A stretch of 64,000 nt of DNA, taken from assembly GCA_017527075.1 (NCBI GenBank), contig JAFXQM010000002.1, positions 62,001 through 126,000 of the forward strand. The letters are read 5' to 3'. Below, piece after piece: positions 1 to 64,000 of this stretch; position 1 is the stretch's first letter; every line of letters starts with the position of its first letter. Both the position numbers and the translations under genes were made by a program. The notes under the pieces are model-generated. The model had not been told where the DNA came from, did no database searches, and saw nothing but the letters and a program-made list of their open reading frames with translations. This DNA is from Selenomonadaceae bacterium. GTDB taxonomy: Bacteria > Bacillota > Negativicutes > Selenomonadales > Selenomonadaceae.

Positions 1-9
1 CGGATTTCG

Positions 10-390
10 TTACGCGGGGCAGAGAACTTTTTCTTTTGCCAAATTGGTTTCGATTGCTTCAGAGAAACGCTCGCGAACCACGTCGGCGACGGGCACTGCC
101 TCCGTTTGATGTTGCTTGTCAAAGTCATCCCAAAATTCTCCGCGGCTGACAGGATTGCCCAGGCGGTCGAAATATTCGTTCGGCTTGAAGAGCCCGCCCT
201 TGTCCCGGTACTTGTGCCCCATGACGTTCATCACCGTGCGCACCCGCCGGCTCCCGACGTAAGGGTCTTCGACGAGCCCGCGCCTGTACAGGTCAAAGCT
301 GTCCGCGGCAGTCTCGGCGATTGTCCCGCCCGTCACGTTGTCGAGTTCTTCTTCGTCGAGCATTTCATCCTTGAGATTTTCGTTTGCCAT
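10..390 (-). CDS. Double-glycine-leader protein, probable exported peptide precursor
   Basis: Predicted 126-residue protein. The first 24 residues form an acidic leader ending in LDEEELDNVTGG, a double-glycine site of the kind cleaved by C39-peptidase ABC exporters. The remaining ~100 residues are hydrophilic, with no recognised domain and a Cys three residues from the end. I chose the ATG at 390 because GGGAGG lies 8 bases upstream; an in-frame start further upstream (438) has no such site. The leader resembles those of the two short peptides near 45 kb, and all three share a promoter motif. No peptidase or exporter gene is in this window. The cargo is longer than a typical bacteriocin, so it may be another kind of secreted protein. 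The leader call is good; the function is unknown. Confidence 0.7.
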   Translation of the reverse strand: MANENLKDEMLDEEELDNVTGGTIAETAADSFDLYRRGLVEDPYVGSRRVRTVMNVMGHKYRDKGGLFKPNEYFDRLGNPVSRGEFWDDFDKQHQTEAVPVADVVRERFSEAIETNLAKEKVLCPA

Positions 391-442
391 TTTAATCTGC
401 CTCCCGAAAAATTTTTGAGCGATTAATTTTCCTTCCAAAGCT

Positions 443-470
443 TTATACGTTTGAATTCAGATTTCATTAC
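443..470 (-). promoter_or_regulatory. ECF-sigma-like promoter of the double-glycine gene
   Basis: On the minus strand the order is CGTAAT, 16 bases, CGTATAA. The same 28-base arrangement with identical spacing precedes the two peptide genes at 45042 and 45369. The geometry (AAC-like -35 and CGTA -10 separated by 16 bases) resembles ECF sigma promoters such as the B. subtilis SigW class. The sigma factor assignment is inference. Confidence 0.55.
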
Positions 471-1819
471 GCGTGATGAAAAATTTTTTTGAACGACAAA
501 CCTTTCTGCTTGAGGAACGAACGAATCAGCACGAAGGCAAGAGCCGCCTCCGCCACGTCGTTGATTGAGTAATTCAGCGAGACGTACTCAATCGGCAAAA
601 TTTTCGGCAGGAACCAAATCAACGGCACCTGCACGACCAGCGGCACCAAGCTTATGACCAAGTTGCGCCACTCGTCCTCCAACGCCGCCATGATTCCACT
701 CATCCAAGTGTAAAGCCCGACGAACGGTTGAAGCACGAACATCGCGCGCAGGAAGATTATCATCTCGTCGGTTATCGGCTCGTTGTTCGTGACGAAAAAT
801 CTCGCCATCTCTTCCGTGAAAACCATCAGCACCAAATAAATTATGAACGTCAGGACGACCGTCAGCCAGAAGCCGTATCGCATGACGCGCAGGCAATGCC
901 CCTCGTTCTTCGCCGCGTAAAGTTTGCTCACGAGCGGCTGAATGCCCGTATCCAATCCGTTCAGCGGCAGGAACACGAACGACAGGATTATATTCGAGAT
1001 GGTCACCGTCGCCAACAAATACGCCGCGTCGTAACTCAAAACCGTCGCGTTCAAAAAATATTCGATGAAGCACATCATCACGGTCGCCACCGCGAAGCCC
1101 GCGCCGATTTTTATTTCCTGGAAAATGTAAGCGAAGCTCCCGAAGCCCGACGAACTTGAAAATTTTTGCCGCGAATATTTGAAATACCAGAAAGCAATCA
1201 GCGCGCCGGCAATTTGCGCAATGACCGTCGCCAACGCCGCGCCCTGCATGCCCCAGCCGAACGCGATTATGAACAGCGCGTCCAAAATTATGTTGACCAG
1301 GTTGCTTGTGCCGACCAAAAGGAAAACGTGCGACGGGTTTCCGATACAACGCATGAACGCGCCCGTGATATAAACCGTGAGCAGGAACGGCACGCCGCAC
1401 AAAGTTATCCGCAGGAACGAAATCGCCAAGTCGATTATGAGTTGCTCGTCGGGAGAATCGACGAGGAGTTGGAGCAGCGGGTCGATAAAAATATTTCCGA
1501 CGACAGCCACGATTATTCCGAGAATCGCCGCGCACAGGTAATTGCTCCTCATGATTTGTTCGGAAAGATTTTTATTGCCCGCGCCGATTTTTTCGGAGAC
1601 GACAGCTGAGCCGCCCGTTTCAAACAAAACGCCAATCGCGGAAATCGCCATGGTAATCGGGAAGACCAAAGCCATTGCCTCCAAACCGTTGGTGCCGACC
1701 CAGTTGCCGATGAAAAATCCGTCCGTCGTCATGTAAATGCTCATGGCGACAAGAGCCGCGAACGTCGCGCCGCCGTAATGAATTATCTCGGCAATCGTCG
1801 AAAAAAAATCGTCACGCAT
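467..1819 (-). CDS. MATE family multidrug/sodium-coupled efflux transporter
   Basis: 450 residues, the usual MATE length, with about twelve hydrophobic segments arranged as two MatE halves (roughly residues 15-180 and 240-410). The N-terminal segment containing MSIYMTTDGFFIGNWVG and the later GFAVATVMMCFIEYFLNA segment are typical of the family. MATE proteins export cationic compounds in exchange for Na+ or H+ across the inner membrane; the substrate cannot be told here. Its ATG lies two bases after the stop of the upstream DUF2156-STAS gene, so the two are co-transcribed and probably translationally coupled; the nearest GGAGG is 14 bases away, inside that upstream gene. Confidence 0.88.
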   Translation of the reverse strand: MRDDFFSTIAEIIHYGGATFAALVAMSIYMTTDGFFIGNWVGTNGLEAMALVFPITMAISAIGVLFETGGSAVVSEKIGAGNKNLSEQIMRSNYLCAAILGIIVAVVGNIFIDPLLQLLVDSPDEQLIIDLAISFLRITLCGVPFLLTVYITGAFMRCIGNPSHVFLLVGTSNLVNIILDALFIIAFGWGMQGAALATVIAQIAGALIAFWYFKYSRQKFSSSSGFGSFAYIFQEIKIGAGFAVATVMMCFIEYFLNATVLSYDAAYLLATVTISNIILSFVFLPLNGLDTGIQPLVSKLYAAKNEGHCLRVMRYGFWLTVVLTFIIYLVLMVFTEEMARFFVTNNEPITDEMIIFLRAMFVLQPFVGLYTWMSGIMAALEDEWRNLVISLVPLVVQVPLIWFLPKILPIEYVSLNYSINDVAEAALAFVLIRSFLKQKGLSFKKIFHHA

Positions 1820-1821
1820 GA

Positions 1822-3039
1822 TTAAATGTTAGGCCTCCAACTCAAATTGAAAATCTCCGCGAAGCCGGTCATCTCCAAAACATCTCTGACTTGCGCGCCG
1901 ACATTTTTGGTCGTCATCGTTCCGTCCTGCGCTTTAATTTTTTTCAGCATGGCAAGCAAAATCCTCAAGCCCGACGACGAAATATATTCCAGCCCGTTCA
2001 AGTCGAGCGTCAAATTTTTCACGCCGTCGAGCACGGAAAGAATTTCGTTTTTGGCGACGTTCGCCTCGTCGGTGCTGAGCCTGCCGGAAATTTTCAGCGT
2101 CAAGTTGTCGCCGTCGCGCTGAGAAGAAATTTTTATCGCGCGGGTGTCTTTGGGCGAGTAAGTCACGTAAAATTTTTTCAGCATGACGAGCGGGCAGAGG
2201 TGCTCCTTAAAGAAGCGCAGATTTTCTTCGCCGACGTCGTCCATAAAATTTTGCGTGAGAATTCCGCGCTCCAAACTTATCTTCGCGTCATTCCAATAAG
2301 CAAATTCATTCACACCGGAAAAATTGTAATCAGCCTTCGCGAACAGCCCGATTGAGTGAGTCTCGTCGATTAACTCGTCGACGGAGTAAGCGACAATTTT
2401 TTCGTCGACGCGAATCACGAAGCCGAAAAGATTCAGCGCGTCCCAATGATTCAGCGCGAAGAGGAAGTGGTCGCTGTCGGCCTGAGCCAAGTCCACATTG
2501 TCCACGCGCTCTTGAAGATTTTTTTCCGCGCCGACGTGGAACTGCCACAGCTCGTTGAAAATTTCGGGGGTGATGTCCTCAATCTCGTACTCGTAATTTT
2601 TCTCGAAGGAATTTTTGGCGTTGCGAACGCGCTTGAGCTTTTTGCCGGTGAGTTTTTCCAGGCGGTCAAGGTAGAGGATGTAATCCCACATGTCGCGGTC
2701 GGAATCGATTTGAATCGCGTCGCCGAGTTCACGCTGCCAGAGTTTGACGAGATATTCGGGCACGAACATAAAAGTTGTCCCGGCGGGCACGTGCGCCTTA
2801 AAAATTTTTTTCCAATCAATCTCGTCCCAGTCGCCGAGGGGCGGTCCGAAAAATTCTGCGCCGTCGGCAAAAAATCTGTGCCAGCAAAGATTGTCGACGT
2901 AAGCGCGCTGAGTTTTGCCTTTGTCTCTGCCCGCGAGCAAAATTGTCGGCGAGGCGTTGGACGGAATTTGAATGCAGCGGTGGAGATATTCCATGTAACG
3001 TTCGTTGTCGTCGAAGTCGAAGTCTTTGAAGTCAATCAT
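1822..3039 (-). CDS. DUF2156 (acyltransferase-like) protein fused to a STAS domain
   Basis: 405 residues in two parts. Residues 1-295 look like DUF2156, the GNAT-like fold shared with the C-terminal domain of phosphatidylglycerol lysyltransferase (motifs around LAGRDKGKTQRAYVDNLCWH and the late FAYWNDAKISLERGI). Residues ~302-400 form a STAS domain of the anti-sigma-antagonist type, with LDLNGLEYISSSGLRILLAM carrying the serines that are phosphorylated in SpoIIAA-like proteins. Stand-alone forms of each part are common; the fusion is notable and suggests the first domain is controlled by, or signals through, a partner-switching kinase. GGAAAGG lies about 10 bases before the ATG. First gene of a two-gene operon with the MATE exporter. 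Confidence 0.72.
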   Translation of the reverse strand: MIDFKDFDFDDNERYMEYLHRCIQIPSNASPTILLAGRDKGKTQRAYVDNLCWHRFFADGAEFFGPPLGDWDEIDWKKIFKAHVPAGTTFMFVPEYLVKLWQRELGDAIQIDSDRDMWDYILYLDRLEKLTGKKLKRVRNAKNSFEKNYEYEIEDITPEIFNELWQFHVGAEKNLQERVDNVDLAQADSDHFLFALNHWDALNLFGFVIRVDEKIVAYSVDELIDETHSIGLFAKADYNFSGVNEFAYWNDAKISLERGILTQNFMDDVGEENLRFFKEHLCPLVMLKKFYVTYSPKDTRAIKISSQRDGDNLTLKISGRLSTDEANVAKNEILSVLDGVKNLTLDLNGLEYISSSGLRILLAMLKKIKAQDGTMTTKNVGAQVRDVLEMTGFAEIFNLSWRPNI

Positions 3040-3074
3040 TGGACAAAATCCTTTCCAAAAATTTTTCAGCGCAT

Positions 3075-3103
3075 ATTATAAATTTTCTGCGCGGAATATG
3101 CAA
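3075..3103 (-). promoter_or_regulatory. Promoter of the DUF2156-STAS/MATE operon
   Basis: Minus strand TTGCAT, 17 bases, TATAAT, ending 36 bases before the ATG at 3039. A consensus-quality -10 and correct spacing. Confidence 0.65.
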
Positions 3104-3105
3104 AT

Positions 3106-3132
3106 CAAAAAGACCGCCGAAGTTCGACGGCC
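3106..3132 (-). terminator. Rho-independent terminator after the EF-G-like gene
   Basis: Minus-strand hairpin GGCCGTC / GGCGGTC (two G-U pairs) followed by five T residues, 29 bases after the stop of the EF-G-like gene. Confidence 0.65.
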
Positions 3133-3160
3133 TTTGATGACTTTCAAACGTGTGACGGAT

Positions 3161-5248
3161 TTATTTTTCCTGAGAGGCTTTGTGCTCCTCGATAATTTTT
3201 TCGGCGAGTTTGTCGGGCATCGGGTCGTAATGGGAGAACTTCAGCGAGTAAGAGGCGCGCCCTTGAGTTTGCGAGCGCAGGTCGGTTGCATATTTGTAAA
3301 GTTCACTCGACGGAATCAGAGCTTTGACTTCGGTCATGCCCTTGCCCTTCGGGTCCATGCCCAAAATTTTTCCGCGCTTGCTGTTGAGTTTGCCAATTAT
3401 GTCGCCCATATAATTTTCGGGCGTGAGGACGGTTATCTCGTCAATCGGCTCAAGGAGAATCGGGTCGGCGGAGAGGATGCCTTTTTTAATTGCAATCGAC
3501 GTTGCCATCTTGAACGCCGCCTCGGAGCTGTCGACGGCGTGATAGGAGCCGTCAAAGAGATTGACGCTGACATTGACGACGGGATAACCGGCGATGACAC
3601 CTTCAGCCAAAGTTTCCTGCGTGCCCTTCTCGACGGCGGGGAAATATTGGCGCGGGACGCTGCCGCCGAAAATGCTTTCCGACCAGACGTTTCCGTTGTT
3701 GACTTCAGGGTTTGCGTCTTTGTTCGGACCAATCTTCAGCCACACGTCGCCGTATTGACCGTGGCCGCCCGATTGTTTCTTGTGCTTGCCTTGGACTTCA
3801 ACTTCCTTGCGGATGGTTTCGCGATAAGCAACGCGCGGCTCACCCAAAACCATTTTGACTCCGAACTTGCGCTGAATCTTATCGCTGAGGATATCAAGAT
3901 GAACTTCGCCGACGCCCTTCAAAATCGTTTGCTTGGTCTCTGCGTTCTTGACGAGCATAATCGTCGGGTCCTCGTCCTGCTGGCGGATAATCGCGCCGAA
4001 GACTTTATCTTCCTCGCCTTTCTTCTCGCTGGTGACAGCCATTGCCAACATGGGTTCGGGATATTGAATGCGTTCGTATTTAATCGGGTCGGCGGCGTCG
4101 CAGAGGGTGTCGCCGGTCTTTGCGTTGGCGAGTTTGCTCGTGACAACGATATCGCCCGCGTGTGCCACGTCGACGGGAATTTGCTTCTTGCCCTGCATGG
4201 TGAAGAGGCCGCTCAAGCGTTCCTTGCCCTCACCGCTCGCGCCGATGAGTTGATAAGTTGCGTCGCCCTTCATGTCGCCGCTGATGACTCGAACGTAAGA
4301 CATGCGCCCGACGAACGGGTCAACCAACGTTTTGAAAATTTGTCCGCTGAACGGCTCGGAAACTTTGCGCTCGACGAGTTCATCTGTCTTCGGATTAATT
4401 CCGCTGTAAGCTTTGGAATCGGGCGCGGGGAAGAATTCGACGAGGCTGTTGAGGAATTTTTTCACGCCGATATTTTTCAGCGCGCTGCCGACGAACACGG
4501 GGAAAACTTTTGCCTCGCGAATGCCCTGCGCCAGAGCCTCGGAAATTTCTTTTTCGTCCAAGTCCTCAACGTCGCCCTCAAGATATTTTTCCATCAAGTC
4601 ATCATTGAACTCCGCGACGGTGTCGAGCATTTCCAAGCGCATGTCTTCCACTTCGTCAGCGACAGCCGCCGCGTCAATCGCCTCATCATCGTTGGCAACT
4701 TTGCTGAAGACTTTAATCAAATCGACGACGCCTTTGAAGCTGTCCTCTTTGCCGACGGGCACTTGGACGGGCACGACGCTGTTGCCGAATTTATTTCTGA
4801 GCTCGGCGAGAACTTTTTCAAAGTCGGCGTGCTCTCTGTCCATCTTGCTGATGAAAAACGCGCGCGGGAGATTCAAACTTTCGGCGAGTGCCCAAGCCTT
4901 TTCCGTCTCAACTTCGACGCCGGCACTGGCACTGACGACGATAACTGTCGCGTCCGCCGCCGCCAAGGCTCCGTGCATTTCCGCCACGAAATCGGGGAAG
5001 CCGGGCACGTCAAGCGCGTTGACTTTAAAATTTTTCCACTCAAGAGCCGCCAGCGACGCACTGATTGACATCTTGCGCTTGGTCTCTTCGGGTTCGAAGT
5101 CGAGGACGCCCGTGCCCAAGTCGACGTTGCCAAGACGAGTGGTCGCGCCGCTGTCGAAGAGAGCCGCTTCGAGCAACGTGGTCTTGCCCGAGCGGCCGTG
5201 TCCGCAGAACGCAACGTTTCTTATGCTTTCGCTTTTGTAGTCTTTCAT
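3161..5248 (-). CDS. fusA2: Elongation factor G-like GTPase (EF-G2 class)
   Basis: 695 residues, full EF-G length. The P-loop is GHGRSGKTTL (residues ~16-25), the G3 motif is DVPG (~80) and the G4 position reads SKMD (~135) rather than NKMD. The switch region reads KRKMSISAS, not the RGITI of canonical EF-G. Domains II to V follow, ending in the YKYATDLRSQTQGRASYSL segment. These deviations place it with the EF-G-like paralogues found in many Firmicutes, not the principal translocase, whose str operon neighbours (rpsL, rpsG, tuf) are absent. Its precise role on the ribosome is not established for this class. GGAGGG lies 10 bases before the ATG. Single-gene unit with its own terminator. Confidence 0.85.
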   Translation of the reverse strand: MKDYKSESIRNVAFCGHGRSGKTTLLEAALFDSGATTRLGNVDLGTGVLDFEPEETKRKMSISASLAALEWKNFKVNALDVPGFPDFVAEMHGALAAADATVIVVSASAGVEVETEKAWALAESLNLPRAFFISKMDREHADFEKVLAELRNKFGNSVVPVQVPVGKEDSFKGVVDLIKVFSKVANDDEAIDAAAVADEVEDMRLEMLDTVAEFNDDLMEKYLEGDVEDLDEKEISEALAQGIREAKVFPVFVGSALKNIGVKKFLNSLVEFFPAPDSKAYSGINPKTDELVERKVSEPFSGQIFKTLVDPFVGRMSYVRVISGDMKGDATYQLIGASGEGKERLSGLFTMQGKKQIPVDVAHAGDIVVTSKLANAKTGDTLCDAADPIKYERIQYPEPMLAMAVTSEKKGEEDKVFGAIIRQQDEDPTIMLVKNAETKQTILKGVGEVHLDILSDKIQRKFGVKMVLGEPRVAYRETIRKEVEVQGKHKKQSGGHGQYGDVWLKIGPNKDANPEVNNGNVWSESIFGGSVPRQYFPAVEKGTQETLAEGVIAGYPVVNVSVNLFDGSYHAVDSSEAAFKMATSIAIKKGILSADPILLEPIDEITVLTPENYMGDIIGKLNSKRGKILGMDPKGKGMTEVKALIPSSELYKYATDLRSQTQGRASYSLKFSHYDPMPDKLAEKIIEEHKASQEK

Positions 5249-5401
5249 GCTTTAGAATCCCTCCGTAAATTTTTTCGCGGGCTTTATTCGATTGCCGCCG
5301 CAAAATTTCCTGCAAGAAAAATTCTTCGTGCCCGCCGCCGCCGCTCACCTGCTGAAAATTTTTTCGGCGGCTTGAAATATTTTTCGGCGTGTGTTTTAAT
5401 C

Positions 5402-5472
5402 AATTAGGAATGAGGAATTAGGAATGAGGAATGAAAAACCAATTCCTAATTCCTAACTCCTAATTCCTAATT
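5402..5472. repeat. Inverted AATTAGGAAT-type repeat between the EF-G-like gene and pheS
   Basis: Two runs of the TTAGGAAT/TGAGGAAT unit in opposite orientation around a short GAAAAACC centre, giving a long A/T-rich hairpin. It belongs to the dispersed TTAGGA(G/A)T family seen at eight or nine other places in the window. Confidence 0.8.
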
Positions 5473-5490
5473 GAAGTCGGAGGCTTATTA

Positions 5491-6516
5491 ATGGAACAAA
5501 AAATAAAAGAGCTGCGCGAGCGAGCGGGCGACGCGATAAAAATTTCTGCGACGCTCAAAGAACTCGACGAGGTGCGCGTAAAATTTTTGGGCAAGAAGGG
5601 CGAGCTCACCGGCTTGCTGCGCGGCATGAGTCAGCTTTCTGCCGAGGAGCGTCCGCTTGTCGGAAAAATCGTCAACGAGGCGCGCGCGGAGATTGAAACT
5701 TTAATCGCGAAAAAAAATTCCGAGCTCAAGGCGTCCGAGCTGCAAAAAAAATTGGCGTCGGAAAAAATCGACGTGACATTGCCGGGTCGCCGCGTTCACG
5801 AAGGTCACTTGCACCCGCTGACGCTGACACTCAACCGCGTGAAAGAAATTTTCGTGAGCATGGGCTACAGCGTCGAGGAGGGTCCCGAAGTCGAGACGGA
5901 TTATTACAACTTCGAGGCACTCAATTTGCCCAAAGACCACCCCGCCCGCGACATGCAGGATTCATTTTATATCACCGAAGAAATTTTGCTCAGGACGCAA
6001 ACTTCACCCGTGCAGGCGCGGACGATGGAGCGTCACAAAAATAACGAGCCGATAAGAATGATTGCGCCGGGCAGAGTTTATCGCCGCGACGATTACGACG
6101 CGTCACACTCGCCGATGTTCACGCAGGTCGAAGGGCTTGTCATTGACGAGGGAATTTCTTTCGCGGACTTGAAGGGCACGCTTGAGGACTTTTCCAAAAA
6201 AATTTTCGGGGAGAAAACCAAAATCCGTTTGCGTCCGAGTTTCTTCCCGTTCACGGAGCCGAGTGCCGAAGTTGATGTCTCGTGCGTCATGTGCCACGGC
6301 GAAGGTTGCCGCGTGTGCCAAGGGACGGGCTGGTTGGAAATTTTGGGCGCGGGCATGGTTCACCCCGACGTGCTCAAGATGAGCGGCTACGACCCCGACG
6401 TTGTCAGCGGGTTTGCGTTCGGCATGGGCATTGAACGAATTGCCATGCTCACTTACGGGCTCGACGACATGCGTTTGCTTTACGATAACGACGTGCGGTT
6501 CTTGAAACAATTTTAG
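5491..6516 (+). CDS. pheS: Phenylalanine--tRNA ligase alpha subunit
   Basis: 341 residues, the normal bacterial PheS length. An N-terminal coiled coil (residues 1-90) is followed by the class II catalytic core: the TSPVQARTM segment, [19 protein letters not shown] (motif 2 region) and [11 protein letters not shown] (motif 3). It forms the alpha2-beta2 enzyme with PheT in the cytoplasm and activates phenylalanine for tRNA-Phe. GGAGG lies 7 bases before the ATG. pheT follows after an 87-base gap that contains a short repetitive tract. No T-box leader could be recognised in the 240 bases upstream. Confidence 0.96.
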
Positions 6517-6521
6517 CTTTA

Positions 6522-6585
6522 AGCTTTGAGCTTTAAGGAAAAATTTTCTAACAGCTAACAGCTAATCGCTGACAGCTAAAAATCG
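6522..6585. repeat. AGCTTTAAGCTTTGAGCTTT and AGCTAACAGCTAATCGCT tandem tract
   Basis: Short imperfect tandem units in the pheS-pheT gap. The second half closely matches the sequence inside the large terminator hairpin after enolase (24670-24707), so this is a second dispersed short-repeat family. Confidence 0.65.
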
Positions 6586-6603
6586 ACTGAAAGGAGATTT
6601 TTC

Positions 6604-9279
6604 ATGCAGGTTTCTACCAAATGGCTGAGGGATTACATTGATATAGATTTGTCGGCGGACGAGCTGGCGGAAAAATTTACGCTGGCGGGTATCCCCGTCG
6701 AAAACGTGATTCATGCCGGCGAAGGCTTGGAAAAAGTGGTGACGGGGCGAATCGAAGAGCTCAAGGCTCACCCCGACAGCGACCACCTTTTGATTTGCCA
6801 AATGAATGTCGGCGAGGAAAATCTCGTGCAAATCATCACGGGCGCGAGCAACGTCGCGGAAGGGCAAGTCGTGCCCGTCGCGCTGGTCGGAGCGAATCTT
6901 CCTTGCGGCAAAAAAATTTCTAAGGGCAAAATGCGCGGCGTCGTCTCCAACGGCATGCTCTGTTCGGCGGACGAATTGAAAATTGAGGGCGACCCAAGCG
7001 GCATTTACATTCTGCCCGAAGACACGCCCGTGGGTGTGCCCGCCGCCGAAGTCCTCGGTCTCGACGATGACATTTTGGAATTCGAACTGACTGCAAACCG
7101 CGGCGACTGCTTCAGCGTAATCGGTCTCGTGCGCGAGCTGGCTGTCCTTACCAAAAAAACTCCGCGCTTCCCGAAAGTTGAAGTCGTTGAGGATGACGAG
7201 CGCGAGGCTTCAGATCTGGTCAAGATTGGAATCGACGCGACCGATTTGTGCGGCAGATTTTCTTCGCGCGTGCTGACGAACGTCAAGCTTGCGCCGTCGC
7301 CCGATTGGATGGTCAAACGCTTGGAAGGTGCGGGCATGCGGGCGATTAATAACGTCGTCGACGTGACGAACTTCGTGATGTTGGAAATGGGTCAGCCGCT
7401 CCACGCGTATGACTTCGATAAGGTGACGTGGCACCAACTGACTGCGCGGCGGGCAATCGAGGGCGAACCACTCCACACGCTGGACGACACGAATCGGCTG
7501 GCGAAGGGCGGCGAACTGGTAATCGCGGACGCGGAGAAGGCGGCGGGTCTGGCGGGAATTATGGGCGGCTTCGAGAGCGAGATAACCGAGGCAACGACCA
7601 CAGTTATCCTTGAGGCGGCGAGTTTCAATTCCGCGTCGATTCGTCGGACATCACGCGCGGTGGGAATTCACTCCGAGGCGAGCGGCAGATTTGAGCGCGG
7701 CACCAACGAGAAGGGAACTGTCGCTGCCCTTGACCGCGTGGCGCAACTTCTTCAGGAGATGGGCGCGTGCAAAGTCTGCAAGGGCGTCGTCGACGTCTAC
7801 CCGAATCCGAAACCCGAAGTCAAAATTAAATTCACGCCCGCGCAGATAAATTCTCGGCTCGGCACAAATTATTCCGACGAAGAAATTATCGGCGTGCTGG
7901 AGGCTTTGGGCTTCAAGATTGAACCTGTCGGCGTCGTCGACGAGCTGACCGATGAGGTCGTCGATAAATTTGCTTCCGCCACGAAAAATATCGGCAAGGC
8001 GGCGCGCGAACTCGGAAAGAAATCGACGGTCGAAGGCTTCATGAAAAATTTCGGCGCGAGTATCGGCGAGCTCTTCAAAAACTCCGACGCGAAGGCTGCC
8101 GACGATGTGCTGAAAAATTCGGGCGTCGAGGGCTTCATGAAAAATCTCAGCGAAACTTTCGGCGGGCTGGCAAAGAACGTCGAGATGAAAATTTCTTCGG
8201 CGTATGAAGTGACCGTGCCCGATTGGCGAAATGATGTCAGCTTGCCCGACGATTTGTCCGAGGAGGTCGCGCGGATTTTCGGCTTCGATAAAATTCCGTC
8301 GACGCTCCCGAAAGGCAATCAGCAGGGGCGGCAGTCGGCGGCGCAAAATTTCATCGACAAGATAAAAAATATTTTGGCGGGGCTGGGCATGTGCGAGGAG
8401 TTGTCGTTTGCGTTCACGAGCGAGGCAATGTTCGATAAAATGCGCGTGCCCGCCGATTCACAGTTGCGCCGCGCCGTCCCGATTATGAATCCGCTGACCG
8501 ACGAGGCTCCGCTGCTGAGGACAACTTTGCTGGCGTCAATCTTCGAGAACGCCGCGAGAAATTTCAGCCGCAAAAACGAGGATGTGCGCCTCTTCGACGT
8601 GGCACCCGTTTTTATCCCGAAAAATTTGCCCGTGACTGAACTGCCGCGCGAAAAGCAACAGGTCGTCGGACTGCTCATGGGTCGCCGCGAGCCCAAAGGT
8701 TGGTCGCAGGACGCCGCGCAGGTTGACTTCTACGACGCAAAGGGAATCGTCGAGGAACTTTTGGCGGGGCTGTCGATTGGAAATTATTTCGTGGAGGCGG
8801 GCGAGCATTACGCGCTGCACCCCGGCAAAACCGCCGTCTTCAAAAAGGGACGCGATGTGCTGGTCACGGTCGGCGAAGTTCATCCCGCGGTCGCCGAGGC
8901 TTTGGGCATTAAGAAAAAAATTTACGTGTTCGAGGCGGACGTCGAGACGCTCCAAAAATTTGCCGCGAAAAAATTCAGCTTCGAGAGCCTGCCGAAATAT
9001 CCGTCAATCAGCAGAGACTTGGCGATTTTGGTCGGGCACGACACCGCGGCGGGCGACGTTGAAAAAGTCATCGCCAAGAGCGGCGGAAAATTTTTCAAGG
9101 GCGTGACTCTCTTCGACGTGTACACCGGCGAGCGCATTCCCGCCGATAAAAAATCTCTGGCGTTCGCGCTGGAGTTCCGCTCCAACGAACGCACGCTCAA
9201 GGACGAGGAGGCGGACGACGCGTTCAAAAATATTTTGGCGGCAGTTGAAAAGGACTTCGGCGCGACACTGAGGAGTTGA
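6604..9279 (+). CDS. pheT: Phenylalanine--tRNA ligase beta subunit with an insertion in B5
   Basis: 891 residues, against about 790-820 for most bacterial PheT. The usual order is visible: N-terminal tRNA-binding EMAP-like domain (residues ~40-150), B3/4 editing domain (~210-385), B5 (~400-565), catalytic-like core (~580-780) and C-terminal FDX-ACB domain (~797-890). The extra length is about 90 residues (443-533) inside B5, between LGFKIEPVG and YEVTVPDWRNDV. It is Ala/Lys/Asp-rich, probably helical, and contains VEGFMKN twice. AAGGAGATTTTTC precedes the ATG. zapA follows 4 bases after the stop. Confidence 0.95.
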   Translation: MQVSTKWLRDYIDIDLSADELAEKFTLAGIPVENVIHAGEGLEKVVTGRIEELKAHPDSDHLLICQMNVGEENLVQIITGASNVAEGQVVPVALVGANLPCGKKISKGKMRGVVSNGMLCSADELKIEGDPSGIYILPEDTPVGVPAAEVLGLDDDILEFELTANRGDCFSVIGLVRELAVLTKKTPRFPKVEVVEDDEREASDLVKIGIDATDLCGRFSSRVLTNVKLAPSPDWMVKRLEGAGMRAINNVVDVTNFVMLEMGQPLHAYDFDKVTWHQLTARRAIEGEPLHTLDDTNRLAKGGELVIADAEKAAGLAGIMGGFESEITEATTTVILEAASFNSASIRRTSRAVGIHSEASGRFERGTNEKGTVAALDRVAQLLQEMGACKVCKGVVDVYPNPKPEVKIKFTPAQINSRLGTNYSDEEIIGVLEALGFKIEPVGVVDELTDEVVDKFASATKNIGKAARELGKKSTVEGFMKNFGASIGELFKNSDAKAADDVLKNSGVEGFMKNLSETFGGLAKNVEMKISSAYEVTVPDWRNDVSLPDDLSEEVARIFGFDKIPSTLPKGNQQGRQSAAQNFIDKIKNILAGLGMCEELSFAFTSEAMFDKMRVPADSQLRRAVPIMNPLTDEAPLLRTTLLASIFENAARNFSRKNEDVRLFDVAPVFIPKNLPVTELPREKQQVVGLLMGRREPKGWSQDAAQVDFYDAKGIVEELLAGLSIGNYFVEAGEHYALHPGKTAVFKKGRDVLVTVGEVHPAVAEALGIKKKIYVFEADVETLQKFAAKKFSFESLPKYPSISRDLAILVGHDTAAGDVEKVIAKSGGKFFKGVTLFDVYTGERIPADKKSLAFALEFRSNERTLKDEEADDAFKNILAAVEKDFGATLRS

Positions 9280-9283
9280 TTTT

Positions 9284-30875: not shown

Positions 30876-31925
30876 ATGTTGCAGAGAATAATAAACCGAT
30901 TGAACGACCTGCGCCCCAGACAGCTTTTGATTTTGGCACTGGCAGCGGGTTTTCTGATGTTCCTGTCAATCATCGTCGCCATGAATTTCGTGACGAAAAA
31001 AGAAGTCGCGGTCATGCCGCCGGTGCAAGAAAAAGTTGCGCCGCCGCCCATCGAAAAGAAAGCCGTCGTCGTCGCCAAGATGAATATTCCGCCGCGCACG
31101 AGGATTCAGGAGAATATGCTCCAAATCAAAGACGTGCCCGCCGATATGGTGCCCGAAGGTGCAATCACGAGCTTTGACGCGGTTAAAAATGTTCAAGTCC
31201 GCGCTTCGATTTTTTCGGGCGACATTCTCACCGTTCAAAAAGTTTTCAACGACAAAGCCAACGAAGGATTCACGGGCGATATTCCTCCCGACTGCCGCGC
31301 AATTTCCATAAACGTCACGGAGGTCACGGGCGTGGCGGGCTTCGCGAAACCCGGCGACAAAGTTGATTTGCTCCTCGTCGAAAAGGACAAATACAGCGCG
31401 ACGACCAATATCATCCTGCAAAACGTTCCGCTCTTGAGCGTCAACCAAGACGCGGAAGGCAACAACTTGCTCGACGAAAACGGAATTGTAAAATCCTCGG
31501 CGATAAGCAACCCGACAATCGCAACGTTCGCGCTCCCGCCGCGGGATGTCATGAAATTAATCGCAGCGGTGAATCTCGGAGAAATTTATATGATGTTGCG
31601 CCCCGCTCACCCGCAGTCAGCTTACGTCGATGAAATGCAGTACACTCTCGACTCGGTGAACAAGCCGCAGCCCGAAACGCCCGTCATCCCCGCGAACCCG
31701 ACGCCCGACATGCCCTTGCCGCAAATCCCCGGCATACCGTTCGAGGCACCCGCTCCGAAGTTCGACATAATCGCGGGCGACCAAATCGTTCAGAGCTCCG
31801 AGGAGGCACCTTCGGCGGCGAACGGAAAATCGGCACTGCCCGCAATTCCTTCGCGAAGCTCGCAGCCCGCACCCAACGTCCCCAAAACCACTCTCTCGAA
31901 TATCATTCCGCCCACGAATAACTGA
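30876..31925 (+). CDS. cpaB: Flp pilus assembly protein CpaB/RcpC
   Basis: 349 residues from the ATG at 30876 (GAAAGG seven bases upstream). One N-terminal membrane segment (~14-34) is followed by a SAF domain (AKMNIPPRTRIQENML, ~65-125) and the RcpC domain (CRAISINVTEVTGVAGFAKPGDKVDLLL, in ~140-260), then a long Pro-rich tail. CpaB lies in the periplasm and works with the secretin to form the Tad pilus channel. The secretin gene follows 17 bases later. Confidence 0.9.
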   Translation: MLQRIINRLNDLRPRQLLILALAAGFLMFLSIIVAMNFVTKKEVAVMPPVQEKVAPPPIEKKAVVVAKMNIPPRTRIQENMLQIKDVPADMVPEGAITSFDAVKNVQVRASIFSGDILTVQKVFNDKANEGFTGDIPPDCRAISINVTEVTGVAGFAKPGDKVDLLLVEKDKYSATTNIILQNVPLLSVNQDAEGNNLLDENGIVKSSAISNPTIATFALPPRDVMKLIAAVNLGEIYMMLRPAHPQSAYVDEMQYTLDSVNKPQPETPVIPANPTPDMPLPQIPGIPFEAPAPKFDIIAGDQIVQSSEEAPSAANGKSALPAIPSRSSQPAPNVPKTTLSNIIPPTNN

Positions 31926-31942
31926 TAGGCAGGAATCATAAT

Positions 31943-33697
31943 ATGAATTCATTTCTTAAAAAATTTTTTCTGACGGCTGTGCCCCTGTGTTTGGCGGCAA
32001 GCGTCGTCCAAGCGGCTCAAGTCGAAACGCTCAGCATAAAGCAGCAGACCTCGCACTACATGGACATGAAAAAGCGCATAACCCGCGTTGCCGTCGGCGA
32101 CCCCGCAATCGCCTCCGTCGTGCAACTGCCCGGCTCGGCCACCGAATTTTTAATCGTCACCAAGGCTGTCAGAGGTTCGACCGCGCTTTTCGTTTGGACA
32201 TTCGACGGCGCGCGCTACGAATATAATGTCGTCGTCTCGCCCGAAGACCCCGGTCAAGCCATGATGATTGAAAAAGCTATCGGGCTCCCCGACGTCCACG
32301 TTAAATACGTCGACGGCAGACTTTTGCTCACGGGCACCGTCGAAAATCAATATGAAAAAAATTACGCCCTGCAAACCGCCCGCCTCTTCGTCAACGCCGG
32401 CACCGAAAGCTCACTCCTCGTCGGCAGCGGCTTCGACATGAAGTTGGAAACGGATACCGCGCAAAATGCAACCAGCGGCAGAGACGATGACATTGAACTC
32501 AGCCAATCGGAGGCGAAGGGCGCGATTATCGACCTGCTCCAAATCCTCCGCCCGACTCAGATTCGGCTTGAGGCTCAGATTATCGAAATTAATTCCGACG
32601 CCGCACGGGAACTCGGATTCCAGTACGGCATAAACGGCAGCGGCGGAACTTTCGGCTTCGGCGAAAATTACAACCGCTCCAACACTTCCATCAGCGAAAC
32701 TTCTTCCGAAAACTGGTCAAGCTCCTACGGCGGCAGCGGCTCAAATTCTTTCTCCAACTCGTACAATTCAAGTTCAAGTTCAAGCGGCTCGGATTCTTCA
32801 TCTTCTTCCGACGAAGAAAATTCCTCGTCGAGTTCAAGCAGCAGCAGTTATGGTTATGATTCTTCCTCGTCGCGCGGCAACAGCGGCAGCGGCAACAACA
32901 GCTTCAGCGGCTCATACAGTTTCGGGCGGACTGTCACGTCAACCATGGACGGGCTCAGAACTTTCAGCAACAATCCGATTAAGTGGGTCACTCAGCATTT
33001 CGCGCCGATTAACGCCACGCTCACCGCGCTTGTCACGAACGGCAAGGCAAAAATTCTTTCCCGCCCGAGTGTCATGACGCTCAGCGGCGAACAGGCGACC
33101 ATTCAAATCGGCGGCAAAATTCCTTACGAAACAACGAGTGCTGTCGGCTCTTCCAACGTTTCCTTTGAAAACTACGGTATCATTCTCCAATTCAAACCCG
33201 TCGTCGATTCGCAAAACAGAATCAATTCGGCGATTCACGCGGAGGTCAGCAATCTCAGCGGGCAAGCCGTCAACGGTCGCCCGATTATCTCCACGCGCAG
33301 TGCCGATTCAATCATCAGTTTGAATTCGGGAATGCCAATCGTCATCGGCGGGCTCATGGATTCATCCGAGACAAAAACCGTTCAAAAAATTCCTCTGCTC
33401 GGCGATATTCCGATTCTCGGCGAATTTTTCAAGCACACGTCCAAATCCAGTGACAAGCGCGAAATTATAATTGTCGTGACGCCTTACCTTGTCGAAGAGG
33501 AAGAAATTTCTCGGTCGCCGATGTCGCCGCGCATGCGCGAGTGGTATGAACGTCAAGAAAAGCAGCGCGAGGAAATGGAAAGCCACGACTTCAAAAAACC
33601 CGAACCCGAAGTTGTGATTGAAGAGGAGCCCAAAAGCATTTTGCCGCCCGCCAACTATCCCAAGGACGGAAAAGTAACCGACACACCTTTTAAGTGA
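31943..33697 (+). CDS. cpaC: Tad secretin CpaC/RcpA with a Ser-rich insertion
   Basis: 584 residues. A signal peptide ends near VVQAAQV (~24). The N-terminal pilus/BON-like region (TRVAVGDPAIASVVQL, VHVKYVDGRLLLTGTV) leads into the secretin domain (QIRLEAQIIEI, then the late ILSRPSVMTLSGEQATIQIGGK and MPIVIGGLMDSSETKTVQKIPLLGDIPILGEFF). Between them, residues ~246-332 are an unusual Ser/Gly/Asn tract with acidic residues. It forms the outer-membrane pore, evidence that the host has an outer membrane. The charged Pro-rich tail is long. Confidence 0.92.
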   Translation: MNSFLKKFFLTAVPLCLAASVVQAAQVETLSIKQQTSHYMDMKKRITRVAVGDPAIASVVQLPGSATEFLIVTKAVRGSTALFVWTFDGARYEYNVVVSPEDPGQAMMIEKAIGLPDVHVKYVDGRLLLTGTVENQYEKNYALQTARLFVNAGTESSLLVGSGFDMKLETDTAQNATSGRDDDIELSQSEAKGAIIDLLQILRPTQIRLEAQIIEINSDAARELGFQYGINGSGGTFGFGENYNRSNTSISETSSENWSSSYGGSGSNSFSNSYNSSSSSSGSDSSSSSDEENSSSSSSSSSYGYDSSSSRGNSGSGNNSFSGSYSFGRTVTSTMDGLRTFSNNPIKWVTQHFAPINATLTALVTNGKAKILSRPSVMTLSGEQATIQIGGKIPYETTSAVGSSNVSFENYGIILQFKPVVDSQNRINSAIHAEVSNLSGQAVNGRPIISTRSADSIISLNSGMPIVIGGLMDSSETKTVQKIPLLGDIPILGEFFKHTSKSSDKREIIIVVTPYLVEEEEISRSPMSPRMREWYERQEKQREEMESHDFKKPEPEVVIEEEPKSILPPANYPKDGKVTDTPFK

Positions 33698-33724
33698 TTA
33701 AAATCGCCGAAGGAGGTTTTCCCC

Positions 33725-34567
33725 ATGGCTGTCGCGACGCCGCACTCCATCGAACGGAGCAGCGTTATAATCAGCGTGTTCAGCACGACGCCCGGTATCG
33801 GCAAGACGATAACCGCGATTAACTTGTCGGCGGGCTTGGCTCACGAAGGTTACAAAGTTTGCTTGTGCGACCTCGACCTGCAATTCGGCGACGTGCTCAA
33901 TTATCTGAAACTCTCTTCCACGAAAACCGTCGCGGGTGCTCAGCGCGAACTGCTCGACCACCCCGAAAAATTTCGCGTCAGAGATTTCCTGATTGATTAT
34001 GAACACGAGGGGCTGACCTTTTCGATTTTGCCCGCGCCGCTTTACGTCTTCGACGCATATCAAACCGACGTTGAACTTGTCACGGACATTGTCACCCGCC
34101 TCAACTTCTACGACTTTGTTATCCTCGACCTGAACTCAATGTTCAGCGCGTTGAATTTGGCGATGCTCGACATCAGCGCGGTCATAAATTACATTGGCGT
34201 TATCGACTTCCTGCCCGCGCTCAAAAATTACAAAATCGGTTACGATACGCTGATTCGCTTTGAGTACGAGGAAAGTAAAATCCGCCTCATTGAAAACCGT
34301 GCCGACTCGCAGAAATTAATCGACGGCAGAGACGTGGAAAAACTTTTGGGCGAGCCGTTCTATCACCGCCTGCCCAACGATTATCCGTCCGTCAACAAAT
34401 CGATTAACAGCGGTCAGCCGCTCATGTTCGCCGCCCCCGACTCCAAGCTGACAAAAAGTTTCGATGAACTCGTCGGGCTCTACACGAATCGTCAGCCGAC
34501 CATTGCGCCCGAAGAGGCGACGGGCGGAGGATTTTTAAGCAAAGTCAAAGGTTGGTTCGGCTTTTGA
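33725..34567 (+). CDS. CpaE/MinD-like ATPase with atypical Walker A (first of two)
   Basis: 280 residues of ParA/MinD fold. The P-loop is STTPGIGKTITAINL: the P-loop Lys is present, but the MinD signature Lys of KGGxGKT is replaced. CDLDLQFGDVL is the A'-box region, and residue ~130 reads FVILDLNS at Walker B. A C-terminal amphipathic stretch (SKVKGWFGF) may bind membrane. There is no N-terminal receiver domain. CpaE/TadZ proteins localise the Tad apparatus. GGAGG lies 9 bases before the ATG. Confidence 0.82.
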   Translation: MAVATPHSIERSSVIISVFSTTPGIGKTITAINLSAGLAHEGYKVCLCDLDLQFGDVLNYLKLSSTKTVAGAQRELLDHPEKFRVRDFLIDYEHEGLTFSILPAPLYVFDAYQTDVELVTDIVTRLNFYDFVILDLNSMFSALNLAMLDISAVINYIGVIDFLPALKNYKIGYDTLIRFEYEESKIRLIENRADSQKLIDGRDVEKLLGEPFYHRLPNDYPSVNKSINSGQPLMFAAPDSKLTKSFDELVGLYTNRQPTIAPEEATGGGFLSKVKGWFGF

Positions 34568-34657
34568 AAAACGATTTCTAATTCACAAGTGGTAAAAAAA
34601 GCGTCGGGTCTTGGGTTGGGATTCCAAAATCCAAATTGAACAAAGGGGGATTGAATC

Positions 34658-35764
34658 ATGGCTTACCGAGCGATTGTTGTTGATGACGACCCGAACATGT
34701 TGGACAACATTGTCAACACGCTCAAGCGTTCGGCTGACTTTGAAGTCGCGTCGTCTTACGGGCACGCGAGTGCCGCCATCAATCCCGCCGCCATGTTCCA
34801 TCCGGATTTATTCCTTCTTAACGTTGAGGACGAAGAAACCCTTAACATGGTGTCCGATTTCGTCGATAAGTTTCCCGGAGCGTACATCCTGGGCACGATG
34901 AACCAATGGGACCCGATAATTGCCCGAAAGACTTCAGAGGGCGGCGCGACGGGTTGTATCTTGAAACCCTTGACCGCCAGAGACATCCTCGAATACATTC
35001 AGCTCTACTCGATTCGCGGCGAACATAAGCCCGCAAAGTTGATTTCTTTCTTCAGCCCGAAAGGCCGCGCAGGGCGCACGACGTTGGCGGCGATTCTCGC
35101 GTTGCTGATTGCCGAGAAGACGGGCGAGCGCGTTGCTCTGATTGACGCCGACTTGCAATTCGGGGACCTGCCGATTTTCTTCGACTTGGAACCCAAACGC
35201 ACGGTCGTCGAGGCCACGCAGGATATCAAACTCCTGACGCCCGTAAGTTTCGCGCCGTACTTCTACCCGATTAAAGACGGCGTCGAATTGTTGAGCAGCC
35301 CCGACCGCCCCGAATACGCCGAGCTGGTTGCCCCCGAAAGTTTAACCGAAGTCGTCATGATGGCGGGCAACATCTTCCGCTACGTGCTTATCGATTTGCC
35401 TTCGGGCTTCAATCCGATAACGCTCAACGTCTGCCGCGTTTCAAATCTGGTTTTCGTCACGACGATGATAAACAGCGGCTTCGAGATTAAGCACGCAAAG
35501 AAAGCCATGGAAATGTTCGACTCGCAGGCTGACGGCCGCCGCAAAGTTCACGCGGTGTTCACCCGTGTAAATCCTTTCACGGAGGAAAACCGACAAAAAA
35601 TTTCCGACCAACTCGGCTATCCCGTCGACGACATGATTCCCAACGAGTACAAAATGATTTCCGTTGCCAACAGCGGCCGCCTTGCAAAAGGTTTGCCGAT
35701 GGATACATTGTTGATGAAGACGATAAGCGGCATGGCGGATAAAATTATCGCGTCAGCTTCTTAA
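34658..35764 (+). CDS. cpaE: CpaE/TadZ pilus-localising protein: receiver-like plus MinD-like domains
   Basis: 368 residues. Residues 1-120 are a response-regulator-like domain starting AIVVDDDPNMLDN, with LKPL near the end. The phosphoacceptor position reads FLLNVED, Asn instead of Asp, so phosphorylation is unlikely. Residues 125-365 are MinD-like with SPKGRAGRTTLAAIL: the signature Lys is kept but the P-loop Lys is Arg. DADLQFGDLPIFF and VLIDLPSGFNP follow. It complements the preceding gene, which has the reverse pattern. AAAGGGGG lies about 9 bases before the ATG. Confidence 0.85.
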   Translation: MAYRAIVVDDDPNMLDNIVNTLKRSADFEVASSYGHASAAINPAAMFHPDLFLLNVEDEETLNMVSDFVDKFPGAYILGTMNQWDPIIARKTSEGGATGCILKPLTARDILEYIQLYSIRGEHKPAKLISFFSPKGRAGRTTLAAILALLIAEKTGERVALIDADLQFGDLPIFFDLEPKRTVVEATQDIKLLTPVSFAPYFYPIKDGVELLSSPDRPEYAELVAPESLTEVVMMAGNIFRYVLIDLPSGFNPITLNVCRVSNLVFVTTMINSGFEIKHAKKAMEMFDSQADGRRKVHAVFTRVNPFTEENRQKISDQLGYPVDDMIPNEYKMISVANSGRLAKGLPMDTLLMKTISGMADKIIASAS

Positions 35765-35884
35765 AGGAGGTGAGTTGTTCTCTTCGGCAGTAAAAATTTT
35801 TCAAGCAGGAATTTCAAGATTGGTGTAGAAATCCATGATTAATTCAGGAACCTGTACTAAACTTGGAACTGAAGGAGGTAGAGA

Positions 35885-36844
35885 ATGGTCGTTCTTGTCG
35901 CGGCAATGGGAGCGATAGCGACATTTCTCTTCGTGCTGTTCGGTCTGATGTTCATCAGGCGAAGTCGGAGCATGGACATCTTCCACCGCTTGCGCCGCCA
36001 CTATGACGCAAACGCCGGCAAGTTTAAGCAAACGGAAGACATCCTCCGCCGCGCCCACGATTTTATCGACAAGGCAGCAAAACCCATTGCCGATTTGAAC
36101 ATCTCAAAGAATTTAGATTTCATCCTCAAGCAAGCAGGTATCCCGCTTCTCGGCGCAGAATTTATCGTCGTTGCATTAATCTGCGCGGTGCTCGGAACGG
36201 TCGCGCTCTACGTGATAACGTTCAACCTGTCAATCGCGCCGCTCGCCGGCGTCGGAATTATTCTGATAATGTTGCTTTGGGTCAGAATGCGAGTCAATAA
36301 ACGACGCAAGGCTTTCACGGAGCAACTCGGCGATTGCCTGACGACGGTCGCGAACGCATTGCGCGCAGGTTACAGTTTCCAGCAAGCGATGGACGTGGTG
36401 GCAAGAGAAATGGAGCCGCCAATGAGTACGGAGTTTGAACGCGTGACGACCGACGTGGCAATGGGTGTGACGTTGGAAGACGCCCTGCAACAAATGAACA
36501 GACGCGTCGGCAGCAGAGACTTTGACCTGGTGGTCACGGCGGTTTTGATTCAGCGGGAAATCGGAGGGAACCTTGCACAGATACTTGACACGATAAGTTA
36601 TACTATAAATGAGAGAATCCGAATGAAGCGCGAGATAAATGCGCTGACGGCTCAAGGCAGATTCTCGGCGTGGGTGCTCATGGTTTTGCCGTTCGTCGTG
36701 GCGGCGTTCTGTTGGATATTCAACCACGACCAAATGCTCATCTTCGTCAACGAGGACATCGGGCGCATTGCCTTGGCTGCGATAATCATCATGCAGATTT
36801 TCGGATTCATCGTCATTCGACGGATTGTCGACATCGAGCTTTAA
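35885..36844 (+). CDS. tadB: Tad secretion inner-membrane protein TadB
   Basis: 319 residues. An N-terminal membrane segment, two central ones (~100-145) and two near the C-terminus (~255-315) flank the T2SSF domain (LGDCLTTVANALRAGYSFQQAMDVVAREMEPP in ~155-275). It forms the inner-membrane platform with TadC. GGAGGTAGAGA precedes the ATG. The 120-base gap upstream also holds an unused strong ribosome binding site (AAAGGAGGTGAG at 35763-35775) followed by a 17-codon TTG frame, which may be a remnant or leader. Confidence 0.9.
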   Translation: MVVLVAAMGAIATFLFVLFGLMFIRRSRSMDIFHRLRRHYDANAGKFKQTEDILRRAHDFIDKAAKPIADLNISKNLDFILKQAGIPLLGAEFIVVALICAVLGTVALYVITFNLSIAPLAGVGIILIMLLWVRMRVNKRRKAFTEQLGDCLTTVANALRAGYSFQQAMDVVAREMEPPMSTEFERVTTDVAMGVTLEDALQQMNRRVGSRDFDLVVTAVLIQREIGGNLAQILDTISYTINERIRMKREINALTAQGRFSAWVLMVLPFVVAAFCWIFNHDQMLIFVNEDIGRIALAAIIIMQIFGFIVIRRIVDIEL

Positions 36845-36926
36845 ATCGTTTACAGTCGGTTGCCCGTGACAGGAGTAGCCGCAAAAATAAATTCAACTTA
36901 TTTCTTAAGTTTGGAGGAGATAACTC

Positions 36927-37133
36927 ATGATTAAGTACATCGATAAGCTGATTGCGAAGCTCAAGGCCTCGGAGAAAGGTCAGGGCATGGTCGAGTACGC
37001 ACTCATCATTGCGTTCGTCGCGGCAATCGCCATCGTCGCTCTTAACAACGGTTTGGGTCAGGCGATTAAAGACGCATTCACCAGTGCAAGTAGCATGGTC
37101 AGCAGCGCGAACAATGTGGTCACTAAAACCTAA
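36927..37133 (+). CDS. flp: Flp-type pilin prepilin
   Basis: 68 residues. A short leader ends KGQGMVEYALI: cleavage after the first Gly leaves the +5 Glu and +6 Tyr of the Flp family. One hydrophobic helix (ALIIAFVAAIAIVAL) and a Ser/Asn-rich tail follow. It is the major subunit of Tad adhesion pili, secreted through the complex encoded around it. GGAGGAGATAACTC precedes the ATG. Its own terminator follows, so it can be made in excess over the machinery. The processing peptidase (TadV/CpaA) is not in the window. Confidence 0.92.
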   Translation: MIKYIDKLIAKLKASEKGQGMVEYALIIAFVAAIAIVALNNGLGQAIKDAFTSASSMVSSANNVVTKT

Positions 37134-37199
37134 TAACACCTGAAGGGTGAGGACACGCAAACAAATAAGAAACGATTAGCTTAACAGATGAAAATTTAT

Positions 37200-37233
37200 G
37201 AGCTTCCAGAATTATTTTTGGAGGCTCCTTTTT
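37200..37233 (+). terminator. Intra-operon terminator after flp
   Basis: GAGCTTCC / GGAGGCTC (one G-U) with an AT-rich loop and CTTTTT. It probably attenuates read-through into tadE. Confidence 0.75.
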
Positions 37234-37251
37234 CGATTAAGGGAACATTCC

Positions 37252-37282
37252 ATTCCTAATTCCAAATTTCTAATTCCTAATT
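37252..37282 (-). repeat. ATTCCTAATT repeat upstream of tadE
   Basis: Degenerate units of the TTAGGAAT family, here in the complementary orientation. Confidence 0.7.
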
Positions 37283-37301
37283 AAAAAGACGGGTGAGGCG
37301 T

Positions 37302-37766
37302 ATGAAAAGACAACAAGGACAATCGATGGTAGAATTCGCGCTCATTGCGCCGATAGTCTTCCTGATGATTTTCGGAATGATTTGGGGCGGAATAATGTTC
37401 ATGGAGTATATGCACTACAGCAACGCCGTCAGAACAGCCGCCCGTCAAATCGCCGTGGTAAATAATGATTCACAGCGCGCCGCAATGATAACATCGCAAA
37501 AAGAATGGTTGCAGGGCTTGTGGAAAGAGGAAGTGGGCGTGGAGTTTTACGAGCCGAATCCCGTAGTTAAGATTGAAGAAAATTACGCTGCCGAAGACAC
37601 GGAACATACAAACCTCTTGAGCAGAGACGTTGTGGTTACCGTAACTTTCAGGCGCGCGGTAAATATTCCTAACATCTTGGACGCGGTGGACTTCCCGCCG
37701 AAATATATCAAAACACTGGAATATCGGATGAGAGTTGAAGAGTCGAGCTCAAACGACCCGACTTGA
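37302..37766 (+). CDS. tadE: TadE-like pseudopilin
   Basis: 154 residues from the ATG at 37302; an in-frame GTG nine bases earlier is the alternative, and GGGTGAGG overlaps both. QQGQSMVEFALIAPIVFLMIF at the N-terminus is the TadE motif and lone membrane helix; the rest (~110 residues) is extracytoplasmic. Minor pilins of this type are processed like Flp and are needed for pilus assembly. cpaF starts 15 bases later. Confidence 0.85.
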   Translation: MKRQQGQSMVEFALIAPIVFLMIFGMIWGGIMFMEYMHYSNAVRTAARQIAVVNNDSQRAAMITSQKEWLQGLWKEEVGVEFYEPNPVVKIEENYAAEDTEHTNLLSRDVVVTVTFRRAVNIPNILDAVDFPPKYIKTLEYRMRVEESSSNDPT

Positions 37767-37781
37767 GGGGGCTGAAAATTT

Positions 37782-39284
37782 ATGGCAAGGTCATTATCGT
37801 TGTTGGAGCGTTTGGGCGGCAAGACACAGCAAGATAAGCAGCCGACCGAACGACCGCGCCTGCCTAAGCCCGAAGCAAAAAAAACGCCGACTCCTCAGCA
37901 GCCCGCCGAAACTTACACGGAAAAGCAAATCCAACAGGAACGCGAGGCTCACGTCGAAGCGTCGGCATTCGCGGGCAGACGCGCGCTGACAAGCCGCAAC
38001 GACGTAATGCAGGAGCTCAAGCTGGCAGTCCACCGCCGAATCGTCGACGAAATGACGCCCGAAGAACAGCAGGTGCTCGTTCGCGGCGAAGATGCGCGCG
38101 ACCAGATTAAAAATATCATTTCGGTTTACAGCAACCGCGAAATGGCGGAGAGTGCCTACACGCTGTCACGCGGCGAAAGACTTCAGCTCGTCGACGACAT
38201 CAGCAACGAACTTTTGGGCTTGGGACCGCTGGAACCTCTCCTGCAAAACGACAGCATAACCGAAATCATGGTCAACGGACCAAAGCAGATTTTTATCGAA
38301 CAAAAGGGCAAGCTCAAGCTCAGCGACGTGCACTTCTACGACAACGCGCACCTGATGAATATCATCGAGAGAATTTTGACGCCGCTCGGTCGGCGCGTGG
38401 ACGAATCATCTCCGCTGGTCGACGCGCGCCTTGCCGACGGTTCTCGTGTCAACATAATCATCCCGCCGCTGTCGCTCGTCGGTCCCGCAATCACCATCCG
38501 AAAATTTTCAAAGAAACCTCTGTCGATTAAAGACTTAATCGGCTTCGGCACACTCAACGAGGACATGGCGACGTTCCTTGAGGCTTGCGTCAAAGCACGG
38601 CTGAATATTTTGGTAAGCGGCGGCACGGGCTCAGGCAAGACGACGACGCTCAACGTTCTCAGCTCGTTCATTCCGCACACGGACAGAATCGTGACAATCG
38701 AGGACGCCGCCGAACTTCGCCTGCAACAAATTCACGTCGTGACTTTGGAGAGTCGCCCCGCGAACTTGGAGGGGCAGGGCGCGATAACCATTCGAGATTT
38801 GGTCAAGAACGCGCTGCGCATGAGACCCGACAGAATTATCGTCGGTGAGGTTCGTGCCGGCGAGGCGTTGGACATGTTGCAGGCGATGAACACCGGTCAC
38901 GACGGCTCGCTGACCACCGCCCACGCCAACACTCCCCGCGACGTCCTCAGCCGCCTGGAGACAATGGTTTTGATGGCGGGCATGGAACTTCCCGTCCGCG
39001 CCGTTCGCACTCAAGTTTCCTCGGCAATCGATTTGATTCTTCAGCAGTCCCGTATCCGTGACGGCACGAGAAAAATCACGCACATCACGGAGGTGCAGGG
39101 CATGGAGGGCGACACGATTGTCACGCAAGATTTATTCCGTTATGTGCAGGAGCGAATCGACGAGAAGGGCAAATCCGTCGGGCATTACGAAAGCATGGGG
39201 CTCATGCCGAATTTCATGGACAAGTTCCAAATGAACGGAATCGAGTTGCCGCCGTCGTTCTTCACAAGCGGACGGAAGAGGTGA
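37782..39284 (+). CDS. cpaF: Tad secretion ATPase CpaF/TadA
   Basis: 500 residues. The N-terminal region is Pro/Gln/Lys-rich (~1-70). The T2SSE ATPase domain carries Walker A VSGGTGSGKTTTLN (~283), the Asp box TIEDAAELRLQ, Walker B DRIIVGEVRAGEALDML and the His box TTAHANTPRDVLSRLE. It is the hexameric cytoplasmic motor for Flp pilus assembly. GAGGGGG lies about 9 bases before the ATG. Confidence 0.95.
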   Translation: MARSLSLLERLGGKTQQDKQPTERPRLPKPEAKKTPTPQQPAETYTEKQIQQEREAHVEASAFAGRRALTSRNDVMQELKLAVHRRIVDEMTPEEQQVLVRGEDARDQIKNIISVYSNREMAESAYTLSRGERLQLVDDISNELLGLGPLEPLLQNDSITEIMVNGPKQIFIEQKGKLKLSDVHFYDNAHLMNIIERILTPLGRRVDESSPLVDARLADGSRVNIIIPPLSLVGPAITIRKFSKKPLSIKDLIGFGTLNEDMATFLEACVKARLNILVSGGTGSGKTTTLNVLSSFIPHTDRIVTIEDAAELRLQQIHVVTLESRPANLEGQGAITIRDLVKNALRMRPDRIIVGEVRAGEALDMLQAMNTGHDGSLTTAHANTPRDVLSRLETMVLMAGMELPVRAVRTQVSSAIDLILQQSRIRDGTRKITHITEVQGMEGDTIVTQDLFRYVQERIDEKGKSVGHYESMGLMPNFMDKFQMNGIELPPSFFTSGRKR

Positions 39285-39290
39285 GCCGCG

Positions 39291-40298
39291 GTGTTCGTTG
39301 TATTCGCGTTGCTCGCCTCGTTTTTCTTTGCCGCAGCCGTCGCCTTCGGAGTGATGTATTATAAGCAAAATCCCGAAGCTCAACTGCGAAAACGTTTGCA
39401 CGACATGATAGACGCGGCGGAAGCGGAGCGCGCCAAGAATCCGAAGAAAAGAAAAAATAAAACGCCGACGATTGTCAAGCTGGCACCGAGCGCGGCGGTT
39501 CAACAACTCATTCGCCCCGGCGGCAAGTTTGCAAGATTTTATCGTCGAGTGATTCGCCCGTTCCTTAACAATATGGAAGACCGCCTGCAAAAATTTACGC
39601 CGAACGAAATCCGCCTTCAGCTGGAGGATAAAATTTTTCGCGTGGGCAAGGTCGGCGTCTGGAACGTCAAGCGGCTGGTGACGATTTGGTGCCTGTCGAT
39701 TATCGCGGCGACAATCATGGCGATTCTGGTCATACACAGCATGGACTTGCACCCGCTGCAAAAAATTTTTACAATCTTGCTCGGCGCGTTCATGGGCGCG
39801 GGCATTCCGTTCGCCATGCTGAATTCGGCGATAAGGAACAGGCAAAAAGCCATTCGCAGACAGCTGCCCGAATTCTTGGATATTTTGTGTGTAAGTGTTC
39901 AAGCGGGCTTGTCTTTTGACGGCGCAGTAGGTAAAATGACACAGCGAATGCACGGACCACTCATCGACGAATTCAAGCGCATGCAAAACGACGTGGCTCT
40001 CGGCATGACGCACCAATATGCTTTGACGAATCTGGCGCAACGTTGTGACTTGGAGGAAGTTTATCTGTTCACGACGTCGGTAATCCAAGCGGAGAAATTG
40101 GGCACGAGCATAACGCGAACGCTCAAAACTCAGGCGGACAACATGCGCGACCGTCATCGTCAGCACGTCAAAGCTCAGGCGTTGAAAGCTCCCGTAAAAA
40201 TAATTTTTCCCATGGTCTTATTCATCTTCCCGTCAATTTTCGTCATATTGCTTTTCCCCGCCGTGATGTCACTCATCAAAGCTTTCAGCGGAAAATAA
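39291..40298 (+). CDS. tadC: Tad secretion inner-membrane protein TadC
   Basis: 335 residues; GTG start six bases after a GAGGTGA inside the end of cpaF. One N-terminal membrane helix, two central ones (~125-180), the T2SSF domain (LPEFLDILCVSVQAGLSFDGA, then VIQAEKLGTSITRTLKTQAD) and a C-terminal helix. Partner of TadB. Last recognisable Tad gene; TadD-, TadF- and TadG-like genes are absent here. Confidence 0.9.
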   Translation: MFVVFALLASFFFAAAVAFGVMYYKQNPEAQLRKRLHDMIDAAEAERAKNPKKRKNKTPTIVKLAPSAAVQQLIRPGGKFARFYRRVIRPFLNNMEDRLQKFTPNEIRLQLEDKIFRVGKVGVWNVKRLVTIWCLSIIAATIMAILVIHSMDLHPLQKIFTILLGAFMGAGIPFAMLNSAIRNRQKAIRRQLPEFLDILCVSVQAGLSFDGAVGKMTQRMHGPLIDEFKRMQNDVALGMTHQYALTNLAQRCDLEEVYLFTTSVIQAEKLGTSITRTLKTQADNMRDRHRQHVKAQALKAPVKIIFPMVLFIFPSIFVILLFPAVMSLIKAFSGK

Positions 40299-40336
40299 TT
40301 TGTTCCGGATTTAAAACCTGCCGTTAGGAAATCATA

Positions 40337-41935
40337 ATGGAAATCAGCAAGGGTATTCGAGCACGACTGTTTTTCTTTTTTGTAGTCATGGGGGCAATCC
40401 CGTTTGTAATTTTGGTCACGGCGGGCGCGATTAACACAATCGCCGAGCTGGAGGAATCATACAAGCAAAACAGTTTGCTCAGGAACATCATAATCTCCGA
40501 GCATATAACCGAGCTCATCTCAAAAAATCAGGCGGTGCTCAAGTCCCTGTCCATGAGCCCGACCTTAATTGAGTATCTTCAAAATCCGACGGAAGACAAG
40601 CGCGGTTATGTCATGAAAATTTTGGAGGACGCCGACGAAATTTTTGACGACAACAATCTCACGGCGTTGACGGGCTCCGACGGCTGGCAAATGATTCGCA
40701 CGGACGGCGCGACCCTCGTCAACTTGAAAAAGCGTCAGCACTTCCAAGAGGCAATGAAGGGGCGAAGTTACGTCTCCGACATCATCTCCAGCATGGCGAC
40801 CGGCAAAATGGTTATCATCATTGAATCGCCCGTCTTCGACATGACAGGCAAATCAATCGGCATGATTCAGAGGAACTTCGACCTTGGCGCGCTGCAGGAT
40901 TATGTCACGGAGCTCGACGACAGTGAAGTTTACGTCGTCGTCATGGACAGGACGGGACGAATCATTGCCAACTCCGACGAGAACGCCAAAGCTCAGAACG
41001 AATACGCAATCGACAACAGTTACAAATTTATTCTCGACAGGATTTATAACAGCACGGGCGTCATTCGCCTGGAGATAAACGGAGAGGACGCGCTGGCGAC
41101 TTACTCGCGCAACATCGACACCGGATGGATGATTGTCACGATTCGCCCGTATCATTACATTCTCGACCAAGTTTACGATAAAGCGGTCAAGGCGGTTATC
41201 TTCGGAATGATTGTGCTCATTATCGGCACGCTGATTGCTTACCTGCTGAGTATTCGCGTGACCAAACCGATTATCGAAATGACAAACGTCGTTGAGGATA
41301 TCGCCAGCGGCAAGGAGATTGAAAACATCAAAGTTTCTTCCGACGACGAGCTTGGGCAGATGGCCGCCGCCTTTAACAAAATTCGTTCGGAGCGCGACGC
41401 TTATCAACTTGAATCCGAACTCGACAAGCTCACCGAACTTTTCAACAAGAAGACCATGGAAAATCTCTGCAAGATGAAACTCAAGACTTTCAACGAAAAC
41501 GAGAACTCGAATATCTTCATGGCATTTTATATAATCGACCTCGACCACTTCAAGGAAGTCAACGACCTGCTCGGTCACCAGTTCGGCGACAAAGTTTTGG
41601 TGGAGTTTGCAAAGGGCTTGAAAAAAATTTTCCGCCCGAATGATTGTATCGGACGCTTCGGCGGCGATGAGTTCGTGGTTATCGTCGACAGCCTGCCGAA
41701 CATGGAAGTCGTCGTGCGCAAGGCCGAACAGATTAAACAAATCGCATTCAACCTGGCGATTGACGGACGCTCACGATTCGTCACGGCGAGTATCGGCATT
41801 GCGATTGCTCCGCAGAACGGGCGCGATTATGACAGCCTGTTCGCGGCGGCGGACAAAGCGGTCTACCACGTGAAGAACAACGGCAAGAACGGTTATTACT
41901 GCCAGCTCTTCGCCGAAGACAACGACGACAATTAA
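40337..41935 (+). CDS. Diguanylate cyclase with Cache sensor, HAMP and GGDEF domains
   Basis: 532 residues. Membrane helices at ~10-30 and ~283-305 bracket a periplasmic Cache-like sensor (~35-280). HAMP (~305-355) leads into GGDEF (~365-525). The active site is GGDEF in GRFGGDEFVVIVD, and RPND five residues before it is an allosteric I-site. It synthesises cyclic di-GMP from GTP. It lies 38 bases after tadC with no terminator between, so it is likely part of the pilus transcript and may link a signal to adhesion. No PilZ or EAL protein is seen nearby. Confidence 0.92.
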   Translation: MEISKGIRARLFFFFVVMGAIPFVILVTAGAINTIAELEESYKQNSLLRNIIISEHITELISKNQAVLKSLSMSPTLIEYLQNPTEDKRGYVMKILEDADEIFDDNNLTALTGSDGWQMIRTDGATLVNLKKRQHFQEAMKGRSYVSDIISSMATGKMVIIIESPVFDMTGKSIGMIQRNFDLGALQDYVTELDDSEVYVVVMDRTGRIIANSDENAKAQNEYAIDNSYKFILDRIYNSTGVIRLEINGEDALATYSRNIDTGWMIVTIRPYHYILDQVYDKAVKAVIFGMIVLIIGTLIAYLLSIRVTKPIIEMTNVVEDIASGKEIENIKVSSDDELGQMAAAFNKIRSERDAYQLESELDKLTELFNKKTMENLCKMKLKTFNENENSNIFMAFYIIDLDHFKEVNDLLGHQFGDKVLVEFAKGLKKIFRPNDCIGRFGGDEFVVIVDSLPNMEVVVRKAEQIKQIAFNLAIDGRSRFVTASIGIAIAPQNGRDYDSLFAAADKAVYHVKNNGKNGYYCQLFAEDNDDN

Positions 41936-41944
41936 AATAAAAAA

Positions 41945-41971
41945 AACCTGCGCGCGGCAGGTTATTTTTTT
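41945..41971. terminator. Bidirectional terminator between the diguanylate cyclase and methyltransferase genes
   Basis: AACCTGC GCGCG GCAGGTT with T-runs on both sides; serves the converging genes. Confidence 0.85.
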
Positions 41972-41972
41972 G

Positions 41973-42683
41973 TCAGCAGAAAATTTTTCGGGCGTGAATC
42001 GCGAAGAGCGGCACGGCGTCATAAAAGCAGCGGGTGTCTCTGTGGACGGCGGGCGAAATGTCTTCGACGAGGCGCACGGAAAAATTTATTCCCTCCAAGA
42101 AACCCGCGTCCCACATCGGGCGTCGGCGACTGCTTATCTCCACGGAATTTTTTATCGCGTCGCACTCGTTGAGCATTTGGAAACAAACTTCGCCGGGCGA
42201 GCAAGTTTTTTCGTCGAGAAAATTTTTGTCGCCGTAATCCGAATCGAAATTCATCAGCACGCCGCCGACCTTGAGCACGCGTCGCCACTCGCGGTAAGCG
42301 GCTTTGACATCGGGCAGAGTCCACGTCAAATTCCTCGTGACCACCGCGTCGAAAGTTTCGTCGGCGAAGTCCAAAGCCTGCGCGTTCATCTTTTTGAAGT
42401 CGGCGGACAAATTCATCTCGCGAAGATTTTTTTCCGCCTCGCCGAGCATTTTGGCGGACATGTCAATCGCCGTGACCTCGTGACCGAGCTTGGAGAGAAT
42501 CGCCGCGAAAAATCCCGCGCCCGTCCCCACATCCAAAATCTTCAGCTTGCCTTCGGGCAAATTTTTTTTGAGAATCGTGCGCCACGCGGCTCCGTCCACA
42601 CCGTCCAGCTCCAGGCGGCGCGACCTGCTGAAGTGTTCGCTGCGCCCGTCCCAATATTTTTCAATCCGCCGATTCAATTCCAT
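41973..42683 (-). CDS. Class I SAM-dependent methyltransferase
   Basis: 236 residues from the ATG at 42683 (GGGAGG seven bases upstream). LKILDVGTGAGFFAAIL is the SAM-binding motif I, AIDMSAKML follows at the acidic motif II, and FDAVVTRNLTWTLPD at motif IV. The start overlaps the end of the ATPase gene by ten bases, so it belongs to that operon. Substrate unknown; a role with a metal or peptide uptake system is suggested only by context. Confidence 0.85.
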   Translation of the reverse strand: MELNRRIEKYWDGRSEHFSRSRRLELDGVDGAAWRTILKKNLPEGKLKILDVGTGAGFFAAILSKLGHEVTAIDMSAKMLGEAEKNLREMNLSADFKKMNAQALDFADETFDAVVTRNLTWTLPDVKAAYREWRRVLKVGGVLMNFDSDYGDKNFLDEKTCSPGEVCFQMLNECDAIKNSVEISSRRRPMWDAGFLEGINFSVRLVEDISPAVHRDTRCFYDAVPLFAIHARKIFC

Positions 42684-43369
42684 TGCAAGACCTCCCAAAA
42701 TTTTGACGCGCGCAAATTTTTCAGCCGCCCGTCCTCCAGCGCGAAAATTTTTTCCGTCAGCCGGCTCAACGCTCCCAAGTCGTGCGTGATGAACAGGCAC
42801 GCGATATTTTTCTCCGCGCACAAATTTTTTATCAGCGCGACGACCTGAGCTTGAATCGTCACGTCCAACGCGCTCGTCGCCTCGTCGCAGATTAAAAGCT
42901 TCGGCGCGACGGAAATCGCCCGCGCAATCGCCGCCCGCTGACATTCGCCGCCCGACACTTCCCGCGGATATCTTTCCGCATAATTTTTCGGCAAGCCCAC
43001 TTCCGCCAAAAGATTTTCCACTCGCGCGCGAAGATTTTTTCCGCCGACGAAATTTTTTATCGGCTCGGCAATGCTCTCGCCCAAAGTCATGCGCGGGTCG
43101 AAAGAATCTTCGGGCAACTGAAAAATCATTTGCATATTGCGATAAAAATTATTGCCGCGCGCGTGAGTGATGTCCTCGCCGCAGAGAAAAATTTTCCCGC
43201 CGTCGCTCGGAATCAGTCGCGCGATGATTCTCGCCAGCGTCGATTTGCCGCAGCCGCTCAAGCCGACGATACCCAAGCATTCGCCCGCGCCGAGAGAAAA
43301 ATTTACGTCGTCGAGCACGCGCTTGTCCCCGAAAAATTTTTTCACGCTCCGAACTTCCAAAACGCTCAT
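42674..43369 (-). CDS. ABC transporter ATP-binding protein (OppF/NikE type)
   Basis: 231 residues from the ATG at 43369 (GGGGGC just upstream). Walker A GLSGCGKSTLAR, Q-loop FQLPEDSFDPRMTLGESIAEP, signature VSGGECQRAAIARA, Walker B LLICDEATSALD and switch ITHDLGAL are intact. The Q-loop segment is characteristic of dipeptide/nickel importers. It is slightly short because the normal long C-terminal oligopeptide-binding extension is absent. The first 27 codons also exist as a truncated copy upstream (43390-43521). Confidence 0.88.
   Translation of the reverse strand: MSVLEVRSVKKFFGDKRVLDDVNFSLGAGECLGIVGLSGCGKSTLARIIARLIPSDGGKIFLCGEDITHARGNNFYRNMQMIFQLPEDSFDPRMTLGESIAEPIKNFVGGKNLRARVENLLAEVGLPKNYAERYPREVSGGECQRAAIARAISVAPKLLICDEATSALDVTIQAQVVALIKNLCAEKNIACLFITHDLGALSRLTEKIFALEDGRLKNLRASKFWEVLQWN
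43284..43363 (-). repeat. 80-bp direct repeat, gene copy
   Basis: Identical to 43433-43512 by eye, period 149 bp; it covers the N-terminal coding part of the OppF-type gene. Confidence 0.9.
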
Positions 43370-43389
43370 AAATTGCCCCCGAAAAATTT

Positions 43390-43521
43390 TCAACGCCCAA
43401 AAGCATACCCGCTGGATGCAACGTCACGTTGCCCCGCGCCGAGAGAAAAATTTACGTCGTCGAGCACGCGCTTGTCCCCGAAAAATTTTTTCACGCTCCG
43501 AACTTCCAAAACCTCGTCCAT
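43390..43521 (-). pseudogene. Truncated 5' fragment of the OppF-type ATPase gene
   Basis: An ATG at 43521 begins MDEVLEVRSVKKFFGDKRVL, identical to the intact gene from residue 3 on. After 30 codons it runs into a palindromic insert and stops at codon 44. AGGAG from the adjacent TTAGGAGT repeat is its ribosome binding site. It was probably the original gene start before the duplication. The 43-residue product would lack every catalytic motif. Confidence 0.75.
43418..43432. repeat. Palindrome GCAACGTCACGTTGC, copy 1
   Basis: A 7-bp perfect inverted repeat around one base, within a 22-base block that also occurs at 60093-60114. Both copies sit next to a duplicated gene start. Confidence 0.85.
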
Positions 43522-43529
43522 TTCAACTC

Positions 43530-44303
43530 CTAACTCCTAACTAAATTCGCCGCCCTGATTAATTCTCGCGTGTAAGTTTCTCGCGGCGCGTTGAAGATTT
43601 GCTCGCGCGTCCCGAACTCCACGGGCGCACCCCGCCGCATGATTAAAATTTTGTCCGCCATGCGCCACGCAACTCGCAAATCGTGCGTGACCAAGACGAT
43701 TGAAATTTTTTGTCGCGCGCGAAGGTTGAGCATCTCTTTGACGACTTCGGCTTGCGTGAGCACGTCGAGGGCACTGGTCGGCTCGTCCGCCAGCAAAAGT
43801 TTCGGTTCGAGAATCGTCGCCGCCAAGATGCCCGCGCGCTGAGCCATGCCGCCCGACAATCTGAACGGATACTCGTCCAAGACTTCGGGCGCAAGATTTA
43901 TTTTCTGCATGAGTTCCGTCGCGCGCGCTGTGAAAAATTTTTCATCCCAGTCGCGGTGAGCACGAACGCTTTCAAAAATTTGTTCGCCGATTTTTCTTAT
44001 CGGACAGAAGGACGCGCCCGCGTTCTGAAAAATAAATCCGATTGCCTCGCCCGAAATTTTTCGCCGCTGCCCGTCGCTGAGGAAAGTTATCTCGCGTCCG
44101 TCGAAAAAAATTTTCCCGTCGACAATCGCGCCGCCCTTGCCGAGTAGTCCGCCAATCGCCTTGAGTATCGTCGACTTGCCTGAGCCGCTCTCGCCCGCGA
44201 CGACCAAAATTTCTCCGCGCCTCACGGAAAAATTTACGCCGCTGACGACGCGCGCCTTCCCGTAAGCCACGACCAAATCTTCCACGCGCAAAAGTTCATT
44301 CAT
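43530..44303 (-). CDS. ABC transporter ATP-binding protein (OppD/NikD type)
   Basis: 257 residues. Walker A GESGSGKSTILK, Q-loop region FIFQNAGASFCPIRKIGEQI, signature LSGGMAQRAGILAA, Walker B LLLADEPTSALD and VTHDLRVAWRMAD. Pairs with the OppF/NikE-type gene downstream. SGGMAQR is typical of nickel/peptide importers. Its ATG overlaps the end of the small gene upstream by eight bases. The C-terminal VRS-TAG is created by a TTAGGAGT repeat. Permease genes expected beside such a pair are missing. Confidence 0.88.
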   Translation of the reverse strand: MNELLRVEDLVVAYGKARVVSGVNFSVRRGEILVVAGESGSGKSTILKAIGGLLGKGGAIVDGKIFFDGREITFLSDGQRRKISGEAIGFIFQNAGASFCPIRKIGEQIFESVRAHRDWDEKFFTARATELMQKINLAPEVLDEYPFRLSGGMAQRAGILAATILEPKLLLADEPTSALDVLTQAEVVKEMLNLRARQKISIVLVTHDLRVAWRMADKILIMRRGAPVEFGTREQIFNAPRETYTRELIRAANLVRS

Positions 44304-44664
44304 TGATTCGTTTCCTGTTGCTCAAAAATTCTTTGCCTGCGTATTCCATATAATCTTCAATGCCGGCTCCACCGATTTGAAAAACGACGACGTGCTCCCA
44401 ACGTTCCTTAATTGACTTGCCGTCAAAAACTTTCGCCTCGAAAAGTTCCTTTGCAGTTGCGAATACACGACCTTCAACAGTATCAATGTCGCAAAGTCCA
44501 ATCTGGTACGGCTTGTCGTCGCGTTTGCCATCATAAGTCATTGGTTGACATCCGATATAATGTTCGTCTTCTTCGGGGTCATCGTCGAAATAAAACGCCG
44601 TCTCGTCGACGTGGTCTCTGTCGTGCTCAAACAGATAAAGCAAATCTTCGTAAGAAATTTTCAT
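44296..44664 (-). CDS. Uncharacterised acidic cytoplasmic protein
   Basis: 122 residues, no signal peptide or membrane segment, rich in Asp/Glu (an FDDDPEEDEH stretch near residue 30). GGAGG lies nine bases before the ATG. It is translationally coupled to the OppD-type ATPase, so it probably belongs to the same operon. I do not recognise a family. Confidence 0.65.
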   Translation of the reverse strand: MKISYEDLLYLFEHDRDHVDETAFYFDDDPEEDEHYIGCQPMTYDGKRDDKPYQIGLCDIDTVEGRVFATAKELFEAKVFDGKSIKERWEHVVVFQIGGAGIEDYMEYAGKEFLSNRKRINE

Positions 44665-44701
44665 TGCTTGACACCTCCGCGCTTAATTTTAATCGACCGG
44701 C

Positions 44702-44726
44702 GAAAAAAAATAAGCCCCGCGCGGGG
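44702..44726 (-). terminator. Terminator hairpin CCCCGCGCGGGG
   Basis: Minus-strand stem followed by TTATTTTTTTT; second of two terminators between the peptide gene and the gene at 44664. Confidence 0.65.
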
Positions 44727-44746
44727 ATAAAAATTTTTTCCAAACG

Positions 44747-44780
44747 AAAAACCCTCCGACCATGTGCCGAAGGGCTTTTT
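44747..44780. terminator. Terminator after double-glycine peptide 1
   Basis: CCCTCCGAC / GTGCCGAAGGG hairpin with T-runs on both strands. Closely similar hairpins follow peptide 2 (45103-45136) and hepT (45430-45465). Confidence 0.7.
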
Positions 44781-44819
44781 TTGTCGATTGCGACCGTCCG
44801 CCGCGTTTTTGTTGGTTAT

Positions 44820-45011
44820 TTAATCCCATTTAATAGCTTTCTTAACACCAAGCTGATTTGCAGGGGTGTTTTGGTCGTTGTCGGTGTTCGGTTTGTCGAT
44901 ACAATCCCAATGATTCCAAGTATAACCGCCAGCAATCTTTTCGAGTTCCTCATCGCTAAACTTTTCCAATTCCTCATTGATTTTTTTCAAGTTTTCTTCG
45001 CGTGTTGCCAT
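44820..45011 (-). CDS. Double-glycine-leader peptide 1 (bacteriocin-like)
   Basis: 63 residues from the ATG at 45011 (AAGGAG about ten bases upstream). The leader MATREENLKKINEELEKFSD, continuing EELEKIAGG, ends in a Gly-Gly cleavage site. The mature part would be 34 residues starting YTWNHWDCIDKP, hydrophilic with one Cys. The leader is almost identical to that of peptide 2. No processing exporter, immunity or modification enzyme is recognised beside it. Could be an unmodified bacteriocin, a signal peptide or a modified-peptide substrate. Confidence 0.72.
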   Translation of the reverse strand: MATREENLKKINEELEKFSDEELEKIAGGYTWNHWDCIDKPNTDNDQNTPANQLGVKKAIKWD

Positions 45012-45041
45012 TTTTATCAATCTCCTTTCGTTTTCTGTCTT

Positions 45042-45069
45042 TTATACGTTGGAGTTTCGATTTCGTTAC
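45042..45069 (-). promoter_or_regulatory. ECF-sigma-like promoter of peptide 1
   Basis: Minus strand TGTAAC, 16 bases, CGTATAA; 31 bases before the ATG. Same geometry as at 443 and 45369. Confidence 0.6.
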
Positions 45070-45102
45070 AGAGGTTAGCAAAAAAATTTTTCGCAGTCAA
45101 CG

Positions 45103-45136
45103 AAAAACCCTCCGACATGTGCCGAAGGGATTTTTT
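45103..45136. terminator. Terminator after double-glycine peptide 2
   Basis: CCCTCCGAC / GCCGAAGGG hairpin with flanking T-runs in both directions. Confidence 0.7.
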
Positions 45137-45154
45137 GCTTGTGACGCGACGTTT

Positions 45155-45337
45155 TTACAGCATTAAAAGTCGTTTTGATGAATCTCTGACGTGTATTATG
45201 TCTTCCGGTTCTTTTTTCGGGTCAGAAACGGACATGGTCACCAACAATATCCCGCCCGCGACCTTTTCGAGCTGCTCGTCGTCGAGTTTTTCCAGTTCCT
45301 CATTGATTTTTTTCAAGTTTTCTTCGCGTGTTGCCAT
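45155..45337 (-). CDS. Double-glycine-leader peptide 2 (bacteriocin-like)
   Basis: 60 residues from the ATG at 45337 (GGAGG about nine bases upstream). The leader differs from that of peptide 1 at only a few positions and ends EKVAGG. The mature part, about 31 residues beginning ILLVTMSVSD, is unrelated to peptide 1 and has no Cys. Promoter, leader and terminator are duplicated in tandem with peptide 1 (unit about 330-350 bp) while the cargo differs: the leader is conserved and the product diversified. Confidence 0.72.
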   Translation of the reverse strand: MATREENLKKINEELEKLDDEQLEKVAGGILLVTMSVSDPKKEPEDIIHVRDSSKRLLML

Positions 45338-45368
45338 TTTTATCAACCTCCAAATCGTTTTCTGTTGC

Positions 45369-45396
45369 TTATACGTTTCAAATCCGATTTCGTTAC
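45369..45396 (-). promoter_or_regulatory. ECF-sigma-like promoter of peptide 2
   Basis: Minus strand TGTAAC, 16 bases, CGTATAA; 32 bases before the ATG. Confidence 0.6.
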
Positions 45397-45429
45397 AGAG
45401 GTTAGCAAAAAAATTTTTCGCACTCAACA

Positions 45430-45465
45430 AAAAAAACCTCCGACAAGACTGCCGAAGGGCTTTTT
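45430..45465 (-). terminator. Terminator after hepT
   Basis: CCTCCGAC / GCCGAAGG hairpin followed on the minus strand by seven T. Confidence 0.7.
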
Positions 45466-45467
45466 AA

Positions 45468-45800
45468 CTACTCAAGAATTTTTTCAATCTGCAATTTCAT
45501 TTCCGGAAAATCTTTTGTAACCGTTTCGTAAACGTCGAGCATATTCAAAGTCTCGTATTTGTGAGCCACGATATCCCTGAATCGCGCCGCGTCTTTCCAT
45601 ACCACTTGCGGATAATTTTCTCTGAACTCCATGGTCAAATGCTTTGTAAGCTCTCCGATATTTATCGCCGTCATTCCCACTGCGCGTTTTGTCTTTTCGT
45701 CTGCCAAAAATTCTTCCGAAGTCATATTCGCCACAAATTTGAGTGCCAAATTTATTTCCGAGCAGATTTTTTCAAGCGCGATGCGTTCCCTATGCTGCAT
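45468..45800 (-). CDS. hepT: HepT-like HEPN ribonuclease toxin
   Basis: 110 residues, helical, of the DUF86/HepT family. RFRDIVAHKY near residue 72 carries the RX4HXY motif of HEPN ribonucleases. In characterised pairs, MntA inactivates HepT by AMP-adding modification at the Tyr of this motif. The start overlaps mntA by eleven bases. Cytoplasmic type VII toxin-antitoxin pair. Confidence 0.85.
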   Translation of the reverse strand: MQHRERIALEKICSEINLALKFVANMTSEEFLADEKTKRAVGMTAINIGELTKHLTMEFRENYPQVVWKDAARFRDIVAHKYETLNMLDVYETVTKDFPEMKLQIEKILE

Positions 45801-46077
45801 ATATTTCTATCTCCTTGTCAATTTCAAGCATGCAATCTTTTCCCGGCGGTCCGTGAATGATATCAACGCTGACTCCGAATATTTCTTCCAAATCATTCAT
45901 CAAGCCTGCCAAAGTGAACAAAGACACCGAGCGCGTTTCAAATTCAACAATCAAATCGACGTCGCTGTCTTCACGAAAATTTTTAGTCGCGCGCGAACCA
46001 AACAGCGTCACTTTTTTTATTCCGTATTTGGGAGCAAAAGCTTCGACCGTTTTTTTTATGTCTTCAACAGTCAGCAT
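45790..46077 (-). CDS. mntA: MntA-like nucleotidyltransferase antitoxin
   Basis: 95 residues. GSRATKNFREDSDVDLIVEF is the GSx10DxD minimal nucleotidyltransferase active site. I chose the ATG at 46077 (GAGGTGAT six bases upstream) over an in-frame TTG six bases earlier. It has its own TTGACA/TAAAAT promoter and precedes hepT, the usual order for this toxin-antitoxin class. Confidence 0.85.
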   Translation of the reverse strand: MLTVEDIKKTVEAFAPKYGIKKVTLFGSRATKNFREDSDVDLIVEFETRSVSLFTLAGLMNDLEEIFGVSVDIIHGPPGKDCMLEIDKEIEIYAA

Positions 46078-46099
46078 TTTCAATCACCTCTGCGGATAA

Positions 46100-46127
46100 A
46101 TTTTATCGGAAAAATTTTTTCTGTCAA
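46100..46127 (-). promoter_or_regulatory. Promoter of mntA-hepT
   Basis: Minus strand TTGACA, 16 bases, TAAAAT. Confidence 0.7.
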
Positions 46128-46128
46128 A

Positions 46129-46156
46129 CAAAAAAGCCCCGACGATTTGTCGAGGC
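46129..46156 (-). terminator. Terminator after the solute-binding protein gene
   Basis: GCCTCGAC / GTCGGGGC hairpin then six T on the minus strand, eleven bases past the stop. Confidence 0.8.
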
Positions 46157-46167
46157 AAAAGCCGCAA

Positions 46168-47703
46168 TTATTTTTTGTCGAGCGCGGGAGTTATCTCGTA
46201 ATAATCTGACGGGTGCGCGGTGAATCCTTCGACGTTCGGTTTCATCACGAAGGACATGCGCAGGTGCGAGGCGTAAATCAGCGCGCAGTCGTCGAGAATT
46301 TGCTGAGACATTTTAATCGCAAGCTCCGCGCGTTTGTCCGCGCCGAAAGTGTTGTGCAATTCGTTTTCCAGCGCGGAAATTTTTTCGCTGTTGTAAAAGC
46401 CCGCGTTGTCCACGGCGTCCGGCACGATGTGGCTCGTGAAATAATATTCGGGGTCGCCCGTCGGTGCAGTGACAATCGCCTTGGAAAAAATATCGTACTC
46501 GCCGCTCTTGAGGAAAGTTTTGTAATTGTCGGTGGCGTTGACGTTCAGCTTGACGCCGATTTTTTTCAAGCCGGCCTGCGCGGCCTCGGCGAGGAGCGGA
46601 AGTTCTTGGCGGGAAGTGTAAGTCAGATAATTCAGCTCAAGATTTTTTCCGTCCTTGTCAACGTAACCGTCGCCGTCCGAATCATTCCAGCCGGCGTCCG
46701 CCAAAATTTTTTTCGCGCCGTCGAGGTCAAAACTCAACGCGTGAACTTTTTCATCGCCGAAAGATAAATTCGCGGGGAAGGGACCGACAGCGGGCGTGCC
46801 GTTTCCGTTCAGCAAAACTTTCGTGAAGTTCTCCTTGTCAATCGCCATGGAAATTGCGCGGCGAACATTTATGTCTTGAAGTGCGGGCGTCTTGAAGTTG
46901 AACGCGATTTGATAAACGCGCGAGGTGTCCGCTTGAGAAATTTTGTAAGCGTCGTTTTGGAAAAGTTGCAGGCTGGAGTAGGGCAGCCCCTGCACCGCGT
47001 CGAGTTCGCCGTTTTGCATTGCCATGGTCAGCGTGTCGCCGTCGGTTATGCTCTTGATAAAAATTTTGTCCATCTTCGGCTTGTCGGAGCCCCAATAATT
47101 TTCGTTCTTGACCAAATCGATTTGCGTGTCGGTGACTTTGACCGCCTTGTAAGGACCCGTGCCGACGACGATTCCTTCCTTGACGCCCTCGTCCACGTCG
47201 ACAATGCAGCCGTAAGGGTCGCTCAGGTAATTCAAAAGCGCGGGCATCTTCTCGGAGGATTTTATCGTGACGAATTGCCCGTCGGCCTCAATCGCAGAAA
47301 TTTTCAAATCGCGGGGCGCGCGGTCGTGGTTGGCGATTAAAACCTCCAAACATTTTTTCACAGCCGCGCCGTCGACTTTCTTGCCGTTGGAAAATTTTGC
47401 CGCGTCGTTGATTTTGATTTTAATCGTGAACTCGTCGACTTGCTCAAAACTTTCCGCAAGCCACGGCTCCAGCTCCATGCGCTCGTTGAATTTGAAAAGA
47501 GTCTCGCCGATTCCGTAACGCAACGTCGACCAGCCGCTGTAACTCTCGTGGGGATTGGTGCCGACGTTTTCCATCGCCACGCCGTAAGCGACCGTCCCGT
47601 ACGTGAAAATTTTTTCGCCCGTCGACGCCGATTGATTTTCTCCGCCGCCGCACCCGCTCAGCAAAAGTCCCGCCGCGCAAATCGCCGCCAAAAATTTTTT
47701 CAT
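46168..47703 (-). CDS. Solute-binding lipoprotein of the peptide/nickel ABC family
   Basis: 511 residues, SBP_bac_5 (OppA/NikA-like) family. A lipoprotein signal ends LLLSGCGGG. GIGETLFKFNERMELEPWLAESFE and the later INVRRAISMAIDKENF are typical of the family. It binds oligopeptides, nickel or a metallophore outside the inner membrane; which one cannot be decided. GGGGG lies 7 bases before the ATG. It probably serves the OppD/OppF-type ATPases at 42.7-44.3 kb, but they are separated by 2 kb of unrelated genes and no permease is in the window. Confidence 0.88.
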   Translation of the reverse strand: MKKFLAAICAAGLLLSGCGGGENQSASTGEKIFTYGTVAYGVAMENVGTNPHESYSGWSTLRYGIGETLFKFNERMELEPWLAESFEQVDEFTIKIKINDAAKFSNGKKVDGAAVKKCLEVLIANHDRAPRDLKISAIEADGQFVTIKSSEKMPALLNYLSDPYGCIVDVDEGVKEGIVVGTGPYKAVKVTDTQIDLVKNENYWGSDKPKMDKIFIKSITDGDTLTMAMQNGELDAVQGLPYSSLQLFQNDAYKISQADTSRVYQIAFNFKTPALQDINVRRAISMAIDKENFTKVLLNGNGTPAVGPFPANLSFGDEKVHALSFDLDGAKKILADAGWNDSDGDGYVDKDGKNLELNYLTYTSRQELPLLAEAAQAGLKKIGVKLNVNATDNYKTFLKSGEYDIFSKAIVTAPTGDPEYYFTSHIVPDAVDNAGFYNSEKISALENELHNTFGADKRAELAIKMSQQILDDCALIYASHLRMSFVMKPNVEGFTAHPSDYYEITPALDKK

Positions 47704-47704
47704 C

Positions 47705-48085
47705 TCAATACCCCCAAGTCATGAGTTTCCATTCGCCGTCCTCGTAAAGCCCGAAGTACCACGAATAATTTTTATACTCGCTGTCATAATTCCACGCGGA
47801 AAATTTTCCGTCGTCGCTCGGCGAAATAAAATCCGTGTAAAAAATCATGCACGCGGAAAATTTTTTCTCAAAGCCGCGCGCCTCCGCCAGCTCGTTCATG
47901 TACGCCACGTTCTCGGCGTTGTTGAGCTCGTCGCCGCCGTATTGAATCCTCAGCGGCGTGCACTTCCACTCGCGCAGCTTTTGATTAATCGTGTCCACCG
48001 CGAACGTCGAATCCTCGAAGCCAATCGCCTCGGCCTGCGCGCTCATCATCAGCAAGACAATCACCGCCGCCAAAAATTTTTTCAT
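47705..48085 (-). CDS. Small exported protein of unknown function
   Basis: 126 residues from the ATG at 48085 (GGAGG nine bases upstream). A signal peptide (FLAAVIVLLMMSAQAEA) is followed by ~105 residues rich in Tyr/Trp near the end. It lies one base upstream of the solute-binding gene and is surely co-transcribed with it, so it may be an accessory of that transporter. I do not recognise a family. Confidence 0.7.
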   Translation of the reverse strand: MKKFLAAVIVLLMMSAQAEAIGFEDSTFAVDTINQKLREWKCTPLRIQYGGDELNNAENVAYMNELAEARGFEKKFSACMIFYTDFISPSDDGKFSAWNYDSEYKNYSWYFGLYEDGEWKLMTWGY

Positions 48086-48124
48086 AAGCCGTCGCCTCCT
48101 CCGCAGAATTATAATTTGGCGGCG

Positions 48125-48158
48125 AAAAAAAAATAAGCCCCGCGCAGGGATTGGGGCT
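48125..48158 (-). terminator. Terminator after the LRR protein gene
   Basis: AGCCCC / GGGGCT hairpin followed on the minus strand by TATTTTTTTTT. Confidence 0.75.
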
Positions 48159-48170
48159 GATAAAAATTTT

Positions 48171-50549
48171 TTACGGCAGAAGAATGAGTTTGGCATTGTT
48201 GCCCGCGCTCAATTTTCTCTTGAGGACTTCCATTCGGTTCCGATAAATTTTTCTGTAACAAATCCGCGCAAGATTTTTGCAGTCGAAGAAAATATCGTAA
48301 CCGATTCTCCTGACGCTCGGCGGGATTGTGACGCTCGTTAAGCTCGCGCACTTGTAAAACGCCAACTGACCGATGGAAACGACGCTCGGCGGAAAAGTTA
48401 TGCTCTTTAATTTTTTGCAGTACCATAAAGCCTCCTTGCCGATTTCTTCGACGCCGTCGGGCAAAATTATTTCTGAGAGCTTGCCGCAGAATTGGAAGGC
48501 GCGCTGACCGATTTTTTTGACGCCGACATTAACGACGACTCTTTGAATCAAATTTTTTTGAGCGAACCAAGGATTTCCTCCGTAACCATAATCGTACATC
48601 TCGCCCGTGCCGCTTATCGTGAGCGTGCTGTTATCGTCGAGTGTCCACGTTAAATTTTTCCCGCAGAAATTCTTTTTGATGACTGGCGGGTCGACGAGTT
48701 CATCTTCAACGGCGGGCAGTTCATTCGGCAGGACGTGCGCGGAAAATTTTTCGCCGAGTGATTTTCTCTCGCGCGCGATTTTGTCCGCGAAGAATATGAT
48801 TGAAAGCAATCGCGGGTCGGGCGGGTCGACGAGTTCATCTTCGACGGCGGGAAGTTCTTTCGGCAGGACGTGCGCGGGAAATTTTTCGCCGAGTGATTTT
48901 TTCTCGCGCGCGATTTTGTCCGCGAAGAATATGATTGAAAGCAATCGCGGGTCGGGCGGGTCGACGAGTTCATCTTCGGCGTCGGGCAGTTCATTCGGCA
49001 GGACGTGCGCGGAAAATTTTTCGCCGAGTGATTTTCTTTCACGCGCGATTTTGTCCGCGAGGAAAATGATTGAAAGCAGGCGCGGGTCGGGCGGGTCGAC
49101 GAGTTCATCTTCGACGGCGGGCAGTTCATTCGGCAGGACGTGAACGGAAAATTTTTCGCCGAGTGATTTTCTCTCGCGCGCGATTTTGTCCGCGAGAAAC
49201 TCTGACTGCCTGCGCGCGCCGTAAGGAGAATTTTTGAACGCGTCCTTGCCGATTGTCACGGAAAAATTTTTTGGGAAGGTGACCTTCTCCAAGCTCGTGC
49301 AATCCATGAAAGCTTCGGCGGCAATTTCTTTCAGGCTCGCGGGAAGGATGACGACCTCCAAGCTCGTGCAGTCCGCGAAGGCGCGCTTGCCAATCCGCTC
49401 GACGCCTTCGGGGATTTTTATTTTTTCAAAGCTCGTGCAGCCCTCAAAAGCTCCGTCGCGAATTTCTTTGTGGTTGGTCACAATTTCCATTTCCGGCGGA
49501 CGCGGAAAGCGGCTGAAAAATTTTTTGAAGTCAACGGGCTTGTCGGTCAGCACGAAGTAAATTTTTTGAATCGCGGAAGGCTTTCTGCGGTGAGACGGCT
49601 GATAAAAATTTCCGTCGATGATGAGGACGTAATCCGTTTTCGGAACGTGAGTTTGATTCGGCGGCAGATTAAATTTCGACGGATGATAAATCCCCTTGCC
49701 GAGGCTCGTGCAACCCGCGAAAGCTTTTTGATTAATCGACGTGACGCTGGAGGCGATGACGGCGCGTGTCAGGTTCACGCAGTCGGCAAAAGCAAAATCA
49801 CCGAGGTAAGTTATGTCCCGCTTGACGAAGACGGATTTAATTGAAGCGCGCTTGCCGTACCACGGCGGCGGTTTGTTCGGGAGAAAATAATCGCGCATCG
49901 GTCCCGCGCCGTAAACCGTGAGCTGACTGCCGATAAGTTTCCATTTCCATGTCGGCTGATTGGTCTGATATGGAATGAGCGTCGCGCTGTTGCCTTCGAT
50001 TAATTTGTTTGCGAAGTTGAAGCCGGCCGCGTAATAAATTTTTTTGAGGCGCGTGCACCCGCTGAAAACATTGTTGCCGATTTGATTCAAGGCGGCGGGC
50101 AGTGTGACGCTCGTCAGGCTCTTGCACCCGTGAAAAGCATTGTCGCCGATGAACTCAATGTTCGGAGGAATTTCAATCGCGCTCAGTCGAATGCAAAAAG
50201 CAAACGCGCTGCCGTCAATGTAATTGCGCGTCAGAGAATTTCTGCGGGAAAAATTTTTCAGCGTGACACTCGTTAAGTTTGTGCAGCCGTAAAAACTCAA
50301 GTGCCCGATGAAATCCGTGTCGCTCGGAATGGATACGCGCGTCAGGTTCGTGTCGCGCATGAAAGCGTAATGCCCGACGGAGGCGACGCCCGCGTTGATG
50401 TCGACGCTTTTTATCGGGAGACCGTGACGATACCAATCAGCCGCTCTCGGCTTAAGCTTGCAGTCAATCATGTCGCCCGCGCCGCTTATCGTGAGCGTGC
50501 CGCCGTCGATTCGATACGTTAAATTTTTTCCGCAAATTCCTGTCGGCAT
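48171..50549 (-). CDS. BspA-like leucine-rich-repeat protein with internal 45-residue repeats
   Basis: 792 residues from the ATG at 50549 (AGGAGG seven bases upstream). Many LRR_5 units of the type AFxGCTSLEKVTFPxSVxxIG occur in two blocks (residues ~45-445 and ~640-775). Each block begins with CGKNLTW/CGKNLTYRID followed by LTISGAGDM or LTISGTGEM. Between the blocks lie four tandem 45-residue units (LADKIARERKSLGEKF, then VLPNELPAVEDELVDPPDP). Such proteins are often surface adhesins, but no Sec signal or anchor is seen, so localisation is uncertain. Confidence 0.82.
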   Translation of the reverse strand: MPTGICGKNLTYRIDGGTLTISGAGDMIDCKLKPRAADWYRHGLPIKSVDINAGVASVGHYAFMRDTNLTRVSIPSDTDFIGHLSFYGCTNLTSVTLKNFSRRNSLTRNYIDGSAFAFCIRLSAIEIPPNIEFIGDNAFHGCKSLTSVTLPAALNQIGNNVFSGCTRLKKIYYAAGFNFANKLIEGNSATLIPYQTNQPTWKWKLIGSQLTVYGAGPMRDYFLPNKPPPWYGKRASIKSVFVKRDITYLGDFAFADCVNLTRAVIASSVTSINQKAFAGCTSLGKGIYHPSKFNLPPNQTHVPKTDYVLIIDGNFYQPSHRRKPSAIQKIYFVLTDKPVDFKKFFSRFPRPPEMEIVTNHKEIRDGAFEGCTSFEKIKIPEGVERIGKRAFADCTSLEVVILPASLKEIAAEAFMDCTSLEKVTFPKNFSVTIGKDAFKNSPYGARRQSEFLADKIARERKSLGEKFSVHVLPNELPAVEDELVDPPDPRLLSIIFLADKIARERKSLGEKFSAHVLPNELPDAEDELVDPPDPRLLSIIFFADKIAREKKSLGEKFPAHVLPKELPAVEDELVDPPDPRLLSIIFFADKIARERKSLGEKFSAHVLPNELPAVEDELVDPPVIKKNFCGKNLTWTLDDNSTLTISGTGEMYDYGYGGNPWFAQKNLIQRVVVNVGVKKIGQRAFQFCGKLSEIILPDGVEEIGKEALWYCKKLKSITFPPSVVSIGQLAFYKCASLTSVTIPPSVRRIGYDIFFDCKNLARICYRKIYRNRMEVLKRKLSAGNNAKLILLP
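48691..49207 (-). repeat. Four tandem 135-bp repeats within the LRR gene
   Basis: TCGACGAG recurs at 48691, 48826, 48961 and 49096, exactly 135 bases apart; the last unit is incomplete. Units differ by few bases, implying recent expansion. Confidence 0.9.
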
Positions 50550-50625
50550 GGTCACACCTCCTCCGCCCGATTATAAATTTCAAGCGCAAGAAAGTACACA
50601 CGCGGCGAGAAAAATTTTTTTGATA

Positions 50626-50654
50626 TTGACGCCTTCAATCTTCAACGTTACAAT
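50626..50654 (+). promoter_or_regulatory. Promoter of the methionine synthase activation gene
   Basis: TTGACG, 17 bases, TACAAT, 21 bases before the TTG start. Confidence 0.7.
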
Positions 50655-50675
50655 CTGCGCCGAGGAGGGATTCGC

Positions 50676-51338
50676 TTGCCAATTTTCAATCCCGTGATTT
50701 TTTCCGTGGACGCGGCCGAGACTCGTCGATACGCGGGCTTGCGCAAGGCCGTCGACTTCGCGGAAGAAAATATTCTCGACGCCTGCCGCGAAGCTCTGTT
50801 GCTGATTGACGTGCGCGGCGTCTGGCAAATTTACGATTACGCAAATCAAATCGTCGCGAGTGACCCGCCGATGAAAATCGCGGGCAACTCAATCGTCAAA
50901 CACCTCAGCGGCTGCGAAAAAGTTATTTGCATGGCGGTGACCGTCGGCGCGGAGATTGAGCGCGAGATTAACAAAAAATTTTCGCGCGGAGAATATCTGG
51001 CGAGCGTGCTCCTCGACGCCGCCGCGACCGCCGCAGTTGAGCAGGCCGCCGACCTCATGGAAAAAAATTTCGCCGCGACCTTCGCCAAAGAAGCGTTCCG
51101 TTTGCGTTGGAGATTCAGCCCCGGTTACGGCGACTGGGATTTGTCCCAGCAGGAGTTTCTGTTCAAAGTCAGCGGCGCGGAGCAAATCGGTTTGCGTTTG
51201 ACTTCCGCCATGATGTTGGAGCCGCGAAAATCCGTCACGGCGATTATCGGCTTAAAAAAAATTAGGAATGAGGAATTAGGAATTAGGAATGAAGCTTGCG
51301 CCAGTTGCAACCGAAGTGATTGCCCGATGAGGAGTTAA
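50676..51338 (+). CDS. B12-dependent methionine synthase activation domain protein
   Basis: 220 residues; TTG start six bases after GAGGAGGG. VTVGAEIEREI, RFSPGYGDWDLSQQ and LEPRKSVTAIIGL match the MetH activation domain, which binds SAM for reductive re-methylation of the cobalamin cofactor; Firmicutes often encode it as a separate protein. The C-terminus CASCNRSDCPMRS has the family Cys pattern, but between it and IIGL lies a block (KKIRNEELGIRNE) encoded by an in-frame TTAGGAAT-family repeat. metH itself is not in the window. Confidence 0.85.
   Translation: MPIFNPVIFSVDAAETRRYAGLRKAVDFAEENILDACREALLLIDVRGVWQIYDYANQIVASDPPMKIAGNSIVKHLSGCEKVICMAVTVGAEIEREINKKFSRGEYLASVLLDAAATAAVEQAADLMEKNFAATFAKEAFRLRWRFSPGYGDWDLSQQEFLFKVSGAEQIGLRLTSAMMLEPRKSVTAIIGLKKIRNEELGIRNEACASCNRSDCPMRS
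51261..51291 (+). repeat. In-frame TTAGGAAT/TGAGGAAT repeat inside a coding sequence
   Basis: Four short units within the methionine synthase activation gene, adding about ten residues without breaking the frame. Confidence 0.8.
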
Positions 51339-51374
51339 ACTTGTTAAGAGGATTGTCGACGGCTCGAAGTGCTC

Positions 51375-51560
51375 AATTTCTTTTGCGTTTTGAAATCTAC
51401 TTTTCTTTGCGCGCACAAAGAAAAGTAGCAAAAGAAAGTGCGCCTCGCAGGGGCGTTGGTCGCTCGTGATTTGAATGTCCGCGCAACCCGTGCCTGGTGT
51501 GCGCCGGATGACGCCATCACGGCGTCAGACGCGGCGCGGCCGTCCATCCGGGACGGCCTC
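51375..51560 (+). repeat. Structured dispersed repeat, copy 2 (upstream of map)
   Basis: First hairpin CTACTTTTCTTTG / CAAAGAAAAGTAG (51397-51428), loop CGCGCA; TGCGC at 51439-51443 can pair with the loop GCGCA. Then CTCGCAGGGGCG, the TGACGCC / GGCGTCA hairpin, and GGCCGTCC / GGACGGCC (51538-51558). Stems differ from copy 1 by compensatory changes. Confidence 0.85.
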
Positions 51561-51608
51561 AACTTCCTCGACGCGTGAAAATTTTTTGACTGTTCATGAG
51601 GAAATAAA

Positions 51609-52514
51609 ATGCTGAAGTTTTTCAAGGAGATGTTGCGAAATATGAAACGAAACGACCCGTGTTGGTGCGGCAGCGGCAAGAAGTATAAAAAATGTCACGC
51701 GGACTTCGACGCGCGGCTCGACGAAATTAAATTCCTCAAAGCCAAAAACCAAGTTCGTCCGCCGAAGCGATTAATCAACAACGCGGCAGACATTGAAGGC
51801 ATCAAGCGGGCGGCAGTCATCAACACGGGCGCGCTCGACCTCATGGGCGAGCTGGTCAGGGAGGGCGTCGACACTCTCACGCTCAACGACGCCGCGCACG
51901 AATTCATCACCTCGCACGGCGCGAATCCCTCTTGCCTCGGCTTTGAAGGTTACCCGAAGAGCATTTGCATTTCCGTCAACAACGTCGTCTGCCACGGCAT
52001 TCCTTCGCGCAAAGAAATCCTCAAGGCGGGCGACATTCTCAACATCGACATCACGACCGACCTCGACGGATATTTCGCGGACGCCTCGCGCATGTACACC
52101 GTCGGAGAAATTTCGCCCGAAGCTCGACGGCTCATCGACGTGACGCACGACATCATGGAGGCGGGAATCGCGGCGGCCAAGCCCTGGCATTTCGTCGGAG
52201 ATATCGGCGCGGCTTGCGGCAAGATGGCAAAGGCGAACGGTTATTCAGTCGTCATTGATTTGGGCGGACACGGCGTCGGAAAACAATTTCACCTTGAGCC
52301 GTTCGTCAGCCACGACTGCAAGGCGGAAACGGGTATGCTCCTCGTGCCGGGCATTGTCTTGACCGTTGAGCCCATGATTAACGCCGGCGGTTACAAAGTC
52401 ACGACCGACGACAACGACCACTGGACTGTGCGCACGAAGGACGGCTCGCTTTCCGCGCAGTGGGAGAAAACCATTTTGATAACGGAGACGGGCACGGAAG
52501 TTTTGGCAAGCTGA
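51609..52514 (+). CDS. map: Methionine aminopeptidase type I with N-terminal SEC-C motif
   Basis: 301 residues. DPCWCGSGKKYKKCH (residues ~16-30) is a SEC-C zinc motif, often fused to Map in clostridia and relatives. The peptidase follows, with metal ligands in INIDITTDLDGYFAD-like DILNIDITTDL (Asp), YFADASRMYTV (Asp), GGHGVGKQFHLEP (His), and VLTVEPM (Glu). It removes initiator Met in the cytoplasm. GAGGAAATAAA precedes the ATG at 51609; a second ATG at 51642, just before the SEC-C motif with AAGGAG 12 bases upstream, is an alternative start. Confidence 0.93.
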   Translation: MLKFFKEMLRNMKRNDPCWCGSGKKYKKCHADFDARLDEIKFLKAKNQVRPPKRLINNAADIEGIKRAAVINTGALDLMGELVREGVDTLTLNDAAHEFITSHGANPSCLGFEGYPKSICISVNNVVCHGIPSRKEILKAGDILNIDITTDLDGYFADASRMYTVGEISPEARRLIDVTHDIMEAGIAAAKPWHFVGDIGAACGKMAKANGYSVVIDLGGHGVGKQFHLEPFVSHDCKAETGMLLVPGIVLTVEPMINAGGYKVTTDDNDHWTVRTKDGSLSAQWEKTILITETGTEVLAS

Positions 52515-52527
52515 AGGAGGTTTCATC

Positions 52528-52800
52528 ATGAAAAAAATCACGCTGATAAAAATGAAAGGCTGTCCGTACTGCGCGGCGGCGTTCAGGGCGATTGACGAAC
52601 TCAAAAAAAATTATGCGGCGGCTCAGCTCGAAGTCATCGACAAAAATCTTCAGCCGCAGCTCGCGGAAAAGTTCACGGATTATTATTACGTGCCGACCAT
52701 GTACGTCGACGGGAAAAAAATTTACGAGGCGCACCCCGGCGAAAGTTACGACGAATGTTTTGCCAACGTAAAGAAAGTTTTTGAGGCGGCCAATGAGTAA
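52528..52800 (+). CDS. Glutaredoxin-like thiol-disulfide protein
   Basis: 90 residues with the active site CPYC (GCPYCAAAFRAIDEL, residue 12) and YYYVPTMYVDGKKIYE carrying the cis-Pro of the thioredoxin fold. AAGGAGG lies seven bases before the ATG. Its stop overlaps the queC start by eight bases. Substrate unknown; probably a cytoplasmic redox protein. Confidence 0.88.
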   Translation: MKKITLIKMKGCPYCAAAFRAIDELKKNYAAAQLEVIDKNLQPQLAEKFTDYYYVPTMYVDGKKIYEAHPGESYDECFANVKKVFEAANE

Positions 52801-53485
52801 GGCCGTCGTCCTCTCCAGCGGCGGTCTCGACTCGACCACGTGCTTGGCTCTCGCCCTGTCCAAGTACTCGCCCGCAGATGTCGCCGCGCTCTCGATTTTT
52901 TACGGTCAACGCCACGCCAAGGAACTCGACGCCGCTCGCCTCGTCGCCGAATTTTATCACGTGCCGCATTACGAACTCAACGCGACCGAAGCTTTCAAGC
53001 TCTCCGATTCGACTTTGCTGCAAACGTCCGCCGCGCCGCTCGAAGCCGGCACTTACGCCGAACAGATTCACGACAGCCCGCGCATTGCCACTTACGTCCC
53101 CTTCCGCAACGGATTGTTCCTGTCGATGGCGGCCGCCTTCGCCGACTCGCTCTTCAAGGACGAAGTTGAACTTTATATCGGCGTCCACTCCGACGACGCG
53201 GCCGGTCACGCTTACGCCGACTGCTCCGCGCAATTTATCGCCGCCATGAGTGCTGCCGTCCGAATCGGCACTTACGAAAAAGTTCATATCGTCGCGCCCT
53301 TCCTGTGCCAAAGCAAAGCCGACGTCGTCAAAGCGGGCTTGGAACTCGGCGTGCCGTATGAATTAACGTGGAGCTGTTATGAACGCGGCGACACACCTTG
53401 CGGCAAATGTGCCACGTGCCTCGACCGCGCCCGCGCCTTTGAATTGAACGGCGTGCCCGACCCCGCGTTGGAAGTTAGGAGTTAG
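52793..53485 (+). CDS. queC: 7-cyano-7-deazaguanine synthase QueC
   Basis: 230 residues from the ATG at 52793 (GAGG six bases upstream). The PP-loop is LSSGGLDSTTCLA and the C-terminal zinc site is CYERGDTPCGKCATCLDRARAF. It converts 7-carboxy-7-deazaguanine to preQ0 in queuosine synthesis. queD, queE and queF are not adjacent. The C-terminal EVRS-TAG comes from a TTAGGAGT repeat. Confidence 0.95.
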   Translation: MSKAVVLSSGGLDSTTCLALALSKYSPADVAALSIFYGQRHAKELDAARLVAEFYHVPHYELNATEAFKLSDSTLLQTSAAPLEAGTYAEQIHDSPRIATYVPFRNGLFLSMAAAFADSLFKDEVELYIGVHSDDAAGHAYADCSAQFIAAMSAAVRIGTYEKVHIVAPFLCQSKADVVKAGLELGVPYELTWSCYERGDTPCGKCATCLDRARAFELNGVPDPALEVRS

Positions 53486-53521
53486 GAGTTAGGAGTTAAG
53501 AATTAGGAATGAGGAATTAGG
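53474..53521 (+). repeat. TTAGGAGT/TTAGGAAT repeat joining queC and aroA
   Basis: About six units. The first supplies the queC stop; GAGG in the last-but-one unit lies eight bases before the aroA ATG and serves as its ribosome binding site. Confidence 0.85.
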
Positions 53522-53522
53522 A

Positions 53523-54788
53523 ATGATTGATGTCCGACCGATTAACCGTCCGCTCAAAAAAATTATCCGCGTGCCCGGCGATAAATCCGTCTCTCACCGC
53601 GCGGTGATTCTCTCGGCTCTCGGCGACACGCCCGTCGAAGTTTCAAATTTCCTCGCCGCGCAAGATTGCCTTTCGACCGTCGCCTGCATGAAAGCTCTCG
53701 GTGCTTCCGTCGAACAATCGGGCGACAAAATTTTAATCACCTGTCACGGGCTCCACGAACCCGCCGACGTCCTCGACGCGGGCAACTCCGGCACGACCGT
53801 CCGACTGCTCACGGGTCTGCTCGCCGCGCAAAATTTTTTCGCGGTGTTCACGGGCGACGGCTCCCTGCGCAAACGTCCCATGGCTCGCGTCATAAATCCG
53901 CTCACACTCATGGGCGCGAAAATTTCTGCCCGCAACGAAAATTTTTTGCCGCTGGCGATTCTTCCCGCCGATAAACTTCACGGCATAAATTATCAAATGC
54001 CCGTCGCCTCCGCGCAAGTCAAGTCCGCGATTCTCCTGGCGAGTTTGTTCGCCGATTCGCCGACGACAATCGTTGAGCCCGTTCCTTCACGCGACCACAC
54101 GGAAAAAATGTTGGAAGCCTTCGGAGCGCGCATTGAACGTTCGGGCAACGCAATCACTCTTCACCCGACGAAAAAACTTCACGCGCCCGAAAAAATTTCC
54201 GTGCCCAACGATATTTCCTCCGCGGCATTTTTCATCGTCCTCGCGACAATTCTTCCCGACTCCGAGCTGACGTTGCCCGCCGTCGGAATCAATCCTTCGC
54301 GCACGGGGATTATCGACGTCCTGCGCCGCATGGGTGCCGACATCACTTTGCGCAACGAAAAAATTTCGGGCGGCGAACTCAGCGCGGATTTAATCGTCCG
54401 CCACGCCGAACTTCACGCCGCTGACTTTGGAGCCGAAATCATTCCGCGATTGATTGATGAAATTCCTGCGCTGGCTGTGGCCGCCGCCTTCGCCGAGGGC
54501 ACGAGCGTTTTCCGCGACCTGTCCGAGTTGCGCGTCAAGGAATCCGACCGGCTGGCTGCCATCGTCGACGAGTTCAATAAAATTTCTCCCGACTCATTCG
54601 CCGCCGAAGGAAATGATTTAATCATTCGCGGACGACGCCCGACGCACTTGGCCGCCTGCAAAACTTTGGGCGACCACCGACTTGCCATGGCGTTGACGAT
54701 TTTCGGAGCCGCCGCGCACGGTGTGGAGCTCGACGACCACCGCTGCGTTGACATTTCCTTTCCGAATTTCTTCGACTTGCTCGCGTAA
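53523..54788 (+). CDS. aroA: 3-phosphoshikimate 1-carboxyvinyltransferase (EPSP synthase)
   Basis: 421 residues. PGDKSVSHRAVILSALG (N-terminal phosphate site), LDAGNSGTTVRLLTGLL and the GDGSLRKRPM segment are diagnostic; ELRVKESDRLAAI and the GDHRLAMALTIFG region complete the second domain. It catalyses the sixth step of the shikimate pathway. No other aro gene is nearby. The start has no Shine-Dalgarno site of its own other than the repeat. Confidence 0.95.
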   Translation: MIDVRPINRPLKKIIRVPGDKSVSHRAVILSALGDTPVEVSNFLAAQDCLSTVACMKALGASVEQSGDKILITCHGLHEPADVLDAGNSGTTVRLLTGLLAAQNFFAVFTGDGSLRKRPMARVINPLTLMGAKISARNENFLPLAILPADKLHGINYQMPVASAQVKSAILLASLFADSPTTIVEPVPSRDHTEKMLEAFGARIERSGNAITLHPTKKLHAPEKISVPNDISSAAFFIVLATILPDSELTLPAVGINPSRTGIIDVLRRMGADITLRNEKISGGELSADLIVRHAELHAADFGAEIIPRLIDEIPALAVAAAFAEGTSVFRDLSELRVKESDRLAAIVDEFNKISPDSFAAEGNDLIIRGRRPTHLAACKTLGDHRLAMALTIFGAAAHGVELDDHRCVDISFPNFFDLLA

Positions 54789-54796
54789 AAAAAATC

Positions 54797-54822
54797 GCCC
54801 CGCGCAGGGGGCTTTTTTTTTT
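54797..54822. terminator. Bidirectional terminator between aroA and the PAP2 gene
   Basis: GCCCC / GGGGC hairpin with ten T on the plus side and eight on the minus side. Confidence 0.8.
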
Positions 54823-54824
54823 GC

Positions 54825-55754
54825 TCAGCGATGAAATTTCGCTTCGACCTTCGTGAAGACCAGCGGGATTAAAAATAAAATTGAGAAGAACGGAAGGAAC
54901 GCCTTGAAAAATTTGTACGCCTCGACGCTCAGGAAAATTTTCAGCAGAGGATAAACCGCGACGGCAATCACGCCCAAAATTCCGACGCCGATTATGATTC
55001 GCCACAGTTTGTCTTTCGGCGAGACTTTTGTTTTGAAGTTGATAAATTTTTGCTCAAGGAACCAGCCGAGGAAGAACGACAGCCCGAATCCGAGCGCGTC
55101 GAAAGAATTTGCGCGCGCGGCCGCCGAGTCAACGATAACTTTGCCGTTCAAAACATCTTCGGGGTACGGCTTGAAGTACAGCCACAAAAAAATTATCGCG
55201 ACCGCCGCCAGCCCTCCGAGGAAAAATTTTAACTTGCGCTCGTCGTCCTTGCCCATCCACGCGAAGATTTTTTCCGCCGCGAAAAATAATCCGACCGAAT
55301 AAATTATCGCGAAGAGCACGTCTTGAGGAGTGTGCACGCCCAAAAAATTTCTGCTGAAGGCGACCGCCAACACAATCAGCGCGCACGGGATTATCAGCCA
55401 CGGAAGAATTTTCCTGTAAAAAAATGCGAAGCCGCCGTAAATTGCCGTGGCGAATTGCGTGTGCCCGCTCGGGAAGGAATACTCCGACGTGTCCGCCGCA
55501 GGAACCAGCAGCGCGTCCTTGAACCACGGGCGATAAACGCACAGCGTGCCTTTAATCAGCTCGTTTATCACGCGCCCGACTTCCGCGTTGAACAGCAAAA
55601 AAATTCCCGCGTGCTTGTTTATGCACCAGAAAAGAATCGCGGGGATTAACGCGGTCAGAGCACTCTTGGGCAGCGCGGAGACCAGAGAGAAAAATCCTTC
55701 GCCGCCCCAGTCCTGGCGAATGCCCTGCAAGAAAAGTAAATAATCCAAATCCAA
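54825..55754 (-). CDS. PAP2-family membrane phosphatase
   Basis: 309 residues, about seven membrane helices. The three phosphatase motifs are KGTLCVYRPW (~70), FPSGHTQFA (~92) and SRNFLGVHTPQD (~135). Such enzymes dephosphorylate lipid phosphates such as undecaprenyl pyrophosphate. The C-terminal ~130 residues add further helices beyond the core. TTG start with GGAGG eight bases upstream; no in-frame ATG is available nearby. Confidence 0.88.
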   Translation of the reverse strand: MDLDYLLFLQGIRQDWGGEGFFSLVSALPKSALTALIPAILFWCINKHAGIFLLFNAEVGRVINELIKGTLCVYRPWFKDALLVPAADTSEYSFPSGHTQFATAIYGGFAFFYRKILPWLIIPCALIVLAVAFSRNFLGVHTPQDVLFAIIYSVGLFFAAEKIFAWMGKDDERKLKFFLGGLAAVAIIFLWLYFKPYPEDVLNGKVIVDSAAARANSFDALGFGLSFFLGWFLEQKFINFKTKVSPKDKLWRIIIGVGILGVIAVAVYPLLKIFLSVEAYKFFKAFLPFFSILFLIPLVFTKVEAKFHR

Positions 55755-55774
55755 TCAACGCACCTCCAAAAATT

Positions 55775-57346
55775 TTATTTGATGAAATTCATTTTGTGCG
55801 CGACGAGTGCCAGCTCCGATTCGCGAACCAAAACGTTGAAGCCCGTGAATAAATTTCCTGTCAAAACGTCGGCAATCATCAGCGAGCCGATAAATTCCAT
55901 CGGCAATTCGAGCTGCGTCAGTAAAATGCTGAACGCCGCCGCAATCCCGCCCGCCGCGTTCGGTGAGGCAAAGCTGAGCTGTATCGCAAGGAAGGAAATG
56001 ATTAACAGCTCCGTGATTGAAATGCCGTCGCCCGCCGCCACCGACACGTAAAAGCCCGCCATCGTCAATTGAATCAGCTTCGACGGTGAAAACAGCACCA
56101 ACGCCAGCGGTATCCAAAAGTTGCAGAGCTTTTCGTCCACCCGCAAATTTTTTTTGGAGACTTCGAGGCTCTGCGGCAACGCGACCGAACTGCTGCCCGT
56201 GGTGAACGCCACGAGGAACGCGGGAAAAATTTTTCGCAGGAAGTCCGCGGGCTGCGTTTTTGTTTTGAGCGCGAGAAAAATTAGCATGGAAAAAATCAGC
56301 GTCGCGTACACGACGAGTTCCGCGACGACCAGCTGCCAAACCTTGAGGAAGTCCGCGAAGCTGCTCGTCGCCAAAGTTTTGAAGACGCAAAGGAAAATTA
56401 TCAGCGGAATAACTTTGAAGACCGTCTGCAAAATTTTGAAAACCAAGGCGTTGAGTTCGTTGACAAAAATTTTTACGTTTGGGATTCGTCCGCCGAGATT
56501 CGTAATGCAAATGCCGACGAGGAACGCCAGCACCGTGACTTGCAGGGCGTTTCCTTGCAAGAAGGCTTCCAAAATATTTGTCGGGACGATGGCCAGCAGA
56601 AGGTTGATAATTTCGCTTGCGTCGAAGTGGCCGTCGGCGGCGGAAATTATTTCCGTCGTGAAAAATATTTGGCTGACAAAAATCGTCAGCGCGACAATGC
56701 ACACGTCGATAAAAAAAAATCTTCCGAGAACCGTCGCGCCGATATTGCCGAGCATGGTGCTGTCTTCGATGGCACTGATGCCCGCCACGATTGACGTGAA
56801 CATCATGAAGATGGTGACCGTGACGATTAAATTCAACAGCGCGGACAGAGTGAGCTCGGCGATTTGCTCCAGCAAAATTTTTTGAGCGTCGGGCGAGAGG
56901 GCGTTGAAGACAAACGAAAAAATTATCGCCAAGAGAATCGCGACGGTTATCGCGCCGCCGGGAATTTTCCGCGGCTTGCGTTCTTTGGTCGAGGAGGAAA
57001 TTATTTCGTTGCAGCCGTTCTCGTAACGGTAAATCGTCTCGGCCTCTTCGTAATTCAGAAGCCGCCGCATGACTTCGTTGCTGAAGATTGAATCGTCGTC
57101 CGGCTCGTTCTCCAGAGGATAAAACGGCTCGCCCTTGATTCGGATGATAATTTTCGGCGCGCTGAAAAATTTTTTTGTGGACAGCGTGAACTCGTGCGCC
57201 GTGCCGAATTTTTCTTGATAACGGAGCAAAGCTTCCTCCGCGATGAGACAAATTTTGAGAACGTCTTTGCGCGCGACGCCGGCTTCTTCAAAAAAAGCGC
57301 GGATATCTTCAACCGCGCCGGCAATATTTTTATTTGTAAGTTCCAT
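55775..57346 (-). CDS. Dicarboxylate/amino acid:cation symporter with N-terminal kinase-like domain
   Basis: 523 residues from the ATG at 57346, one base after the glyA stop (TGA-A-ATG), with no good ribosome binding site, so coupled to glyA. Residues 1-125 precede the transporter and contain KICLIAEEALLRYQEKFG, resembling the N-box helix of RsbW-type HATPase domains; no glycine-rich ATP lid is evident. Residues ~130-523 are an SDF symporter with the TTGSSSVALPQSLE hairpin motif and PNAAGGIAAAFS. It imports acidic or neutral amino acids or dicarboxylates with Na+ or H+. Co-expression with glyA suggests serine/glycine-related uptake (inference). Confidence 0.82.
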   Translation of the reverse strand: MELTNKNIAGAVEDIRAFFEEAGVARKDVLKICLIAEEALLRYQEKFGTAHEFTLSTKKFFSAPKIIIRIKGEPFYPLENEPDDDSIFSNEVMRRLLNYEEAETIYRYENGCNEIISSSTKERKPRKIPGGAITVAILLAIIFSFVFNALSPDAQKILLEQIAELTLSALLNLIVTVTIFMMFTSIVAGISAIEDSTMLGNIGATVLGRFFFIDVCIVALTIFVSQIFFTTEIISAADGHFDASEIINLLLAIVPTNILEAFLQGNALQVTVLAFLVGICITNLGGRIPNVKIFVNELNALVFKILQTVFKVIPLIIFLCVFKTLATSSFADFLKVWQLVVAELVVYATLIFSMLIFLALKTKTQPADFLRKIFPAFLVAFTTGSSSVALPQSLEVSKKNLRVDEKLCNFWIPLALVLFSPSKLIQLTMAGFYVSVAAGDGISITELLIISFLAIQLSFASPNAAGGIAAAFSILLTQLELPMEFIGSLMIADVLTGNLFTGFNVLVRESELALVAHKMNFIK

Positions 57347-57347
57347 T

Positions 57348-58589
<1,242 letters not shown>

Positions 58590-58621
58590 TTCCAAACCTC
58601 CAAAAAATTTTTTCTAATGAA

Positions 58622-58890
58622 GTTGAGGCCGTCATGGATGACGGCCGCGCCGCGTCTGACGCCGTGATGGCGTCATCCGGCGCACACCGAGCACGGGTGA
58701 TTCGTTACTCCAAATCACGAACGAGGAGCCGCCCCTGCGAGGTGTCCTTTCTCTTTGCAACTTTCTCTTTGGACAAGCAAAGAGAAAGTTGATTCAAAAA
58801 ATAAAAGTCATTCTTCAGCCAGATGAGCACGACGCGCCCAAGCATTGAGGAAAAATTCTGCGAGTCCACTCTTGATAAAGACGGGACAAT
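58622..58890 (-). repeat. Structured dispersed repeat, copy 3 (upstream of glyA)
   Basis: Fills the 311-base gap between the SnoaL-like gene and glyA. Read on the minus strand it matches copy 1 for about 265 bases, including AACTTTCTCTTTG / CAAAGAGAAAGTT, GGACACCTCGCAGG and the GGCCGTCAT / ATGACGGCC hairpin (58626-58645). No gene recognised within. Confidence 0.85.
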
Positions 58891-58900
58891 CCCTCCACAA

Positions 58901-59320
58901 TTATTTAATCAGTCCGAGCGTCGCCAGCAAGCCGAACATGCCCTGCGCCGCCACGTCGCTGATGATTTTTCCGTCCGCGTTGAAGTAATAAAAATTCATC
59001 ACGCTGAACGAAATTTTTTTGTACGTCGGCGGCAACCCCATGAACTCTCCGTTGTGCGTGCCACTGCAAATCCAGCTGACCGCAACCTTGCCTTCCTCCA
59101 CCGCCATGTCGGCGATGTCCCAGCGAATGTCCGAAAAACTTTTGCGCATGAGGTCGACGACGGAAAGATAACCCGCGCCCCCGTAAAGCGGCTCGGCGGA
59201 AACGGGCGTCGTGAACTTTGCGTCAGGGGCGATGAGCTCCTCCGCCAAAATTTTGTCGTTCGTGTTTATGCATTCCATGAAGCGGTACATGTTCTGCCTG
59301 TTGCGTTCGATTTTGTTCAC
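58901..59320 (-). CDS. SnoaL-like domain protein
   Basis: 139 residues of the SnoaL/ester-cyclase type NTF2-like fold: YRFMECINTNDKILAEELIAPDA at the N-terminus, then VDLMRKSFSDIRWDI, VSWICSGTHNGEFMGLPPTYKKISF and FNADGKIISDV. These small alpha+beta barrels bind varied substrates; the function here is unknown. GTG start with GGAGG nine bases upstream. Confidence 0.8.
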   Translation of the reverse strand: MNKIERNRQNMYRFMECINTNDKILAEELIAPDAKFTTPVSAEPLYGGAGYLSVVDLMRKSFSDIRWDIADMAVEEGKVAVSWICSGTHNGEFMGLPPTYKKISFSVMNFYYFNADGKIISDVAAQGMFGLLATLGLIK

Positions 59321-59406
59321 TGAATCAAACCTCCAAAAATTTTTTCAAAGCTCAAGCGCGGTGAGGAGACGAAATTTTTTTCAACGTCAATCGCGACCGC
59401 TGTTTG

Positions 59407-60027
59407 TCAACTTTTTAAAAGTTGCAAGATTTTTTCTGCGGGAATTGCTCCGTGCCGCAAAATTTTCGGCGCGTCGCTCGTCATGTCGATTATCGTCGAC
59501 GAAACTCCGAACTGACATTGCCCGCCGTCCAAAATTATTTCCACGCGCCCCGACAGATTGTCGAAAACTTCCTGCGCGGTCTTCGGCGGCGGTGCGCCCG
59601 ACAAGTTTGCACTCGGCGCGGCAATCGGCGTGCCCGAAAATTTTATCAGCGACAACGCAACGTCATTGGCGGGAAATCTTATCCCGACGCTCGACCGCCC
59701 GCCCGTCACGAAGTCCGGAACAATTTTATTCTTTGGCAATATTATCGTCAAGGCACCGGGGCAAAACGCCGCGAATAATTTTTCCGCCGCCGCAGAAATT
59801 TTTGCCACGCGCTCGACCATCTCCAGGTTCGCCACGTGCAAGCTCAGCGGTTTGTCGGACGGTCTGCCCTTCGCCGAAAAAATTTTCCCGCAAGCTTCGA
59901 CGCTCAAGCCGTCCGCGCCCAACCCGTAAACCGTTTCCGTCGGGAACGCGACAATTTCTCCGCGCCTGATGAATTCCGCCGCCCGAATCAAATTTTCTTC
60001 CGTCGGCTGTAAAATTTTTGTCTGCAA
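59407..60027 (-). CDS. tsaC: Threonylcarbamoyl-AMP synthase (Sua5/YciO/YrdC)
   Basis: 206 residues. IVAFPTETVYGLGADGL, KGRPSDKPLSLHV and SANLSGAPPPKTAQEVFD are diagnostic. It makes threonylcarbamoyl-AMP for t6A37 of tRNAs. I chose TTG at 60027 (GGAGG seven bases upstream); upstream codons run into a repeat insert. The 5' end is partly duplicated at 60115-60160. prmC lies just upstream, a common pairing. Confidence 0.93.
   Translation of the reverse strand: MQTKILQPTEENLIRAAEFIRRGEIVAFPTETVYGLGADGLSVEACGKIFSAKGRPSDKPLSLHVANLEMVERVAKISAAAEKLFAAFCPGALTIILPKNKIVPDFVTGGRSSVGIRFPANDVALSLIKFSGTPIAAPSANLSGAPPPKTAQEVFDNLSGRVEIILDGGQCQFGVSSTIIDMTSDAPKILRHGAIPAEKILQLLKS
59978..60023 (-). repeat. Duplicated tsaC 5' end, gene copy
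   Basis: About 46 bases matching 60115-60160 with a few differences; covers the first codons of tsaC after the start. Confidence 0.8.
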
Positions 60028-60097
60028 ATTAATTCCTCCATGACGCTCAAGCACGGTGAGTGACTGAAAAAATTTTTACGCCGCGCGCACATTGGAT

Positions 60098-60112
60098 GCA
60101 ACGTCACGTTGC
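60098..60112. repeat. Palindrome GCAACGTCACGTTGC, copy 2
   Basis: Same 22-base block (60093-60114) as at 43413-43434, again directly beside a truncated copy of the following gene's 5' end. Confidence 0.85.
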
Positions 60113-60114
60113 CC

Positions 60115-60160
60115 GCCGCCGCGAATAAATTTTCTTCCGTCGGCTGTAAAATTTTTGTCT
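60115..60160 (-). repeat. Truncated copy of the tsaC 5' end
   Basis: Repeats codons 2-17 of tsaC just after the prmC stop codon; it lacks a start codon in frame and is cut off by the palindromic insert. Confidence 0.75.
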
Positions 60161-60164
60161 CCAC

Positions 60165-61007
60165 TCAAATCCTCCCAATGACCACGCGCTCAAGCCCCGC
60201 CAAGTCCTTGAAAATTTTTACGTCGACGAAGCCCGCCGCCTCAAAAAATTTTTTCACCGCCGACGATTGATTCACTCCGACTTCGACCGCCAATGCTCCG
60301 CCGTCGACCAAAAATTTCGGCGCGTCTGAAATTATCCGCCGATAAAAATTCAAACCGTCCTCGCCGCCGTCGAGTGCCGTGCGCGGCTCGCGACGAACTT
60401 CAGCCTGCAAACTTTCCAGCGCGCCTCGCGGTATGTACGGCGGGTTCGAAACAATCGCGTCGAAAATTTTTCCCGTCAGCGGCGCGAATAAATCTCCGCA
60501 AAAAAAATTTACTCTGTCATCGACGTGAAATTTTTCCGCGTTGAATTTCGCGACCGCCAACGCCTCCTCCGAGATGTCGACGGCAACTGCTCTTGATGAC
60601 TTCACAAACTTCAAAATCGAAACGCAAATCGCGCCCGAGCCCGTGCCCAAGTCCGCGAAGACTCCGCCGCCTCTCGCGCGCAAAAATTCTCCGACGAGCT
60701 CCGTTAAAATTTCCGTCTCCGGACGCGGAATCAAAACGCTCTCGTTGACCGCGAACGCCAGCCCCATGAACTCGCGCGCGCCCGTCAGATACGCCACGGG
60801 AAATTTTTCCAGCCGCCGAGTTATCAAGTCGTTGAAGCGCAGGATTGATTCGAGCGGCAATTTTTTTCTGTCGTCGATGTATAAATTCAATCGCCGCCAG
60901 CCCAGTACGTGCGCGAGCAAAATTTCGGCGTCGAGCCGAGGAGTTTCGATGCCGCCGTCCTCAAGCCGCGCCGTCGCCGATTTTAACACTTCCGCCACGG
61001 TTTTCAT
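60165..61007 (-). CDS. prmC: Release factor glutamine methyltransferase PrmC
   Basis: 280 residues from the ATG at 61007 (GGAGG five bases upstream; longer in-frame reading runs through a terminator and the cbiK gene). The N-terminal helical domain (~1-90) is followed by PVAYLTGAREFMGL, RPETEILTE, DLGTGSGAICVSIL (SAM site) and SNPPYIP (catalytic NPPY). It methylates the Gln of the GGQ motif in release factors. prfA is not upstream; tsaC follows. Confidence 0.94.
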   Translation of the reverse strand: MKTVAEVLKSATARLEDGGIETPRLDAEILLAHVLGWRRLNLYIDDRKKLPLESILRFNDLITRRLEKFPVAYLTGAREFMGLAFAVNESVLIPRPETEILTELVGEFLRARGGGVFADLGTGSGAICVSILKFVKSSRAVAVDISEEALAVAKFNAEKFHVDDRVNFFCGDLFAPLTGKIFDAIVSNPPYIPRGALESLQAEVRREPRTALDGGEDGLNFYRRIISDAPKFLVDGGALAVEVGVNQSSAVKKFFEAAGFVDVKIFKDLAGLERVVIGRI

Positions 61008-61015
61008 ACTTTCCT

Positions 61016-61041
61016 CCAAAAAAAAGGAGCCGCGCGGCTCC
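61016..61041 (-). terminator. Terminator after cbiK
   Basis: Perfect GGAGCC GCGC GGCTCC hairpin followed on the minus strand by eight T. Confidence 0.85.
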
Positions 61042-61080
61042 AAAAATTTATTTCGTTCCAAAAAATTTTTCGGGCGAAAA

Positions 61081-62064
61081 TTATTTGACCAAGGCGTCCC
61101 AAGCTTCGTTGGCGCGTTCGACGAAAATATCGCGAATCTTTTTGCTCTCGCCGAGCCCCTGCAACTTCGCCTCGACCTTGAAGCCCATCTTCTCCAAAAT
61201 TTTTTTGTGCGAATCTTCCTCGTCGCCCGCCATGTCATTGTTCGCGTGGTCGCCGGCAACCATCATCAGCGGCATCAAAATTATTTTCTCAACCTTGTGC
61301 ATTTTGAGTTTGCCCGCCCAATCCTCCAGACGCGGCCAGCCCTCGACGGTGTAAATGTGGACGTCGTTGCGTTTCATCGCCCTGAGCTTTTCCTGCATGA
61401 CGGAGTAGTAAGCGTTGGACGGGTCGGGCGTGCCGTGCGCCATGAGCAGAATCGCCGTGCCCTTTTTGTACGCGGGCAAGTGGAGCGAGCGCATGACTTG
61501 GTCAACGTCGTCGGGCTGATTCTCTTGCCCCTGCCAATACATCAGCGGCGTGGCGAGCGTCATCTTTTTGAATTGCGTTTTGTACTCGTGGAAGAGCGCG
61601 ACGTCGTATTTGTATTCCATGCCGGGGATAACGTCGAGCGAGACGAGCGCAATCCGCGTGTAACCCTCGCGCTTGAGTTGGTCGAGCGTTTGTTCGGGCG
61701 TCAGGTAATCGCACTTGCCTTCGTTCTCCATGATGTGCTTGAGGACGATGTGGCTGGTGAAAGCCGTGACAACTTTTGCATTCAGGTGCGCGGCTTGAAT
61801 CGCGTTGGCTGTCGCGTCGATTGACTTGGCGCGCTGGTCTTTGAAGGTCGTGCCGAAGCTGAGGACAACAATCGCGTCCTTGTTGCGGGAGCTGCTGAGC
61901 GCGGGGTTCTCATACTTGAGGACGCCGATTTGAGTTGCCATCTGCAAAGCGACGGGAGGATTGGCGACCTCTTCGTTGAGCGTGTAGGCGGCGTCGGCGG
62001 GCGCGCTGACAAACAGACTTGAGCACGCCGCACTCACCGCCAATAATTTTTTCCAAGACTTCAT
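61081..62064 (-). CDS. cbiK: Exported sirohydrochlorin cobaltochelatase (CbiK)
   Basis: 327 residues. A clear signal peptide (KKLLAVSAACSSLFVSAPADA) precedes a CbiK-type chelatase: VVLSFGTTFKDQR, FTSHIVLKHI, LLMAHGTPDPSN with a metal-binding His, and LMMVAGDHANNDMAG with the second His. CbiK inserts Co2+ into sirohydrochlorin in anaerobic B12 synthesis. Periplasmic forms are known in sulfate reducers, where a heme or metal trafficking role is proposed. GGAGG lies 7 bases before the ATG. No other cob/cbi gene and no cobalamin riboswitch was recognised. Confidence 0.9.
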   Translation of the reverse strand: MKSWKKLLAVSAACSSLFVSAPADAAYTLNEEVANPPVALQMATQIGVLKYENPALSSSRNKDAIVVLSFGTTFKDQRAKSIDATANAIQAAHLNAKVVTAFTSHIVLKHIMENEGKCDYLTPEQTLDQLKREGYTRIALVSLDVIPGMEYKYDVALFHEYKTQFKKMTLATPLMYWQGQENQPDDVDQVMRSLHLPAYKKGTAILLMAHGTPDPSNAYYSVMQEKLRAMKRNDVHIYTVEGWPRLEDWAGKLKMHKVEKIILMPLMMVAGDHANNDMAGDEEDSHKKILEKMGFKVEAKLQGLGESKKIRDIFVERANEAWDALVK

Positions 62065-62083
62065 TGAAACTCCTCCTTTGTTC

Positions 62084-62115
62084 AGTTAGGAGTTAGGATT
62101 TAGGAGTTAGGAGTT
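62084..62115 (+). repeat. TTAGGAGT/TTAGGATT repeat between cbiK and dnaN
   Basis: Four units, followed by a short GTCCCGT tandem at 62122-62139. Confidence 0.75.
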
Positions 62116-62211
62116 TTTATTGTCCCGTGTCCCGTGTCCTTTCTCCCTGACATTGCTCATACATTTCTCTCTGCTGAGGAGTTCGCGATAATCTTAACAC
62201 ACGCGAAGGAA

Positions 62212-62240
62212 TTGTCAAATCATTTCGGATGATATAAAAT
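62212..62240 (+). promoter_or_regulatory. Promoter of dnaN
   Basis: TTGTCA, 17 bases, TAAAAT (within GATATAAAAT), 28 bases before the ATG. Confidence 0.6.
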
Positions 62241-62267
62241 GCAACGGTTGTTAAAGGAGGCAGAAAG

Positions 62268-63371
62268 ATGAAATTCAGTTGTTACAAATCTGATTTGACT
62301 GAAGCATTGACGTTTGTGATTCGCGCCGTCGCGGTCAAGCCGATGACTCCGATTCTTGCCGGCATTTATCTCAAGGCGGAAGGATCCATGCTTGAGGTGC
62401 AGGCAAATAATTTTTCCACGGGAATAATCACGCGCATTCCCGTCAACACCGAGGAGGCGGGCGAAACCGTCGTCAGCGGCAAACGCTTCCAAGAATTTGT
62501 TCGCAACATGCCCGACGACACGCTCACCATTTCCGAGGAAGAAAATCTTTTGTCGATTGATTCGGGCGGCGCGCATGCCGAGCTGCTCACGATGAACGCT
62601 CCCGACTTCCCGAAGGTCAAGACGCCCGAAACCGACAGGTCATTCAAGATTAAAACGACCGTGCTGAGAGATTTGATTCGCCGAACAGTTTTTTCCGTCG
62701 CCAAGGATGAAAGCCGTCCGGTCTTCACGGGCTGCTGCTTCGAGGTTCACGGCGATAAAATTTCTCTCGTCGCCACGAACACTCACCGCTTGGCACTGGC
62801 CGGCGCGAAACTCAACGACGTTTACGACGATTACACTTTCGTCGTGCCCGCCGAGACTTTGCGCGGACTGATGATGAGAATCGACCCGAAGGACGTAGAA
62901 AATTACGTGACGATAAATTTTTCGACGCGTTACCTGACGTTCACCTTCGACAACGTTTTTGTAAACTCGCGGCTCATCGAAGGTATGTTCCCGCCTTACG
63001 ACCGAGTGATTCCCTCTTCGAGCACCACGCGCGTCAAAGTCAAAACCGCCGAGTTCAAAGAGGCCGTCGAGTTCGTGTCGCTCATGTCGAAGGAAACCGA
63101 GTACAACACCGTCAAATTTATTTTCGCGGACGCCGGCGTTGAAATTTCTTCCAACTCACCCGAAATTGGCGGCGCGGTCAAAAACGTCGAGGCGCGAATC
63201 AGCGGCGAGGAGTTGGAGATTTCTTTCAACGTGGATTACATCGTGGACGTCGTGCGCGTCATTGACACGGAAGAAACAATTATCGAGCTCAACGACCGTT
63301 ACAGCCCCGCAAAGTTCACCGAGCCCGACAACGACGATTACATTTATATCGCCACGCCCGTGCGCACCTGA
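62268..63371 (+). CDS. dnaN: DNA polymerase III beta subunit (sliding clamp)
   Basis: 367 residues, the normal clamp length, with three tandem clamp folds (~1-120, 125-245, 250-367). RAVAVKPMTPILAGIYLKAE and the NTHRLALAGAKL segment are typical. It tethers polymerases and other factors to DNA. AAAGGAGG lies seven bases before the ATG. recF follows with no gap. dnaA is not immediately upstream. Confidence 0.96.
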   Translation: MKFSCYKSDLTEALTFVIRAVAVKPMTPILAGIYLKAEGSMLEVQANNFSTGIITRIPVNTEEAGETVVSGKRFQEFVRNMPDDTLTISEEENLLSIDSGGAHAELLTMNAPDFPKVKTPETDRSFKIKTTVLRDLIRRTVFSVAKDESRPVFTGCCFEVHGDKISLVATNTHRLALAGAKLNDVYDDYTFVVPAETLRGLMMRIDPKDVENYVTINFSTRYLTFTFDNVFVNSRLIEGMFPPYDRVIPSSSTTRVKVKTAEFKEAVEFVSLMSKETEYNTVKFIFADAGVEISSNSPEIGGAVKNVEARISGEELEISFNVDYIVDVVRVIDTEETIIELNDRYSPAKFTEPDNDDYIYIATPVRT

Positions 63372-64000
63372 ATGCATGCCGCCGAAATTTTTTTAAAAGA
63401 CTGGCGCAACATTTCCGAGATGAAATTTCAGCCCGACGCCGCCGTAAATATTTTCTTTGGACGAAACGCGCAGGGCAAGACAAATATCTTGGAGTCGATT
63501 AACTTTGCGTCGCTCTTGCGCTCACGGGCGGGCAAGGAAACCGAATTGATTCGTTGGGGAGAAAGCGTCGCGCTCCTGCGGATAAAATTTTTCAAGGCGG
63601 GCGTCTCTCACGAGTTGGCGATAGAAATTTCTTCAGAGCGGCGGCGCAGAATTTTTCTGGACGCCAACCCGATTCGCCCGCGCGAACTTATCGGCAAACT
63701 CAATTCCGTTTTCTTCTCGCCCGAAGATTTATTCATGTTCAAAGGTTCGCCGACCGACCGCAGAAAATTTTTGGACGCGCAAATCTCTCAAGCCTCGCCC
63801 GTTTACTTCATGGACTTGCTCAGGTACAATCGAATCGTCGAGCAGCGAAACGTCCTGCTGAAAAAAATTCGTGACGGTGAGTTCGGCGCAAACGAGTTGG
63901 AACTTTGGGACGAGCAACTTGCCCTCGCCGCGGAAAAAATTTTGATTAAGCGGCTGAGTTCCGTCCGCAAGCTCAATGATTTGGCGAACGCCGCCCAACA
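63372..64000 (+). CDS. recF: DNA replication/repair protein RecF, 5' part
   Basis: Starts at the ATG directly after the dnaN TGA (TGAATG) and runs off the window end, so about 209 codons are visible. Walker A is FFGRNAQGKTNILESI (residue ~30), followed by SVFFSPEDLFMFKGSPTDRRKFLD, characteristic of RecF. It loads RecA at gaps during repair. Translation is coupled to dnaN. The small S4-domain gene (yaaA) often found between dnaN and recF in Firmicutes is absent. Confidence 0.95.
   Translation, partial: MHAAEIFLKDWRNISEMKFQPDAAVNIFFGRNAQGKTNILESINFASLLRSRAGKETELIRWGESVALLRIKFFKAGVSHELAIEISSERRRRIFLDANPIRPRELIGKLNSVFFSPEDLFMFKGSPTDRRKFLDAQISQASPVYFMDLLRYNRIVEQRNVLLKKIRDGEFGANELELWDEQLALAAEKILIKRLSSVRKLNDLANAAQ

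Follow-up and report, generated by a model that had tools for sequence, protein, structure and literature searches.

Switches of the MinD/ParA type are regarded as homodimers, each subunit contributing a lysine to its partner, and ArsA is a relative in which two sites are fused. Related subunits that share a composite active site, one of the sites being degenerate, are found in the SRP-type and ABC heterodimers, which belong to other protein families. Among described proteins, the closest to those considered here are CpaE/TadZ, as in Caulobacter CpaE and E. rectale TadZ (3FKQ): a receiver-like domain and a deviant MinD-like ATPase joined in one protein, encoded at the operon position that our pair also occupies, and predicted or reported, in the parts of the literature drawn on here, to form a homodimer. 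For the Caulobacter protein, the sections of the report that we cite describe a C-terminal amphipathic helix, and six CpaE dimers, predicted to be homodimers, fitted around the hexameric motor CpaF (PMC13170226). In MinD, according to the extract cited, the signature lysine contacts the ATP of the partner in the dimer, and the protein has a membrane helix (PMC6803595).

CpaE/TadZ itself is thus known; what is new here is a locus of a Selenomonadaceae bacterium in which such a protein appears to be split into two complementary subunits, P1 and P2, which divide between them the receiver, the tail, the nucleotide site and the signature lysine. In the open-licence literature searched, nothing was found that describes CpaE/TadZ proteins in pairs with the Walker A lysines divided between them. 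If the pair works as proposed below, it would do so in the manner of the SRP-type and ABC heterodimers, with which no homology is claimed, and it would differ from MinD, a symmetric homodimer with two sites.

The paired ATPases and their operon

The window, by which we mean the whole stretch of 64,000 nucleotides that was analysed (positions 62,001 to 126,000 of the forward strand of contig JAFXQM010000002.1, assembly GCA_017527075.1), contains a Tad/Cpa operon running on the plus strand from CpaB (30858) to TadC (40298), and the P1-P2 pair lies within it, flanked by the genes of a CpaC-type secretin and of a TadB-like protein. Upstream of the pair are CpaB/RcpC (30858..31925; NCBIfam TIGR03177, 150.4 bits against a cut-off of 71) and the CpaC/RcpA-type secretin (31943..33697; Pfam Secretin and T2SS-T3SS_pil_N). 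Downstream follow a TadB-like platform protein (35885..36844; Pfam T2SSF), a Flp-type major pilin of 68 aa (36927..37133; family assigned by reading the ORF sequence), a TadE-like pseudopilin (37293..37766; Pfam TadE), the TadA/CpaF motor ATPase (37782..39284; Pfam T2SSE, and 343.1 bits with NCBIfam TIGR03819, under the cut-off of 373.15) and a TadC-like platform protein (39291..40298; Pfam T2SSF), all on the plus strand. With CpaB, secretin, TadB-like, TadE, TadA and TadC genes flanking them, P1 and P2 are members of this operon. The named near relatives of P2 come from Selenomonadaceae MAGs and from Quinella sp. 1Q5, 2Q5 and 1Q7, so that the source, a rumen bacterium, is probably a Negativicute similar to Quinella. 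A role as defence genes was considered and rejected: PADLOC found nothing for P1, and its single match for P2 was weak (E 0.00038).

P1 (33725..34567, plus strand) is a MinD-like ATPase of 280 aa that has no receiver domain, and P2 (34658..35764, plus strand) is a protein of 368 aa in which a receiver-like domain precedes a MinD-like ATPase; both are open reading frames with matches to Pfam P-loop ATPase families. Of the CpaE/TadZ arrangement, a receiver-like domain and then the ATPase in one chain, P2 shows both parts, the first with a score under the cut-off, and P1 only the ATPase. The receiver-like domain of P2 (34658..35011; Pfam Response_reg, residues 6-114) scores 28.2 bits, slightly below the Pfam cut-off of 30.2, and has Asn55 (34820-34822) at the acceptor position. 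P1 ends in the tail GFLSKVKGWFGF (34529..34564, plus strand), which is likely to be a membrane-targeting helix of the MinD type and resembles the C-terminal membrane helix of that protein.

The deviant Walker A motif of P1 is TPGIGKT (residues 22-28, 33788..33808; translated context FSTTPGIGKT), in which the signature lysine is absent, its place being taken by T22, and the P-loop lysine is present as K27 (33803-33805). That of P2 is KGRAGRT (residues 135-141, 35060..35080; translated context FSPKGRAGRT), in which the signature lysine is present as K135 (35060-35062) and Arg140 (35075-35077) stands for the P-loop lysine. The canonical KGGxGK[ST], with both lysines in one protein, is found in neither. 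The preliminary description of this DNA had read the two motifs in the same way and had remarked on the asparagine of the receiver; these readings are confirmed, and the asparagine proves to be lineage-specific across the relatives.

Against the MinD families TIGR01968 and TIGR01969, P1 scores 35.0 and 37.3 bits and P2 scores 42.6 and 41.8 bits, all far under the cut-offs of 212.9 and 201.75. The KGGVGR-motif AAA ATPases (NF047398) resemble P2 in combining the signature lysine with an arginine for the P-loop lysine, though P2 has lost the second glycine of their motif, relatives of P2 carry Lys, Arg, Gln or Ser at the P-loop position, and the scores (33.8 bits for P2 and 21.5 for P1) lie below the cut-off of 90.

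Conservation of the divided residues and domains

The survey comprised 305 loci, gathered from 41 relatives, 80 named loci, a profile search of the class, 80 further stretches from that search, lone-type CpaE, selected genomes and a search of the phylum; 190 of 380 genomes of the class (Negativicutes) were matched in the profile search, and 156 of 398 genomes of Bacillota in the search of the phylum. There were 135 distinct pairs of adjacent same-strand ATPases, of which 133 were counted, two from the three-gene array of genome G101 being left out, as were proteins with the Walker A motif cut off (P1 of L046 and of L058, for example). For comparison we used 55 distinct lone CpaE proteins longer than 330 aa (L275 left out), 'lone' meaning that no neighbour was present within the fetched flank. 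Eighty of the loci (L031-L110) came from a scan with patterns that included [STA]FFSPKG[RK][AS] and A[LI]IDADLQ; 127 of the 133 pairs were obtained also or only by whole-length profile or protein searches, profile A1 itself having been built from such pairs.

At the signature position of P1, lysine occurs in none of the 133 pairs (Ala 62, Thr 39, Ser 26, Gly 2, Val 2, Glu 1, Ile 1), and the P-loop lysine of P1 and the signature lysine of P2 are each present in all 133, although the pairs are all of one origin and such counts are thus not independent evidence. The P-loop position of P2 is more variable, with Lys in 67, Arg in 61, Gln in three and Ser in two, so that the lysine is lost in 66 of 133. 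Lone CpaE proteins typically have both lysines (signature position Lys 54, Arg 1; P-loop position Lys 52, Arg 3). The expectation that both defects would recur in related Tad loci is accordingly borne out in full for P1 and in only half of the pairs for P2. Conservation in the 133 pairs rules out that the pattern stems from an error of sequencing or from one aberrant MAG, and the pattern extends to a cultured organism, Selenomonas ruminantium HD4 (L090), which has the extreme form, with the P2 motif KGHAGQT; in Pelosinus fermentans the P2 motif is KGKSGKT. Nor can an arginine in the P-loop serve as the defining feature of the pair, given the 67 P2 proteins that keep lysine and three lone clostridial CpaE (L289, L290 and L302) that read KGGVGRT; these last show that lysine can give way to arginine where no partner is adjacent. 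In 24 loci from outside the Negativicutes (L282-L305, with flanks of about 1.5 kb), the first ATPase never had a second beside it.

The division between the two proteins goes well beyond the lysines. Thirty-four columns of the ATPase domain hold one residue in at least 95% of lone CpaE; at a level of 90%, 12 of these are kept in both P1 and P2, eight in P1 only, seven in P2 only and seven in neither. Those kept only in P1 include N33, the NR-motif asparagine N191 and the GxP proline P232, the latter two of which we take, from MinD structures, to be base-recognition residues, and those kept only in P2 include K135 and G136. The NR-motif asparagine is present in 132 of 133 P1 against two of 133 P2, and the GxP proline in all 133 P1 against, again, two P2. 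The second glycine of KGG, found in 55 of 55 lone CpaE, is replaced in P2 in all but one case (Arg 61, Lys 61, His 9, Asn 1, Gly 1). The stronger asymmetry between P1 and P2 is this one, as P2 is without the Asn, the Pro and the second Gly even where its P-loop lysine is intact. The counterpart of N33, on the other hand, follows the lysine, being Asn in 66 of the 67 P2 proteins with a P-loop lysine versus five of the 66 without. Two co-occurring subunits have, in short, lost residues of the site reciprocally. The aspartates of Walker A' and Walker B are kept in P1 (D49 and D51 in 132 of 133 each, D135 in 133 of 133), while its switch II reads DLNSMF, a departure from the DxPxG-like motif retained in P2.

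The domains are divided as well. At least 100 residues precede the Walker A motif in two of 133 P1, in contrast with 133 of 133 P2 and 55 of 55 lone CpaE, and at least two Phe or Trp occur in the last 14 residues of 121 of 133 P1, versus one of 133 P2 and 24 of 55 lone CpaE. Amphipathicity of the tail, judged by a moment criterion (P1 112 of 133, P2 73 of 133, lone CpaE 39 of 55), separates the groups poorly, the last helix of P2 being amphipathic too. The receiver acceptor of P2 is Asp in 80 of the 133, Asn in 29 and Ser in two, the other 22 being unreadable by the search pattern.

Phylogeny and predicted structures

A tree was made from 188 ATPase domains with the Walker A columns removed, rows more than 78% identical and of the same motif state having been dropped. 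In it, 74 of the 76 first-of-pair rows form one group (support 86), and a second group (support 90) is made up of 68 of the 70 second-of-pair rows, joined by one cut-off lone P2; both values are SH-aLRT from a quick search, and neither exceeds 95. The P1 and P2 groups are thus moderately supported. The rows outside them belong to the odd array of G101 and to L021, whose second protein (L021_2) lies outside the P2 group. The fewest changes required at the signature position are at least 11 in P1 (74 rows), none in P2 (70 rows) and one in lone CpaE (38 rows), and at the P-loop lysine, in the same rows, none in P1, at least six in P2 and two in lone CpaE, which is what a lysine acting in trans predicts.

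Loss of the P-loop lysine of P2 occurred at three separate places in the tree: in the clade of Quinella and S. ruminantium, where Arg later changed to Gln or Ser, in L254/L255 and in L252. Wherever it was lost, the signature lysine of P2 was kept, as would be expected of a lysine that serves the site of the partner. Loss of the signature lysine of P1 is general for the sampled pairs, and loss of the P-loop lysine of P2 is later and repeated. In the early-branching pairs L021 and L256 both proteins have a receiver and the first is already without its signature lysine, so that the receiver of P1 was lost later. The split of residues and domains between P1 and P2, its conservation and its order can all be read directly from the aligned sequences. 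The order is understandable, in that once P1 no longer lends a lysine the site of P2 becomes useless and may drift, while neither the site of P1 nor the lysine of P2 can be given up.

As P1 and P2 share a reading frame, they could be modelled with AlphaFold2 as a single chain read through the stops, 23 other in-frame pairs supplying the alignment. The chain of 679 aa (24 rows) gave a mean pLDDT of 84.2 and a pTM of 0.80, with residues 1-10 and 259-311 (the tail of P1 and the linker) disordered in the model, and a distant pair that has the P-loop lysine in P2 (L092; 654 aa, 16 rows drawn largely from the same loci) gave 81.9 and 0.79. By our own arithmetic, a pTM of about 0.5 would be obtained if P1 were unplaced against P2 (scale length about 9 Å, errors of P1 near 27 Å). 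The models suggest that the two proteins assemble in a defined complex.

Both modelled ATPase domains have the fold of MinD. That of P1 was matched to E. coli MinD 3q9l (Z 27.4, rmsd 2.6, 237 aligned) and that of P2 to 3ea0, a ParA-family ATPase of Chlorobium tepidum (Z 29.6, rmsd 2.4, 237 aligned; Foldseek/VIA for both); 3ea0 is the nearest solved structure to P2 by fold and to both P1 and P2 by sequence. E. rectale TadZ (3fkq) was found as a sequence match (E 0.0093), and ArsA is not among the 50 structure matches listed for the modelled domains. Two details speak against a composite site: 3ea0, which reads KGGDGGS, has like P2 kept the signature lysine and lost that of the P-loop, with Gly where P2 has Arg, and switch II of P1 is altered.

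A proposed composite ATP site and its alternatives

The preliminary description had proposed, from the two lysines, that a heterodimer could assemble one composite active site. That proposal is also the best explanation here, and the evidence for it is now wider than the lysines; the two defects, though, are unequally conserved, and the loss of a lysine is no proof of a dead site. We think it probable that P1 pairs obligately with P2 in a MinD-like heterodimer, derived from a duplicated CpaE/TadZ, with one composite ATP site that lies in P1 and is completed by K135 of P2. One CpaE/TadZ protein would have been duplicated in tandem and its functions then shared between the copies. P1 would hold the nucleotide, by means of the P-loop K27, N33, D49, D51, D135, N191 and P232, and its C-terminal tail would anchor the pair to the membrane; P2 would hold no nucleotide of its own, or barely any, leaving P1 as presumably the only ATP site, and would supply the receiver-like domain. 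In a dimer that we infer to be face to face, the signature K135 of P2 would extend over the interface to the ATP held by P1. Binding of ATP by P1 would close the heterodimer, the closed form would dock and position TadA/CpaF, the Tad motor, at the inner membrane, a role also attributed to the CpaE homodimers of Caulobacter, and turnover of the ATP by hydrolysis would bring about release. By analogy, each CpaE dimer of a Caulobacter-type ring would here be one P1 plus one P2.

Precedents exist for ATPases of this kind that do without the usual lysines, and they lend some weight to a different reading, in which P1 and P2 are two separate homodimers with different jobs and other residues replace the lysines that were lost. 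In the portion of the work cited, E. rectale TadZ is reported to remain active as an ATPase although it lacks both lysines, a lysine of a helix helping it, and the ATPase activity of MSMEG_3743 was left unchanged by K52A and K57A (PMC10482377); McdA (SGGQGKT) and BcsQ (RGGVGTT) are likewise described, in the extracts cited, as without the standard lysines (PMC9178275, PMC8262871). A candidate substitute in P1 is K167 (column 468), which is Lys in 131 of 133 P1; it is, however, Lys in 55 of 55 lone CpaE too, where the signature lysine is present, and so is no new substitute. Among the columns compared (at least 90% one residue in one group), no Lys or Arg was gained in P1 only. Separate homodimers would also leave unexplained why the signature lysine of P2 is invariant where the P-loop lysine, the Asn and the Pro of P2 are gone, and why receiver and aromatic tail were lost reciprocally, and they fit poorly with the high pTM of both read-through models. 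We consider them unlikely.

Slightly less probable still, in our estimation, is a P1-P2 heterodimer that acts as a static scaffold, in which P1 keeps its ATP bound, K135 only helps closure and there is little or no turnover. The departure of the P1 switch II from the family motif would agree with this, but D49, D51 and D135 of P1 are nearly invariant, and a site for binding only might not need such strictness. It is very improbable that P2 is simply a paralogue in decay, of little use apart from its receiver domain: it has lost the P-loop lysine, a P-loop glycine, the NR asparagine and the GxP proline, yet it is retained beside P1 in 133 pairs, keeps K135, G136, D163 and D246, and is conserved over long stretches, with a mean column identity of 61% over very diverse rows.

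A composite site in P1 completed by P2 invites a broader reading, on which we would put even chances, namely that in the Tad systems of the Negativicutes a symmetric MinD-type homodimer has given way to a heterodimer that is obligate and asymmetric and carries a single ATP. P1 would be the ATP-binding membrane anchor and P2 a pseudo-ATPase that bears the receiver and contributes its signature lysine, and the order of the losses (the trans lysine of P1 first and then, in three places, the site of P2) would record the evolution of a single-site dimer. If P1 and P2 are indeed divided in this way, the ATP-binding subunit, the sufficiency of one site and the role of the signature lysine could each be tested separately, and the extreme form is available in cultured members such as Selenomonas ruminantium HD4. 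An asymmetric P1-P2 dimer, if that is what they form, would give a built-in polarity to a ring around the pilus motor, and a divided pair, if true, would change the picture of CpaE/TadZ in the Tad machine for a whole bacterial class.

Departures from the canonical motifs in paired and lone ATPases

The switch II region of P1, the receiver-less MinD-like ATPase of the pair (residues 136-141 of the protein encoded at 33725-34564, + strand), departs from that of both P2, its receiver-bearing neighbour, and the lone CpaE proteins: the place held by Pro in P2 is occupied by N or T in P1, and the Gly place by M, A or V.

Two assemblies each carry two pairs (loci L033 and L096 in one, L032 and L097 in the other), and in each of them one P2 has KGRAGRT and the other KGRSGKT, so that both P2 states occur together in one cell line. 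Arg also replaces the P-loop Lys in the lone clostridial CpaE proteins of L289, L290 and L302, which read KGGVGRT; no adjacent partner was found within about 1.5 kb around them.

A three-gene array

Genome G101 encodes three consecutive CpaE-like ATPases (L264:220-3866), the first lacking the signature Lys (LGRSGKT), the second complete (KGGVGKT) and the third lacking the P-loop Lys (KRGVGQT). Their branches in the tree are long, and the array is excluded from the pair counts.

Genes downstream of the ATPases

Further along the window, a small ORF (45155-45430, - strand) with a leader ending in LEKVAGG is, by its sequence, reminiscent of a double-glycine peptide precursor. Two small overlapping ORFs lie at 45468-46083 (- strand), the second carrying GSRATKNFREDSDVDLIVEF, which we take to resemble the minimal nucleotidyltransferase of HEPN/MNT toxin-antitoxin pairs.

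Directly after the gene for the TadC-like platform protein (39291-40298, + strand) lies one for a dCache-HAMP-GGDEF protein (40337-41935, + strand), a position through which c-di-GMP may be linked with the Tad operon.
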